From Psychrobacillus lasiicapitis (GTDB taxonomy: Bacteria; Bacillota; Bacilli; Bacillales_A; Planococcaceae): a stretch of DNA of 64,000 bases. Shown here piece after piece: positions 1 to 64,000 of this stretch; position 1 is the stretch's first letter; each line of letters begins with the position of its first letter. The stretch spans positions 124,001 through 188,000 of the forward strand of contig NZ_VDGH01000003.1 of NCBI RefSeq assembly GCF_006861795.1, in the 5' to 3' direction. The position numbers and the translations under genes were made by a program. The notes under the pieces were generated by a model. The model saw nothing but the letters and a program-made list of their open reading frames with translations, searched no databases and was not told where the DNA came from.

Positions 1-122
1 TCTACTTCTAATACTTTATCGACTACTGGTGCAGGTTTTGCGTCATGCTTTTCTTTGATCAATAAAAAAGGTAATAACAAGAGACCGATGCATAGGATTA
101 GTAGTAGGATATTTTGTTTCAT
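1..122 (-). CDS. spoIID: Probable SpoIID, N-terminal fragment
   Basis: Only the first 40 codons lie in the window. The protein starts MKQNILLLILCIG, a basic residue followed by about 18 hydrophobic residues, then a charged stretch (KEKHDAKP), so it is a signal-anchor or secreted protein. SpoIID is a sporulation lytic transglycosylase used in engulfment, and in Bacillus it lies directly downstream of murA, as here; the identification rests mainly on that position. No good ribosome site precedes the ATG at 122; an in-frame ATG at 155 is an alternative start that also lacks one. Another membrane-anchored protein is possible. Confidence 0.5.
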   Translation of the reverse strand, partial: MKQNILLLILCIGLLLLPFLLIKEKHDAKPAPVVDKVLEV

Positions 123-400
123 GGGACAACTATATGCGAAGGAGGGAGTTCTCATGAGTGGATTTTTTCTGACGCAGAGAAGGTTGAAAGGAATTATTAT
201 AACGGTATATGGCGAAGGGCAACTATTTTACGCGTGAAAGCAACGAATATAAAAAAATTTATAGTAAAATTGATTTTTGATACTTAGTTTCCATTCAGAA
301 TGCCATTTCTATCTCATTCCCTTGTTAATAACATGCTAAAACGCTATTTCTGCCGTTTCTAATTTTCCCATAGATTATGCTAAGCTATTTGCGAGGTGAT

Positions 401-565
401 ATGATGATAGCCAAAAACTATTCGGCTTCGCTATATACAGAAGCTTTGCATGCTCTTTATAAAAGAATGCCTAAAAATCATTTAAAATTCTTTAAGATTC
501 AAGAGGAAATTGGTATTGCCCAAGATGCGAATCCTCTCATCCTTATGCACACGAATCCGCACTAA
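401..565 (+). pseudogene. Decayed remnant of a NERD-type nuclease-related gene
   Basis: A 54-codon open frame behind GAGGTGAT encodes a peptide with ALHALYKRMPKNH and KIQEEIGIA. This resembles the N-terminal helix of Bacillales NERD-domain proteins (pattern ALxxRLPxxHxK..I..EI). The conserved NERD domain that should follow is absent: the frame stops at 565, and in the next 80 bases fragments such as HESALKDYFL and EHNISNLEC appear only if the frame is shifted. I read it as a gene broken by frameshifts and deletion. It is on the opposite strand from its neighbours. The family assignment is from memory of the motif and is tentative. Confidence 0.35.
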
Positions 566-724
566 AAGATTATTTTCTTATCTAAAAGAGCACAATATCT
601 AATCTAGAATGCCAACAATTTTTACAGTTGAACAACAAGCATGAAGCAAAGTCGGACAGTCTCGAGGTAGAAAATATACGATGAAACTTAATAATTAACG
701 TGGCCTTGGTGGAAACCAAACAGC

Positions 725-845
725 AATGGAATAAGAAATGACTCCGTAATCGAATGCCCTTCTACCTGAAAATGGCTAAGGGAAACCAAACCCATAGTAA
801 GAGCAACCAGTCTTCGCCTGAAAGCAACCAACTCCTCCTCCAACA
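725..845 (-). repeat. Short array of TTGGTTGC-core 21-bp repeats, locus 1
   Basis: Read on the minus strand, right behind the murA terminator, the core GTTGGTTGCTTTC is followed by CTGGTTGCTCTTAC and TTTGGTTTCCCTTAGCC at about 21-bp steps, with one more distant TTTGGTTTCC. The same core and spacing occur near 28.9 kb and 42.8 kb. The rest of 566-724 holds nothing I can name. Confidence 0.55.
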
Positions 846-882
846 CAAAAAAGCACTATTCACGAATACATGAATAATGCTT
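846..882 (-). terminator. Intrinsic terminator after murA
   Basis: Inverted repeat AAGCATTATTCA / TGAATAGTGCTT with an 8-nt loop, followed on the minus strand by a T run. It lies 12 bases past the murA stop. Confidence 0.85.
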
Positions 883-893
883 TACATATAATA

Positions 894-2189
894 TTACACA
901 AATTGTATTGCTTTTTCAGGGTTCTCTGTTCCAATACGTTCAATGTCTGCACCAAGTGCTGCAAGCTTCTTGTCGAAGTCCACATAACCGCGATCTAAAT
1001 GATATAGTTCAGTTACGCGTGTGATACCTTTGGCAACTAAGCCTGCGATGATTAATGCTGCTGCTGCACGTAAGTCTGTTGCACCAACTTCTGCGCCTTG
1101 AAGATCAGATGGAGACTCCATTATAACGGAGCGACCTTCAATTTTCATGTTGCCATTCATACGGCGGAATTCTTCTACGTGCATGAAACGATTTTCAAAA
1201 ACCGTTTCTGTAATAATGCCAGTACCGTGTGCCGTCATCATTAATGCCATCATTTGTGATTGCATATCAGTTGGGAAACCAGGATGTGGCATTGTTTTAA
1301 TATCTACTGATTTTAAATCGCCACTAGCTTTTACCCGAAGGCCTTGTTCCTCTTCTGTGATTTCTACACCCATTTCTTGCATTTTTGAAATTAGAGCAGT
1401 CATATGCTCAGGTACCGCATTTTCGATAATTACATCACCTTTTGTAATAGCTGCTGCTACCATAAAAGTGCCTGCTTCTATACGATCTGGGATGATATGG
1501 TGTTCTGTGCCGTGAAGTTCATTTACTCCTTCGATACGAATTGTATCTGTACCAGCACCTTTGACTTTACCGCCCATTTCGTTGATGAAGTTAGCTAAAT
1601 CGACAATTTCCGGTTCTTTTGCAGCATTTTCGATAACAGTCGTGCCTTTTGCAAGAGCTGCTGCTGTCATAATATTTTCAGTTGCGCCGACGCTCGGTAC
1701 ATCGAGATAAATTTTGGCACCTTGTAAACGACCATTCGTTTTTGCTTCAACAAAGCCATTACCAAAAGAAATTTCTGCACCCATTGCTTCAAACCCTTTT
1801 AAATGTTGATCAATCGGACGTGATCCAATCGCACAGCCACCCGGTAGCGCAACACGAGCAAAACCGTTGCGCGCCAAAATAGGACCCATGACAAGAATAG
1901 ATGCACGCATTTTGCGCACATACTCAAATTGAGCTTCACTTGAAAGTCTATCTTGTGAATCAATAATCACTTCATTTTTTTCAGGATTGTATACTACTTC
2001 TGTATTTAAACTTTTTAAAACCTCGTTTATTGTCAAAACATCTGCAAGTGTAGGCACATCTTTAATAACGTTTTTCCCGTTTGTAGCGAGCAATGCCGCA
2101 GCAAGTACTGGTAGAACGGCGTTTTTTGCACCTTCTACTCGAACCTTCCCGTTTAACGTTTGGCCACCTTTAACAATGATTTTATCCAC
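894..2189 (-). CDS. murA: UDP-N-acetylglucosamine 1-carboxyvinyltransferase MurA (MurAA-type)
   Basis: Transfers enolpyruvate from PEP to UDP-GlcNAc, the first committed step of peptidoglycan precursor synthesis, in the cytosol. At 431 residues it is full length for the two-domain EPSP-synthase fold. K22-N23 (GAKNAVLP) and the catalytic loop [11 protein letters not shown] with Cys119 are present, as is [11 protein letters not shown] near the second substrate site. The start is GTG at 2189, preceded by GGAGGG about 8 bases upstream. The Cys at the fosfomycin site implies normal sensitivity. A second copy lies at 24728-26005. It follows the atp operon as in Bacillus, where this is the essential copy. 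Confidence 0.97.
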
Positions 2190-2454
2190 TTCGTTCCCTC
2201 CGCGTTCTTATCCTCATTTGCTTTATATAAAAGAAATATGTATGATGTCATATTTAGGTATTCAAAACAATATTCATCATACAACGTAATTCGACTATAT
2301 ACAAGCATCAAAAACACTATTTTCAATGTCTAATTCAGTATATTTTCTTGTTGTATTATACGTAATACCCAGGCTTTTCGTGTAGATAATTTTTATTACC
2401 CTCTATAGCTTTAAACAAAACCTATTCGACAAACTATTTCCCAGGAAATACGAG

Positions 2455-2516
2455 CAGATTCTACATGCTCATACAAACTTGTCCAATATTTGCATGAGCA
2501 TATAGGATCTGTTTTT
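2455..2516 (+). other. Long hairpin behind the DUF1146 gene
   Basis: CAGATTCTACATGCTCATACAAA pairs imperfectly with TTTGCATGAGCATATAGGATCTG (stem about 23 bp, short loop). A T run follows only on the plus strand, although the gene that ends here (2515) is on minus. It may act as a bidirectional or 3'-end protecting hairpin. The remaining bases of 2190-2514 show no gene; ywmB, which sits here in B. subtilis, is missing. Confidence 0.5.
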
Positions 2517-2751
2517 AATTAAAGAAAAATTGTAATTGATCTGACCATGCAGTTAGGTTCAAGAAAAAATTGGCGACAATTGATCCTATTGTAATGCTTC
2601 CCAAAATGAATAAAAGCTGTGCTTGAAACACATGATTCTTTTTAATTATTCTGTCCAGCATAAGTGCCTGTAATGCATAGAAAGAAATTCCGATAAAAAA
2701 AATATTTGCTAAAATCGCTAGTACTGCTTGTTCGCTATTTAATAAACCCAT
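2515..2751 (-). CDS. ywzB: DUF1146 family membrane protein (YwzB-like)
   Basis: A 78-residue protein of two hydrophobic segments (about residues 8-30 and 44-66) separated by a basic loop (DRIIKKNH), consistent with a small two-pass membrane protein. DUF1146 genes are found directly downstream of atpC in many Bacillales, and that placement holds here (145 bases past atpC). Its function is unknown. The length is typical of the family. Confidence 0.85.
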   Translation of the reverse strand: MGLLNSEQAVLAILANIFFIGISFYALQALMLDRIIKKNHVFQAQLLFILGSITIGSIVANFFLNLTAWSDQLQFFFN

Positions 2752-2895
2752 TTTTCATCGTCCTCCATTTTATTTTCCTTTCCTTACTAGTTAGTTATAA
2801 AAAAAACGCTAGATTAGTATTATAACATCACAAACTATGTATTCAAGAAAAAACGGGCAGAACTTTATCTGCCCGTTCCATAATGCAAAATATAG

Positions 2896-3321
<426 letters not shown>

Positions 3322-3324
3322 TTA

Positions 3325-5651
<2,327 letters not shown>

Positions 5652-5681
5652 TTATCGTTTTTTTTCACTTAGACTTTAGAA

Positions 5682-7202
<1,521 letters not shown>

Positions 7203-7217
7203 TCAAAATTCATAATA

Positions 7218-7754
7218 TTAACCGATCAAATTACGTTTTAAACGATCTAGCTTTGTGCTAAGACTGCTGTCGTAAATGCGGTTTCCGATTTGAACACGCA
7301 TTCCACCAATAATGGATGGATCTACAATGTTTTGAATACGTAAAGATTGTTTTCCGACATTTTTCGCAAATACAGCTGAAACGTTTGCACGCTCTTGTTC
7401 TGATAACTCGCGAGTCGTATACACTTTCGCGTCTGCAATACCTTGTGCATCGTTCGAAAGTACCATAAATTCAGTAATAATATCTGATACTTCTCCTAAT
7501 CTTTTCTTATCGATCAATACTAAAAGTGTATTAATGACGATTGGATTAGCATCTTTGAAAATCTCACGGATTAACGCTTTTTTCTTATCTAGTGATAGCT
7601 TCGGTGAAGTGAATAATGTCTTCACTTCTTTGTTGCCGTTCCAAACAAGTTTAAGTTCACGTAAATCATTCTCAACAGATGGAATTTCGTTTTTTTGTTG
7701 TGCTAGCTCGAATAATGCGATTGCGTATCGTTTTGCTGCAGTTGAATTACTCAA
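7218..7754 (-). CDS. atpH: F1Fo ATP synthase delta subunit
   Basis: Peripheral-stalk subunit that binds the top of F1. The 178 residues show the N-terminal helical domain ([15 protein letters not shown]) and the C-terminal segment [20 protein letters not shown]. The start is TTG at 7754, overlapping the atpF stop in a TTGA junction, so translation is probably coupled to atpF. Confidence 0.96.
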
Positions 7755-8275
7755 TTAGCTTCCCCTGCCTTCGCAATCGTTGCCTCGATTAGCGCACGAT
7801 TATCTTCTTCCGAAACTTCTTTTTCAAGAACTTTCGACGCTGCAAGTACAGAAAGTGAAACTACTTCTTGTCGTACTGCTGCAATCGCTCTTTCTTTTTC
7901 TGTCTCGATTTCACGAACAGCTGATTCTTTCAAACGCGCAGCTTCTGTACGAGCAGTCGTGATAATATCTTCACGAGATGCTTCTCCTTGCTTCTTCGCA
8001 TTTTCTACAATCGCTAATGCTTCTGTACGCGCTTCTTTTAGTAAGTCACGTTGTTCTTCAAGTAAACGCTGTGATTCTTGGCGACTATTTTCAGCTGCTT
8101 CGATTTCACTTGCGATCAACTCTTCACGTTGAGTCATAATTCCCATAAGTGGACCCCATGCTACTTTCTTCAAAAGAGCCATAAGTAATAAGAAGAAGAA
8201 TAGTGTAGCGATGATATCCCAAATGTTTAATCCGTCATGGCCACTAGCACCAAGGACTAGGTAATCAAAAGACAC
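7751..8275 (-). CDS. atpF: F1Fo ATP synthase b subunit
   Basis: Membrane-anchored peripheral stalk. It has one N-terminal hydrophobic segment (about residues 17-37, [21 protein letters not shown]) and a long charged helix rich in E, A, K and R that dimerises. The 174 residues match the family. The start is GTG at 8275 behind AAGGAGTG. It overlaps atpH by 4 bases. Confidence 0.96.
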
Positions 8276-8375
8276 GATTGTTTCACTCCTTTCAAACGCT
8301 ATTAAGAGAACTTGCTTTTAAAATCTTGCTTTTATCATGTAAATAATTTATTATTGTTTTCTAATTCATAAAGAG

Positions 8376-8399
8376 AATGGCGGATTGGTTTCCGCCATT
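8376..8399 (-). other. Intercistronic hairpin between atpE and atpF
   Basis: AATGGCGG / CCGCCATT form a perfect 8-bp stem with an 8-base loop just behind the atpE stop. There is no T run, so it is not a classical terminator. It could protect the 3' end of an atpE-containing processed mRNA; atpE is needed in about tenfold excess over most other subunits. Confidence 0.6.
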
Positions 8400-8417
8400 A
8401 TAGACTTGTCTAATATA

Positions 8418-8645
<228 letters not shown>

Positions 8646-8705
8646 TTAATTTCCTCCTTGGAATGTTGTTTTGTTTTATTTTTGCTTAAAAATCAAGCAA
8701 TTATA

Positions 8706-9437
<732 letters not shown>

Positions 9438-9448
9438 TCACATACTCA

Positions 9449-9820
9449 TTACTGATTTTTTGAATGAAACATAACTCGTTCTACTAAAAGCAGAACATAG
9501 GGAATCATTAAACCAATTACCGTGCTAATAAGATGAATATACTGTGGAAGGGCAAGGGCAATGGCAACAGCTGCAATTCCAGATCCAAAGCGGAATACTG
9601 TTCCTAAACCTGCTCGTCCTTTTTCACCAGATAACACTCGATCAAATTTCTCCATTCTACGAGTTAGAATCCAGAAATTATACAAACCAAACAACGAACC
9701 TAGTGCTAAGCCTGCAAAAATTGTCGAATATGGGGTGAATCCCCAACCTAGCGCACATACTGCGAGCAAAAAAAATATGTATTTCTTCTGCTTAGTAAAA
9801 ATACGTTGCATTTCTAGCAT
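9449..9820 (-). CDS. atpI: ATP synthase subunit I (AtpI)
   Basis: A 123-residue protein with four hydrophobic segments; AtpI assists assembly of the c-ring. It lies between atpZ and atpB as in Bacillales. An ATG three codons in (MQRIFTKQ) is an alternative start, but AGGAGA at the end of atpZ favours 9820. Confidence 0.85.
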   Translation of the reverse strand: MLEMQRIFTKQKKYIFFLLAVCALGWGFTPYSTIFAGLALGSLFGLYNFWILTRRMEKFDRVLSGEKGRAGLGTVFRFGSGIAAVAIALALPQYIHLISTVIGLMIPYVLLLVERVMFHSKNQ

Positions 9821-9826
9821 TGTTCA

Positions 9827-10060
9827 TTAGTCTCCTGAATTATATTTTCGAATGGTAGTAATAAGCGCTAACACACCAGACATAAGACCTAGTAGTAAGC
9901 AAATTATTAAAAAAATTGGAGTAGTTCCATATGTTTTATCTATCCACATTCCTGTGAATATTCCTATTAATATAGAACCTACAAGCTGTGAGAGAATCGC
10001 TGAATATAATGCTATCCCTTGTAACGGACGTCTTGCGTGACGCATAAATAGAATCCTCAT
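9827..10060 (-). CDS. atpZ: AtpZ/AtpI family protein, first gene of the atp operon
   Basis: Two hydrophobic segments (LYSAILSQLVGSILIGIFTG and IFLIICLLLGLMSGVLALI) after a basic N-terminus fit AtpZ, a small two-pass protein linked to c-ring assembly or Mg2+/Ca2+ transport in alkaliphilic Bacillus. I choose the ATG at 10060 because GCAGGAAA precedes it; an in-frame ATG at 10072 has no ribosome site. Seven bases separate it from atpI. Confidence 0.8.
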   Translation of the reverse strand: MRILFMRHARRPLQGIALYSAILSQLVGSILIGIFTGMWIDKTYGTTPIFLIICLLLGLMSGVLALITTIRKYNSGD

Positions 10061-10139
10061 GTTTTCCTGCATTAAGTAAAAACTGTGAATCTAGTAGAAA
10101 GTAGATGTGACAAGGTGTTTCGCGCATGAAACCCCTATC

Positions 10140-10185
10140 ATTGACATCCTTTGTAAGCATACAATAGGGGCAATTTGATGTCAAT
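10140..10185 (-). promoter_or_regulatory. Sigma-A promoter of the atp operon, inside a 9-bp inverted repeat
   Basis: On the minus strand TTGACA (10184-10179), a 17-base spacer and TATGCT (10161-10156) form a near-consensus promoter about 95 bases upstream of atpZ. The -35 box is part of one arm (ATTGACATC) of an inverted repeat whose other arm (GATGTCAAT) lies just past the -10 box, which would suit an operator. Coordinates may be off by one. Confidence 0.7.
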
Positions 10186-10336
10186 TGGTAAGAGTGAAAA
10201 ACTTCACAAATACTTCTTATTTGACATCGGTTTGACAAATTTAAAAGAAATGTGGAAACTACTTGCTTGTCAGCAGACCATTTTTATGGCCAAGCTACTT
10301 TCACTACTAGTTTTTCACTTAAATAGGGTAGAGTTT

Positions 10337-11460
<1,124 letters not shown>

Positions 11461-11494
11461 AAAAAAGCTACCTTTCTATACTAAAAAAGGTAGC
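11461..11494 (-). terminator. Intrinsic terminator after glyA
   Basis: GCTACCTTT / AAAGGTAGC inverted repeat followed by TTTTTT on the minus strand, about 20 bases past the glyA stop. Confidence 0.85.
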
Positions 11495-11513
11495 CTACTT
11501 TCAAATTATTGTA

Positions 11514-12749
11514 TTAATTATACAATGGATATTTATTTGTTAAAGCTGCAACGCGGTCTTTTGCTTCTTGAATTACTTCTGCGTCTTCGTGATTTTTCAA
11601 TAGTTTTGCGATGATTGCTGCAATTTCCTTCATCTCTTCTTCTTTGAATCCGCGAGAAGTTACTGCTGGTGTTCCTAGACGAACGCCTGAAGTAATGAAT
11701 GGACTTTGTGTTTCATAAGGAATTGTATTTTTGTTAACAGTGATTCCTACTTCGTCCAGAACGTGTTCAGCAACTTTACCTGTAAGATCAAGTGCAGAAA
11801 CGTCTACTAGCATTACGTGATTGTCTGTACCACCAGATACGATACGAAGACCTTCTGCTACTAAACTATCTGCTAGTGTCTTAGCGTTTGCGATTACTTG
11901 CGCTTGGTATTCTTTGAAGGCAGGTTGTTGTGCTTCTCCAAATGCAACTGCTTTCGCTGCAATCACATGCATTAGTGGACCACCTTGAATTCCAGGGAAG
12001 ATTGTTTTATCAATTTTCTTCGCGAATTCATCTGTTGTTAGGATTAATCCTCCGCGTGGTCCACGTAATGTTTTATGGGTTGTTGACGTTACAAAATGTG
12101 CATGCGGAACTGGATTTGGATGAAGACCTGCAGCAACTAGTCCTGCAATATGAGCCATATCTACAAATAGGTATGCGCCGATTTCATCTGCAATTTCACG
12201 GAATTTAGCGAAGTCAATTGTACGTGAGTATGCACTTGCTCCTGCAACGATCATTTTTGGTTTGTGCTCTAATGCAATTACTCGAACTTCTTCGTAATCG
12301 ATTAGTTCTGTCTCTTTACTTACACCGTACTCGATGAAGTTATATTGAATTCCACTAAAGTTTACAGGGGAACCATGTGTTAAATGCCCACCATGTGATA
12401 AATTCATACCTAAAATTGTGTCACCTGGTTGCAAAGCTGTCATGTAAACCGCCATATTCGCTTGTGAACCGGAATGGGGTTGTACATTGGCATGCTCTGC
12501 TCCGAAAATTTCTTTCAAACGATCACGAGCAATATTTTCTACTACGTCCACGTGCTCACAGCCACCATAGTAGCGTTTACCTGGGTAGCCTTCTGCATAT
12601 TTATTAGTCAATACTGAACCTTGTGCTTCCATAACTGCTTCGGATACAAAGTTTTCAGACGCGATTAACTCGATATTGGTTTGTTGACGTTTTTTCTCCG
12701 CAAGCATCGCTTCGTATACTGCTGGATCTTGTGCTAAAATTTTCTGCAT
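11514..12749 (-). CDS. glyA: Serine hydroxymethyltransferase
   Basis: PLP enzyme that interconverts serine and glycine with tetrahydrofolate, the main one-carbon source. The 411 residues carry the PLP-lysine motif [14 protein letters not shown] and the N-terminal [21 protein letters not shown]. It is the last gene of an rpiB-ywlG-glyA group (21-base gap), ended by a terminator. Confidence 0.98.
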
Positions 12750-12770
12750 TTCTCATTTCCTCCTCTAATA

Positions 12771-13316
12771 TCAACCGTAAAATGCACGTTCTCCACCAAT
12801 TAGTTTCGGACGTGTGTTTGCAATCGTCACGACTGCTCCCCCAATTTGTTTTGTGGACACGCGAATTGGAACAGCTACAGGCTGCAGCTGCATACCAATA
12901 AGGGTTTGTCCTATATCAATGCCGGCACGTGCTTGGACCTGCTCGACTACGACTGGGTCTTGGAATTTTGTGTACGCATAAGCAGACATGGAGCCGCCTG
13001 CACGAACAACTGGAATAACAGAAACTTCCGGTAATCTATAAAGCTTTTGCGTTTTTCTTTCCATTGTTATAGCGCGATTGATATGCTCGCAGCCTTGAAA
13101 AGCTAAATGCACCTTGTTACGCTTTGCAAATGCTTGCAATGGTCCATATAAGATTTCCGCCACTTCTAAACCACCGGCAGTTCCTATTTTTTTCCCTATA
13201 ATTTCTGAGGTTGAACAGCCGATAACAAAAAGATCATCTTCGTGAAAGTCAATTTGCTGCTCTACTTCCAGCAGAAGCTGTTCTATTTGCTCTTTCCACA
13301 AATCTTTTGCTTCCAT
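12771..13316 (-). CDS. ywlG: TIGR01440/UPF0340 family protein YwlG
   Basis: A 181-residue conserved protein of unknown function found between rpiB and glyA in Bacillales. Visible features are CSTSEIIGKKIG near residue 35, VIPVVRAGGSMSAYAY and ARAGIDIGQTLIGM. Its length and context match the family. It is spaced 19 bases from rpiB and 21 from glyA, so it is probably co-transcribed. Confidence 0.9.
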   Translation of the reverse strand: MEAKDLWKEQIEQLLLEVEQQIDFHEDDLFVIGCSTSEIIGKKIGTAGGLEVAEILYGPLQAFAKRNKVHLAFQGCEHINRAITMERKTQKLYRLPEVSVIPVVRAGGSMSAYAYTKFQDPVVVEQVQARAGIDIGQTLIGMQLQPVAVPIRVSTKQIGGAVVTIANTRPKLIGGERAFYG

Positions 13317-13335
13317 CTGAAAATCCCCTTCTTCC

Positions 13336-13773
13336 TCAGTTTTCTAAAGCTGTTATTTTTTCTACGCGGCGCGTATGGCGTCCGCCTTCGAAATCTTGTG
13401 CAAGCCAAGTCGCAACGATTTCTCTTGCAAGTCCTGGACCAATTACTCGTTCTCCCATTGCAAGTACGTTGGAGTCATTATGGCATCTTGTTGCCTTTGC
13501 CGAAAATACATCATGCACTAACGCACATCTAATACCTTTTACTTTGTTTGCCGCAATCGACATACCAATGCCTGTACCGCAAATTAAAATACCACGATCA
13601 AACTCCCCACTTACTACACCTTCTGTTACCGGTATTGCATAGTCAGGATAGTCAACAGAATCGTCACTCGTTGGACCAAAATCTTCATAAGAAAGTCCGA
13701 GCTCTTCTAGTTGTTGTATAATTTCCTTGCGAAGATTATTTCCACCATGATCAGAAGAAATTGCAATTTTCAA
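13336..13773 (-). CDS. rpiB: Ribose-5-phosphate isomerase B
   Basis: Interconverts ribose-5-phosphate and ribulose-5-phosphate in the non-oxidative pentose phosphate pathway. The 145-residue LacAB/RpiB fold shows SSDHGG at the N-terminus and the catalytic cysteine in ILICGTGIGMSIAANK. The ATG start lies behind AGAGGGA. It heads the ywlG-glyA group, downstream of a terminator that closes the chemotaxis gene. Confidence 0.96.
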   Translation of the reverse strand: MKIAISSDHGGNNLRKEIIQQLEELGLSYEDFGPTSDDSVDYPDYAIPVTEGVVSGEFDRGILICGTGIGMSIAANKVKGIRCALVHDVFSAKATRCHNDSNVLAMGERVIGPGLAREIVATWLAQDFEGGRHTRRVEKITALEN

Positions 13774-13825
13774 TTTGTTCCCTCTTTTCTGTTTTAGTAC
13801 TCCACTTCATCATACCATTTATCTG

Positions 13826-13862
13826 CGAAAAAAAATACAATTCACGCAAAGTGAATTGTATT
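13826..13862 (-). terminator. Intrinsic terminator after the chemotaxis receptor gene
   Basis: ATACAATTCAC / GTGAATTGTAT with a 5-base loop, followed by seven or more T on the minus strand, directly behind the stop at 13871. Confidence 0.9.
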
Positions 13863-13870
13863 TAAAGTAT

Positions 13871-15178
13871 CTATTTTGACGAATTTCTGTCAAATTGCGA
13901 AATTACCTTGAATAATTCTTCCGATTGTTGCTTTAATCCGAACGATAAGCGGTCAATTTGTTCGATTGATCGTGCTTGTTCATCTGTTGCACTTCTTACT
14001 TCTTCTGCTCCTGCAGATGTTTCTTCAGCAATAGCAGCTACCTCTTGAGATTGACGAGCAGTATTTTCGATATTCGTTAATTGTTTTTCTACTAATGAAG
14101 AAATTTCGGCCACGGATTCCGCCATATGATGGATTTTATCCGACATTCCTTCTACCGCCTCATTCGTTTCAGAAACACGTTTCGCTTCTCCCACTGCAAA
14201 GTTTACTTGATTGGTCATCTGATGAACAACCGTTTGTACATCGGTTTGAATGGCGTTGATTAATGAAGAAATCCCTTGAACAGCTTTGCCGCTCTCATCT
14301 GCTAGTTTACGAACTTCCTCTGCCACTACCGCAAAACCTTTTCCATGTTCTCCAGCACGCGCAGCTTCGATCGATGCATTTAATGCAAGTAAATTCGTTT
14401 GAGCCGCAATATCACCTACTAGTTGAATAATATTTTCCACTTTCCCGGCATTTACTTCGAGCTGTTTTACATTGACTAAAGCCGCTTCGCTACCAGTAGC
14501 AACTTGTTGGATACCATTTACAAGCGATTGAATGACTTCGGTTGTTTGCGCCAATCCTTGAATCATTTCCTTAGACTGTCCGTTTGACTTTTCTGCACGC
14601 ATATTGACTTCAGAGGCAAGAACTCGAACGTCTTCCACAGACTCCACCGTTTCTTGTACAGCAACAGCCGAATGCTCTGCCCCTTCGGAAATTTGTGCAA
14701 TCGTTTGTGCAATCGCCTCTGCCTGATCAGCAGCTACAGAGGATTGCTGGGATAATTGTTGCACCGTATTATTCGTTTTCTCAAAGTTATCTTCAATGCT
14801 TTGAACCATTTCTCTTAAATTGACAAGCATTGATTGAAAAGCGATTGAAACAGATTGGATTTCATCCTTCGATTTCGGTACTTCCACGTCCACACCAATT
14901 TTACCTTCTGATGCCAGTGTTGCTACCTTTTCCAAATTAAATAAAGGTTTAATAATTAGTCCGCTGAAAAAATAGGCTAGTATACCGGACCAAATTATAC
15001 CTAATGCATACATAGCAATCTCAAACCCAAGCGAATTTGTCGCATTTTCAAAAAGTAAAGGCTGTACAAAATTGATGAACAATGCACTCGTTGTATATGT
15101 AACCAACGCTAGAACTGTAACAAATAAAACAATTTTCTTTTGAATTCCAAATGAGTAACGCTTTTTTTCAGTTGTCAT
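13871..15178 (-). CDS. Methyl-accepting chemotaxis protein with minimal sensor
   Basis: 435 residues: two membrane segments (about 14-35 and 52-73) joined by an external loop of only about 17 residues, a HAMP-like linker (about 74-125), then a long coiled-coil signalling domain with the hairpin tip [18 protein letters not shown] that binds CheA/CheW. Alternating Q/E-rich patches could be methylation sites. With no ligand-binding domain it probably senses through the membrane segments or a partner. It starts one base after the ywlE stop, so the two are likely co-transcribed; this receptor is not part of the B. subtilis ywl cluster. Confidence 0.9.
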
Positions 15179-15179
15179 C

Positions 15180-15620
15180 CTAATCCCCCTGGAGTTTTTT
15201 CACTAGTCCGTCTGTAAGTGTGTTTAGTTCTTGAAATGTGTACTCATATGTACGTAAATCGCCTCCATAAGGATCGGAAACATCTTGTGCATTTTCAGGT
15301 GTCACAAACTCTTTGTACATATACACTTTGGAAATAGCCTGTGGAAATGAATAAATAATCGCTTGCTTATGGGATGCAGTCATTGTTAGAACGAGATCCG
15401 CCCAATCCACTAATGCTTCGTTCATTGCAGCGGACTCATGGATAAAAGGTATATTTTCATTCTCTAAGACTTTTTGCCCATTAAGAGACATTTCGCCGCC
15501 ATCCATCGCATAAATACCTGCGGAACGGACCTGGATATTCCCTATCTCTCGAGCCTTTAAGATTGCTTCTGCCATTGGACTTCGACACGTATTACCTGTA
15601 CACACAAACAAAATATTCAT
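15180..15620 (-). CDS. ywlE: Low-molecular-weight protein-arginine phosphatase YwlE
   Basis: The 146-residue protein begins with the phosphatase loop [13 protein letters not shown] (Cys7, Arg13). Thr11 in this loop is the residue associated with phospho-arginine over phospho-tyrosine specificity in B. subtilis YwlE. The acid loop SDPYGG supplies the catalytic aspartate. It removes arginine phosphates added by the McsB kinase in stress-protein control. The neighbourhood (mntP upstream, rpiB downstream) matches Bacillus. Confidence 0.93.
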
Positions 15621-15678
15621 CGTACTATTTCCTCATCTCTAGTATATAATAATTAGCCACAAATATTGTTGTAAATTG

Positions 15679-16182
15679 TTAAATATTTCGTAAAATTATA
15701 ATCCCTAATATTAAAATCCCAACTCCCGCCAGCTTCATTATAAGCCCTCGATTGAGAAAAGCATGCTTAAAAATAACTTTTTGGGCAATAAATACAGCCA
15801 AATAAGAAAATATGCCCGAACTTAATATGAAGAGAAACTTTTCTACTTTAAGCATACCAAATGAAATACTTACTGAAAAGGTATCAATGCTCGCAACAAC
15901 CGCTAGTAAATAAGGTGATAGGAGCGGTGCTTGTTTAGGAGACCTTGCTAAAATCATCTGCAAGCCAACAAGTATCAGCAAAAATGAAGACAAATACGGA
16001 CTTGCAAATTTCAAGTAATTTTGCACGATTGCTCCCGCGTAGTAGCCGATTAACGGAAAAAGCATATGTAAAGATGCGACCCACGCTGCCAGTGTAAAAA
16101 TTTGCTTCCGATATAACACGAGTGAAAACAAAATCAGAACATCTACTGACATTAATCCACCCGCTACAATTTCACGCCACAA
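15679..16182 (-). CDS. mntP: MntP-family manganese efflux protein (YwlD)
   Basis: 167 residues with six hydrophobic segments in two inverted repeats. Each repeat has the family aspartate motif: LMSVDVL near residue 14 and VVASIDTFSVSISFGM near residue 100. The family exports Mn(II) across the cytoplasmic membrane. The start is TTG at 16182, with GGGGGAG seven bases upstream. A 10-bp palindrome sits directly before the ribosome site. Confidence 0.85.
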   Translation of the reverse strand: MWREIVAGGLMSVDVLILFSLVLYRKQIFTLAAWVASLHMLFPLIGYYAGAIVQNYLKFASPYLSSFLLILVGLQMILARSPKQAPLLSPYLLAVVASIDTFSVSISFGMLKVEKFLFILSSGIFSYLAVFIAQKVIFKHAFLNRGLIMKLAGVGILILGIIILRNI

Positions 16183-16198
16183 AAAAATCTCCCCCGTC

Positions 16199-16226
16199 CT
16201 TTTGCATAATTAAATGTATGCAAAAG
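16199..16226 (-). promoter_or_regulatory. Perfect 10-bp palindrome before mntP
   Basis: CTTTTGCATA, 8 bases, TATGCAAAAG. It lies a few bases upstream of the mntP ribosome site. It could be an operator (metal-responsive MntR-type regulators bind AT-rich palindromes with TGC cores) or an mRNA hairpin. No T run follows. Confidence 0.5.
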
Positions 16227-16785
16227 AATGGAAGAGAATACACCTAGATCATAAAAGCAAAGGGTGTACTTTAAATTTTAAATCTTTTTCTATTGGTTTC
16301 TAAGGACTTTGGACAAACATGTTGCTATATCATTACCGAATGATTTCGAGAGAGGCAGTTCGTGACTGGCGTCTGTCCTTCGCCCTTTTGAAGTCATAAA
16401 AAAACAGTTTAACCTTTTGGGATAATAAGTGAAAAGCTGCTTTCCAAAATATGTTCAAGTGTCGCAATGACTGCCTGACCCGCATCGTGCGGACCTCCGA
16501 AGATGCGATGCAATTTCGGGAGTTCTAGCGCTTTCTATCATGCTTTCCTTACATACTTTTGAAAAGTGAAATGCTAGCAATCTGTTGACACTATATTAAA
16601 AATGGATAATTCCTTCTAATTGAAAAGGCCGAAATACAATAGAGAAGTACAGAGCAGCCAAAATTGTATCTTTGGCTGTTTTTCTTCGATAGGAAAGTAA
16701 TTATTCTTTCGTTCCGAAAAGCTTTAACAATTTGATTACTAGTGCTTTTAAAGAGCGACGGACGAACGACTACCACACGATTATC
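16227..16785. other. Intergenic region mntP-ywlC without a gene
   Basis: About 560 bases. A GC-richer part (16340-16545) has a 42-codon open frame on minus ending in SLIIPKG-stop and including IFGGPHDAGQAV, which could be the tail of a decayed gene. It lacks a start, and I recognise no family. The rest shows nothing I can support. Confidence 0.25.
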
Positions 16786-16827
16786 GAAAAAATGTGAAAG
16801 AGATGACTTTGTCGCATCTCTTTCACA
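16786..16827 (-). terminator. Intrinsic terminator after ywlC
   Basis: TGTGAAAGAGATG / CATCTCTTTCACA, a perfect 13-bp stem with a 9-base loop, then TTTTTT on the minus strand. An outer pair ATTATCGA / TCGATAAT extends the structure. Confidence 0.92.
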
Positions 16828-16899
16828 TCAAGGATTCTCGATAATGGTGTAGAACTCGTTCCGTTCAAAGCTCTCCAAAAGAACCTATACATAAAGTAG

Positions 16900-17928
16900 T
16901 TAACTCTCAAACCAATTCCCATTAGCCGCTTTTTCCAGTCTATTCATAATAGCTGTTCCAACACCCTGCTTCGCAAATATTGGGACTAAGATAATGTGGG
17001 CATCTGTTTCATCACAATTTCTTAGCGCTTCGTAAAGTAAGTGAGCAGCATCTTCTAGTTGATGTTCTTGTCCTAATGAAAAATAATAGTCCGCTTTTGT
17101 TAGAGTGAACTGTTCAGTTGCTATTAGCGCTACTTTTTTTTCATCCGTATGTATTTGTTCAATCGCCTGTTGTACTTTTGGGACGGAGGCTTCGATTAAA
17201 TAGACAGGAGCATCAGGCGAATAATGCGCATACTTCATCCCTGGTGCGCGAGGTGCTTCTGCTTCGTCTGTAAGTTTAGACTCATTTACCGGACCTATTA
17301 CTTTTTCTAGCATTTCTTTCGTTACCCCACCTGGGCGTAAGATCGTTGGTACTTCCGTTGTAAAATCTAATACAGTTGACTCTAATCCAATTCCAGTTGC
17401 TCCTCCATCTAATATAAGCGGGATTTTCCCGTTTAGGTCATGATACACATGTGCAGCTTTAGTAGGGCTAGGTTTTCCGCTTTTATTTGCACTTGGTGCA
17501 GCGACTGGTTGTTTTAAACGTCTAAGTAATTCTAGCGCTACAGGATGATCCGGCATGCGAATACCAACTGTACTTAATCCAGCTGTCACATTTTTAGCAA
17601 GAGAGTCAGCTTTTATAGGTAATACTAGTGTAAGCGGTCCTGGCCAAAATGCATTCATACATATTTTGGCTAGATTCGGAACATTTTTTGTAAATGTGGA
17701 TAGCTCTTCTTTTGATCCAATATGAACAATAAGTGGATTATCCTGCGGTCTACCTTTTGCTTTGAAAATTTTAGACACAGCATTTTCACTCGTGGCAATA
17801 GCACCTAAGCCATAAACAGTTTCAGTTGGAAACGCAACTGTTTCTCCCGTACTTAATAAGTCCACAGCCTGTGTATAACTAAGATCTCTCGTTAAAAAGT
17901 TATCCACACTCATTATTTCAGTTTTCAT
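16900..17928 (-). CDS. ywlC: L-threonylcarbamoyladenylate synthase (Sua5/YwlC)
   Basis: Makes threonylcarbamoyl-AMP from threonine, bicarbonate and ATP for the t6A modification of ANN-decoding tRNAs. The N-terminal YrdC domain (about residues 20-205) includes AFPTETVYGLGA, KGRPQDNPLIVHI and the SANKSGKPSPT loop. The C-terminal Sua5 domain follows the linker PRAPGMKYAHYSPDAPVYL. Its 342 residues match the long Sua5 form. Confidence 0.95.
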   Translation of the reverse strand: MKTEIMSVDNFLTRDLSYTQAVDLLSTGETVAFPTETVYGLGAIATSENAVSKIFKAKGRPQDNPLIVHIGSKEELSTFTKNVPNLAKICMNAFWPGPLTLVLPIKADSLAKNVTAGLSTVGIRMPDHPVALELLRRLKQPVAAPSANKSGKPSPTKAAHVYHDLNGKIPLILDGGATGIGLESTVLDFTTEVPTILRPGGVTKEMLEKVIGPVNESKLTDEAEAPRAPGMKYAHYSPDAPVYLIEASVPKVQQAIEQIHTDEKKVALIATEQFTLTKADYYFSLGQEHQLEDAAHLLYEALRNCDETDAHIILVPIFAKQGVGTAIMNRLEKAANGNWFES

Positions 17929-17996
17929 GTCGTATTTTCTCCTTTCCCTCTACTTTGTCCACAATTTGTTGATAACTTTCTGAATTTTGTGGGTAA

Positions 17997-18530
17997 TTAT
18001 GTGGAAAACTTCTTTTTTAACCATTCCCATACCCAAAATTTCGGCTTTTCTTCTTTTTCTACTTCTTCTTTATAACAAACCTTAGGAAATAGCGAGCACC
18101 ACCAGTTATCTCCACGTGCATTTCCGATAGATATGACAATTGATTCGACATTTGTTTGGGAAGTAATTCCTTCATTCCAAACTTTCGGTGGAAATAGAGC
18201 CATACCTGTGGATAGATGGATTTCTTCATTTAACTTTTCTGATAACTTATCCACAGCTTGCTCTAATTCGCTATATGCTTGTTGCTGATCTAAATTATAT
18301 TTCAATAAGATTGGTTCAATTATGCTTTTGACCTCTTCTTTTACTTGTTGATCTTGTACTGTATTGCTATTGGCAATTAAGCGAAAGCGTAACCCTTCTG
18401 CTTCTTCTCCTTGTTGGAAAAGAAAAAATAAACAAAACTGAATAAGTAGCAACATCCATATAAAGAAAATAACTGCATCTATTTGCCCGCCAAGTTTCGG
18501 TGCTTTTTTAATCTCGTAATCTGGTAACAT
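17997..18530 (-). CDS. spoIIR: Stage II sporulation protein R
   Basis: Made in the forespore and secreted to the intermembrane space, where it activates SpoIIGA to process pro-sigma-E in the mother cell. The 177-residue protein has one N-terminal membrane segment (about 17-37, FFIWMLLLIQFCLFFLF) and the family motif EGLRFRLIANSNTVQDQQ. I start at 18530 because AAGGGAGGAA precedes it; an in-frame ATG 14 codons upstream overlaps the promoter. A sigma-F promoter match lies just ahead. Confidence 0.92.
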   Translation of the reverse strand: MLPDYEIKKAPKLGGQIDAVIFFIWMLLLIQFCLFFLFQQGEEAEGLRFRLIANSNTVQDQQVKEEVKSIIEPILLKYNLDQQQAYSELEQAVDKLSEKLNEEIHLSTGMALFPPKVWNEGITSQTNVESIVISIGNARGDNWWCSLFPKVCYKEEVEKEEKPKFWVWEWLKKKFST

Positions 18531-18551
18531 GTAACATTCCTCCCTTAGGAA

Positions 18552-18581
18552 CATTGTTACCAGTAGATTCATAACTTATAC
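18552..18581 (-). promoter_or_regulatory. Sigma-F-type promoter of spoIIR
   Basis: GTATA (18581-18577), a 15-base spacer and GGTAACAATG (18561-18552) match the sigma-F consensus GYWTA-N15-GGNRANANTW at 14 of 15 defined or degenerate positions. The start point would fall next to the ribosome site, giving a very short leader. The promoter overlaps the end of prmC, so spoIIR can be expressed apart from the housekeeping genes upstream. Confidence 0.75.
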
Positions 18582-19442
18582 ATCGATTGTGCAAAAAACA
18601 AATCTATTTTTTTGATTAATATCTTTTACAATTTCTACAGTTGCAGTTGGAAAAGCAGTTTGAAGCATACTTTGTACAGCAGGCCCTTGGGCATAACCTA
18701 TCTCAAAACCTATGAAACTAGGGATTTTCATCATTTGCGGGAGCTGCTCCGCCATTTTTCGATATAATTGCAAGCCATTTTCCTCTGCAAATAAAGCAAG
18801 ATGTGGCTCATAGTCTAGCACTGTATCCGACATCTCTTTCGCTTCATCATTTCCTATATAAGGAGGATTTGATAAGATGATATCCCATTTTTCATTTGCA
18901 ATGGGGGCAAGTAAATCGCCCTGCTTGAATTTAACTTCCGCTTCTAGCATTTTTGCATTTTGTTTAGCTACTTCCAATGCTTCAGGTGAAATATCCGTTG
19001 CTGTAACGCTTGCGGTAGGCATTTCTTTTTTTATCGTAATGGCAATGGCGCCGCTACCAGTCCCAATATCCGCAACTTTTGGTGCGAATTGTGCGCCGAA
19101 TAGCTTTTTCGTTCGATTTTTTACTTCTACTATTAACTCTTCTGTTTCAGGTCGAGGTATCAAGACATGTTCATTCACTAGAAAGCTTCGGTCATAAAAA
19201 GTTTCTTGCCCAATAATATATTGGAATGGTCGACCCGTTTTATGTTCTTCCACATATGACCAAAAGATTTGAAAATCATCTGCGGATATGTCTTCATATA
19301 AGTCTTGCATAAGTTGGGAATAACTTTTTCCTAGGACATGTTGTAGTAGAAAACGAGCAACTCCTTTTTCCCGATTATTCTCCTCTAAAAAAGAAGAAGC
19401 CCGGGTAAGGGCCTCATAATTTGTTTTACACATTTGTATCAT
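18576..19442 (-). CDS. prmC: Release factor glutamine methyltransferase PrmC
   Basis: Methylates the glutamine of the GGQ motif in release factors. The 288 residues show the SAM-binding motif [15 protein letters not shown] and the catalytic [10 protein letters not shown] (NPPY). It overlaps prfA, its substrate, by 17 bases at 19426-19442; an ATG at 19433 is an alternative start with a smaller overlap. Confidence 0.95.
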
Positions 19443-20505
19443 TCATTCTTTCTAGTTTTTCCGCTTGATCTTCTACGATTAATGCATTAACAATCTCATC
19501 CAATTTACCTTCTAAAATTTGGTCAAGTTTTTGAATCGTCAATCCAATACGATGATCCGTCACTCGGTTTTGTGGATAGTTGTATGTGCGAATTCGTTCA
19601 GAGCGATCCCCTGTACCTACTGCAGATTTTCGAACTGCATCATATTCCGCTTGCGCTTCTTGTAAGAATTTATCTGCAACACGAGCACGAAGTATTTTCA
19701 TCGCTTTTTCTCTATTTTTGATTTGGGATTTTTCATCTTGCATCGATACAGTAATACCGGTTGGTAAATGGGTCATACGAACAGCAGACATCGTTGTATT
19801 AACCGATTGTCCACCTGCACCTGAAGATGCAAAGGTATCAACTCGTATATCTTTTTCATGAATTTCTACATCTACTTCCTCTACTTCTGGAAGTACTGCA
19901 ACTGTTGCGGTTGAAGTGTGAATACGACCACCAGACTCTGTTTCTGGGACACGCTGTACTCGATGCGCGCCATTTTCATATTTCATCTTCGAATAGGCAT
20001 TGTTTCCATTAATCATGAAAATAATCTCTTTAAAACCACCAAGTCCAGTAGGGGAAGAATCCATTACATCAATTTTCCAATTTTGAGTTTCCGCATAGCG
20101 ACTATACATGCGGAATAGATTACCCGCAAATAGCGCTGCCTCGTCTCCACCTGCTGCTCCGCGAATTTCCATAATAACGTTTTTATCGTCATTCGGATCT
20201 TTCGGTATCAACAAAACTCGGAGTCGCTCTTCTAATTCCACGATTTGTGACTCCAGTTCGTTCACTTCTTCTTTTACCATTTCCTTCATATCTGCATCTA
20301 ACTTATCTTCTAGCATAAGCTTCGCATCCTGAAGCTGACTCTTTACTTCTTTGTATTCGCGATATACATCAACTGTATCTTGTAAATCGGATTGTTCTTT
20401 TGAATATTGTCTTAATTTTTTTGTATCATTTACGACATCCGGGTCGCTGAGTAATTCATTTAATTTATCATAACGATCTTCCACCGACTGTAATCGATCA
20501 AACAT
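19426..20505 (-). CDS. prfA: Peptide chain release factor 1
   Basis: Recognises UAA and UAG stop codons. The 359-residue protein has the peptidyl-hydrolase loop [12 protein letters not shown] (GGQ) and the flanking [12 protein letters not shown] place the start at the ATG at 20505 because GAGGTGAGG lies directly upstream; a GTG three codons earlier lies within that ribosome site. It is followed by the overlapping prmC. Confidence 0.96.
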
Positions 20506-20590
20506 CGACCTCACCTCGTTCGTTTAAGTCTATATCATTCCTATTATAAAGAAAAAACATCGGTTCCGCTACTTTTTCTATCAACGGTTT

Positions 20591-20661
20591 CTTACAGCTT
20601 AGTTGCTGGTTCTAAACACCAGCAATTAAGCTGCAAGAAAAAAGAGCAGCTATAGCTACTC
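20591..20661 (-). terminator. Terminator after tdk, followed by a second long hairpin
   Basis: On the minus strand GAGTAGC-TATA-GCTGCTC followed by TTTTTT (20661-20638) is a compact intrinsic terminator. Directly behind it CTTGCAGCTTAATTGCTGGT pairs with ACCAGCAACTAAGCTGTAAG (20637-20591), a 20-bp imperfect stem without a T run. Confidence 0.8.
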
Positions 20662-20670
20662 CTGGGATTG

Positions 20671-21267
20671 TTATTTCTGTAAAGTTGTTGTTCCTACAGG
20701 CACTTCATGGTGGTGGCGGCATCTAGGTTCGTACGCTTCTGATGCTCCTACTAGAATAATCGGATCATCTGCACCAGCAGGTTGTCCATTAATAAGCCTT
20801 TGCGTTCTACTTGCTTCAGATCCACATACTGCGCAAACAGCGTGGAGTTTCGTTACATCCTCCGCCATACATAAAATAGCAGCCATAGGTCCGAATGGCT
20901 TGCCACGAAAATCTTGGTCTAGACCCGCTACAATTACACGATAACCATGATCTGCAAGTTTTGTAACAACATCCACTATTCCTTCATCGAAAAATTGCGT
21001 TTCATCTACTGCTATTACGTCGATTTCATCTGAAATATGCTGCCATATTTCCTCGGATCGTTGAATCGGTATTGCAATTGTAGACGTTCCATCGTGACTC
21101 ACGACCGCCTCTTCACTATACCTATTATCAATCATCGGCTTAAACACGGCAATTTTCTGTTTTGCAAATTGCACACGTCTAATACGACGAATTAGTTCTT
21201 CTGATTTACCAGAGAACATACTTCCACATATAACTTCTATCCAGCCCATTTGGGATGTAATAAACAT
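20671..21267 (-). CDS. tdk: Thymidine kinase
   Basis: Phosphorylates thymidine with ATP. The 198-residue type II kinase shows the P-loop [11 protein letters not shown], the DETQFFD segment, the lasso-region [13 protein letters not shown] and the C-terminal zinc residues near PRCRHHH. The ATG start at 21267 has AAGGGAGT seven bases upstream. The rpmE-tdk-prfA order is as in Bacillus. Confidence 0.96.
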
Positions 21268-21491
21268 TTAAATACTCCCTTTCAAACAGTCTTTACTCAT
21301 CATACCGAAAAACAAATTAAAAATCCTGTCTTTTATTTATCGTAAAAATGTGCTTTAGGGAAATCTGTCTCCAAGCACAGCCACTTCATCATTCATCGTT
21401 TATGATTTTTTCACTATCTATTTATAACATACAATGCTGTTCATCTACATTTAAAGAAATGTTTTCATTTTTCACTTATGTATCACACAAA

Positions 21492-21531
21492 TAAAAATAC
21501 CTGTAAAGCACCATGTGCCTTACAGGTATTT
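21492..21531 (-). terminator. Intrinsic terminator after rpmE
   Basis: ATACCTGTAAGGCAC / GTGCTTTACAGGTAT with a 3-base loop and TTTTT behind it on the minus strand. Confidence 0.92.
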
Positions 21532-21536
21532 TGTTA

Positions 21537-21746
21537 TTAGTTTTCTTCTTTAATACCGTATTTTTTGTTGAAACGATCAACACGGCCATCCGCAGCTGCG
21601 AATTTTTGACGTCCAGTATAGAATGGGTGACATTCGTTACAGAACTCGACTTTAATGTCTGATTTAACAGAACCTGTTGTGAATGTGTTACCACATGAAC
21701 ATGTTACTGTTGCTTCTTTGTAATCGGGATGAATTCCTGCTTTCAT
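21537..21746 (-). CDS. rpmE: Large ribosomal subunit protein bL31 (zinc form)
   Basis: 69-residue ribosomal protein. Cysteines in CSCGNTF and [10 protein letters not shown] form the CxC...CxxC zinc site, so this is the type A form, not the zinc-free paralogue. A strong AGGAGAG precedes the ATG at 21746. A monocistronic unit is likely, since a terminator follows and a 350-base gap precedes. Confidence 0.97.
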
Positions 21747-21943
21747 CTCTATCTCTCCTCTCGCCCTGAACCATCTGGAACAGAGTTGGTTATGAAAACT
21801 GATACCTTACACGATCCGATTGATGTCAACCGCATATGTAGCAGAAATGTATGATGTTACGTTACATATAGTATCATCTTTAGCATGCACTTGCAACTAT
21901 TTTATTTTAGGCTCATTAAAATACAATGTGGATTTCCGTTTCA

Positions 21944-22038
21944 GGTGGACGCTTTCCGCGGGCGAGGTCGAGCCTCCTTGGTCGCTACGCTTCCTGTGGG
22001 GTCTCGACTTTCTCGCTTTTCCCGCCGGAGTCGCCACC
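21944..22038. repeat. Long imperfect palindromic intergenic element
   Basis: A GC-rich block in AT-rich DNA. GGTGGACGCTTTCCGCGGGC opens it and the near-complement GCTTTTCCCGCCGGAGTCGC plus CACC closes it; inner arms GAGGTCGAG and CTCGACTTTCTC also pair. Elements of this look recur in Bacillaceae and Planococcaceae genomes, from memory. No coding capacity is apparent. Confidence 0.65.
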
Positions 22039-22096
22039 TTCTACTTCAATCAATTAAATGAGTTAAGATTAATTATAAATCTAACTCAGTATTAGT

Positions 22097-23380
22097 TTAA
22101 AGCGTTACTTTCCCACTTCGATGTGCTTTCATTTCTTCTGCTAGTTGTTCAAAAAATGCTTCGTTTGTTTTTGTTTGGCGAAGTTTTTTCAAGAAACGCT
22201 CTGCAAAATCGGATGAGTCGGAGAATGTTTTGCGGATTGCCCACAATTTATCAAGCTGCTCTTTAGGGATAAGTAGCTCTTCTTTTCTAGTTCCAGATCT
22301 ACGAATATCGATGGCTGGGAAAATTCTACGTTCTGCGAGGCTTCTATCTAGGTGAAGTTCTAAGTTACCTGTTCCTTTAAATTCCTCATAAATTACTTCA
22401 TCCATGCGGGAACCTGTATCTACTAAAGCTGTAGCAAGAATCGTTAAGCTACCGCCTTCTTCGATATTACGTGCTGCTCCGAAAAATCGTTTCGGACGAT
22501 GGAAAGCAGCTGGGTCAATACCACCGGATAATGTACGTCCACTTGGCGGGATTACTAAATTGTATGCACGAGCAAGACGTGTAATTGAATCCATTAGAAT
22601 GATTACGTCACGCTTATGTTCCACCATACGCATCGCTCTTTCTAAAACTAATTCAGCAACTTTTACATGATTTTCTGGTACTTCATCAAATGTAGAGCTC
22701 ACGACATCCGCTTTTACAGAACGCTCGATATCGGTTACTTCCTCAGGACGTTCATCTATTAATAGAACAATTAGTTCTGCGTTTGGATGATTAGTCGTAA
22801 TAGCATTTGCGATTTCTTTTATTAATAATGTTTTCCCTGCTTTTGGAGGAGCAACGATTAATCCACGTTGACCGTATCCAACCGGTGCTACTAAGTCCAT
22901 TATGCGAGTGGATAGCTTTTCAGGAACGGTTTCTAATTTAATATGACGATCCGGGTATAGTGGTGTAAGCCCAGGGAAATGTACACGTTCTTTCGCGATT
23001 TCCGGATCTTCTCCGTTTACTAGTTCTACATGCAATAGACCATAGTAGCGCTCACTTTCCTTTGGAGGACGCACTTTTCCTGTAACTTTATCACCGTTAC
23101 GCAGATCAAATCTTCTAATTTGAGAAGCAGAAATATAAATATCCTCAGAACTTGGAGAATAGTTAATCGGACGTAAGAATCCGAAACCTTCCTGTTGAAT
23201 AATTTCTAATACTCCTTCCATAAAGAAGAAGCCTTCTTGTTCCGCACGTGATTTTAATATAGCAAAAATAAGTTCTTTTTTTGTAAGTTTACTATAAGCA
23301 GTCACTTTGTATTTACGCGCAAGTGCATAAAGCTCTTTAAGCGTCATGTTTTCTAATTCATTAATTGTCGTTTGTGTCAT
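22097..23380 (-). CDS. rho: Transcription termination factor Rho
   Basis: Hexameric RNA helicase that ends transcription at Rho sites. The 427 residues comprise an N-terminal Rho-N segment ([13 protein letters not shown]), a cold-shock-like RNA-binding domain ([20 protein letters not shown]) and the ATPase core with Walker [11 protein letters not shown] and Walker [18 protein letters not shown] use the ATG at 23380; a TTG two codons upstream is possible. Confidence 0.97.
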
Positions 23381-23460
23381 CGGCAACGCACCACTCTTTA
23401 TTATATTTTGTTGTGAAGTCTTTTTTCGGATTTAATAGGAATGAAGTTTACCCCGGTTTA

Positions 23461-23520
23461 ACAGGCTGTAATTCCTCTCCCCAACTTTTAAAAGAGAAAA
23501 ATAGAGGGGAAATAGCCTGT
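23461..23520 (-). promoter_or_regulatory. Hairpin in the rho leader
   Basis: ACAGGCT / AGCCTGT and, inside it, CCTCTCCCC / GAGGGGA pair to form a stem about 80 bases upstream of rho. It could influence rho expression (Rho genes are often autoregulated through their leaders) or be the end of the upstream repeat element. Confidence 0.4.
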
Positions 23521-23530
23521 AAATCCCCGA

Positions 23531-23590
23531 TTGGTTCAACTAACCATCAGGTAAGGGTGAAGAAAAACCCCCACTAATGGAAGTTTCACT
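23531..23590 (-). repeat. AGTGAAACTTC intergenic element, copy A
   Basis: Shares TCAACTAAC-ATCAG-GGGTGA-CCCACT-AATG-AAGTTTCACTTT with copy B at 38155-38207. Read on minus it begins AGTGAAACTTCC and forms a CCATTAG / CTGATGG hairpin. A second AGTGAAACTTC lies at the glpX stop with its own hairpin (23602-23627, ATACCCGGT / ACCGGGTAT), probably serving as the transcript end of glpX. Confidence 0.6.
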
Positions 23591-23645
23591 TTATTATGAG
23601 GATACCCGGTTCATATTGACCGGGTATACTTAAGAGAAGTTTCAC

Positions 23646-24608
23646 TTATAGAACTAAATTCGGTTTTTTGTTTAAGCTATGGCGTCCTTCTACAAAACGA
23701 ATCGTACCTGATTTTGCACGCATAACGATTGAGTGTGTAGAACCAAATGCTCCTTTAAATTGTACACCACGAAGAAGTTCTCCATCTGTTACCCCAGTAG
23801 CAGCAAAAATCGCATCGTCACCTTTTACTAAGTCTTCCATACGTAGAACTTTGTCTACATCAAGACCCATTTTGATACAACGAGCTAGCTCTGCTTCATC
23901 CTGTGGTACAAGTTTACCTTGAATTTCCCCGCCTAAACATTTTAATCCAACTGCTGAGATTACTCCTTCTGGAGCTCCTCCCATACCAAATAATATATCT
24001 ACACCAGTGTTATCAAATGCTGTATTAATAGCTCCTGCTACATCCCCGTCATTGATTAACTTGATGCGAGCACCAGCAGCTCTAATTTCATCGATAATTT
24101 TTTGGTGACGTGGACGTCCTAAAATCGTTGCCACGACATCTTGAATATCTTTGTTTTTTGCACGTGCTACTGCTCTTAGGTTATCAATTACTGGTGCATT
24201 GATATCTACTTGCCCTACTGCTTCAGGACCTACAGCTAGTTTGTCCATATACATATCTGGAGCGTGAAGCAGATTTCCGCGATCAGCAATAGCAAGTACT
24301 GCTAGTGCATTCCAGCCACCAGAAGCTACGATATTCGTACCTTCTAAAGGGTCTACAGCTACGTCCACTTGAGGTCCTCCAGTTCCATGTCCAAGCTTTT
24401 CTCCGATATATAACATCGGTGCTTCGTCCATTTCCCCTTCCCCAATTACAACGACACCTTCCATTGGGATTGTGTCAAAAACTGTACGCATTGCTGTAGT
24501 TGCTGCGTCATCTGCTTCATTTTTTAATCCGCGTCCCATCCAACGTGCTGATGCGATTGCTGCTGCTTCTGTTACTCGGACTAATTCCATTGATAAACTA
24601 CGTTCCAT
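23646..24608 (-). CDS. glpX: Class II fructose-1,6-bisphosphatase
   Basis: Gluconeogenic hydrolysis of fructose-1,6-bisphosphate. The 320 residues show [15 protein letters not shown] and the metal/substrate motif [11 protein letters not shown], and [13 protein letters not shown] further on. It lies between murA2 and rho in a stretch rich in sugar-phosphate genes (fsa, fba). Confidence 0.96.
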
Positions 24609-24727
24609 CTAATTATATGCCTCCCGTTTTACGGTAAATAAAATCCGGTCTGTGTTTCTTCCTGCTTTATTGTAGCATATTTTATAAGAAAAACGGAAGC
24701 ACCTATGTCATGCCAAGGTAGCAAGAC

Positions 24728-26005
24728 CTACTCGTTGTTGACTTCTACTTCTTTTACAGTTACTCGACGAATATCTGCTCCGAGTCCTTGAAGTCTTTCA
24801 ATAATAGAACTGTACCCGCGTTCAATATGAAAAATATCTTGAATCTCAGTTTCTCCTTCTGCAAGCAAACCGGCAATAACGAGTGCTGCTCCTGCTCGCA
24901 AATCACTGGCACGAACTGTTGCCGCTTCTAGCTTAGCTGGTCCCGTAATGATTGCCGTTCTACCATCGACACGACCATTTGCATTCATACGTCGAAGCTC
25001 ATCAATTTGTTTAAATCTGGCAGAATATATACTATCTGTAATAACCGATGTACCAGTTGCTTGCGTCATTAAAACCGAGAATGGTTGTTGTAAATCAGTT
25101 GGAAATCCTGGATAAACAAGCGTCTTCACGTCAACTGCATGTAAGCGAGTTGTCTTTGGAATGAATATTTTCTCTTCATATTCTTCTACTTTTACGCCCA
25201 TTTCCCTTAGCTTCGCCGTTAATGCTTCCACATGGAATGGGATGACATTATCGATGGTGACACCATCTCCTGCAACCGCTGCCATAATCATAAACGTCCC
25301 TGCTTCAATACGATCTGGAATAATTGTATGCTTTGTACCATGTAGCTCTTTTACACCATCAATACGAATGACATTCGTTCCGGCACCTTTTATGTTTGCT
25401 CCCATATTAGATAGGAGTGTTGCAACATCAATGATTTCCGGTTCTTTCGCTGCGTTTTCAATGATGGTTCTTCCTTTTGCAAGTACTGCGGCAAGCATAA
25501 TATTAATCGTCGCTCCAACACTTACGACGTCTAAATAGATTTTCGAGCCTACTAATCCATCTGTACGCAGATAAATTGCACCATGCTCATTGGAAACAGT
25601 GGCTCCTAAAGCTTCAAAACCTTTAATATGCTGATCAATCGGACGTGGGCCGAGATGACATCCACCCGGCAATCCGATTGCTGCTTTGTTAAATTTCCCA
25701 AGTAGGACACCCATTAAATAGTAGGAGGCGCGTAGCTTTTTAATATTGCCATTTGGAAGCGGTAAATCCACTACTTTTGTGGGATCGATCGTCATCGTTC
25801 CGTTCTCAAATGTAACATCTGCTCCTAGTTCTTCTAAAATTTCTTTTAGCGTCCATACGTCTAATATTTCTGGTAAGCCTTCTATTGTAACAGGTGAATT
25901 TGCTAGTAGCGAAGCAGGAATTAATGCGACAGCACTATTTTTCGCTCCATTTACTTTGATCGTACCTTTTAGGCGTTTTGCACCTTTTATCTTATAAACT
26001 TCCAT
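24728..26005 (-). CDS. murA: Second MurA (MurAB/MurZ-type)
   Basis: Paralogue of the enzyme at 894-2189; low-GC Gram-positives commonly carry two. The 425 residues keep [13 protein letters not shown], the catalytic cysteine loop [11 protein letters not shown] and [11 protein letters not shown], so it should be active. Its place next to fsa and fba matches the Bacillus murAB locus. It is 19 bases behind fsa and probably co-transcribed with it. Confidence 0.96.
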
Positions 26006-26024
26006 ACGTTTCTCCTTCGACTTG

Positions 26025-26672
26025 TTACTCGCTTTTACGATTGTTCCAATCCGCTAGAAACCCTTCAATCCCTTTGTCTGTTAAAGGATGGTTAAATAAT
26101 TGTTTTAAAACTTTAAATGGAGTTGTTGAAATATGCGCGCCATTTAACGCAGCATCTGTAATATGCTGTGGATGTCTAATAGAAGCCGCAATGATTTCAG
26201 TATCGATTTGATGGATTTCGAAGATTTGTGCAATTTTAGCGATTAACTCCATACCATCATGCCCAATATCATCTAAACGGCCTAAAAATGGAGATACATA
26301 CGTGGCACCAGCACGAGCTGCAAGCAATGCTTGGTTTGCGCTGAAAATTAGCGTTACGTTTGTTTTAATATTTTCTTTTGTGAATACCGCACAAGCTTTT
26401 AATCCTTCTGGTGTCATCGGTAGCTTCACTGTAATATTTGGTGCAATTGCAGCAAGCTCTCTACCTTCTTTAATCATTCCTTCTGCATCTAGTGCAATTA
26501 CTTCAGCACTAACTGAGCCATCCACAAGCGCTGTAATTTCACGAAGTCGATCATGAAAAGAAATGTTTTCTTTTGCAACTAGCGATGGGTTCGTTGTAAC
26601 ACCAGATAGAATTCCCCATGCGTGTGCTTCTTTTATTTCTTCAAAATTTGCTGTATCGATAAAAAATTTCAT
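26025..26672 (-). CDS. fsa: Fructose-6-phosphate aldolase / transaldolase-like protein
   Basis: 215 residues of the short transaldolase (TalC/FSA) family, called YwjH in B. subtilis. [25 protein letters not shown] and the Schiff-base lysine in NITVKLPMT are present. Whether it acts as a transaldolase or an aldolase cannot be decided from sequence. It sits between fba and murA2. Between it and fba is a GGAGAAG / CTTCTCC hairpin (26704-26733) without a T run. Confidence 0.9.
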
Positions 26673-26758
26673 AGTAGTATTTCCTCCTCATGATGGACAA
26701 ATAGGAGAAGGTCCTTTTGATGAACACTTCTCCCTTATAGTAGTTTGTGTTGACTCGT

Positions 26759-27616
26759 TTACGCTTTGTTTGAGCTTCCAAATTCACGCATTTTGCCGAT
26801 TACAGTTGTTTTAATCGCATCGCGTGCTGGAGTCAAGTATTTACGTGGATCATATTGCGCTTCATTTTCCGCTAAGTATGCACGAATTGCTTTTGTCGCA
26901 GCAATTTGGTTTTCCGTGTTCACATTAATCTTCGCTGTTCCAAGTGAAATAGCGCGTGTGATATCATGTGTTGGGATTCCTGTTCCACCGTGCAATACTA
27001 ATGGAAGGTCTGCAAGCTGAGAAATTTCTTCCATTTCCTTGAATCCTAAATTTGGTTCTCCTTTGTATGGTCCGTGAACAGAACCTAACGCTGGAGCTAA
27101 ACAATCAATTGCAGTACGTTTTACAAGCTCTGCACATTCTGCTGGGTCTGCATAAATAACACCATCAGCTATTACATCGTCTTCTTGACCTCCAACTGTA
27201 CCAAGCTCTGCTTCTACAGAAACGTTGTGTGCATGTGCATAGTCTACCACTTTTGATGTAATTTCTACGTTCTCTTCAAAAGGATGATGAGATGCATCTA
27301 TCATAACGGATGTAAATCCTGCGTCAATTGCCGCTTTACATTTTTCAAAGCTAGAACCATGGTCTAAGTGAATAGCTACTGGTACTGTTGTTTGGTAGTC
27401 TTCCATTAATCCCTTTACCATATGCACTACTGTAGTAAAGCCACCCATATATTTTGCTGCACCTTCGGAAACGCCTAAAATAACTGGAGACTTTTCTTCT
27501 TCAGCAGCTTGTAATATAGCTTGTGTAAATTCTAAATTGTTTATATTGAATTGTCCTACTGCATAGCCTTCTTTTTTCCCTTTTTCCAGCATTTCTTTCA
27601 TCGATACTAAAGCCAT
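26759..27616 (-). CDS. fbaA: Class II fructose-1,6-bisphosphate aldolase
   Basis: Zinc-dependent cleavage of fructose-1,6-bisphosphate to DHAP and glyceraldehyde-3-phosphate. The 285 residues include [13 protein letters not shown] and [13 protein letters not shown], then [10 protein letters not shown] with a further zinc histidine. The spo0F-fba-fsa-murA2 order is that of Bacillus. Confidence 0.97.
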
Positions 27617-27682
27617 TTAAATGGGCCTCCTCTATTCACTATTTCATAATGTGTTTTTACCCTATATCCTTTTCATCATAAC

Positions 27683-27709
27683 AAAAAAAGGCGATGTTTT
27701 CCACTGCCT
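27683..27709 (-). terminator. Weak terminator after spo0F
   Basis: AGGCAGTG / CATCGCCT (two mismatches) followed by seven T on the minus strand, 15 bases past the spo0F stop and before fba. Confidence 0.5.
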
Positions 27710-27723
27710 GCTAGGAAAGCTCC

Positions 27724-28080
27724 TTATTTCAATAAATTAGTTACAGCATCTCGTACTTCAAATATATCAAAGGGCTTTGTGAAGTAGAGAGATGCTCCTA
27801 AATCCATCGCTTCTTGAATTAAGTTCAATTCCCCATAAGCAGTCATCATCATTACAGGTAGATTGGGCCATTTATCCTTCAGTTTTTTTAAGATTTGAAT
27901 TCCATCCATCCCCGGAATCTTCATATCTAATAGTACACCGTCAATTTCCTGCGCACTTGCAATTTCTAATGCTTCAAAACCATTTGCAGCTAAACTTACT
28001 TCGTATTGTACTTGTGAAAAAACTTCTTTCAAGAGCATTCGTATTCCGAGCTGATCGTCTACAATTAAAATGTGTTTCAT
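27724..28080 (-). CDS. spo0F: Sporulation phosphorelay response regulator Spo0F
   Basis: Single receiver domain (118 residues) with no output domain, as expected for Spo0F, which passes phosphate from the sporulation kinases to Spo0B. Acidic pocket IVDDQ, phospho-acceptor Asp52 in LLDMKIPGMDG, MMTAYGE and the conserved lysine in FTKPFD are present. I start at the ATG at 28080; a TTG three codons upstream is crowded against the GGGG ribosome site. A sigma-H promoter match lies upstream. Confidence 0.95.
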   Translation of the reverse strand: MKHILIVDDQLGIRMLLKEVFSQVQYEVSLAANGFEALEIASAQEIDGVLLDMKIPGMDGIQILKKLKDKWPNLPVMMMTAYGELNLIQEAMDLGASLYFTKPFDIFEVRDAVTNLLK

Positions 28081-28121
28081 GATGAACAAACCCCTTTTTT
28101 GAATTTCCCACTTTTATACTA

Positions 28122-28150
28122 CTATTCGATACATAGCTTGCTATTCCTCC
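28122..28150 (-). promoter_or_regulatory. Sigma-H promoter of spo0F
   Basis: GGAGGAATA (28150-28142), an 11-base spacer, then ATCGAATAG (28130-28122) match RNAGGAWWW-N11/12-RNNGAATWW at all positions but the last. Spo0F is known to be driven by sigma-H in B. subtilis. Confidence 0.75.
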
Positions 28151-28244
28151 TTTTTTCCTAATTATTTTTCAAATTCTCATTTGCTAGGCATAAAGGCGAC
28201 GTTTTTTTGACTTTCCGATATAATAACAAAGAGGTGAATAAAGA

Positions 28245-28760
28245 ATGAAAATGTTAACAACACAACTCACTGGACTTTTTCAGCGTATAGCAACTTCGGA
28301 GGAAGAGAACATAGAAGAAACTGCTCGACTATTGGCACAAGCCGCTGCAAGAGAAGGCAATATTTATTTTGCAGCGTTTGGAGAAATGACAAGTATTGCG
28401 GTAAATGCACAATTTGCTGCAGAGCCTTTCCCAAGCATGAAAGCTTGGACACCAACCGTTCAGCTTACTAGTGCAGACCGCGTTTGGATTATCGCCCGAT
28501 CTTCTGAAAATGAGGAAGTAATCTCTCTTGCCGAACGTCTAAGCGAGGAATTTATCCCATTTAGCGTACTTGCTGCAGAGCCTGCAAGCGAAGAAAATAA
28601 GCTAGCGGATCTTGCCTATACATATATTTCATTGAAGTTATCGAAAGGCCTACTACCTGCAGAAGATGGTTCCCGCATTGTTTTGCCATATGCACTAGCG
28701 GCGATGTTTGTGTACGAAGCAGTGAAGATGAAGCTGGATGAAATGCTATTAGGTGAATAA
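28245..28760 (+). CDS. ywjG: DUF2529 family protein YwjG
   Basis: 171-residue protein of unknown function, divergent from spo0F and convergent with pyrG. The sequence (GNIYFAAFGEMTSIAVNAQF, DRVWIIARSSENEEVISLA) looks like a sugar-isomerase (SIS)-like alpha/beta fold. GAGGTGAA precedes the ATG. A TATAAT box at about 28220 could be its -10 element. Its conserved place between spo0F and pyrG supports the name. Confidence 0.88.
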   Translation: MKMLTTQLTGLFQRIATSEEENIEETARLLAQAAAREGNIYFAAFGEMTSIAVNAQFAAEPFPSMKAWTPTVQLTSADRVWIIARSSENEEVISLAERLSEEFIPFSVLAAEPASEENKLADLAYTYISLKLSKGLLPAEDGSRIVLPYALAAMFVYEAVKMKLDEMLLGE

Positions 28761-28767
28761 TGATGGA

Positions 28768-28801
28768 GAGTGCCCAAAGACATTTCTTTGGGCACTTTTT
28801 T
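28768..28801 (+). terminator. Intrinsic terminator after ywjG
   Basis: AGTGCCCAAAGA / TCTTTGGGCACT with a 4-base loop, followed by TTTTTT on the plus strand. Confidence 0.93.
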
Positions 28802-29046
28802 GGCTTGGTTGCTCTCGTCGGGGATTTGGTTGCTTTCACTTACTATTTGGTTGCTCTCATGCTGATTTGGTGCTTTGACCACGGAGTTGGTTGCTCTTTG
28901 CCATTTATCTCCAATACAGCTTTTCTTTTATGCTATCTCAATCCAAGTCGGCTTATTACGAGAAGACTTGGTTGCTCTCATGCTCCATTTGGTTGCTTTC
29001 ACATACTATTTGGTTGCTCTCCCACACTATTTGGTTGCCCTTTGCC
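28802..29046 (+). repeat. Array of TTGGTTGC-core 21-bp repeats, locus 2
   Basis: About nine units. Eight contain TTGGTTGC followed by TCT, TTT or CCT and some 9 variable bases, at steps of 20-21 bp; one is reduced to TTTGGTGC. An unrelated 60-base stretch (about 28910-28967) splits the array. The last unit ends TTGGTTGCCCTTTGCC. The array fills the space between the facing terminators of ywjG and pyrG. Since 21 is a multiple of three it translates to WLLS-type repeats, which I do not consider coding. Confidence 0.8.
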
Positions 29047-29065
29047 TTTTTTTCCTTTATCCACA

Positions 29066-29098
29066 CTAAAAAAGCAGCTCGACGATGTCGAACTGCTT
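29066..29098 (-). terminator. Intrinsic terminator after pyrG
   Basis: AAGCAGTTCGAC / GTCGAGCTGCTT with a 3-base loop and a run of T on the minus strand, 9 bases past the pyrG stop. Confidence 0.92.
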
Positions 29099-29106
29099 GT
29101 TTTATA

Positions 29107-30714
<1,608 letters not shown>

Positions 30715-30742
30715 CTAGAATGTTAATTAGTTCTACAATAAC

Positions 30743-30781
30743 AAAAAAGCGCCCCGCCTGCTAATTTGGCAGGGGAGCGCT
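30743..30781 (-). promoter_or_regulatory. pyrG leader attenuator (terminator hairpin)
   Basis: AGCGCTCCCCTGC / GCAGGCGGGGCGCT followed by TTTTTT, about 40 bases ahead of pyrG. The ascending strand carries CUCCCC, the target for a poly-G tract added at the transcript 5' end when CTP is low, as established for B. subtilis pyrG; pairing there would prevent the terminator. Confidence 0.85.
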
Positions 30782-30816
30782 ATATGCACATGAGTAACGT
30801 CTCTTTAAAAAGAGCC

Positions 30817-30852
30817 CAATAGAATCTTATAGCGATTCTAAGAAGATGTCAA
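30817..30852 (-). promoter_or_regulatory. pyrG promoter with GGGCTC initiation region
   Basis: TTGACA (30852-30847), 17 bases, TAAGAT (30829-30824), 6 bases, then GGGCTC starting at 30817. GGGC at the start of the transcript is the slippage sequence needed for reiterative G addition. The -35 box begins 4 bases past the rpoE stop. Confidence 0.85.
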
Positions 30853-30855
30853 GAA

Positions 30856-31398
30856 TTATTCTTCGTCTTCCTCTTCTTCTTCATCTAATTCTTCGTCATC
30901 GATAATGTCAAAGTCTTCTTCGTCCTCATCGATTAGATCCTCTTCGATTTCTTCATCGATCTCTTCTTCAAAGTCAACTACTACATCGTCCTCATCGTCT
31001 TCTTCTTCATCTTCAATAAACTCATCGAATTCTTCCTCGAATACGATTTCATCTTCATCTAAATCTTCTAAATCTTCATCATCCACTGCTTTTGCTTTCT
31101 TTTTACGTACTTTAACAGTAGGAGCAGTTTCTTCTTCAATTTGTTCTACTGGGTACCATTCACGTAGTCCCCATTGGTTTTCAGCAATTGCTAAAAAGCG
31201 ACCGTCGATATTCATATCTGTGTAGAATTGTGGTTTACGAGCAGCCATTTCTTCATCCGTGAATCCATTTAATTTTTGTATTTCATCAAATAGATCTGTT
31301 AGTGTTAATGCATTTTTCTTATCTTCTAAAATCGCAAATCCTAAATCTATTAGCGATTCTTCTTGTAGTTGTGCTGTTGTCATTTCACGAAAATTCAA
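30856..31398 (-). CDS. rpoE: DNA-directed RNA polymerase delta subunit
   Basis: Gram-positive RNA polymerase accessory subunit that speeds enzyme recycling. A folded N-terminal HARE-type domain (about residues 1-90, ending GLREWYPVEQ) is followed by a long tail made almost wholly of Asp and Glu. About 180 residues fit the family. The start is uncertain: I take TTG at 31398 because AAAGGA is well spaced; GTG at 31407 and ATG at 31383 are alternatives. Confidence 0.93.
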   Translation of the reverse strand: MNFREMTTAQLQEESLIDLGFAILEDKKNALTLTDLFDEIQKLNGFTDEEMAARKPQFYTDMNIDGRFLAIAENQWGLREWYPVEQIEEETAPTVKVRKKKAKAVDDEDLEDLDEDEIVFEEEFDEFIEDEEEDDEDDVVVDFEEEIDEEIEEDLIDEDEEDFDIIDDEELDEEEEEDEE

Positions 31399-31470
31399 AT
31401 CGTGCACGTCCTTTCTATGTCCGTTTGCATACTTTCCATTATATACAAACCATTATGTTATATGCTACCG

Positions 31471-31629
31471 TCATTTATTCTTTTTGAAAAGAGAAAACTT
31501 TTCACCTGCCATTAAAAACAAATAAAAAGAGAGCAAGAGTAATGGAATAGATGCCAGTCTTCTATTATACAAAAAAATAGTAAGTAGTAGGAGTATAATA
31601 ATTAGCATTATTTGAATTGGTTTTTTCAC
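31471..31629 (-). CDS. Small hydrophobic protein of 52 residues, function unknown
   Basis: Frame from GTG at 31629 to TGA at 31471: starts MKKPIQIMLIIILLLLTIFL, then YNRRLASIPLLLLSFYLFL, and ends FKKNK. AGAGGAGA lies 8 bases before the GTG. Two hydrophobic segments with a basic turn and basic ends suggest a two-pass membrane peptide. It lies between icmF and rpoE on the same strand. No family is recognised. The good ribosome site and well-formed topology support it; the length is below common gene-calling cut-offs. Confidence 0.65.
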   Translation of the reverse strand: MKKPIQIMLIIILLLLTIFLYNRRLASIPLLLLSFYLFLMAGEKFSLFKKNK

Positions 31630-31670
31630 GCTTCTTCTCCTCTACTACATAATCTACTTACTTCATTATA

Positions 31671-31702
31671 CAAAAAAGTGTCCCGATAATACATCGAGAC
31701 AC
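31671..31702 (-). terminator. Intrinsic terminator after icmF
   Basis: GTGTCTCGAT / ATCGGGACAC (one G-U pair) with a 4-base loop and TTTTTT on the minus strand, 9 bases past the icmF stop. Confidence 0.9.
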
Positions 31703-31711
31703 TAATTCTTT

Positions 31712-34700
31712 TTACATATTTCTTCGGTACTGTCCGCCTACTTCGTATAGTGCGTTGGTGATTTGTCCTAAGCTTGCTTTTTGGACTGTGTACATCAGCT
31801 CTTCGAAAATGTTACCACCAGATACTGCTACTTGCTTTAGCTTGTTAAGCGCTAGGTTTGCTTCTTCTGCATGCTTTGTTTGGAATGTGCGAAGATTGGT
31901 GATTTGTGATTCTTTTTCTTCTGTTGTTGCACGGGCAATTTCCATATTATCGATGTCCTCAGCACTTGCTGGATTAGGATTTAAGTACGTATTAACCCCA
32001 ATAATAGGTAATTCACCTGTATGTTTTTTCATCTCGTAGTACATGGATTCTTCTTGGATTTTGCCTCGTTGATATTGCGTTTCCATTGCACCAAGTACGC
32101 CGCCGCGATCGTTAATACGGTCGAACTCTGCAAGTACAGCTTCTTCCACTATGTCTGTCAGTTCTTCGATAATGAAAGCACCTTGCAGTGGATTTTCGTT
32201 TTTCGATAGACCATGTTCTTTTGTAATAATCATTTGAATGGCCATTGCTCTTCGAACCGATTCCTCTGTTGGTGTGGTAATCGCTTCATCATACGCGTTT
32301 GTATGAAGTGAATTACAGTTGTCTTGCAATGCCATTAATGCTTGAAGTGTCGTGCGAATATCATTAAAATCGATTTCTTGTGCATGTAAGCTTCGACCAG
32401 ATGTTTGCACATGATATTTAAGTTTTTGACTTCGTTCATTCGCACCATATTTGTCACGCATTACGACTGCCCAAATTCGACGAGCGACCCGGCCAATTAC
32501 CGTATATTCAGGATCTAGGCCATTTGAGAAAAAGAACGATAGGTTTGGCGCAAAATCATCTATATGCATCCCGCGACTTAAATAGTACTCCACGTACGTG
32601 AAACCATTGGAAAGCGTGAATGCCAGCTGCGAAATTGGGTTGGCACCAGCTTCTGCGATATGATATCCAGAAATCGATACCGAATAATAATTACGAACCT
32701 TTTGGTCAATAAAATATTGTTGAATATCCCCCATCATACGAAGGGCAAATTCTGTGGAGAAAATGCAGGTATTTTGTCCTTGGTCTTCTTTTAAAATATC
32801 TGCTTGCACCGTTCCACGAACGACTTGCAATGTGTTTGTTTTTACTTCTGTGAATTCTTCTAAAGTCAAAGTGCGTCCTAGTTCTGCTTCTCGATTCTTC
32901 ACTTGCTGATCGATTGCCGTATTCATGAACATCGCTAAAATAATTGGAGCAGGGCCATTTATCGTCATCGATACAGATGTCGATGGTGCACATAAATCAA
33001 AGCCATCATATAGCTTTTTCATATCATCTAGCGTACAAACACTTACGCCTGATTCTCCCACTTTTCCGAAGATATCTGGACGGTGATCCGGATCTTCTCC
33101 ATACAAAGTTACAGAGTCAAATGCAGTAGACAATCGTTTAGCATCATCATCTTTTGATAAATAGTGGAAACGACGATTCGTACGTACTGGTGTACCTTCT
33201 CCCGCAAATTGACGTTTCGGGTCTTCTCCTTCTCGTTTGAAAGGGAAAACTCCAGCAGTATATGGGAACGATCCTGGTACATTTTCCTTATACACCCATC
33301 TTAAAATCTCTCCGTAATCAGCGAATTTCGGAAGGACTACTTTTGGTATTTTAAGTCCCGATAAGCTTTCAGTCCGAAGGATAGTACGAATTTCTTTATC
33401 GCGAACTTTTGTGACGAATTCATCTCCAGCATACGCCGCTTTTAAAGCGGCCCAGTTTTCTAGTATACGTTTGGATTCTGCCGTTAATTCGTCACGTACA
33501 CCGGAAGCAAGTGATTCTAGGGAACTTACTAGCGCGTCATCTGCTGCTTTTTCTTTTACCGCTTCAAGGGCACCTTCTAATTGAAATAGTCTTCGTGCAA
33601 AAGCTACTTGCTCTTCCGACTTTTTGTGATAACCACGAACTGCATCGGTAATTTCACGAAGATAGTAACGGCGCTCGTTTGGAATGATGACGTTTTGTTT
33701 TTGTGTTTTCACAAACTGCTCATAGGATGTCTCCCAGTCTGTACCCGCTTTATCATTTAATACCCCAATTAATGCTGCAAATAAAGAATTTGTTCCTTTA
33801 TCATTAAATTGGCTCGCTATCGTACCGTAAACTGGCATTGTATCTAAATCATCATGCCATAATTCACGGCTTCGTTGATATTGCTTTTGCACTTGGCGAA
33901 GCGCATCTTCGGAGCCTTTTCGTTCGAATTTATTGATGACGATTAAGTCTGCGTAGTCAATCATGTCGATTTTTTCAAGTTGAGACGGTGCACCGAACTC
34001 GCTTGTCATTACATACATCGAAACATCCGATACATTGGCAATTTCAGCGTCCCCTTGTCCAATACCACTCGTTTCCACAATGATTAAATCGAATCCCGCT
34101 GCTTTTACGACATCTAGCACATCCGAGATTGCACCGGATAATTCTGTACGAGATCCGCGTGTTGCTAAACTTCGCATAAATACTCGTTTATTGAAAATAG
34201 CATTCATGCGAATACGGTCTCCAAGTAACGCGCCACCTGTTTTTTGCTTTGTTGGATCAATAGAAAGGACCGCAATTTTTTTGTTTGGCAAATCATGAAG
34301 GAAACGGCGAATTAATTCGTCAGTTAGTGAACTTTTCCCTGCTCCCCCCGTCCCAGTAATACCGAGCACTGGTGTACCTTTTGTAATATTTTTCGCACGC
34401 TCAATCATCGCTTTTGCTTCGGCATCTCCTGTTTGGTGCGCTTCTTCAGCAACAGTGATTAAGTGGGCAAGCAATTCCGGTTTTTCCGTCGAAACAGCTT
34501 CCACTTCCAGGGTGGCACCTGTCGATTTAGTAGGTACATCACATGCTTCCAGTATTTTATTGATCATCCCTTGGAGACCTAATTTCCGACCATCTTCTGG
34601 TGAGAAAATACCGGATATGCCGTATTCTTGCAACTCTTTTATTTCTTTTGGGATGATTACTCCGCCGCCTCCACCAAATATTTGAATATGTGGTGCACCA

Positions 34701-34969
34701 CGTTCTACGAGTAAATCCTTCATATATTTAAAATACTCTACATGTCCTCCTTGGTAGGAAGATATCGCAATCCCTTGAACATCTTCTTGAATCGCAGCAT
34801 TCACGACTTCTTCTACGGAACGATTATGGCCTAAGTGAATGACCTCTGCCCCGCTCCCTTGTAAAATACGGCGCATAATATTAATCGATGCGTCATGCCC
34901 GTCAAAAAGACTTGATGCTGTGACAAAACGAATATGATTTTTTGGACGATATACTTCTACAGAAGACAT
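31712..34969 (-). CDS. icmF: Fused isobutyryl-CoA mutase IcmF
   Basis: Adenosylcobalamin enzyme that interconverts isobutyryl-CoA and n-butyryl-CoA. Order of domains in 1085 residues: B12-binding domain (about 1-140, with DGHDAS supplying the cobalt-ligand histidine and FGGGGGVI), MeaI-type G-protein chaperone (P-loop [12 protein letters not shown] near 205, NKFERKGS guanine motif), then the TIM-barrel substrate domain. The start at 34969 (MSSVEVYRP) has GGGGGAG upstream; the ATG nine codons earlier has none. It is the last gene behind a TetR regulator and acyl-CoA dehydrogenase genes. The B12 operon lies 8 kb away. Confidence 0.95.
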
Positions 34970-34996
34970 GTTGCTCCCCCTTTGTTTAGTAACCAT

Positions 34997-35623
34997 TTAC
35001 TGTCCCATCCCCTTCAGTACATACTGTATTTGTAATTCAGTAAATTGTTCGAGCGAATATTCTTTGCCGAGCGCCCATCTTCTAAATGCCCACATTTGCC
35101 CTTGAACGACAAGTGTATGCGCATACAGATTGATTTGTGTATCTGTTAGCTCAAGTTCCCCTGCTTGTTGACAGCCAATCAGAATACTACGAAAAATTTC
35201 AACCATTTCCAACTCTTTGGTGAGTACGTATTGCAATGCACTTTTAGGTAAGGATTTTGTCTCTTGATACATCACGACGAATTCATCTTGCATATCATCA
35301 ATGACTCCATAATATTGACGTATCGCTGTTTTAAGTCCTTGCGTCGTGCCTTTTTGCAGCGGAATTTCCGATAGTTTGTTATTCACTTCGTTGTAAATAC
35401 TGTCGCAAACTAAATAGAGCAAATCTTCCTTTGTCCGAATGTACTCGTATAGTGTTCCGATACTAAAGCCGGCTTCTTTTGCAATTTCTCTTGTTGTCGT
35501 TCGGTGAAAGCCTTTTTGTTTGAATAACGTTACACCTGCACGGATCATTTGGTGGCGTCTTTTTTCGATGAGACTTTCATCTTTTATAGATGTCAGTACT
35601 TCATGCTTTTTTTCCATAGGCAT
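34997..35623 (-). CDS. TetR/AcrR-family regulator, probably FadR-like
   Basis: 208 residues: N-terminal helix-turn-helix (about 24-70, GFHRTTTREIAKEAGFSIGTLYEYIRTKEDLL) and a helical ligand domain. It is in the acyl-CoA degradation cluster, 3 bases behind an acyl-CoA dehydrogenase gene and 27 before icmF. TetR regulators in this setting usually bind long-chain acyl-CoA; two palindromes of the form TGAAYG-AG-CRTTCA in this cluster are its likely sites. The start may instead be the ATG at 35617. Confidence 0.85.
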   Translation of the reverse strand: MPMEKKHEVLTSIKDESLIEKRRHQMIRAGVTLFKQKGFHRTTTREIAKEAGFSIGTLYEYIRTKEDLLYLVCDSIYNEVNNKLSEIPLQKGTTQGLKTAIRQYYGVIDDMQDEFVVMYQETKSLPKSALQYVLTKELEMVEIFRSILIGCQQAGELELTDTQINLYAHTLVVQGQMWAFRRWALGKEYSLEQFTELQIQYVLKGMGQ

Positions 35624-35626
35624 CGA

Positions 35627-36766
35627 TCACTTCGTCAACATACGAGAAATAACAAGTCGTTGAATTTCTTGCGTTCCCTCGTATATTTGAGTAATTTTCG
35701 CATCGCGCATATAGCGCTCGACTGGATAATCCTTTGTATAGCCGTATCCACCGAAAACTTGCACAGCTTCTGTTGTTACTTTCATCGCTGTATCTCCAGC
35801 CATTAACTTTGCCATCGCGGATTCTTTTCCATAAGGAAGCCCATTCGATTCCAGCCATGCCGCTTGATACGTAAGAAGTCTTGATGCTTCTGTTGCTGTC
35901 GCCATATCCGCTAGTTTAAAGGATACCCCTTGGTTTGCAACGATTGGCTTACCAAATTGCACGCGCTCTTTTGCATATCCGACTGCTGCATCTAATGCGC
36001 CTTGTGCGATTCCAACTGCTTGAGCAGCAATCCCGTTTCGTCCACCATCTAAAGTTTTCATCGCGATGATAAAGCCTTCTCCCTCTTCCCCAAGAAGGTT
36101 TTCTTTTGGTATGCGGCAATTATCGAAAATAATTTCCGTTGTAGGTGAAGAACGAATGCCTAGTTTCTTTTCTTTTTTCCCTACCGAGAATCCTAGGAAA
36201 TCTGCTTCTACGATAAATGCGCTCGTTCCTTTATGCTTCGATTCTGGATCAGTTACCGCAAATACAACATAAATGTCTGCAATTCCACCATTGGTAATAA
36301 AGATTTTAGAGCCGTTTAGAACATAGTGGTCGCCATCTAGTTTAGCAGTCGTTTTCATGCCTCCAGCATCTGAACCAGAGCCAGCCTCTGTTAAACCATA
36401 ACCACCGATTTTAGTACCTTCTGCCATTGGACGAAGATACTTTTGCTTTTGCTCTTCATTGCCATATTTGAAGATCGGCCATCCTGCAAGTGAGGTATGG
36501 GCAGAAAGCGTGACACCAGTGGAAGCACAAACACGAGATAGCTCTTCGACAGCGATACAATAAGCAAGATAGTCAGAACCTATTCCGCCGTATTCTTCTG
36601 GCCAAGGGATACCCGTTAAGCCAAGCTCTGCCATTTTGTCGAAGATTTCACGGTCAAAACGTTCTTCTTCGTCACGCTCTGCCGCTGTTGGTGCTACTTC
36701 GTTTTCTGCAAAATCACGTACCATTTTACGAATCATTTCATGTTCTTCTGAAAGTTGAAAGTTCAT
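35627..36766 (-). CDS. acdA: Acyl-CoA dehydrogenase (AcdA-like)
   Basis: FAD enzyme for the first step of beta-oxidation; passes electrons to ETF. The 379-residue family signature [16 protein letters not shown] (FAD-binding) and the catalytic glutamate in [16 protein letters not shown] are present. In Bacillus acdA also lies near rpoE and fadF. Chain-length preference cannot be read from the sequence. Confidence 0.93.
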
Positions 36767-36843
36767 TGTGTATCCCGCCCCTTTTTTGTATTCTCGCGTT
36801 CAATTGTGAGTTTGTCGCGTTTGACCATTTATTGGAAAGTATA

Positions 36844-37980
36844 TTAATTAGTTATGTGCTTACTAATAACAATTCGTTGAATTTCGCTTGTGCCTTCGTA
36901 TATTTCCGTTACTTTTGCGTCACGGAAATAGCGTTCTACTGGATAATCTTCGGTGTAGCCGTAACCGCCAAACACCTGCACTGCTTCGATTGCTACTTCT
37001 ACCGCTGTTTTCGAAGCAAAAAGTTTTGCCATTGATGCTTCTTTACCGCATGGCAGTCCTTGATCGCGAAGACTTGCTGCTCGGTAAACAAGAAGTTTTG
37101 CTGCTTCTACCGCAGTCCCCATATCTGCTAGTTTGAAGCCTACTCCTTGGTTCGCAGCAATTGGCTTGCCGAATTGAATGCGCTCTTTCGAATACGCAAT
37201 TGCCGCTTCGAAGGCCGCTTCTGCGATGCCTAGCGCTTGCGTTGCGATTCCGATGCGTCCTGTGTTTAAGTTCGCCATGGCGATTTTAAATCCATCGCCT
37301 TCTTCACCAAGTCTATTTGCTACAGGAATTTTCATATCTTCAAACGTAAGCTGAACTGTTCTAGAGCCGTGCAAGCCCATTTTTTCTTCGTCTTTTCCGA
37401 CAATGAAACCTGGCGTATCTTTTTCTACGATAAATGCTGTAATCCCTTTTGAGCCTTGGGAAGAATCTGTCGAAGCAAAAACGATGTTTACATCTGCTTC
37501 TCCACCATTTGTTATAAAGACTTTAGAACCATTCAGTACATAGTGGTCGTCTTTCTTTACAGCTTTTGTTTTCAATGCACCCGCATCAGATCCAGCAGAT
37601 GGTTCTGTTAGGCAAAATGCTCCTAAGTATTCACCAGTTGCAAGCTTTGGAATGTATTTATTTTTTTGTTCTTCATTGCCAAAATAGAGGATTGGATTTG
37701 TTCCAACAGAAGTGTGCACAGAAAGAATTACCCCAACTACTGCGCTTACTTTTGAAAGTTCATTAATAGCAAGGACATAGCTTGTAAAATCCATCCCTGA
37801 GCCGCCGTATTCCTCTGGTACCGTAATACCCATTAACCCAAGCTCTCCCATTTTCCGGATGATTTCACGAGGAAATTCCCCCTGCTCCATGCGGTCGATA
37901 AAAGGTTCAATTTCCGTTTTAGCAAAATCTCTGACCATGTTGCGCATCATAAGTTGTTCTTCAGTAAACTTTAGCTCCAT
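36844..37980 (-). CDS. Acyl-CoA dehydrogenase, short-chain (MmgC/Bcd-like)
   Basis: Paralogue of the downstream dehydrogenase, 378 residues, with AFCLTEPSAGSDAGA and catalytic EIYEGTSEIQRIVIS. Its place behind hydroxybutyryl-CoA dehydrogenase and thiolase genes suggests butyryl-CoA or short-chain acyl-CoA as the substrate, which would link to the butyryl-CoA made by IcmF. 77 bases separate it from acdA. Confidence 0.92.
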   Translation of the reverse strand: MELKFTEEQLMMRNMVRDFAKTEIEPFIDRMEQGEFPREIIRKMGELGLMGITVPEEYGGSGMDFTSYVLAINELSKVSAVVGVILSVHTSVGTNPILYFGNEEQKNKYIPKLATGEYLGAFCLTEPSAGSDAGALKTKAVKKDDHYVLNGSKVFITNGGEADVNIVFASTDSSQGSKGITAFIVEKDTPGFIVGKDEEKMGLHGSRTVQLTFEDMKIPVANRLGEEGDGFKIAMANLNTGRIGIATQALGIAEAAFEAAIAYSKERIQFGKPIAANQGVGFKLADMGTAVEAAKLLVYRAASLRDQGLPCGKEASMAKLFASKTAVEVAIEAVQVFGGYGYTEDYPVERYFRDAKVTEIYEGTSEIQRIVISKHITN

Positions 37981-38111
37981 CTTATTTTCCCCTTTTTCCC
38001 GTATTAACGGGCAGTAAATTCACACTTCAAGTATTTTGTCAATTTGAGGAGCTAACCGTGGGAGATTAACTGCCCATAAAAACCTCCATTTTATGAACAA
38101 AGACTAAGTAC

Positions 38112-38207
38112 GCCGCATCGTGCGGCAACGCCTTTGTGGCTCTCTTCCTATGAGCCTCAACTAACATTCAGCGGGTGATAAACATACCCACTGAATGAAG
38201 TTTCACT
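38112..38207 (-). repeat. AGTGAAACTTC intergenic element, copy B, with GCCGCA palindrome
   Basis: Directly behind the 3-hydroxyacyl-CoA dehydrogenase stop. On minus: AGTGAAACTTC, a CATTCAGTGGGT / ACCCGCTGAATG hairpin (38165-38197), GTTAGTTGA, and further on the short palindrome GCCGCA-TCG-TGCGGC (38112-38126). The first half matches copy A at 23531-23590. It may serve as a transcript end. Confidence 0.6.
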
Positions 38208-38208
38208 T

Positions 38209-39060
38209 TTATTCGTAAATGTAAAAACCTCTACCAGACTTCTTCCCTAGCCAACCAGCTTTTACGTATTTTCTAAGAAGTGGACATGGACGATATTTAC
38301 TGTCTCCGAACCCTTCGTGTAAGATTTCCATAATGTATAAGCAAGTATCCAAGCCGATAAAGTCTGCTAGTTGAAGTGGACCCATTGGATGATTCATCCC
38401 GAGTTTCATCACATCGTCTATCGCTTCCTTGGAAGCAACCCCTTCATAAAGCGTGTAAATTGCTTCGTTGATCATCGGCATTAAAATTCGATTAGAGACG
38501 AAGCCTGGAAAATCATTTACTTCGACTGGTACTTTGCCTAGCTTCTTTGTCATATCTTCGATTGCTGTATAGACTTCATCTGAAGTTGCCAGACCACGAA
38601 TAATTTCCACTAGCTTCATTACAGGAACCGGGTTCATAAAATGCATTCCAATCACCTGCTCCGGGCGATTCGTTACAGCAGCTATTTCCGTAATTGGTAG
38701 CGATGAAGTGTTTGTTGCTAAAATTGTGTGCTTTGGTGTGATTTCATCTAGCTGTTTGAAGATAGATTGCTTGATTTCCATATTTTCAACTGCCGCCTCG
38801 ACCACAATATCTACGTCACTTGCATCTTCGATTGACAGCGATTTAGTAATATTATTTAGTACTGCTTGTTTTTCCTCTTCTGACATGCGACCTTTTTCCA
38901 CATTACGGGAAAGGTTTTTTGTAATTGTTTGAAGTCCACGCTCGTAGTATTGTTCTTCCCGATCATTCAGCTTCACTTCAAAACCAGCCTGTGCACAAAC
39001 TTGTGCAATTCCTGATCCCATTTGCCCTGCACCAATTACCATTATTTTTTGAATTGTCAT
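38209..39060 (-). CDS. mmgB: 3-hydroxybutyryl-CoA dehydrogenase (MmgB-like)
   Basis: NAD(P)-dependent oxidation of 3-hydroxyacyl-CoA. The 283 residues begin with the dinucleotide fold [15 protein letters not shown]; the [14 protein letters not shown] motif holds the catalytic histidine, and [11 protein letters not shown] the substrate asparagine. Its start overlaps the thiolase stop by 4 bases (ATGA), so the two are translationally coupled. Confidence 0.95.
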
Positions 39061-40268
39061 GCGTTATTTCTCCCTGTTTTTGGAACTTCGATCATTATTG
39101 CATCGCCTTGCCCGCCGCCTGAACAAATTGCCGCGACACCAATTCCACCGCCACGACGTTTTAATTCATACGCAAGTGTTAAGATGATTCTTGCACCAGA
39201 GGCTCCAATAGGGTGACCAAGTGCTACCGCTCCACCATTTACATTCACTTTTTCCTCATCTAAGCCTGCAATTTGGCTACTAACTAGGGCTACTGCTGCA
39301 AATGCTTCATTTATTTCAAATAGATCAATATCTTCTAGTCTCTTTCCAGTTTTGTCGAGCAATTTATTGATGACGATTCCTGGTGTTTGCGGAAAGTTTT
39401 CTGGCTCAATCGAGATTTCCGCGTGTCCAATAACGTATGCAAGTGGCTCTTTACCAAGCTCTTTTGCTTTTTCTTCATTGGTCAAAACGATTGCACAAGC
39501 TCCGTCATTAACCCCTGGTGCGTTTCCTGCTGTGATTGTTCCATCTTTCCCAAACGCTGGTTTCAATTTAGCAAGCGAATCGATGGATGTATCGCGTCTT
39601 GGCGCTTCGTCTTCTTTTACAACAACTGGATCACCTTTTCGCTGAGGTATTTCTACTGCAACGATTTCCTCTCCTAAAATTCCATTGTCCATCGCTTTTA
39701 GTGCAAGGTTATGACTTCTATAGGACCATTCATCCTGTTTCTCCCGTGATAATTCAAACATCTCGGCAGTAGAGTTTCCGTATGTTCCCATATGCACATT
39801 TTTGGGATGGAATGAACAAGAAAGTCCATCATAAATCATGCCATCTACCATCTGACCATCTCCCATACGAAGACCAAAACGTCCTTTTGGCAAATAGTAA
39901 GGAGCATTTGACATCGATTCCATTCCACCTGCGACGATTATTTCCTCGTCACCCAGTCGAATCAATTGATCAGCTAGCGTCACACTTCTCATACCGGAAG
40001 CACATACTTTATTGATTGTTTCCGTTTTCACTGACCATGGAATTCCCGCTTTTGTCGCCGCTTGTCTAGAAGGAATTTGCCCTTGCCCAGCTTGCAATAC
40101 AGATCCCATAATTACTTCATCCACATCTACTCCGTCTACCCCTGCGCGAGCCAATGCTTCTTTTATCGCAATTCCTCCAAGATCTGAAGCTGTTAAACTA
40201 CTAAGTGCTCCCCCGAACTTACCAAATGCTGTACGTGCCCCATCCAAAATTACTGTTTTTGTCAACAT
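39057..40268 (-). CDS. mmgA: Acetyl-CoA C-acetyltransferase (MmgA-like thiolase)
   Basis: Thiolytic cleavage or condensation of acetyl-CoA units. The 403 residues have the nucleophile in [25 protein letters not shown] and the second cysteine in [12 protein letters not shown]. The ATG at 40268 is behind AAGGGGTGG; the longer frame to 40295 is not needed. First gene of the thiolase-hbd-acd-acd-tetR-icmF set, with a FadR-like palindrome at 40324. Confidence 0.95.
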
Positions 40269-40323
40269 AGCCACCCCTTTTGTATGCGCTTTCACTACTA
40301 ATAAAATAAAAAATTTAGTTGAC

Positions 40324-40337
40324 TGAACGCTCGCTCA
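40324..40337 (-). promoter_or_regulatory. FadR-like operator before the thiolase gene
   Basis: TGAACG-CT-CGCTCA, an imperfect palindrome 56 bases upstream of the thiolase start, of the same design as the perfect site before fadF. Confidence 0.5.
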
Positions 40338-40350
40338 ATTTGACTTGTTA

Positions 40351-40377
40351 GAAAAAGGGAGTATCAACTACTCCCTC
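40351..40377 (-). terminator. Intrinsic terminator after fadF
   Basis: AGGGAGT / ACTCCCT with a 7-base loop, then TTTTT on the minus strand, 50 bases past the fadF stop. Confidence 0.85.
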
Positions 40378-40427
40378 TACTGTTACTTCTAGTTTACGAA
40401 ACTGTTAAACTATTTGCAATATATTTA

Positions 40428-42581
40428 TCAAACAATTGCTTCTTCTTTCTCTTCCTCTTCGGATGATGGAGTGAATTCTCCGAAAATAGATTTCTCCAGT
40501 AATTCAGCAATATCATATGTGCCTACGTTTTCTTCTACTTCTTTCGCTTTCGTACCATCAGATAACATCGTTAAGCAGTAAGGGCAACCAGATGAAATAA
40601 TCGTTGGATTCACTTCAAGCGCTTGTTCAGTTCGAGCAACGTTAATGCGATTTCCTACATGTTCTTCCATCCACATTAGTCCGCCACCTGCTCCACAGCA
40701 CATGCCTGTTTCACGGTTACGATCCATTTCCACTAGTTTCACTCCAGGAATTGCCTTTAACACTTCTCGTGGTGCGTCATATACATCGTTGTATCGTCCT
40801 AAATAACAAGAGTCATGGAATGTAATCGTTTCTTCCACTGCGTATTGCGGCTTTAAGCGACCCGCTTTTACTAAGTCGTACAGCATTTCTGTATGGTGAA
40901 GCACTTCCCCGTTCCAACCGAAATCGCTGTATTCATTTTTAAAGATATTATATGCATGCGGATCAATAGTGACAATTTTTGTGACACCAGCTTTTTCAAA
41001 TTCAGAAATATTGGATGTTGCTAGCTCTTGGAATAAAAATTCGTTTCCTAGACGACGTGGTGTGTCTCCAGAGTTCTTTTCTTTATTGCCGAGAATCGCA
41101 AATTTCACTCCCGCTTCGTTCATCAAGTGAGCAAATGCTAAGGCAATTTTTTGCGAGCGATTATCGAAGGATCCCATAGAACCTACCCAAAATAAGTATT
41201 CAAATTCTTCGCCAGCTTTAGATACTTCTTTCACCGTTGGAATATGAATTTCTGGACGAGCATCTCTCCAATTTTCTTTTTCTTTACGGTTTAAGCCCCA
41301 CGGATTTCCTTGACGCTCAATATTCGTCATAGCGCGTTGTGCATCTGGATCCATTTTTCCTTCTGTCATGACTAAATAACGGCGAAGGTCGATAATTTTA
41401 TCAACATGCTCATTCATAACTGGACATTGGTCTTCACAGTTACGGCAAGTCGTACATGCCCAAATTTCTTCTTCGGTAATAACATCGCCAATTAAAGAAG
41501 GACTATAAATATCTTCGATGATTGCACCTTCTGCTCCCGCAGCCATTGCAAGTTGGTTACCTCTTGTTCCTTGGAAAGCAAGTGCAGGTACCCAAGGTTT
41601 TGCTTTTGTTTCTACAGCCCCAGTAAATGTTAAGTGATCACGGAGCTTTGTGATCAAGTCCATTGGAGACAGCATTTTACCTGTTCCCGTCGCAGGACAC
41701 ATATTTGTACAACGACCACATTCTACACATGCGTAGAAGTCGATCATTTGTGCTTGGGTAAACTCATGGATATTTCCAACACCAAACGATGGCATTTCTT
41801 CTTCGTCCGCCTCTTCATCCTCTTCCTCTTCGAAATTGATCGGACGTAATTTCCCCACATTATCTAAACGATGGAAGTAAACGTTTGCAGGACCAGTGAT
41901 TAAATGGAAATGCTTCGATTGTGGTACGTATACTAAGAATGTTAGTAAGAATAATAGGTGAATCCACCACATTGCATAGAAAATAGTTGTAGCAGCCGCA
42001 GTTGGCAATATTCCAAAAATTGTCGCTACAGTTGATGCGATCGGCTCTGACCAAGTCGCTTCGTGTCCATGCCAGATCATCCCCATACCATTACCAACTA
42101 ATACAGAAACCATTAACCCACCGATGAAAATAAGAACTAGTCCACTTTTCCATCCGCGTTTTAAACGAACTAACTTTTCAATATAGCGTCGATAGAATGC
42201 CCAAACGACTGCTATTAAAATAACAAATGTCACGATTTCTTGGAAAAATGTAAACGCAGGATACAACGGTCCTAATGGCAAATGTGACCCCGGCGCTAAT
42301 CCTTTCCAAATAAAATCAATTGCGCCAAATTGAACAAGTAAAAACCCATAAAAGAACATGACATGGATCGCTCCACTTTTCTTATCCTTTAACAGTTTCT
42401 TTTGTCCAAATACATACACCCAAATTTTCTGGAGTCGTTCTTTCACATTATCTTCAAACTCCACTTTTTTCCCAAGTTTGATATATGCATATCTTGTTTT
42501 TAACAAATATGCGAACAAACCAATTGCATACAAAGTAACTGCGATAAACAGTACCCAGTTTGCGATTAACAATGGATTCAT
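40428..42581 (-). CDS. fadF: FadF-type iron-sulfur oxidoreductase
   Basis: 717-residue membrane protein thought to move electrons from acyl-CoA dehydrogenases (through ETF) to quinone. The N-terminal third has about five membrane helices of the NarI/cytochrome type. Two 4Fe-4S motifs follow: CVECGRCTNMCPATG and CTTCRNCEDQCPVMNEH. Two CCG-type segments (HDSCYLGRY, MCCGAGGGLMW) near the C-terminus resemble heterodisulfide reductase. The promoter with an embedded operator lies upstream. In B. subtilis fadF also neighbours acdA and rpoE. Confidence 0.93.
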   Translation of the reverse strand: MNPLLIANWVLFIAVTLYAIGLFAYLLKTRYAYIKLGKKVEFEDNVKERLQKIWVYVFGQKKLLKDKKSGAIHVMFFYGFLLVQFGAIDFIWKGLAPGSHLPLGPLYPAFTFFQEIVTFVILIAVVWAFYRRYIEKLVRLKRGWKSGLVLIFIGGLMVSVLVGNGMGMIWHGHEATWSEPIASTVATIFGILPTAAATTIFYAMWWIHLLFLLTFLVYVPQSKHFHLITGPANVYFHRLDNVGKLRPINFEEEEDEEADEEEMPSFGVGNIHEFTQAQMIDFYACVECGRCTNMCPATGTGKMLSPMDLITKLRDHLTFTGAVETKAKPWVPALAFQGTRGNQLAMAAGAEGAIIEDIYSPSLIGDVITEEEIWACTTCRNCEDQCPVMNEHVDKIIDLRRYLVMTEGKMDPDAQRAMTNIERQGNPWGLNRKEKENWRDARPEIHIPTVKEVSKAGEEFEYLFWVGSMGSFDNRSQKIALAFAHLMNEAGVKFAILGNKEKNSGDTPRRLGNEFLFQELATSNISEFEKAGVTKIVTIDPHAYNIFKNEYSDFGWNGEVLHHTEMLYDLVKAGRLKPQYAVEETITFHDSCYLGRYNDVYDAPREVLKAIPGVKLVEMDRNRETGMCCGAGGGLMWMEEHVGNRINVARTEQALEVNPTIISSGCPYCLTMLSDGTKAKEVEENVGTYDIAELLEKSIFGEFTPSSEEEEKEEAIV

Positions 42582-42662
42582 CTTATTCTCCCCCTTAAAG
42601 ACGTAAAATGATGTTATGCATAGAATACCATTAGGCTAATAGATTAATAAAGAATTAATTTA

Positions 42663-42691
42663 ATATTAAAACTGAATGAGCATTCAGTCAA
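42663..42691 (-). promoter_or_regulatory. fadF promoter with palindromic operator in the spacer
   Basis: TTGACT (42691-42686), 17 bases, TAATAT (42668-42663). The spacer holds the perfect palindrome ACTGAATG-AG-CATTCAGT (42671-42688 on plus), which matches the TGAATGA...TCATTCA form of Bacillus FadR sites. A bound TetR-type repressor would block the polymerase. Confidence 0.8.
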
Positions 42692-42780
42692 CAGTTATTT
42701 ATTGAAAATTTTCATTTTTAGAAAACAGCTTTCTTAAGTCGGCTTGATGTAGCCCTTAATTATTTCCAGAAAATAGATAA

Positions 42781-42876
42781 GGGCAACCAATAGGACTGTT
42801 TAAGCAACCAGTTTGCTTGGCAAAGCAACAGAATCATATCGAAGAGCAACCAATTCAGCAGTGAACGCAACCAAAA
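42781..42876 (-). repeat. Array of TTGGTTGC-core 21-bp repeats, locus 3
   Basis: Minus strand, directly behind the terminator of the cobalamin operon: TTTGGTTGCGTTC, ATTGGTTGCTCTTC, CTGTTGCTTTGCC, CTGGTTGCTTAA and ATTGGTTGCCCTTATC at 21-22-bp steps. The last unit ends in GGTTGCCCTT, like the last unit of locus 2. Confidence 0.75.
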
Positions 42877-42881
42877 CCTAT

Positions 42882-42913
42882 AACAAAGGCTATCTCTATG
42901 CGAGATAGCCTTC
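42882..42913 (-). terminator. Intrinsic terminator of the cobalamin operon
   Basis: AAGGCTATCTC / GAGATAGCCTTT with a 5-base loop followed by TGTTAT, beginning 6 bases past the cblS stop. Confidence 0.8.
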
Positions 42914-42918
42914 TTCGA

Positions 42919-43581
42919 TCAATTTATTTCTTCAAAATACTTTCCAAAATGTAATTTCGCTTCCTCGATTCGGTTTTTCGCTATTCCAAGTAGTACAGTA
43001 GTCGCTGGCCCTGCTGATTTCACTATATCCCAACCTTGCAATTCACAACGCAAACCAAGTCGCTTGCATTCTTCTGCTATTCCAGTGGAACCGACTGGCC
43101 ATACGCTTTCTACCAGACCACTCTTGATGCTTTCCCAAATCTTTTTCAGGTCTGCAATTTTGTCCGACTCTGTCATAACCTCTTGACCTACACATGGCTT
43201 GCCGTACACATACCAAGTATATTTTTCAGCACTGTCCGTTTTCTGTTTGCCAATCAGCGTGACAGCGATGGCGGATTGCAACGTTTCCATATTTGACTCT
43301 GTGCTGCCGGTAATCTCCGGACAAGGCTGGGCTATCTCCCCAAAGAGTTTCTTAATACCCTCTACATATTTATCCCAGTTTTTATTGCCAGAAAAGTTAT
43401 GCAGTACGATCGAAATCGGATGTGCTCCTGCCGCCCATTGCTCCATCAGTGCGACTCGCGTTGCAAAATAAGCTACTACTTCGTCAGAAACATGCACTAA
43501 ATCGGCTTCTTTTTCACCGATTCCTGCAGAATTATCGGTCGTCAAAACAAATCCATTTGGCAATAAAACCGCATTACGCAT
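42919..43581 (-). CDS. cblS: Alpha-ribazole kinase CblS
   Basis: 220-residue protein with the look of the PurM/ThiL (AIR synthase) fold: LTTDNSAGIGEKEADLV near the N-terminus and ITGSTESNMET in the middle. CblS phosphorylates alpha-ribazole to alpha-ribazole phosphate and, with CblT, replaces CobT in Geobacillus and Listeria. The start overlaps cblT by 8 bases, which strongly supports the pair. It is the last gene of the riboswitch operon. I considered CbiZ, but that domain is fused to BtuD here. The name is from family memory and context. Confidence 0.8.
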   Translation of the reverse strand: MRNAVLLPNGFVLTTDNSAGIGEKEADLVHVSDEVVAYFATRVALMEQWAAGAHPISIVLHNFSGNKNWDKYVEGIKKLFGEIAQPCPEITGSTESNMETLQSAIAVTLIGKQKTDSAEKYTWYVYGKPCVGQEVMTESDKIADLKKIWESIKSGLVESVWPVGSTGIAEECKRLGLRCELQGWDIVKSAGPATTVLLGIAKNRIEEAKLHFGKYFEEIN

Positions 43582-44056
43582 GTGTTCTCACTCTTTCCAT
43601 TACTCGCTCTACGACCGGAGACACAACTATTGCGATTCCAGCGTTTAGTACAGTCGCAATTGTTATTCCAGGCAATGCCATCACAAAAAATGCCGGGGAA
43701 ATGATCCAGTAAAACGGTAGCGTCGCAAGCACACTGTTTGCGACGATAAAAAATATCCATTTCCATACATTTCGTCCTGCTTGATGAAGCTTTGTAAATA
43801 CGAATAAAATCAAAAACATTTCAACAGCTATTATTAAATGTAGTGGCCCCAGAGGAAATCCTGCGTATAAAGAAGATGATAAATGTCCGATTAAAGATGC
43901 TGCTCCTGCATAAACAGGAGGCAAAAATGCAGCCGATATAAGCGCTGGCACTGTGTCGAGTGCCGCGCTATTAATCCCTATTGGAATTTTAATAAATGCT
44001 CCTATTGCGGATAGTGCTGCAAACATTGCTGCAAGTGTAAGTAAACGAAGCTTCAC
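43574..44056 (-). CDS. cblT: Alpha-ribazole transporter CblT (ECF S-component type)
   Basis: 160 residues with about five membrane helices, opening RLLTLAAMFAALSAIGAFIKIP as in ECF substrate-binding (S) components. In Geobacillus and Listeria the neighbouring pair CblT-CblS imports and phosphorylates alpha-ribazole. The gene lies 5 bases behind pduO and overlaps cblS. It would need an ECF energising module encoded elsewhere, or act alone. Confidence 0.82.
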   Translation of the reverse strand: MKLRLLTLAAMFAALSAIGAFIKIPIGINSAALDTVPALISAAFLPPVYAGAASLIGHLSSSLYAGFPLGPLHLIIAVEMFLILFVFTKLHQAGRNVWKWIFFIVANSVLATLPFYWIISPAFFVMALPGITIATVLNAGIAIVVSPVVERVMERVRTHA

Positions 44057-44061
44057 CTTAT

Positions 44062-44652
44062 TTACTCCCCTTCTTTTTTAACGCTTCCTACGTTCTTGAA
44101 TACTTTTGCACTTCGAATATATTCTACATCCGAAACTTTCATTCGCGCATTAGCTACTCGAGCTGCTGCAAATAAATAGTCAGATAGTCGATTTAAATAG
44201 CGTTGCACAACTGTTGGTACATCTTCTTCTGCTTTTGTCAAAGTGACTACTTGTCGTTCCGCACGTCTCGTAACAGTGCGTGCAATATGAAGCGTTGCCG
44301 CTGCTGGTGTTCCGCCTGGTAATATAAAACGCTCTAACTCCGGGCTTTCATCCACAAGTACATCAATTCGTTTTTCCATTGCTTCGATTGGTTCGTCTGT
44401 CATTTTATATACGCGACGATTCGATACATTTGCAAGATCTCCGCCACAATCGAATAGCTCATGCTGAATAGTTTCTAGATCTTCTAGAATATCCGCAAAT
44501 ACAGCGGGATCTAGTTCTGTCACCGCTTTTCCGATAAATGAATTTAGCTCATCGATTGTTCCGTATGCTTCTACACGAATATTATCCTTATCGGTTCTTC
44601 CTCCGATTAAGCCTGTTTTCCCTTTGTCGCCAGTTTTTGTATAAATTTTCAT
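44062..44652 (-). CDS. pduO: PduO-type ATP:cob(I)alamin adenosyltransferase
   Basis: Adds the adenosyl group to cob(I)alamin/cobinamide. The 196-residue protein begins MKIYTKTGDKGKTGLIGG, with YGTIDELNSFIG, FILPGGTPAAATLHIARTVTRRAER and LNRLSDYLFAAAR, all PduO signatures. The ATG at 44652 overlaps the upstream stop in an ATGA junction. The longer frame to 44694 is not supported. Confidence 0.95.
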   Translation of the reverse strand: MKIYTKTGDKGKTGLIGGRTDKDNIRVEAYGTIDELNSFIGKAVTELDPAVFADILEDLETIQHELFDCGGDLANVSNRRVYKMTDEPIEAMEKRIDVLVDESPELERFILPGGTPAAATLHIARTVTRRAERQVVTLTKAEEDVPTVVQRYLNRLSDYLFAAARVANARMKVSDVEYIRSAKVFKNVGSVKKEGE

Positions 44653-45038
44653 CTCCACACATCTCCCTTTATTGTTTGTGCAATTCCATACCAAATACGT
44701 GTAACACTTTCCGCCTTTGTAAAAAGTTTTTGATAAAATCGACCGACGTCATCTCTTAATCTACGGGCAGTTGCTTCCATCGGTACAATTCCTCGACCAA
44801 TTTCAGTTGCGATTACAATAACCTCGACTTTCGTATTCCATCGATCCAAGTGTTCGAGCCAATCTTCCAACTTTGTTTGTTCCAAATTTTCTACCCCATA
44901 AACAACGACTACTTCTGTATTTGACAATAATACTGGAATATCCTCCTCTGCATTCATCCATTGCACGCTTCTTCCTTGAATCCGGTTCTCTACGTACGCT
45001 CGTTTTCCATTAAATGCTCCACCGAAAATGACATGCAT
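44649..45038 (-). CDS. Short CobU-like protein
   Basis: 129 residues, clearly shorter than CobU (about 180). It has a degenerate P-loop GGAFNGKRAYV and a C-terminal part, EIGRGIVPMEATARRLRD followed by VGRFYQKL, that matches the NEVGxGIVP...RxxRDxxGRxNQ region of CobU. The central His-containing segment that is guanylylated in CobU is not evident. It may be a subfunctional kinase or accessory protein beside the full CobU at 47139. It overlaps cobC by 49 bases and pduO by 4. Confidence 0.8.
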   Translation of the reverse strand: MHVIFGGAFNGKRAYVENRIQGRSVQWMNAEEDIPVLLSNTEVVVVYGVENLEQTKLEDWLEHLDRWNTKVEVIVIATEIGRGIVPMEATARRLRDDVGRFYQKLFTKAESVTRIWYGIAQTIKGDVWR

Positions 45039-45589
45039 CGCTTTCCCTCCAGTACGTCTTTTTTACGTGTCCATTGCAACTCGTAGCTACACCCATGTGG
45101 TACTTCCCATTCCCAAAAGCTTTTTTTAACTGGTGCAAATTTCATCAACAAAAAGCGAATGGGACCACCATGTGTAATAATAATGGGATGGTTTACTTCT
45201 TCCACTACTCCATAGAAAGCTTGCAATACTCGGTCTTCCATTTGTTCTAACGACTCTCCATTTGGAGGAGCAACTTCCCTCGGATTATCCAGCCAATTTC
45301 TATATAAAGTATCTTCTTTTAATTCATTATATGTTTTTTGCTCCCAATCACCAAAGGAGCATTCCCTGAAATTTGCATTTTCCGTATAAGAAATTCCCCT
45401 AAATACTTTCGCTGCAGTTTGTTTACATCGCATTAAATCGCTGCCAATCACTTGTTTGGTTGTACTAGATAGTTTTTTCGTTAGGATATCATCGATAATC
45501 GGTTCATCGGTCCAACCGATGTATTTTTTATCGCGATTCCCTTGCGTTGGCAAATGCCTTAAGAGAGTAATAGTAAAAGTGTCAGCCAT
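44990..45589 (-). CDS. cobC: Histidine phosphatase, probable alpha-ribazole phosphatase CobC
   Basis: 199-residue phosphoglycerate-mutase-like phosphatase: LLRHLPTQGN (catalytic RH), SDLMRCKQTA, FRECSFGDWE, and IITHGGPIRFLL with the second catalytic histidine. In this operon it would remove phosphate from alpha-ribazole phosphate or adenosylcobalamin phosphate. GGAGGTGG precedes the ATG. It overlaps cobS by 31 bases and the short CobU-like gene by 49. Confidence 0.88.
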   Translation of the reverse strand: MADTFTITLLRHLPTQGNRDKKYIGWTDEPIIDDILTKKLSSTTKQVIGSDLMRCKQTAAKVFRGISYTENANFRECSFGDWEQKTYNELKEDTLYRNWLDNPREVAPPNGESLEQMEDRVLQAFYGVVEEVNHPIIITHGGPIRFLLMKFAPVKKSFWEWEVPHGCSYELQWTRKKDVLEGKRCMSFSVEHLMENERT

Positions 45590-46308
45590 AATACCACCTC
45601 CGAAACTTCTACACTCGCTCCAAGCAAATCACCGGTAACCCCACCGAAGTTCCTAAGAGCCCAATTGCGAAATAAACAAATAAAACCAATCAACACGACT
45701 GCAATTGTGACCGCCACAAGCCAATCCGTCAGCAATCCTAAAACAGCAAGACCCAGTAAAAAGTGACATACAGCTGCAAACCACACAGCCCTCTCATTCA
45801 TTTTTTGCTTGAAAAAATGAGCGAGTCCACTCGTTTTCGCATTATTTGTGAGAGAGAATAATGTGATAAGTATCACCCTAGAAAAATAAGGGATTAGTAT
45901 GAGTAAAATCCAATGAAAAGACGTTGCCGCAAGTACTTCCGAAACAATAATTACTTTGCCAACGACCAGCAATACAACGGCCATTACACCAAATGCTCCG
46001 ACTCGCGGATCATCTAATATTTCGAATCGCTTCATACGGTCTCTATAAGAAAAAAATGCATCCGATGTATCGATAAACCCGTCCATATGAAGGCCGCCAG
46101 AAAAGAAAATGCCAAGCAGTACAATGCTAAATCCTGTCATTAATGGACTCCATTGGGCGTAGAGCACGATACAGGCAATTGCCCCGATCCCAGCTCCTAT
46201 CCAAGGAAAAACACTATACATCCCCGTAATCTGACGTCTTTCCATCGGTAAATTTTTGTTCACTGGTATAATAGTGAAAAATTGAAGTGCTAATAACAAG
46301 CTATTCAC
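45559..46308 (-). CDS. cobS: Adenosylcobinamide-GDP ribazoletransferase CobS
   Basis: Joins adenosylcobinamide-GDP to alpha-ribazole (phosphate), the last assembly step, in the membrane. The 249 residues contain several hydrophobic helices and the family motif GGLHMDGFIDTSDAFFS followed by DDPRVGAFG. The start is GTG at 46308, overlapping the cobQ-like stop (GTGA) behind ACGGGGTGC. Confidence 0.94.
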   Translation of the reverse strand: MNSLLLALQFFTIIPVNKNLPMERRQITGMYSVFPWIGAGIGAIACIVLYAQWSPLMTGFSIVLLGIFFSGGLHMDGFIDTSDAFFSYRDRMKRFEILDDPRVGAFGVMAVVLLVVGKVIIVSEVLAATSFHWILLILIPYFSRVILITLFSLTNNAKTSGLAHFFKQKMNERAVWFAAVCHFLLGLAVLGLLTDWLVAVTIAVVLIGFICLFRNWALRNFGGVTGDLLGASVEVSEVVLWLTLLLLLS

Positions 46309-47129
46309 TTTTGCACCCCGTTTAACACGGAGATGATTTTTTCCCATTTTACATGCTTTTTAAAATGGTTTGCCCACTCGTCTATTTGTTCTTCAGATGC
46401 ATTCCCGCCATTTTTCGCTTCGCCGTCTTCTTCCTCTAGTTCATTAGGAAAATAAGGAACGATTCCGATCACATCGATTCCCGTAAATGACTCGATAAAG
46501 TCTATTCCATCTTGGAATAAAGAAGTATCCCCTCGGAACTTATTGATAATGATTCCTTTTACCCGAGCTCTTTGCGCTTCTGGTAACAGTGCAAGCGTGC
46601 CGACGATAGATGCAAATACCCCTCCATACTCAATATTTGCTACCAATAAAACCGGGACATCTGCCAAATCAGCAATCCGCATATTTACTAATTCTCGATC
46701 TCTTAAATTCACTTCCACAGGGCTACCGGCCCCTTCTAAAATTAAATATTCATAAGATGTGGAAAGCTTCTTCAAGCTATTTTTTATCAATAGTTGACCT
46801 TCTTCAAAAAACTGCTCCCGGTAATGCATTCCATTCATTTTATTCAGCTTTTCCCCTAAAATAATGATGTTCGATTCCATATTTCCCGCGGGTTTGAGCA
46901 GGATTGGGTTCATTTCTGCTCTATAAGGGGTTTTTGCGGCTCTTGCTTGTAAGGATTGCGAAACACTTATTTCCAAGCCTTCCTCTGTTCGGATACTTAA
47001 CGATGACATATTTTGTGATTTAAATGGAGCCACTTGCTTTCCTTCATTTGCTAGGAGCCTGCAAATCGCTGTACATACTAAGCTTTTCCCTACGCTAGAA
47101 GCGGTCCCTTGCACCATTAAGCCTTTCAT
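46305..47129 (-). CDS. CobQ-like protein lacking the glutamine amidotransferase domain
   Basis: 274 residues against about 500 for adenosylcobyric acid synthase. The N-terminal ATP-binding half is well kept: MVQGTASSVGKS, PFKSQNMS, LEGAGSPVEVNLRDRELVNM and INKFRGD, IGIVPYFPNELEEEDGE. The class I amidotransferase domain with its cysteine is missing; instead a short charged linker leads into QIDEWANHFKKHVKWEKI, which resembles the normal CobQ C-terminal helix. The frame is clean, with tight junctions on both sides, so this is not an assembly-type break. ATG at 47129 follows GAGGG. Glutamine-dependent amidation of cobyrinic acid is not expected. Confidence 0.85.
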   Translation of the reverse strand: MKGLMVQGTASSVGKSLVCTAICRLLANEGKQVAPFKSQNMSSLSIRTEEGLEISVSQSLQARAAKTPYRAEMNPILLKPAGNMESNIIILGEKLNKMNGMHYREQFFEEGQLLIKNSLKKLSTSYEYLILEGAGSPVEVNLRDRELVNMRIADLADVPVLLVANIEYGGVFASIVGTLALLPEAQRARVKGIIINKFRGDTSLFQDGIDFIESFTGIDVIGIVPYFPNELEEEDGEAKNGGNASEEQIDEWANHFKKHVKWEKIISVLNGVQK

Positions 47130-47138
47130 CTGCATCCC

Positions 47139-47669
47139 TCATTTCCACTGACGATCTTCACCATATTCCATTTCGAAGGCATGATCTGCTTTTGCTACAA
47201 GCTTTTGATGGAGTCGACCAATCCACTCTTGATAGAGAGCTGTATATTCATATTTTGATACTGGTTCATCCAGCACTTCATTTGAAACAATGACCAATAC
47301 TTGCACTTTTTCTAATAGCTTTTCAATTGTCGTGAATAACTGCTTTTCTACTTCTTCCATTTGACCTTCGTAAAGCTCATTTGCAAGCCAAGTCGTAACA
47401 CAATCCCAAAGAATGGCATCCCCTTTTTCAATTTTAGGGATAATTTGCTCCAAATGTCTTGGCTGCTCGATTGTCACCCATTCAACCGAATAATTTCGAC
47501 GATCGTCTTGGTGTCTGTTAATACGTGCTTTCATTTCCTCGTCGACTGCAATACCAGAAGCAACGTACACATTTCGTTTTGCTTGCTCGTTCATGACAAA
47601 GTGTTCAGCGAAGCTGCTTTTTCCACTCCGCACGCCCCCTGTTATGAAGATAAGTTTTCCTCGAACCAT
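47139..47669 (-). CDS. cobU: Adenosylcobinamide kinase / guanylyltransferase CobU
   Basis: Phosphorylates and guanylylates adenosylcobinamide. The 176 residues have the P-loop FITGGVRSGKSSFAE, YVASGIAVDEEMKARINRH with the likely guanylylated histidine, and WDCVTTWLANELYE. The start at 47669 is behind AAGGGAGATG; the longer frame to 47732 is not supported. It overlaps cobD by 28 bases. Confidence 0.92.
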   Translation of the reverse strand: MVRGKLIFITGGVRSGKSSFAEHFVMNEQAKRNVYVASGIAVDEEMKARINRHQDDRRNYSVEWVTIEQPRHLEQIIPKIEKGDAILWDCVTTWLANELYEGQMEEVEKQLFTTIEKLLEKVQVLVIVSNEVLDEPVSKYEYTALYQEWIGRLHQKLVAKADHAFEMEYGEDRQWK

Positions 47670-48718
47670 GTGGTCATCTCCCTTTGCAAATGCTCCATTT
47701 GCGCCTTTTCCTTCATGCCAACACGGAACCATTTTCCATCCAAGCCTTTAAAGTTTTCTGTATGGCGAAGGACACAACCTTTTGCCAATAAATAATCGAA
47801 AAACGCTTTCGAACGTGCATGATCAGGCAGTTGGAAACAAAGGAAATTAGTTGTGGATGGCAATACAATGCAATGCCATTTCTCTAGGAAGTCCGAAAAG
47901 CCCTCCCGCATTTCTTTTGCAAAAGTAATCGCCTGTATTCGGTACTCCTCTTCCTGCAAACAGTCAGCTCCGATCGTTGTAGCAATTGCATTACTATTCC
48001 AATGCGACAATCGGGAACGAATATCCTTTATAAAGGCTTCGCTTCCTACTGCATATCCAAGGCGCAACCCCGGAATCGCATACATTTTCGTCATCGAGCG
48101 CACGACAACCACGTTCGGAAAATCCTTCAAATACGGGATAAATGATTCTTTTTCATCAATAAAGTCGAGAAACGCTTCGTCTAAAATCACTTCACATTTA
48201 TATCTTTTTGCGTAGCGTACAATTTGGATAATTTCCTCTAAAGGTATTAGATAGCCGGTTGGATTGTTTGGTCTGCAAATATAGATGGCCTCTGCAAACT
48301 CGATTTCATCGAACACTTCCTCTAAAGGAAGCTGTCCTATTGCAATTATTTCTTTTATGTATACATGATAAGGGGCAAGGGTCGCCGCGTATTCTGAAAA
48401 AGTTGGATGAATCAAGACGACACGCTTGTTTTCATATCGTTTCGCAATGCTTGCAAATAGCTCTGCTGCTCCATTTCCAACGATGATGTTACTAACGGAT
48501 ACGTCGTGATACTTAGCAGCTGCAGATAAAAAAGGCTCTCCAGCAGGATCTGGGTACTTTGTGATTAATTCAGCATAGGTCGACCATCTTTCCATTACAA
48601 ATGCTGGTGGACCTAAAGGATTTACATTTTCACTAAAATCCATTATCTTCTCTGGCATCTCGATTCCTAGCCGTTCATATACGTGATGTGCATTTGCTCC
48701 ATGATTAGGTAATGCCAT
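47642..48718 (-). CDS. cobD: Threonine-phosphate decarboxylase CobD
   Basis: PLP enzyme of the class I/II aminotransferase fold that makes aminopropanol phosphate, the linker between corrin ring and lower ligand. The 358 residues show DFSENVNPLGPP, ICRPNNPTG, DEAFLDF and the PLP-lysine motif RSMTKMYAIPGLRLGY. A histidinol-phosphate aminotransferase would look similar; the position between cbiB and cobU decides. Start at 48718 behind GGAGG. Confidence 0.92.
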   Translation of the reverse strand: MALPNHGANAHHVYERLGIEMPEKIMDFSENVNPLGPPAFVMERWSTYAELITKYPDPAGEPFLSAAAKYHDVSVSNIIVGNGAAELFASIAKRYENKRVVLIHPTFSEYAATLAPYHVYIKEIIAIGQLPLEEVFDEIEFAEAIYICRPNNPTGYLIPLEEIIQIVRYAKRYKCEVILDEAFLDFIDEKESFIPYLKDFPNVVVVRSMTKMYAIPGLRLGYAVGSEAFIKDIRSRLSHWNSNAIATTIGADCLQEEEYRIQAITFAKEMREGFSDFLEKWHCIVLPSTTNFLCFQLPDHARSKAFFDYLLAKGCVLRHTENFKGLDGKWFRVGMKEKAQMEHLQREMTTWFEENLSS

Positions 48719-49664
48719 ATAAAATTCCTCCAATAACCATCATCCAAAGCCAAAATAGAAATACCGCTGTATTCAAATGCGAGATGGTACTTAATATATG
48801 GTTTGGTGATAAAGGAACCTCTACAACTCCCATGCGGGCACGATTCGAAATGATTCCTTTATATGTATTAATTCCTCCCAGTTGAATGCCTAGCTGGTAA
48901 GCAGTCGCTGCTTCTAAATAACCACTATTTGGGCTTGGATGTTTTTTCGCATCAAGCCACCACCCCTTCATGCGCTTGTTAAAAGGTAGCTTACTTTCTT
49001 TTTTACCCCACAGCATAATAAGATAGCCTGTCAAACGACTTGGTATATAGTTTGCTATATCATCAAGCTTAGCCGCAGCGTATCCGAACTCTTCGTATTG
49101 CTCATTTTTATAACCGACCATCGAATCGAGTGTATTGATCGCTTTATAAACCCAAAGCCCAGGTGCACCTGCAAACAAAAACGCATAAAAAAGCGGAGCA
49201 GTAATTCCATCACTAATATTCTCGGAAACTGTTTCCACGACACCTCGTGTAATTTCTTGTTCATCTAACGTTTCCGTATCTCTTCCGACTATCCACGATA
49301 GCTTTTGCCTAGCAGCAGGTAAATCATTTGCAACTAGTGGTTTGTATACATCCAACGCTGCTTCTCTTAGGCTTTTTTGCGCAAGTCCCGAAGCTATTAA
49401 CATACTTTCCACTATAATCCCAACCCACATATGGATGGAATACGCACTTATTAAAAGCGCAATCGTTACAGAAAATGTAATTCCTACAACGATAAAAACG
49501 AGGAGAAATCCTTTTGCTTTCTTCGCTCTCCCTTTATTCAACCATGTGGTTAGCTTTGAAATAAGCGTCCCAATAAAGCGAACGGGATGCGGCCAATTCG
49601 GCGGGTCACCAATTATTCGATCGAGCATGAGCCCTATTGCAATTGCGATTATATGTGGACCCAT
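48705..49664 (-). CDS. cbiB: Adenosylcobinamide-phosphate synthase CbiB
   Basis: Amidates adenosylcobyric acid with aminopropanol (phosphate). The 319-residue membrane protein has DRIIGDPPNWPHPVRFIG near the N-terminus and ETVSENISDGITAPLFYAF and NTLDSMVGYKNEQYEEFG, all family hallmarks. It overlaps cobD by 14 bases and follows the btuD-cbiZ fusion by 2. It takes the product of CbiZ. Confidence 0.94.
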   Translation of the reverse strand: MGPHIIAIAIGLMLDRIIGDPPNWPHPVRFIGTLISKLTTWLNKGRAKKAKGFLLVFIVVGITFSVTIALLISAYSIHMWVGIIVESMLIASGLAQKSLREAALDVYKPLVANDLPAARQKLSWIVGRDTETLDEQEITRGVVETVSENISDGITAPLFYAFLFAGAPGLWVYKAINTLDSMVGYKNEQYEEFGYAAAKLDDIANYIPSRLTGYLIMLWGKKESKLPFNKRMKGWWLDAKKHPSPNSGYLEAATAYQLGIQLGGINTYKGIISNRARMGVVEVPLSPNHILSTISHLNTAVFLFWLWMMVIGGILYGIT

Positions 49665-49666
49665 TT

Positions 49667-51136
49667 CTATTCCCAGCCTTTAGCTTTTTTGTAAGTTTGG
49701 ATTGCCTCGACTGTGCATTCATACACACCAAGTCCGATTTTCTTTCCTACTTCCGTAATTGGACCTGCATATGGAATATATGCTCCTTGTTGTGTTGCTG
49801 CAACGAGCACGCTATCTGTTGATGTTCCAGTCGCAATCGTGCCAGTACGAGGATCCTTAACTTGTTCGTACGCTAGTGCTTTTGTTTTCGCTTCGGTTGC
49901 AGTAATGACCGCTTGTATAAAAGCTTCCTCTGCTAATTCCCCGTTTATAATGATCCATGTGTTAATGGTACCGATTGCAGGTAATGCTTCTACTTCATAA
50001 GCTTTTGCTACATCTACTGCATTTCCAACTCCTGCGGTCACCATAATAATGACGGAGCCAAAATCTCCATCGTATTGTTTAATAACCGCATCTTTCGTAT
50101 AAACAGCAGTCATCATTCCTACTGTTTCTGTTTCAGAATATCCGCGATTGGTTAGGAATTGTTGCATTTCTGTTTGGGCGTTATCAATATTATAAAAAGC
50201 GTCTACTCTTCTATTCACAAATGTTCGGTACCAGCCCGTCCCAGCGTTTATAACTGCGGATGACCAAGTTTTTAATTGATGTTCCGCTTGGAATACGACT
50301 AACTCATCGGTCACTTGAAAGTTTTCAATCGTAATGAGTTTCTCCTCACATCGCTCTTTTATATCTGGCAGTATCGTGATTTGAGGTTTTGGCCGCTCGG
50401 GATGCGGATTTGTGCTAATTCTAGCTTTATACACTGTTTCGATTTTTTCTTTCATAACGACTTCATGCGGTTCACCGATGACTTTTACTTCGCCTTGATC
50501 CATTAATAAGAGCCGGTCACAGTAAAGAGATGCAAGATTGATATCATGAAATATACTGATGATAGTCATCGCGTTTTCATTTGCTTGCGTTTTGATCGTA
50601 TCTAGCAATTGTTTTTGGTGTGCAATATCCAAATGATTTGTTGGTTCATCGAGTAACAGGATTGGCGCTTGTTGTGCGAGTGCTTGTGCCACAAATACAC
50701 GCTGTTGCTCCCCACCGGATAATAGATCTAACATATGATGCTCATATTTTTCTATCCCCATTTGCTTCATCGCCCCTACAACAGCCGCTTCATCTTCGTC
50801 CGACCACGAGGAAAACAACCCACTTTGGTGAGGATAACGCCCGAGTGCAATTGTATCTCTTACGGTATGGGAAAAGGCATGACTATGTAATTGTGGGAGA
50901 ACTGCCATTTTTTTCGCTAGCTCTTTCGACGAATACGTCGTTAACAATTTCCCATCAATAAGCACATCTCCGGACTCCTTATGTAGGATGCCACTAATCA
51001 CTTTTAACAAGGTGGATTTGCCACTCCCATTAGGTCCTAAAATTCCTAGCATTTCTCCTTTTTCAACTTGAAAGGTGACATTTTTGACGATCAATTGGCG
51101 ATCATATCCACCCGAGAGCTTTTCCACTTTTAACAT
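49667..51136 (-). CDS. btuD: Fusion: cobalamin ABC ATPase (BtuD) and CbiZ amidohydrolase
   Basis: 489 residues. Residues 1-250 are an ABC ATPase of the iron/B12 type: Walker A GPNGSGKST, signature LSGGEQQRV, Walker B ILLLDEPTNHLD and the H-loop IFHDIN. From about 285 to the end is CbiZ, which hydrolyses adenosylcobinamide to adenosylcobyric acid for remodelling: INAGTGWYRTFVNRRVD, MMTAVYTKD, VTAGVGNAVD and TGTSTDSVLVAAT. ATG at 51136 with AGGAGG upstream; the frame extends to 51238 without a ribosome site. It joins import to remodelling in one polypeptide. Confidence 0.93.
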   Translation of the reverse strand: MLKVEKLSGGYDRQLIVKNVTFQVEKGEMLGILGPNGSGKSTLLKVISGILHKESGDVLIDGKLLTTYSSKELAKKMAVLPQLHSHAFSHTVRDTIALGRYPHQSGLFSSWSDEDEAAVVGAMKQMGIEKYEHHMLDLLSGGEQQRVFVAQALAQQAPILLLDEPTNHLDIAHQKQLLDTIKTQANENAMTIISIFHDINLASLYCDRLLLMDQGEVKVIGEPHEVVMKEKIETVYKARISTNPHPERPKPQITILPDIKERCEEKLITIENFQVTDELVVFQAEHQLKTWSSAVINAGTGWYRTFVNRRVDAFYNIDNAQTEMQQFLTNRGYSETETVGMMTAVYTKDAVIKQYDGDFGSVIIMVTAGVGNAVDVAKAYEVEALPAIGTINTWIIINGELAEEAFIQAVITATEAKTKALAYEQVKDPRTGTIATGTSTDSVLVAATQQGAYIPYAGPITEVGKKIGLGVYECTVEAIQTYKKAKGWE

Positions 51137-51137
51137 A

Positions 51138-52133
51138 TTAAATGCCTCCTTTTTTTCGTTGTCTAAAGAAAATAAATGCAAAAACAGGAGCTCCGATAAA
51201 TGCCGTAATGACACCGATCGGCAATTCGGTTGGTGCAATAATCGTACGAGATACTAAATCACAGATGATTAATAATGCCGCTCCGTTTATAAAGCTAAGT
51301 GGCAACACATGCCGATTGTCCGAGCCAAATAGTAGTCTTGTCATATGGGGAACGACAAGCCCGACAAACCCAATTGTTCCAGATACTGCAACTGCTGTGC
51401 CGGTAAGCATGGACCCACCGATCAAAATCATCATTTTTCTCTTTTTCACATTTACCCCTAAATGCTGTGCTCGCTCTTCCCCAAATAGCATCGCATTTAG
51501 CTCTCTTCTGTTTAACCATAATAACAGCGTACCAATGAGCACAAAAGGGATAGCCATTTGCACAAAACTCCAGCCGCGCATCGATACACTACCGAGAAGC
51601 CAGCTAATAATTTGGCGTAGCTCTTCCCCAGTGAGTGCAATCATTAGTGAAATAACGGAGCCTAAAAAAGAGCTGAAAATAATACCAGTTAAAATAATCG
51701 TTTCCATTTTCATCGCACGATCTACTAGTTTTGCAAAAGAAATAACAAGAAACATCGTTACTAATGCACCGATCATACTGAAAACCGGCAACGTGAATAT
51801 TCCTAAAAATGGTACCGAAATACCGAAAAAGAGCGTAGTCACGGCACCTACCGAGGCACCGGACGACACTCCTAACGTATAAGGATCGGCAAGCGGATTT
51901 TTTAACAATCCTTGAAACGCAGCGCCTGCAATAGCTAGTGATGCACCAACTAGCCCTGCAAGCACAACACGCGGCATGCGAATTTTCCAAACAATATTCG
52001 ATGCGATTGCATCTGCTCCCGTATCCCATAAAGTGCTGATCGGTACCTTTACGGATCCGACCGATACACCAAGCCAAATTGCAACAAGTAGCGCTGCAAT
52101 CGACAAGATGTAGCCGATCATGGCTTTACTCAC
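51138..52133 (-). CDS. btuC: Cobalamin ABC transporter permease BtuC
   Basis: 331-residue FecCD-type permease with about ten membrane helices; LAGLVGASLAIAGAAFQGLLKNPLADPYTLG (in part) and GTIGFVGLVVPHMTRLLFG are diagnostic. The start is GTG at 52133, overlapping the btuF stop by 8 bases, with AGAGGC upstream. It works with BtuF and the BtuD-CbiZ fusion. Confidence 0.93.
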   Translation of the reverse strand: MSKAMIGYILSIAALLVAIWLGVSVGSVKVPISTLWDTGADAIASNIVWKIRMPRVVLAGLVGASLAIAGAAFQGLLKNPLADPYTLGVSSGASVGAVTTLFFGISVPFLGIFTLPVFSMIGALVTMFLVISFAKLVDRAMKMETIILTGIIFSSFLGSVISLMIALTGEELRQIISWLLGSVSMRGWSFVQMAIPFVLIGTLLLWLNRRELNAMLFGEERAQHLGVNVKKRKMMILIGGSMLTGTAVAVSGTIGFVGLVVPHMTRLLFGSDNRHVLPLSFINGAALLIICDLVSRTIIAPTELPIGVITAFIGAPVFAFIFFRQRKKGGI

Positions 52134-53103
52134 TAAATGCCTCTGGGTAAATTGCTTTCGCGATTTCTTCTAAGCCATCTGCAAGACGTGGACCTGTACG
52201 ACTTGTTAAGTTTTCATCCACTTGTACTACAGCATCATTTTGAACCGCAGTAACCGTATCGAAACCATCACGTGCTTTGACGCTATCTACAATTCCATCT
52301 ACATAGCTATACATAATAATAATTACGTCTGGGTTACGACTAACTATCTCTTCTGGCGACATTATAAACCAGCCTTCTTGATCTGCTGCGATATTTTCTG
52401 CATTCACCATGTCTAAAACTTCTTGGATGAATGTTCCTTTACCAGCTGTATAAATATCAGGAACATCCGAGTTTTCTACAAACACTGTTTTCTTTGTTTC
52501 TACTTTTGCTACTTTTTCTTTTACTTCTTCTACTTTTGCTTTCATATCTTCTACAATTGTTTGTGCTTCTTCTAATTTACCTGTAGCACGACCAATTTGT
52601 TCGATTGTTGTATATGTTTCATTGAAATCTGCTGCATTTTTCACAACGAATACTTTCACACCAGCATCGCGAATTTGTTGTAATCCTGCTTCACCCACGC
52701 CTAAACCTGATTCATGCGCAAAGACGATATCTGGATTCATCGATACGATTTTCTCTACGTTGAATTCCTGTCCGCCGATTTTCTCTTTTTCTAACGCTTC
52801 TTCTGGATAGTTATCGTAGTCATTGACTCCAACGATTTCCTCATTTAATCCAAGTGCAAATAAAATTTCCGTATTACTTGGAATCATGGAAACGATTGTT
52901 TTTGGAGCTTCTTCTAACGTTATTTCATTGCCAACCGCATCCGTCATTGTTATCGGAAATGCTGCTTCATCTACCTCTGTTGGTTGTTCTTGTTGTTGTA
53001 CATTGTCGTTATTTTCGACTGGTGTTTCTTCTTTTTGGCCACATCCTACTAAAAGCAATACTGCTAAAGCGGATGTCATCCATAATTGCCATAATTTCTT
53101 CAT
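52126..53103 (-). CDS. btuF: Cobalamin-binding lipoprotein BtuF
   Basis: 325-residue substrate-binding protein with lipoprotein signal (MKKLWQLWM... LVGCGQ) and a linker rich in E, Q and N, followed by the periplasmic-binding TroA fold (KTIVSMIPSNTEILFALGL, GVNDYDNYPEE, NPDIVFAHESG). ATG at 53103 is behind GGGGGAAAG, and the longer frame would run into the riboswitch. First gene of the operon. Confidence 0.92.
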   Translation of the reverse strand: MKKLWQLWMTSALAVLLLVGCGQKEETPVENNDNVQQQEQPTEVDEAAFPITMTDAVGNEITLEEAPKTIVSMIPSNTEILFALGLNEEIVGVNDYDNYPEEALEKEKIGGQEFNVEKIVSMNPDIVFAHESGLGVGEAGLQQIRDAGVKVFVVKNAADFNETYTTIEQIGRATGKLEEAQTIVEDMKAKVEEVKEKVAKVETKKTVFVENSDVPDIYTAGKGTFIQEVLDMVNAENIAADQEGWFIMSPEEIVSRNPDVIIIMYSYVDGIVDSVKARDGFDTVTAVQNDAVVQVDENLTSRTGPRLADGLEEIAKAIYPEAFSE

Positions 53104-53133
53104 GTTACTTTCCCCCATTTTCTTCTGTGCAAA

Positions 53134-53161
53134 TAAAAAACTCTCGTCCAATGAACGAGAG
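53134..53161 (-). terminator. Riboswitch terminator
   Basis: CTCTCGT / ACGAGAG with a 7-base loop, followed by TTTTTT on the minus strand, between the cobalamin aptamer and btuF. It is the likely expression platform; cobalamin binding should favour it and shut off the operon. Confidence 0.85.
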
Positions 53162-53164
53162 ATA

Positions 53165-53365
53165 GAATAGGTATAAATCTGCAAGGTTTTCCAAATGCCA
53201 AGCCGACTCACACGTTACCTATCCTCGTAGGCATTAAAGTGTTTACACATAAAGGCAGGTTTTCTGACTCATGATAGCGGACTATCACACACAGTGGCGG
53301 GACCGTGCTGGACTTTAACCAGCTTCCCTTTTAACTTACTAGTTTCATAGCAAGCACCTTTATGT
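53165..53365 (-). promoter_or_regulatory. Cobalamin riboswitch
   Basis: Minus-strand leader with the class I cobalamin aptamer landmarks in order: AAAGGTGC (P2 region), AAAAGGGAAGC, AGTCCAGCACGGTCCCGCC ACTGT, and the B12 box GAGTCAGAAAACCTGCC. It heads the 13-gene salvage operon. Confidence 0.95.
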
Positions 53366-53395
53366 TCAAAGTATAATTTTGTATGCATCGACTTC

Positions 53396-53423
53396 ATTAT
53401 ACATGAAATGATAGTGTTGTCGA
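53396..53423 (-). promoter_or_regulatory. Promoter of the cobalamin operon
   Basis: TCGACA (53423-53418), 16 bases, TATAAT (53401-53396), about 35 bases upstream of the aptamer. Confidence 0.65.
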
Positions 53424-53513
53424 CAATGATTTTTAGAGAATAGGTAATTGTCGAATTTTTTGAAGAGTGCTTTTGGCTAGACAATTTGCTACACTCTTAT
53501 CGTGGAAATTTTG

Positions 53514-53557
53514 GAGAATCAGGGGAGTGACTACTTCACTTCCCTGGTTCTCTTTTT
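53514..53557 (+). terminator. Orphan terminator-like hairpin on the plus strand
   Basis: GAGAATCAGGGGAGTGA / TCACTTCCCTGGTTCTC, a 17-bp stem with two G-U pairs and a 4-base loop, followed by TTTTT on plus. No plus-strand gene precedes it; 53424-53668 otherwise shows only the terminator of the ankyrin gene. It may end a small RNA or be a remnant. Confidence 0.6.
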
Positions 53558-53626
53558 CAGTAACTGTATAGCGAATATTGTAGATAAAGAAAAGTTTTCA
53601 ACCTTATATTCATTGAATACAATACA

Positions 53627-53661
53627 TAAAAAAGCATGGACAAATTGTGTGTCCATGCTTA
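53627..53661 (-). terminator. Intrinsic terminator after the ankyrin-TPR gene
   Basis: AAGCATGGACA / TGTCCATGCTT with a 7-base loop and TTTTTT on the minus strand, 8 bases past the stop. Confidence 0.92.
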
Positions 53662-53668
53662 CACCTCA

Positions 53669-54682
53669 TTAATTCTGAAACAAGGCATTGTTTGGCTGTA
53701 TAGTAGATGCTCGTTTCATCACATCAAGCGCTTCGCTCTTCTTTCCTAGACTTGATAAGCTATTTGCTAGATGGAAAAGATAATCTGTTCTAGTTGGAGA
53801 TTGTTCTAATAGCTCTCTCATTATCTGTATGGCTTCATCGTGCTGATTACCTTCTCTAAGAAAGTTAGAATATTGGTATTTAAAGAATAGGTTTTCGTGA
53901 ATTTCTCCGTGAAAACGCTTAATAAACAAGTTAGCGTCTTCCCATCCTATAAATCGCTTTCTCGCTAGAAATTCATAATAAATAAAAGAGCTTTGCTCTT
54001 CCACCGACAAGCGATTTCGAGCATGTCGACAGAGAGTTAGAGCGGTTTGGTGATTGCCTCTATCATATGCATCGATAAAAGCCATAAAATAATCAAGGCT
54101 CTTCCAGCTGAATTTATCAGCAGGGAGCTTATCTTCAATTTCTAGCTTTAAGAAATATGCTTCAAAGTACATTTGCTTTATAACAGGTAGACTGTCCGAC
54201 TGAATCTGCACAAAACTCTCTTCTTTCTTACTCAACCAGTCTTCTGCTGATTTTCCATTAAAATCTCTCTTGCTCCAATCTGCTCCACTACGATTCAAAA
54301 TATAGACGACAAGTTGATAAAGTTCACTATCATCACCAAGAATCAATGCTTCCTGGAGAGCTGTCCATCCTAAATAATTGGCGTGATTTACATTTACTCC
54401 CCAATAGACTCCTTCTCGCACTACTGATACATGCCCTTTTTCACTAGAAGGCAAGAGAATAGTACCTCCAAATCGATTTAACGCGTTTGGGTCTGCTCCA
54501 GCTCTATAAAGAATCTGCATGCCTTTTGTAAAACCAATTGCTGCAGCTGCAACAATTGGCGGTAACCCTACTTCGTTGGTACGATTTGAATCTATACCCA
54601 TTGCAAGACATTTCGTCAACACCAAATCGTCAAATTGAGTAATTGCCTCAAACAGTTCGTGCATGATTTGAGTTTTCTGCAT
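53669..54682 (-). CDS. Ankyrin-repeat / TPR protein, function unknown
   Basis: 337 residues. The first half has three to four ankyrin-like repeats (about 33-66, 67-100, 101-137; GLPPIVAAAAIG, GADPNA, NHANYLGWTALQEALILGD, GADWSKRDFNGKSAEDW). The second half (about 215-337) has TPR-like helix pairs (GNHQTALTLCRHARN, GNQHDEAIQIMRELLEQSP, LANSLSSLGKKSEALDVMKRA). No signal or membrane segment, so cytosolic. Its start overlaps the end of the amidohydrolase gene by 35 bases (17 if the ATG at 54664 is used), so it is translated with that operon. Both modules bind proteins, which suggests an adaptor or regulator. Confidence 0.85.
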   Translation of the reverse strand: MQKTQIMHELFEAITQFDDLVLTKCLAMGIDSNRTNEVGLPPIVAAAAIGFTKGMQILYRAGADPNALNRFGGTILLPSSEKGHVSVVREGVYWGVNVNHANYLGWTALQEALILGDDSELYQLVVYILNRSGADWSKRDFNGKSAEDWLSKKEESFVQIQSDSLPVIKQMYFEAYFLKLEIEDKLPADKFSWKSLDYFMAFIDAYDRGNHQTALTLCRHARNRLSVEEQSSFIYYEFLARKRFIGWEDANLFIKRFHGEIHENLFFKYQYSNFLREGNQHDEAIQIMRELLEQSPTRTDYLFHLANSLSSLGKKSEALDVMKRASTIQPNNALFQN

Positions 54683-55901
54683 TCCAACTCACTTCTCCAT
54701 ATGTCTGATTGCCTTTATAAAAGATGGCTTCAGTTGTAGCTGTTCGAGCTACAGCCTCTGCGCTAGAGGTAGCATTGATGAATACAAACGTTGCTTCATC
54801 TCCTACTTTTGGCCATTGCTGTTCTCCCGAAGTAGATAAAGGGGTAACCCCTCCTGTAATAAACTTTAAATTACGTGCTAATTGGTCTTCTTGAGCCTGG
54901 CGATAGACAAGACTATATTTCGTTGATTTTTCAAGTAAACTCCCTGTTCCAAAGGAGGACCAGGAATCATAGAATCCATCGCAACCAAAATGTACCTTTA
55001 CACCTGAATGATCTAATAGATCAATTGGGGGAATTGAACGAGTTAAAGGTACGGTAGACATAATTGCAGTTTCTGTCTGTACAAGTTCTTCGATTAATGT
55101 ACGTTGTTGAACTTCCGGAATACTACCCAATGCAAAAGCATGGCTGACAGCTGTTCGACCTTCCCACCCCTGACTCCGAACAATCTCTAAGAGTTTAGAT
55201 ATTGTATATGCACCTATATGTCCTTCATCATGCAAATGAATATCAACATCCGCATTGTATCGCTCTGCAAGTTGCATCATCGTACGCAGTGAAGTTTCAA
55301 TTTTTCCATCAATACCTGCAGGGTCTAATCCACCGATATGGGTAGCACCTTCACGCATAGCCTCATGCATTAGTTCAACGACTCCTGTGTTTAGCATCCC
55401 ATGTTGCGGAAAAGCAACGATTTCATAACTCAATTTATCCTTAGATTCCTCTAACGCTTCTCGAACTGAAATTAAATTCTGGAGACCGATGTACGGATCA
55501 ATATTTACATGTGTCCGAATATGTGTTGCGCCTTGTGAAGCAAGCAGATCGATCATCGCCAATGCGCGTTGCTTTCCTGACTGTGCTAGCTCTGCAAGTT
55601 CGAGTGCTTCCAATCTCAGTCGTTCTTTTAAATTTGCTGCTGGCTGAATTGATTTCCAATCCAACGATAGGTATGTTTTGTCCAAATGATTGTGCATTTC
55701 TCGAAATCCGGGCATTAATAACAAACCATTCATCGATTGAGACCGACCATAAGTCGGGAGAGGAACTTCAGCAGGTTGAACGGACTGTATCTTTCCTTCA
55801 ACTATCTCAAGGGAAACAAGTTCTGTAATGGTATACATTGTTCCATTTGCATCTGTTTTTCGTCCTGTCTCAATCTTTACATCGGTTAACCAAAGCGTCA
55901 T
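54648..55901 (-). CDS. Amidohydrolase, cytosine-deaminase-like (second copy)
   Basis: 417-residue metal-dependent hydrolase of the CodA/AtzC group. Metal ligands in order: MPGFREMHNHLDKTY (HxH), VDIHLHDEGH, AVSHAFAL and the aspartate of FGCDGFYDSW. A C-terminal strand set (GDEATFVFINATSSAEAVA) completes the composite beta-sandwich. It is a close paralogue of the gene upstream, which it overlaps by 4 bases. The substrate is unknown; cytosine, a cyclic amide or an s-triazine-like compound are all possible. Confidence 0.85.
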   Translation of the reverse strand: MTLWLTDVKIETGRKTDANGTMYTITELVSLEIVEGKIQSVQPAEVPLPTYGRSQSMNGLLLMPGFREMHNHLDKTYLSLDWKSIQPAANLKERLRLEALELAELAQSGKQRALAMIDLLASQGATHIRTHVNIDPYIGLQNLISVREALEESKDKLSYEIVAFPQHGMLNTGVVELMHEAMREGATHIGGLDPAGIDGKIETSLRTMMQLAERYNADVDIHLHDEGHIGAYTISKLLEIVRSQGWEGRTAVSHAFALGSIPEVQQRTLIEELVQTETAIMSTVPLTRSIPPIDLLDHSGVKVHFGCDGFYDSWSSFGTGSLLEKSTKYSLVYRQAQEDQLARNLKFITGGVTPLSTSGEQQWPKVGDEATFVFINATSSAEAVARTATTEAIFYKGNQTYGEVSWNAENSNHARTV

Positions 55902-57136
55902 GAATGAACGCCTTCTTCCACAACTTGTTTAGGAACGAATATATTTCCCTTTCCATACACAGCGCGAATTGGTTTTCGTCTTGCAATCGCTTCTGCGCTG
56001 CAGGTAGCATCAACTAATAAAAATGAAGCATCATCTCCCACCTTCGGCCACTGTAGGTCTCCAGTTGGTGATAGTGGCGTCACCCCACCAGTAGCGAAAC
56101 GAAGTAATTGGCTTAGACCAATTTCATCGCTAATACGAAAACGCTCTCCCAATAATGCTAGTTTCTGAATGGAATCCCCTGTTCCAAATGGAGACCAGTG
56201 ATCTGTGATACTGTCATGTCCAACTGAGACCGGAACATTGTTTTCCCAGAGGTATGGAATAGGTATAGTCGGTCTATTGACAGGTACTGTAGTTGTTACG
56301 TCAATACCAACCTCAGCAAGTTTTTCAGTTACTGTCTGTAATCGCGGCTCCACAAGATCTCCTAGAGCCAAAGCATGGCTGATTGTTACCTTGCCCTGAT
56401 TTCCTGATGCTTCTGTCAATTCTGCAATTTGTTCCATTTGGAAGGCTCCAAGAGAATCCGAATCATGCAAGTGAATATCAATCGGTGCATCAAATTCTTG
56501 TGCAATGGAGAATACAGTTTCTAAGCTTTTTTCGATGTTCCTATCAACAGTTGCTGGATCGACACCCCCAACATGCGTTGCTCCATTTGCCATCGCTTGA
56601 CGAACAAGTTCGACTGAATCACTACGTAATAGTCCGTGTTGTGGGAAAGCTACAATTTCATAGGTGATTAAGTCTTCATAGGCTTTTAATGCGCTGACTG
56701 TAGCTTTCAAATTCTCAATTCCGACGACTGGGTCGATATTACAATGTGTACGTATGTGTGTATGTCCATTCTGAATCAACAATTCGAGCATTTTCTTTGC
56801 ACGTTCTTCCACCGTTGGCAATTGGTCTTTTAACACCTTTTGTTCTTCTTCAATTCGAGTAAATATTCCATTAGTTGCTGGTCTGACTGCCTTCCAAGGT
56901 CCCCCGTAGTATGTTTTATCAATGTGAATGTGCATCTCGCGGAATGCAGGAATCATCAACGCTCCATTTGCATCTATCATTTCACTTTCAGATGGAGGTG
57001 CTTCTGTTGTGACATTGGCAATTCGCCCTTTTTCAATTTGAATATTCACTAGTTCTGTCAATGTTTTAGCGACTGTATTTTCAGGTTTTTCGTATCCTTT
57101 TTCAATTCGAACGTTTGTAATCCAATAATTATTCAT
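55898..57136 (-). CDS. Amidohydrolase, cytosine-deaminase-like (first copy)
   Basis: 412 residues with the same plan as its neighbour: IPAFREMHIHIDKTYYGGPW, DIHLHDSDSLG, TISHALALGD and VGHDSITDHWSPFG. Substrate-pocket segments differ between the paralogues (DSDSLG against DEGHIG, GHDSITDHW against GCDGFYDSW), so the two may act on different substrates or successive steps. The start at 57136 has GGAGGAA upstream. The gene follows the binding-protein gene by 63 bases. Confidence 0.85.
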   Translation of the reverse strand: MNNYWITNVRIEKGYEKPENTVAKTLTELVNIQIEKGRIANVTTEAPPSESEMIDANGALMIPAFREMHIHIDKTYYGGPWKAVRPATNGIFTRIEEEQKVLKDQLPTVEERAKKMLELLIQNGHTHIRTHCNIDPVVGIENLKATVSALKAYEDLITYEIVAFPQHGLLRSDSVELVRQAMANGATHVGGVDPATVDRNIEKSLETVFSIAQEFDAPIDIHLHDSDSLGAFQMEQIAELTEASGNQGKVTISHALALGDLVEPRLQTVTEKLAEVGIDVTTTVPVNRPTIPIPYLWENNVPVSVGHDSITDHWSPFGTGDSIQKLALLGERFRISDEIGLSQLLRFATGGVTPLSPTGDLQWPKVGDDASFLLVDATCSAEAIARRKPIRAVYGKGNIFVPKQVVEEGVHS

Positions 57137-57199
57137 TTATTTCTTCCTCCTTTAATAGTCAGTGGCAATACCTTAATAGATGATGCCAAGATATGATGA

Positions 57200-58765
57200 T
57201 TATTCAGTAATCTTTACATTCTCAATCATGAGGTAGTTCGATGCGTTTAACCAATAACCAGTCACATTTTTGTTGGATACAGCCAAGTGTTCATAGTTAC
57301 GGATTGGTACATATACTGCTTCGTCTAACTCAATTTGTAACACTTTTTCGTAAAGTGCTTTGCGCTCTTCTTGGTCTGTTTCTTGTCTCGCTTGTTCAAT
57401 TAATTGGTCGACTTCCGGATTAGTGTAATAGAATGAGTTTCCGGCAGGTCCATGTGATGAGGAATGGAACAGATTATATTGATTGTAGTCTCCGTCTCCT
57501 GTTGCATTACCCCAACCTGAGATAAACATCTCATGTTCGCCGTTGTTCGTCATCTCAATAAAAGCTCCATATTCCATCACTTGAATCTCAACATCAATGC
57601 CAATCCCTTTTAATTGGGACTGGATGACTTCAGCCATATTAATACGTTCTTTACGGTCACTAGTCAGCAAGGAAATTTTGTAGCCTTCTTCAATACCAGC
57701 TTCTTTTAGTAATTTTTTCGCTGCATTTAGATCGTAGGCAAGTGGTTTAGAAGATTCGCTATAACCGAAGACCTTTGGACTCATTGCAGAGTTCGCTAAT
57801 GTACCGACATCATTGTAGACCCCAGAAATAATAGCTTCCCTTTCAATTGCGTGGCTGATTGCTTGGCGTACACGCAAATCATCAAATGGTTCCTTTTCAA
57901 CGTTGAATCCTAGGTATTCAACTGCAAGACCTTCTGTTCGATAAAGTTCCATCGTATCCGAAGCTTCAATTCGTTCTATCTCTGTTACTGGTACTTGGTC
58001 GTTAATATGCGCCTCACCAGTCTCAATCATCGCCAGACGTGTAGCGTCTTCTGGCACCACTTTAAAGACTACACGTTCAACAGCAGCTTCCTCTCCCCAA
58101 TAGTCTGGATTCTTCACAATAGATACCTCTTGCCCTGAGATCCACTTTTCAAATGTATATGGTCCGGTACCTATCGGATTTTCTTTAAGGGCTTCTGGAT
58201 TTTCTGTGATAGCTGTTGGACTGATCATACTTCCCTCTTGACTTGCCAAAATGGAAAGCAACGGAGCGTATGGATAAGAGAGATGGAAACGAACCGTCAG
58301 TTCATCAACGATCTCTATTTCTTCGATCATTGAAAACTTTTCACGTTGTGGTGACCCTACAGCTGGATCTAAAAGACGATCCATAGTCGCTTTCACTGCA
58401 TCAGCGTTGAATGGAGTCCCGTCATGGAAAGTCACGCCCTCCTGAAGTTTGAATTCCCAAGTAGTATCATCGATTACATTCCATTCTTTTGCCAAACCGG
58501 GTTGAATCTCAAAGTTCTCATCAGGCCTTACTAACGTTTCATAGACTTTTTGGTACAAAATATTTGCCGATGGGATATCCGTAATAAAATGGGGATCAAG
58601 ATTTGTAGCATCCGACAGACGGACTACAATCAACTCTTCTGCCGTATTTTCTACTCCATCAGTTTGTTTCTCTGTCCCTGACGAGCCGCTAGTCGAACAT
58701 GCTGCTAATAGTAGCGCGATACTCCCAGCAAGGAACAAATGTTTCATCTTTTTCATCACTCTCAT
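57200..58765 (-). CDS. ABC importer substrate-binding lipoprotein, peptide/nickel family
   Basis: 521-residue family 5 solute-binding protein. The lipoprotein signal ends LLAACSTS. Conserved segments include LVRPDENFEIQPGLAKEWN, GVTFHDGTPFNADAVK, NPIGTGPYTFEKW and EYLGFNVEKEPFDDLRVRQA. The closely spaced ATG at 58756 (MKKMKHLFL) may be the true start. It is divergent from the permease genes and in line with the amidohydrolases, so it is probably expressed with both halves. Confidence 0.92.
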   Translation of the reverse strand: MRVMKKMKHLFLAGSIALLLAACSTSGSSGTEKQTDGVENTAEELIVVRLSDATNLDPHFITDIPSANILYQKVYETLVRPDENFEIQPGLAKEWNVIDDTTWEFKLQEGVTFHDGTPFNADAVKATMDRLLDPAVGSPQREKFSMIEEIEIVDELTVRFHLSYPYAPLLSILASQEGSMISPTAITENPEALKENPIGTGPYTFEKWISGQEVSIVKNPDYWGEEAAVERVVFKVVPEDATRLAMIETGEAHINDQVPVTEIERIEASDTMELYRTEGLAVEYLGFNVEKEPFDDLRVRQAISHAIEREAIISGVYNDVGTLANSAMSPKVFGYSESSKPLAYDLNAAKKLLKEAGIEEGYKISLLTSDRKERINMAEVIQSQLKGIGIDVEIQVMEYGAFIEMTNNGEHEMFISGWGNATGDGDYNQYNLFHSSSHGPAGNSFYYTNPEVDQLIEQARQETDQEERKALYEKVLQIELDEAVYVPIRNYEHLAVSNKNVTGYWLNASNYLMIENVKITE

Positions 58766-58883
58766 TTCCCTTCCCTTTGAAATTGATGCACAGCATCTAT
58801 TGGTTACAGTACCTATCGTACTTAAATGTTCCCCATGCGTTTTGCATTATTTTTACAAGTTGTTTTACTATTTCGACTATATA

Positions 58884-58912
58884 TTCAAAACACATTTACT
58901 TTTCTATATAAT
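58884..58912 (+). promoter_or_regulatory. Promoter of the permease operon
   Basis: TTCAAA (58884-58889), 17 bases, TATAAT (58907-58912), 53 bases ahead of the first permease gene. The rest of 58766-58965 is the divergent control region; no clear palindrome is seen. Confidence 0.55.
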
Positions 58913-58965
58913 TTGATAATTTTAAGCTAGCTTACTGATTTTAAATTGAAAAAGGAGAGAACATT

Positions 58966-59865
58966 ATGTCTACGATCCAAGAGACAGATACACTTGCTGT
59001 CACTCAAGTATTAGGCGCTCCCAAAGAGTCCGCTTGGCGCAATTTTATTTCTCAGTTTTTCCGAAATAAAGCGGCTGTTGTTGGAGCTATTATCATTGCC
59101 TTCTATGTTTTTATTGCTATCTTTGCTCCACTACTTGCTCCCTATGATCCTTACGAGATTCAATTGGAGAACAAGCTTCAATCTCCTTCTATTGAACACT
59201 GGATGGGTACTGACGACAAAGGACGAGACATATTAAGCAGAATTCTTTATGGCTCTCGTCTCTCTATGGGAGTTGGATTTGCTGCTGTAGCCTTTGGTGC
59301 ATTCTTTGGAATTCTTTTTGGCTTGATTGCAGGTTATTACGGAAAATGGGTAGATTCCCTCATTATGCGGTGTATGGATGTACTTCTTGCATTTCCAGGT
59401 ATTCTCTTAGCACTTGCTATCATCAGTGCATTAGGACCAGGAATGATTAATGTAACGATAGCAGTAGGAGCATTTTCAGTACCTCTATTTGCTCGAATCG
59501 TACGCGGTTCTACTTTAGAAGTAAAGAAATTAGAGTATGTAGATGCCATTCGGTCATTAGGGGCCAAAGACAGGACAATCATCTTTCGCCACATCTTACC
59601 GAATATTCTATCACCGATTATCGTGCAAGGGACATTAAGGATTGCTACAGCTATTTTGTCTGCTGCTGGTTTATCCTTCCTAGGTCTAGGAGCCCAGCCT
59701 CCTTCGTCTGAATGGGGAACTATGTTAAGCGGTGGACGTGATTTCTTATTCTCTGCACCTTACATTGCTATTTTCCCAGGAATGGCCATCGCCATTCTAG
59801 TTCTTGGCTTTAATATCTTTGGCGACGGATTGCGCGATGCACTGGATCCGCGTATGAAAAATTAG
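58966..59865 (+). CDS. Peptide-type ABC permease (DppC/OppC family)
   Basis: 299-residue inner-membrane permease with an N-terminal leader segment (FFRNKAAVVGAIIIAFYVF), the GTDDKGRDILSRILYG motif typical of the C-type permease, six membrane helices and the EAA loop around RSLGAKDRTIIFRHILPN. It comes before the B-type permease, the reverse of the usual order. GGAGAG precedes the ATG. Confidence 0.92.
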   Translation: MSTIQETDTLAVTQVLGAPKESAWRNFISQFFRNKAAVVGAIIIAFYVFIAIFAPLLAPYDPYEIQLENKLQSPSIEHWMGTDDKGRDILSRILYGSRLSMGVGFAAVAFGAFFGILFGLIAGYYGKWVDSLIMRCMDVLLAFPGILLALAIISALGPGMINVTIAVGAFSVPLFARIVRGSTLEVKKLEYVDAIRSLGAKDRTIIFRHILPNILSPIIVQGTLRIATAILSAAGLSFLGLGAQPPSSEWGTMLSGGRDFLFSAPYIAIFPGMAIAILVLGFNIFGDGLRDALDPRMKN

Positions 59866-59876
59866 GAGGTGCTTAC

Positions 59877-60797
59877 ATGATTTGGTTCATCATAAAACGT
59901 TTAATGCAGACCGTACCGGTCATTATTGGAGTAACTATTGTAGTATTTGTCATTATGCAACTTGTTCCTGGAGATCCGGCTGTCCTACTTGCTGGTGAAG
60001 GGGCAACAAAAGAGACGATTGAAGCACTTCGTGAACAACTCGGTCTTCATCAACCTCTTTATGTACAATACTTCGATTATGTTAGCAATCTACTACGGGG
60101 CGATATGGGCTTCTCACTCAAAAATAACCAGCCTGTGTTGCAAGAAATTATGACTCGTCTACCGATTACATTAGAGCTTGCTATTTTCAGTACGCTTATC
60201 ACAATCGTCCTTGGAATGCTTGCAGGTATCATCTCTGCGATTAGACCATATTCCATCTTAGATACAGTTGTTATGGTTGTTGCATTACTAGGTATCTCAT
60301 TACCAAGCTTTTGGTTCGGTTTGATGTTAATGTATTCCTTTTCAGTCAAACTTCATATTTTCCCTGTTGCAGGGTGGGATAGCATGTTACACGTTGTTCT
60401 TCCCGCATTCACGCTTGGAGCAGGTGGTGCTGCAATCGTGGCTCGAATGACACGTTCGAGCATGCTAGAAGTTATTCGCCAAGATTATATTCGAACAGCA
60501 CGTGCAAAGGGTGTTAAAGAGCGTGTAATCATCTACAAGCACGCATTAAGAAATGCCCTAATTCCTGTTATTACTGTTGTCGGATTGCAATTCGGCGCTC
60601 TTTTAGGTGGAACTGTTCTAGTAGAGTCCATCTTTGCAATCAATGGATTAGGTCGTATGATTGTCGACGCAATTCGTATGCGTGACCTGCCTGTTGTCCA
60701 AGGCGGTGTTCTTGTCGCTTCTCTTGTATTCGTTGTAGTAAACCTAATCGTAGATATTCTATATCGTCTATTCAATAAACGTATCGAACTTAATTAA
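59877..60797 (+). CDS. Peptide-type ABC permease (DppB/OppB family)
   Basis: 306 residues, six membrane helices. MIWFIIKRLMQTVPVIIGV, QLVPGDPA, LGLHQPLYVQY and the EAA loop IRTARAKGVKERVIIYKHALRN are typical of the B-type permease. It lies 11 bases behind the first permease with AGGAGG at the junction. Confidence 0.92.
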   Translation: MIWFIIKRLMQTVPVIIGVTIVVFVIMQLVPGDPAVLLAGEGATKETIEALREQLGLHQPLYVQYFDYVSNLLRGDMGFSLKNNQPVLQEIMTRLPITLELAIFSTLITIVLGMLAGIISAIRPYSILDTVVMVVALLGISLPSFWFGLMLMYSFSVKLHIFPVAGWDSMLHVVLPAFTLGAGGAAIVARMTRSSMLEVIRQDYIRTARAKGVKERVIIYKHALRNALIPVITVVGLQFGALLGGTVLVESIFAINGLGRMIVDAIRMRDLPVVQGGVLVASLVFVVVNLIVDILYRLFNKRIELN

Positions 60798-60819
60798 TTC
60801 AAGAAAGTAGGTGATTTTC

Positions 60820-61821
60820 ATGTCAAAAGAGGTCATATTAGAAGTTAAAAATCTGCAGACTCATTTCACAACTAAACGAGGTACAAGTAAGGCCGTGGAT
60901 GGGATTGATTTTACACTTCACAAAGGGGAAACCCTTGGAATTGTAGGGGAATCTGGATGTGGTAAGAGTATCACGTCGCTTTCAATCTTACGTCTAATTC
61001 CCTCTCCTCCAGGAAAAATTGCCGGAGGAGAGGTTCTCTTCAAAGGAAGGAACTTAGTGGAACTTCCTGAATCTGAGATGAGAAAATTACGGGGAAATGA
61101 GATCTCGATGATTTTTCAGGAACCAATGACGTCGCTGAACCCAGTACTTCCTGTTGGTGAACAGATTGCAGAAGCTATCCGCCTTCATCAGAAACTAAAT
61201 AAAAAAGAGGCTGCTAAAAAAGCAGTAGAAATGTTACGTCTTGTAGGTATCCCATCTCCCGAAAAACGCGCCAAACAAGAGCCGTTTCAATTGAGTGGCG
61301 GCATGCGACAACGTGTGATGATCGCGATGGCACTATCATGTAATCCTGAAGTTCTTATTGCAGATGAACCAACAACGGCATTAGATGTAACTATTCAAGC
61401 TCAAATCTTAAGATTGATGAAAGAACTGCAAGAACGATTAGGGATGGGTGTAATACTCATTACACACGATTTGGGAGTGGTCGCTGAAACATGCGATAAA
61501 GTGGCCGTTATGTATGCAGGAAACATCGTAGAACATGCAACTACAGAAACGTTATTTGAAACTCCCTTGCACCCATACACGCAAGGACTATTAGCTTCAT
61601 TGCCAAAAATTGATGAGGATCAAGAAGAGCTTTATACAATTGAAGGAAATGTACCAAGTGCATTCAATATGCCATCCGGTTGCCGTTTTGCTTCCCGATG
61701 TCCGTTGGCAACAAACCTATGTCGAGAGTATAAACCTGAATTAATTGAACATGAAAGCGGCTCAAAGGTACGATGCTGGGTTTACAGTAATAAGTGGCAA
61801 GAACAGGAGGTAGTTGTGTAA
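60820..61821 (+). CDS. Peptide-type ABC ATPase (DppD/OppD family)
   Basis: 333 residues: Walker [10 protein letters not shown]-loop [12 protein letters not shown], signature LSGGMRQRV, Walker [14 protein letters not shown]-loop LITHDLG, and the C-terminal oligopeptide-ABC domain with a cysteine cluster ([15 protein letters not shown]) that may hold an Fe-S cluster. The ATG at 60820 is behind AGGTGA; a GTG three codons earlier overlaps that site. It ends in a one-base overlap with the next gene. Confidence 0.93.
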
Positions 61822-62819
61822 TGATAAATGTTCAAGAACAAAAGGTTCTCCTAGAAGTACAAAATCTTAAACAGTACTTCCCTGTAAAACGAGAAAAGCT
61901 ATTGCAACCTAAGCTTTCTGTGAAGGCTGTGGATGATATTAGTTTCACACTGCGCGAAGGAGAAACGTTAAGTATTGTAGGAGAAAGCGGTTGTGGTAAA
62001 TCTACAACCGGTCGAGCGATCCTAAGATTAGACGAACCGACAGCGGGAAAAGTAGTGTATAATGGTAAGAATATATTAGAATTGTCAAAAAAGGATTTGC
62101 GGACATTACGAGGTGACTTACAAGTAATTTTCCAAGACCCTTTCGCATCTTTAAATCCACGACAAACGATTCAACAGATCCTTTCCGAAGCGATGTCGAT
62201 TCAAAACTCCGTTCAGAAAGAGTTAAGAAAAGATCGAATGAGAGAACTTATGCATCTCGTAGGACTGCCTGAAGAAGCATTGTCTCGTCATCCTCATGAA
62301 TTTAGTGGCGGACAGCGACAGCGTATCGGAATTGCACGAGCATTGGCTGTGAACCCTAAATTGATAATTTGTGACGAAGCCGTATCTGCCTTAGATGTAT
62401 CAATTCAAGCACAAATCTTAAATTTATTAAAACGACTACAACGTCAATTGAATTTGACATTTTTGTTTATATCACATGATTTGAGCGTTGTTCGTCATAT
62501 CTCTGATCGTGTCATGGTAATGTACCTTGGTAAAGTAGTAGAAATTGCGCCTAAACACGCACTGTTTGATCAACCAACACACCCGTATACTCGAGCATTA
62601 CTCTCATCAATACCTGTACCCAATCCTAAGGTACAAACGGAACGTATTCTTTTATCAGGGGATGTCCCCTCACCAATCAATCCGCCATCTGGTTGTCGCT
62701 TTCATACTCGCTGTCCTTTTGCGACAGAATTATGTAGTAGTAAGGAACCGGAGACAGTAGAAGTGCAAAATGGACACTACGTTGCGTGTCACTACGCGAA
62801 CGATTTCTTCTCTGCTTAA
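61821..62819 (+). CDS. Peptide-type ABC ATPase (DppF/OppF family)
   Basis: 332 residues: Walker [24 protein letters not shown], signature FSGGQRQRI, Walker B LIICDEAVSALD, FISHDLS, and the C-terminal GCRFHTRCPFATELC cluster. Walker B reads DEAVSALD as is common in F-type ATPases. ATG at 61821 with CAGGAGG upstream. Confidence 0.93.
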   Translation: MINVQEQKVLLEVQNLKQYFPVKREKLLQPKLSVKAVDDISFTLREGETLSIVGESGCGKSTTGRAILRLDEPTAGKVVYNGKNILELSKKDLRTLRGDLQVIFQDPFASLNPRQTIQQILSEAMSIQNSVQKELRKDRMRELMHLVGLPEEALSRHPHEFSGGQRQRIGIARALAVNPKLIICDEAVSALDVSIQAQILNLLKRLQRQLNLTFLFISHDLSVVRHISDRVMVMYLGKVVEIAPKHALFDQPTHPYTRALLSSIPVPNPKVQTERILLSGDVPSPINPPSGCRFHTRCPFATELCSSKEPETVEVQNGHYVACHYANDFFSA

Positions 62820-62846
62820 CCGATTATTAAAAAGGAGTCAGAGCAT

Positions 62847-63626
62847 ATGTTAACAATTGAGGCTTTTACGATATTCATCGCCCTCTGCATTCTGGCTCCT
62901 ATCTTAGGAGCGCTTGCCCTATTGTTTTTATTAGCTTACGAAAATCGAATTGATTTACTAGAAAAACAAAAAAAAGAAATGGCTTTAGAACGTGATTTAC
63001 AGGAAGCACTCTACAATCAACTCAATCAAGAAATACAACCTCATTTCTTTTTTAACACGCTAAACTCCTTGCTGAGTTTAGCAAGACTTGGACGAAAAGA
63101 AGAGTTAATTTCAGGAATTGAAAACTTCTCAAAGTTACTAAAACACAAATATATTACTACTGATAGAACCCTAACCTTGCAAAAGGAACTTGAATATGTC
63201 GAATACTACTTGGCAATACAACGAATCAGGTTCCGTGAACGCCTTGAAATCGATTGGCAAACAGAACAGCAGGTATCGTCTGCTCTTACTATTCCATATT
63301 TAGTCCAAACATTAATTGAAAATGCATTTAAACATGCATTTGAAAAAAATCCAGGGCGAGCTCATTTAATCATTTCTGCAATTCGTAAAGGGTCGCAAGT
63401 ACAAATAGCTGTCACCAACAATCTTGTCGTTTCTTCAACAGATAAAGAAGATACTACAGGAATAGGGTTATCAAACTTAGAGAATCGTCTTTCACTCTTG
63501 TTTTCGAAAGACGAAATATCTATTGAAAGCCAGATAAATGGGGAATGGATCACCGTATCTATCTCATATCCATTCCAATATTGGGAAGAAAGGGGAAATA
63601 AAAATGAACATTTTAGTAGTAGATGA
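62847..63626 (+). CDS. Sensor histidine kinase, LytS/YesM (His_kinase) family
   Basis: 259 residues. One N-terminal membrane segment (about 7-31), a short coiled coil, the phospho-acceptor motif QEIQPHFFFNTLNSLLS, the N-box LIENAFKHAF and the G-box GIGLSNLENRLSLLF. There is no extracellular sensor domain, so it probably senses through the membrane or through the importer. It lies 27 bases behind the ATPase gene, so it is likely in the same transcript, and overlaps the response regulator by 23 bases. Confidence 0.9.
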   Translation: MLTIEAFTIFIALCILAPILGALALLFLLAYENRIDLLEKQKKEMALERDLQEALYNQLNQEIQPHFFFNTLNSLLSLARLGRKEELISGIENFSKLLKHKYITTDRTLTLQKELEYVEYYLAIQRIRFRERLEIDWQTEQQVSSALTIPYLVQTLIENAFKHAFEKNPGRAHLIISAIRKGSQVQIAVTNNLVVSSTDKEDTTGIGLSNLENRLSLLFSKDEISIESQINGEWITVSISYPFQYWEERGNKNEHFSSR

Positions 63627-64000
63627 CGAACCTCTCGAGATTGAACAGATGGTGTATCTCATTGAAAAGCATTTCCCTACCGCTACAGTGTGGAAAGCCC
63701 AAGACGCATCGCAAGCTATTCGTCTTGCCCGAAAGACTTCTATTCGTCTTGCCTTTTTGGATATACAGATGCCTGGTAAAAGTGGATTGGACCTTGCTCA
63801 GGAACTTAGAACAGAAACAAAAGCTGATCTGGTTATGGTCACTGCATTTCAAAGTTTTGAATATGCACAACAGGCTATCAAAGTCGGAGTATTGGATTAT
63901 TTGACTAAACCGATTATAGAAGAAGATCTAGTGCGTGTACTAAATCATTATACAGCTCATTCTCACTATTCCGAGACGATACGCCGTACGCTTCAAATTA
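63604..64000 (+). CDS. Response regulator, N-terminal part (cut by window end)
   Basis: The frame from ATG at 63604, behind AAAGGGG, stays open to the window end (132 codons). The receiver domain is visible: ILVVDDEP, phospho-acceptor Asp53 in LAFLDIQMPGKSG, VTAFQSFEYA and the lysine in YLTKPI. The YSFEYA-type segment and the pairing with a YesM/LytS kinase suggest a YesN-like (AraC output) or LytR-like regulator; the output domain lies beyond the window. It probably controls the importer and amidohydrolase genes. Confidence 0.9.
   Translation, partial: MNILVVDDEPLEIEQMVYLIEKHFPTATVWKAQDASQAIRLARKTSIRLAFLDIQMPGKSGLDLAQELRTETKADLVMVTAFQSFEYAQQAIKVGVLDYLTKPIIEEDLVRVLNHYTAHSHYSETIRRTLQI

Follow-up and report, generated by a model that had tools for sequence, protein, structure and literature searches.

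A CobQ without its glutaminase domain in cobalamin salvage operons of Psychrobacillus and related bacteria: a probable ammonia-dependent cobyric acid synthase

Between cobU and cobS of its cobalamin salvage operon, Psychrobacillus lasiicapitis encodes the ATP-binding half of cobyric acid synthase (CobQ) together with its last helix and without the class I glutaminase domain, which is confirmed for the frame in the window, i.e. the whole stretch of 64,000 nucleotides analysed here. We regard this short CobQ as probably a single-domain, ammonia-dependent cobyric acid synthase.

The short CobQ frame and its operon

The frame comprises 276 codons, and an alternative start at the second ATG (47129) would give 274 residues beginning with MKGLMV, as in many relatives. 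Residues 5-240 match positions 2-237 of the 480 in the NCBIfam profile for cobyric acid synthase (NF001989) with 331.5 bits at a cut-off of 273; TIGR00313, matched over profile positions 1-234 of 477, stays below its cut-off (301 bits vs 309.9). The Pfam domains found are AAA_26 and CbiA. GATase_3 was absent from this protein and from four short relatives in the Pfam search, and in the alignment with full-length CobQ the whole class I GATase domain is missing. CbiA/CobB (cobyrinate a,c-diamide synthase) belongs to the same two-domain superfamily, but its family model matches weakly (39 bits, far below the cut-off of 261.4) and the motifs of the short protein are of CobQ type. Likewise, the nearest solved folds to the structural model are dethiobiotin synthetases (BioD) of 220-230 aa, stand-alone synthetases without a GATase, but short CobQ carries CobQ motifs and reaches only 34.9 bits with the BioD family model (cut-off 83.3). 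A phmmer search of the PDB with this protein found no match.

At its end, the window protein can be aligned to the C-terminal helix of full-length CobQ; the best alignment is with full-length CobQs found in this operon slot in other genera (WAxHVKxHLDW type). In the AlphaFold2 model (mean pLDDT 88.1, pTM 0.90), helices 248-261 and 264-272 resemble helices 460-471 and 474-482 that end the model of a full-length CobQ (mean pLDDT 82.7, pTM 0.72). The original prediction of a GATase-less CobQ that keeps its last helix is thus borne out by profile matches, tail alignment and the modelled hairpin, which agree. A frameshift origin was ruled out by cobS following directly downstream and by the recurrence of similar lengths in 92 genomes.

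The B12 genes form a run on the minus strand with a cobalamin riboswitch at its head, in the order btuF, btuC, btuD-cbiZ, cbiB, cobD, cobU, cobQ, cobS, cobC, a gene like the C-terminal part of cobU, pduO, an ECF S component and a 220-aa gene; we assume that the whole run is one transcript. Its features are the following:

53237..53376, minus strand: cobalamin riboswitch upstream of btuF (77.5 bits, gathering threshold 31.5)
52126..53211, minus strand: BtuF-type binding protein (Peripla_BP_2 domain; name BtuF from context)
51138..52133, minus strand: BtuC-type permease (FecCD domain; name BtuC from context)
49667..51238, minus strand: BtuD-CbiZ fusion of 523 codons (ABC_tran and CbiZ domains)
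48705..49664, minus strand: CbiB (Pfam and NCBIfam)
47642..48733, minus strand: CobD, threonine-phosphate decarboxylase type (best model 273 bits, below its cut-off of 290.55)
47139..47732, minus strand: CobU (Pfam above cut-off, NCBIfam below its cut-off)
46305..47135, minus strand: short CobQ (NF001989 match, Pfam domains, tail alignment)
46998..47000, minus strand: Leu46 of short CobQ, at an alignment position that is Asn in full-length CobQ
46626..46637, minus strand: residues 167-170 of short CobQ, N-I-E-Y (D-I-[DE]-[RK] in 40 full-length rows)
46395..46424, minus strand: linker at the site of the missing GATase, residues 238-247 (low confidence, pLDDT below 50 at 238-240)
46320..46394, minus strand: C-terminal helical hairpin, residues 248-272 (alignment to the end of full-length CobQ; AlphaFold2)
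45559..46347, minus strand: CobS, longest frame, start approximate (Pfam and NCBIfam)
44990..45589, minus strand: CobC-type phosphatase (Pfam; best NCBIfam model below its cut-off)
44649..45038, minus strand: C-terminal part of CobU only, 129 aa (39.3 bits in Pfam)
44062..44694, minus strand: PduO-type corrinoid adenosyltransferase (Pfam and NCBIfam)
43574..44056, minus strand: ECF transporter S component (Pfam PF12822), by position presumably CblT
42919..43581, minus strand: 220-aa protein, which from its position we take to be CblS (alpha-ribazole kinase)

Junctions around cobQ are tight, the cobU frame ending at 47139 and the longest cobS frame overlapping the cobQ stop. The 220-aa protein had no Pfam or NCBIfam match at 0.001. 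The CobU C-terminal-like protein stands beside an intact CobU, and a homologue occupies the same place in most of the family salvage operons examined. The window genome contains no full CobQ, no CbiC and no CbiA-grade match; the view of it as salvage-only holds, and the corrinoid substrate of its short CobQ must therefore be imported.

Distribution, origin and selection

The family set consisted of 261 genomes (an order-level search gave the same 261), of which 206 have a CobQ match and 55 have none. Among 123 family CobQ genes that were read, 31 are full-length and 92 are short, one per genome; short family copies number at least 92, with about 50 CobQ matches not itemized, most of which have a GATase_3 match in a frame of about 500-600 aa. 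The short form is intact in 92 genomes of four genera (63 Sporosarcina, 16 Psychrobacillus, 7 Bhargavaea and 6 of a fourth genus), with a length of 267-279 aa after trimming of starts. It was found in 16 of the 19 Psychrobacillus genomes; G141, one of these 16, additionally encodes a full CobQ, located in a de novo cluster. In each of the 16 Psychrobacillus genomes with a CobQ match, the copy in the slot is the short one, so the short form is not a deletion confined to one isolate.

An assembly or gene-calling artefact is a practically negligible explanation. Such cases exist: the G061 copy looked short only because of a contig end, and the frame of G224 is broken in an assembly of low quality (83% complete, 9% contaminated); both were rejected as short CobQs and kept outside the counts. 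In the window, however, cobQ is followed by cobS, and one-contig assemblies (e.g. G132, G136, G139, G182, G230) have the same structure. Four genomes flagged as having stops inside (G125, G129, G132, G133) all showed an intact CobQ frame when read. In one Bhargavaea genome (G004, locus L046) the salvage genes look duplicated and fragmented, probably an assembly problem.

The gene is tied to a fixed place. All 92 short copies have cobU before and cobS after them, as do all 19 full-length salvage-type copies of two further genera, vs none of the 12 full-length copies of de novo type. The slot can also be empty. Of 19 genomes in which CobQ is absent or confined to a de novo cluster, a CobS locus was obtained from 14 (five gave none), and at all 14 loci cobU and cobS were neighbours with no CobQ match between them. 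Thus, the salvage operon carries this gene as an optional component; in other genera its place is taken by a full-length CobQ or left empty, and salvage as such does not need it. Five genomes of one genus (G098, G107, G119, G120, G121; genus g13) have a full CobQ with a de novo-grade GATase_3 score and no CbiC match listed.

The GATase domain has apparently been lost more than once in Bacillus-group bacteria. Within the family, the short form is a single change on the tree. Short CobQs in the same slot also occur in Oceanobacillus, Neobacillus, Cytobacillus, Mesobacillus and Bacillus renqingensis, and these five copies are nested among full-length salvage CobQs of Bacillaceae; further ones were found in two MAGs (L229, L207), and a class sample of 398 genomes contains at least two (G271, G292). 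Relatives outside the family were the best 80 of 593 (67 of the 80 loci parsed, plus L207 read separately). In a tree of 71 rows, four changes are needed, i.e. in the family clade with G271, in the five Bacillaceae, in the two MAGs, and in G292 among Paenibacillaceae, with some weak forks and changes that could in principle include regain. The G271 copy (L279) joins the family clade with weak support (60/4) and was not counted as a loss of its own. A single common loss of all short CobQs was rejected when the 31 short rows were forced together (p-AU 2.2e-7), as was a group of 22 family copies and the five Bacillaceae copies (p-AU 0.0053); the groups for these AU tests were chosen after seeing a tree, and L229, L207 and L279 are long branches.

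Short CobQ is under purifying selection. In 14 pairs of short copies dN/dS ranged from 0.043 to 0.207, compared to 0.096-0.141 in three full-length pairs, and in the tail codons (32-42 per pair) pN was below pS in 14 of 14 short pairs. A decaying remnant kept by chance is highly improbable: the function seems optional, with more than a fifth of the family having no CobQ match, but several findings speak against decay: all 92 frames are intact, dN/dS lies far below 1 in several genera, the tail codons are constrained too, and the short form has more than one origin. The suggestion that the frame is selected rather than decaying is upheld by the same frames and ratios.

Conserved residues, nitrogen donor and substrate

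In 31 full-length rows, 109 columns are invariant or almost so; at 59 of these, at least 98% of the 92 short copies have kept the residue. In the wider set, all 31 short rows contain the P-loop T, S and K, FK-QN, EG-GS..E.N and N-F-G, and all 31 end in a helix-like, alignable tail. The predicted ATP and substrate core is thus unchanged, and the window protein keeps the P-loop, FK-QN, EGAGS and N-F-G, with N46, D167 and R170 replaced. At position 46, all 40 full-length rows have Asn and 30 of 31 short rows have another residue, the sole exception being L280 of G292; Asn46 would be a candidate for a residue that couples the synthetase to the GATase. Positions 48 and 57 (window numbering) are, like 46, altered in nearly all family short copies, and the three changes could reflect a new substrate instead of lost GATase coupling. 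The motif D-I-[DE]-R reads N-I-E-[YF] in all 16 Psychrobacillus short copies and D-I-S-K in 13 Sporosarcina ones, so these enzymes may act on another substrate or have reduced function; for Psychrobacillus, a substrate shift may have taken place.

Full CobQ can use ammonia in vitro, and glutamine amidotransferases are classic examples of domain fusion and ammonia channelling. In short CobQ, the kept P-loop domain would phosphorylate carboxylates on the side chains of a corrinoid of cobyrinate type. The acyl phosphate would then be attacked by free ammonia, and not by ammonia that reaches it through a channel from a fused glutaminase, to give the amide. The amidation reaction, ammonia as its donor and the substrate in Psychrobacillus are inferred. 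Alternatively, short CobQ might still depend on glutamine, with ammonia delivered by a separate GATase (GatD-like, CbiA or a housekeeping class I enzyme), which we consider quite unlikely. Domain searches found no GATase gene within the window operon, and the adjacent amidotransferase gene that would have spoken against the original prediction is therefore missing there. The window genome does have three GATase_3 matches just above the family cut-off (28.6-36.7 bits), but from their starts, read by eye, we take these frames to be PdxT, PurQ and HisH, not GatD. Moreover, 15 carriers of short CobQ had no GATase_3 match at E <= 0.001 in a glutaminase search that covered the GATase_3 class only, so a partner of CobQ or GatD type is not general. 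The 55 family genomes without CobQ (35 identified by elimination) had no GATase_3 match better than 1e-11. In favour of a glutaminase in trans, GatD is described as a solved stand-alone relative of the CobQ GATase, and the C-terminal helix retained in short CobQ matches an extra helix common to CobB, CobQ and GatD in that account (PMC5871853).

The expectation that the short form occurs only in salvage-only genomes did not hold. CbiC is present in 82 of the 261 family genomes, and eight Sporosarcina genomes (G176, G190, G203, G206, G216, G217, G218, G219) combine short CobQ with a CbiA above the NCBIfam cut-off, while CobQ and GATase_3 searches found no full CobQ in them. Three of the eight (G219, G190, G216) have ring-synthesis genes. 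In G219, the cluster from cbiC to cobA consists of open frames 85-97% identical to those of G180, and the de novo cobQ is a remnant of six codons, a stop and short scraps (L089:6046-6147); this loss could mark the onset of decay of the de novo pathway. G190 and G216 keep CbiC, CbiD, CbiE/T, CbiL, CbiF, CbiG, CbiH, CbiJ and uroporphyrinogen methyltransferase without a full CobQ (CbiC, CbiH, CbiJ and the CbiD of G190 called by family models, the others by homology to scored G180 genes), with btu genes, cbiA and cobA at a second place. The other five have a btuFCD-cbiA-cobA island without CbiC, and in G292, which lies outside the family, one island combines btu genes with short CobQ, CobA and CbiA, and CbiC is likewise absent. 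Islands of the btu-cbiA-cobA kind were seen at loci L091, L093-L098 and L280. Those without CbiC suggest a candidate gene set for cobyrinic acid salvage. In a published survey, cbiA/cobB was reported for 46% of precursor salvagers vs 2.6% of non-producers (PMC6461909). With ring genes or CbiA plus CobA in these eight Sporosarcina genomes, the usual CobQ reaction looks needed there. All eight keep D-I-[DE]-R-G-G, which proves nothing, as 54 of the 84 other carriers have it too.

The protein might also have taken up a new reaction, with carboxylate activation kept and another acceptor or substrate, e.g. in helping CbiB or modifying another corrinoid side chain. We rate this as rather unlikely, although the changes at positions 46, 48 and 57 and the loss of D167 and R170 in Psychrobacillus would fit it, and the coexistence of short CobQ with a full CobQ of a de novo cluster in five genomes (G141, G192, G193, G196, G228) argues for a separate job of the short form there. 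On the other hand, no CobQ candidate other than the short form was found beside CbiA in eight genomes, and cobU and cobS stay when the slot is empty, which makes core salvage independent of the slot CobQ.

For the ammonia-dependent synthase that we prefer, two settings can be envisaged. In most carriers, including the window genome, short CobQ would complete imported under-amidated corrinoids, beside CbiZ and CbiB, while in the eight Sporosarcina genomes no other candidate was found that could take the CobQ step following CbiA and CobA. The proposed link to CbiZ does not discriminate: with CbiZ in 256 of 261 family genomes, the co-occurrence says little. Of the three roles first offered (amidation with free ammonia, completion of a salvaged corrinoid, another ligase-type role), free-ammonia amidation appears the best. 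More tentatively, and as a nearly balanced matter, at least four GATase losses in Bacillota, with the last helix kept and the Asn nearly always replaced, may have yielded an ammonia-fed CobQ that salvages cobyrinic acid or under-amidated corrinoids and even replaces full CobQ in de novo synthesis.

Known systems and meaning

No description of a GATase-less CobQ was found in titles and abstracts of the open-access literature. Its closest known relative is the two-domain CobQ/CbiP, with which it shares the P-loop synthetase domain, motifs, the salvage-type slot and the C-terminal helix, but short CobQ is without GATase_3, has lost the equivalent of Asn46 and, in Psychrobacillus, also lacks D167 and R170. 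Single-domain NAD synthetases, described as using ammonia (PMC3376133), are likewise synthetases without a fused glutaminase, but they belong to another synthetase family with another substrate, and their single-domain form is thought to be ancestral, in contrast to the one here, which is derived by loss. In MurT/GatD, as described in PMC5871853 and PMC6085368, a CobQ-like GATase is separate from its synthetase; there the GATase subunit exists, whereas none was found for short CobQ.

Labels such as 'cobyric acid synthase' and searches based on the GATase can misread genomes of this kind. The recurrent loss in one family provides ready-made sets of full copies, short copies, empty slots and a genome with a lost full copy, with which one can ask what purpose the glutaminase serves and through which residues it is coupled. 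Finally, the short CobQs point to a salvage route that starts from cobyrinic acid, earlier than cobinamide.
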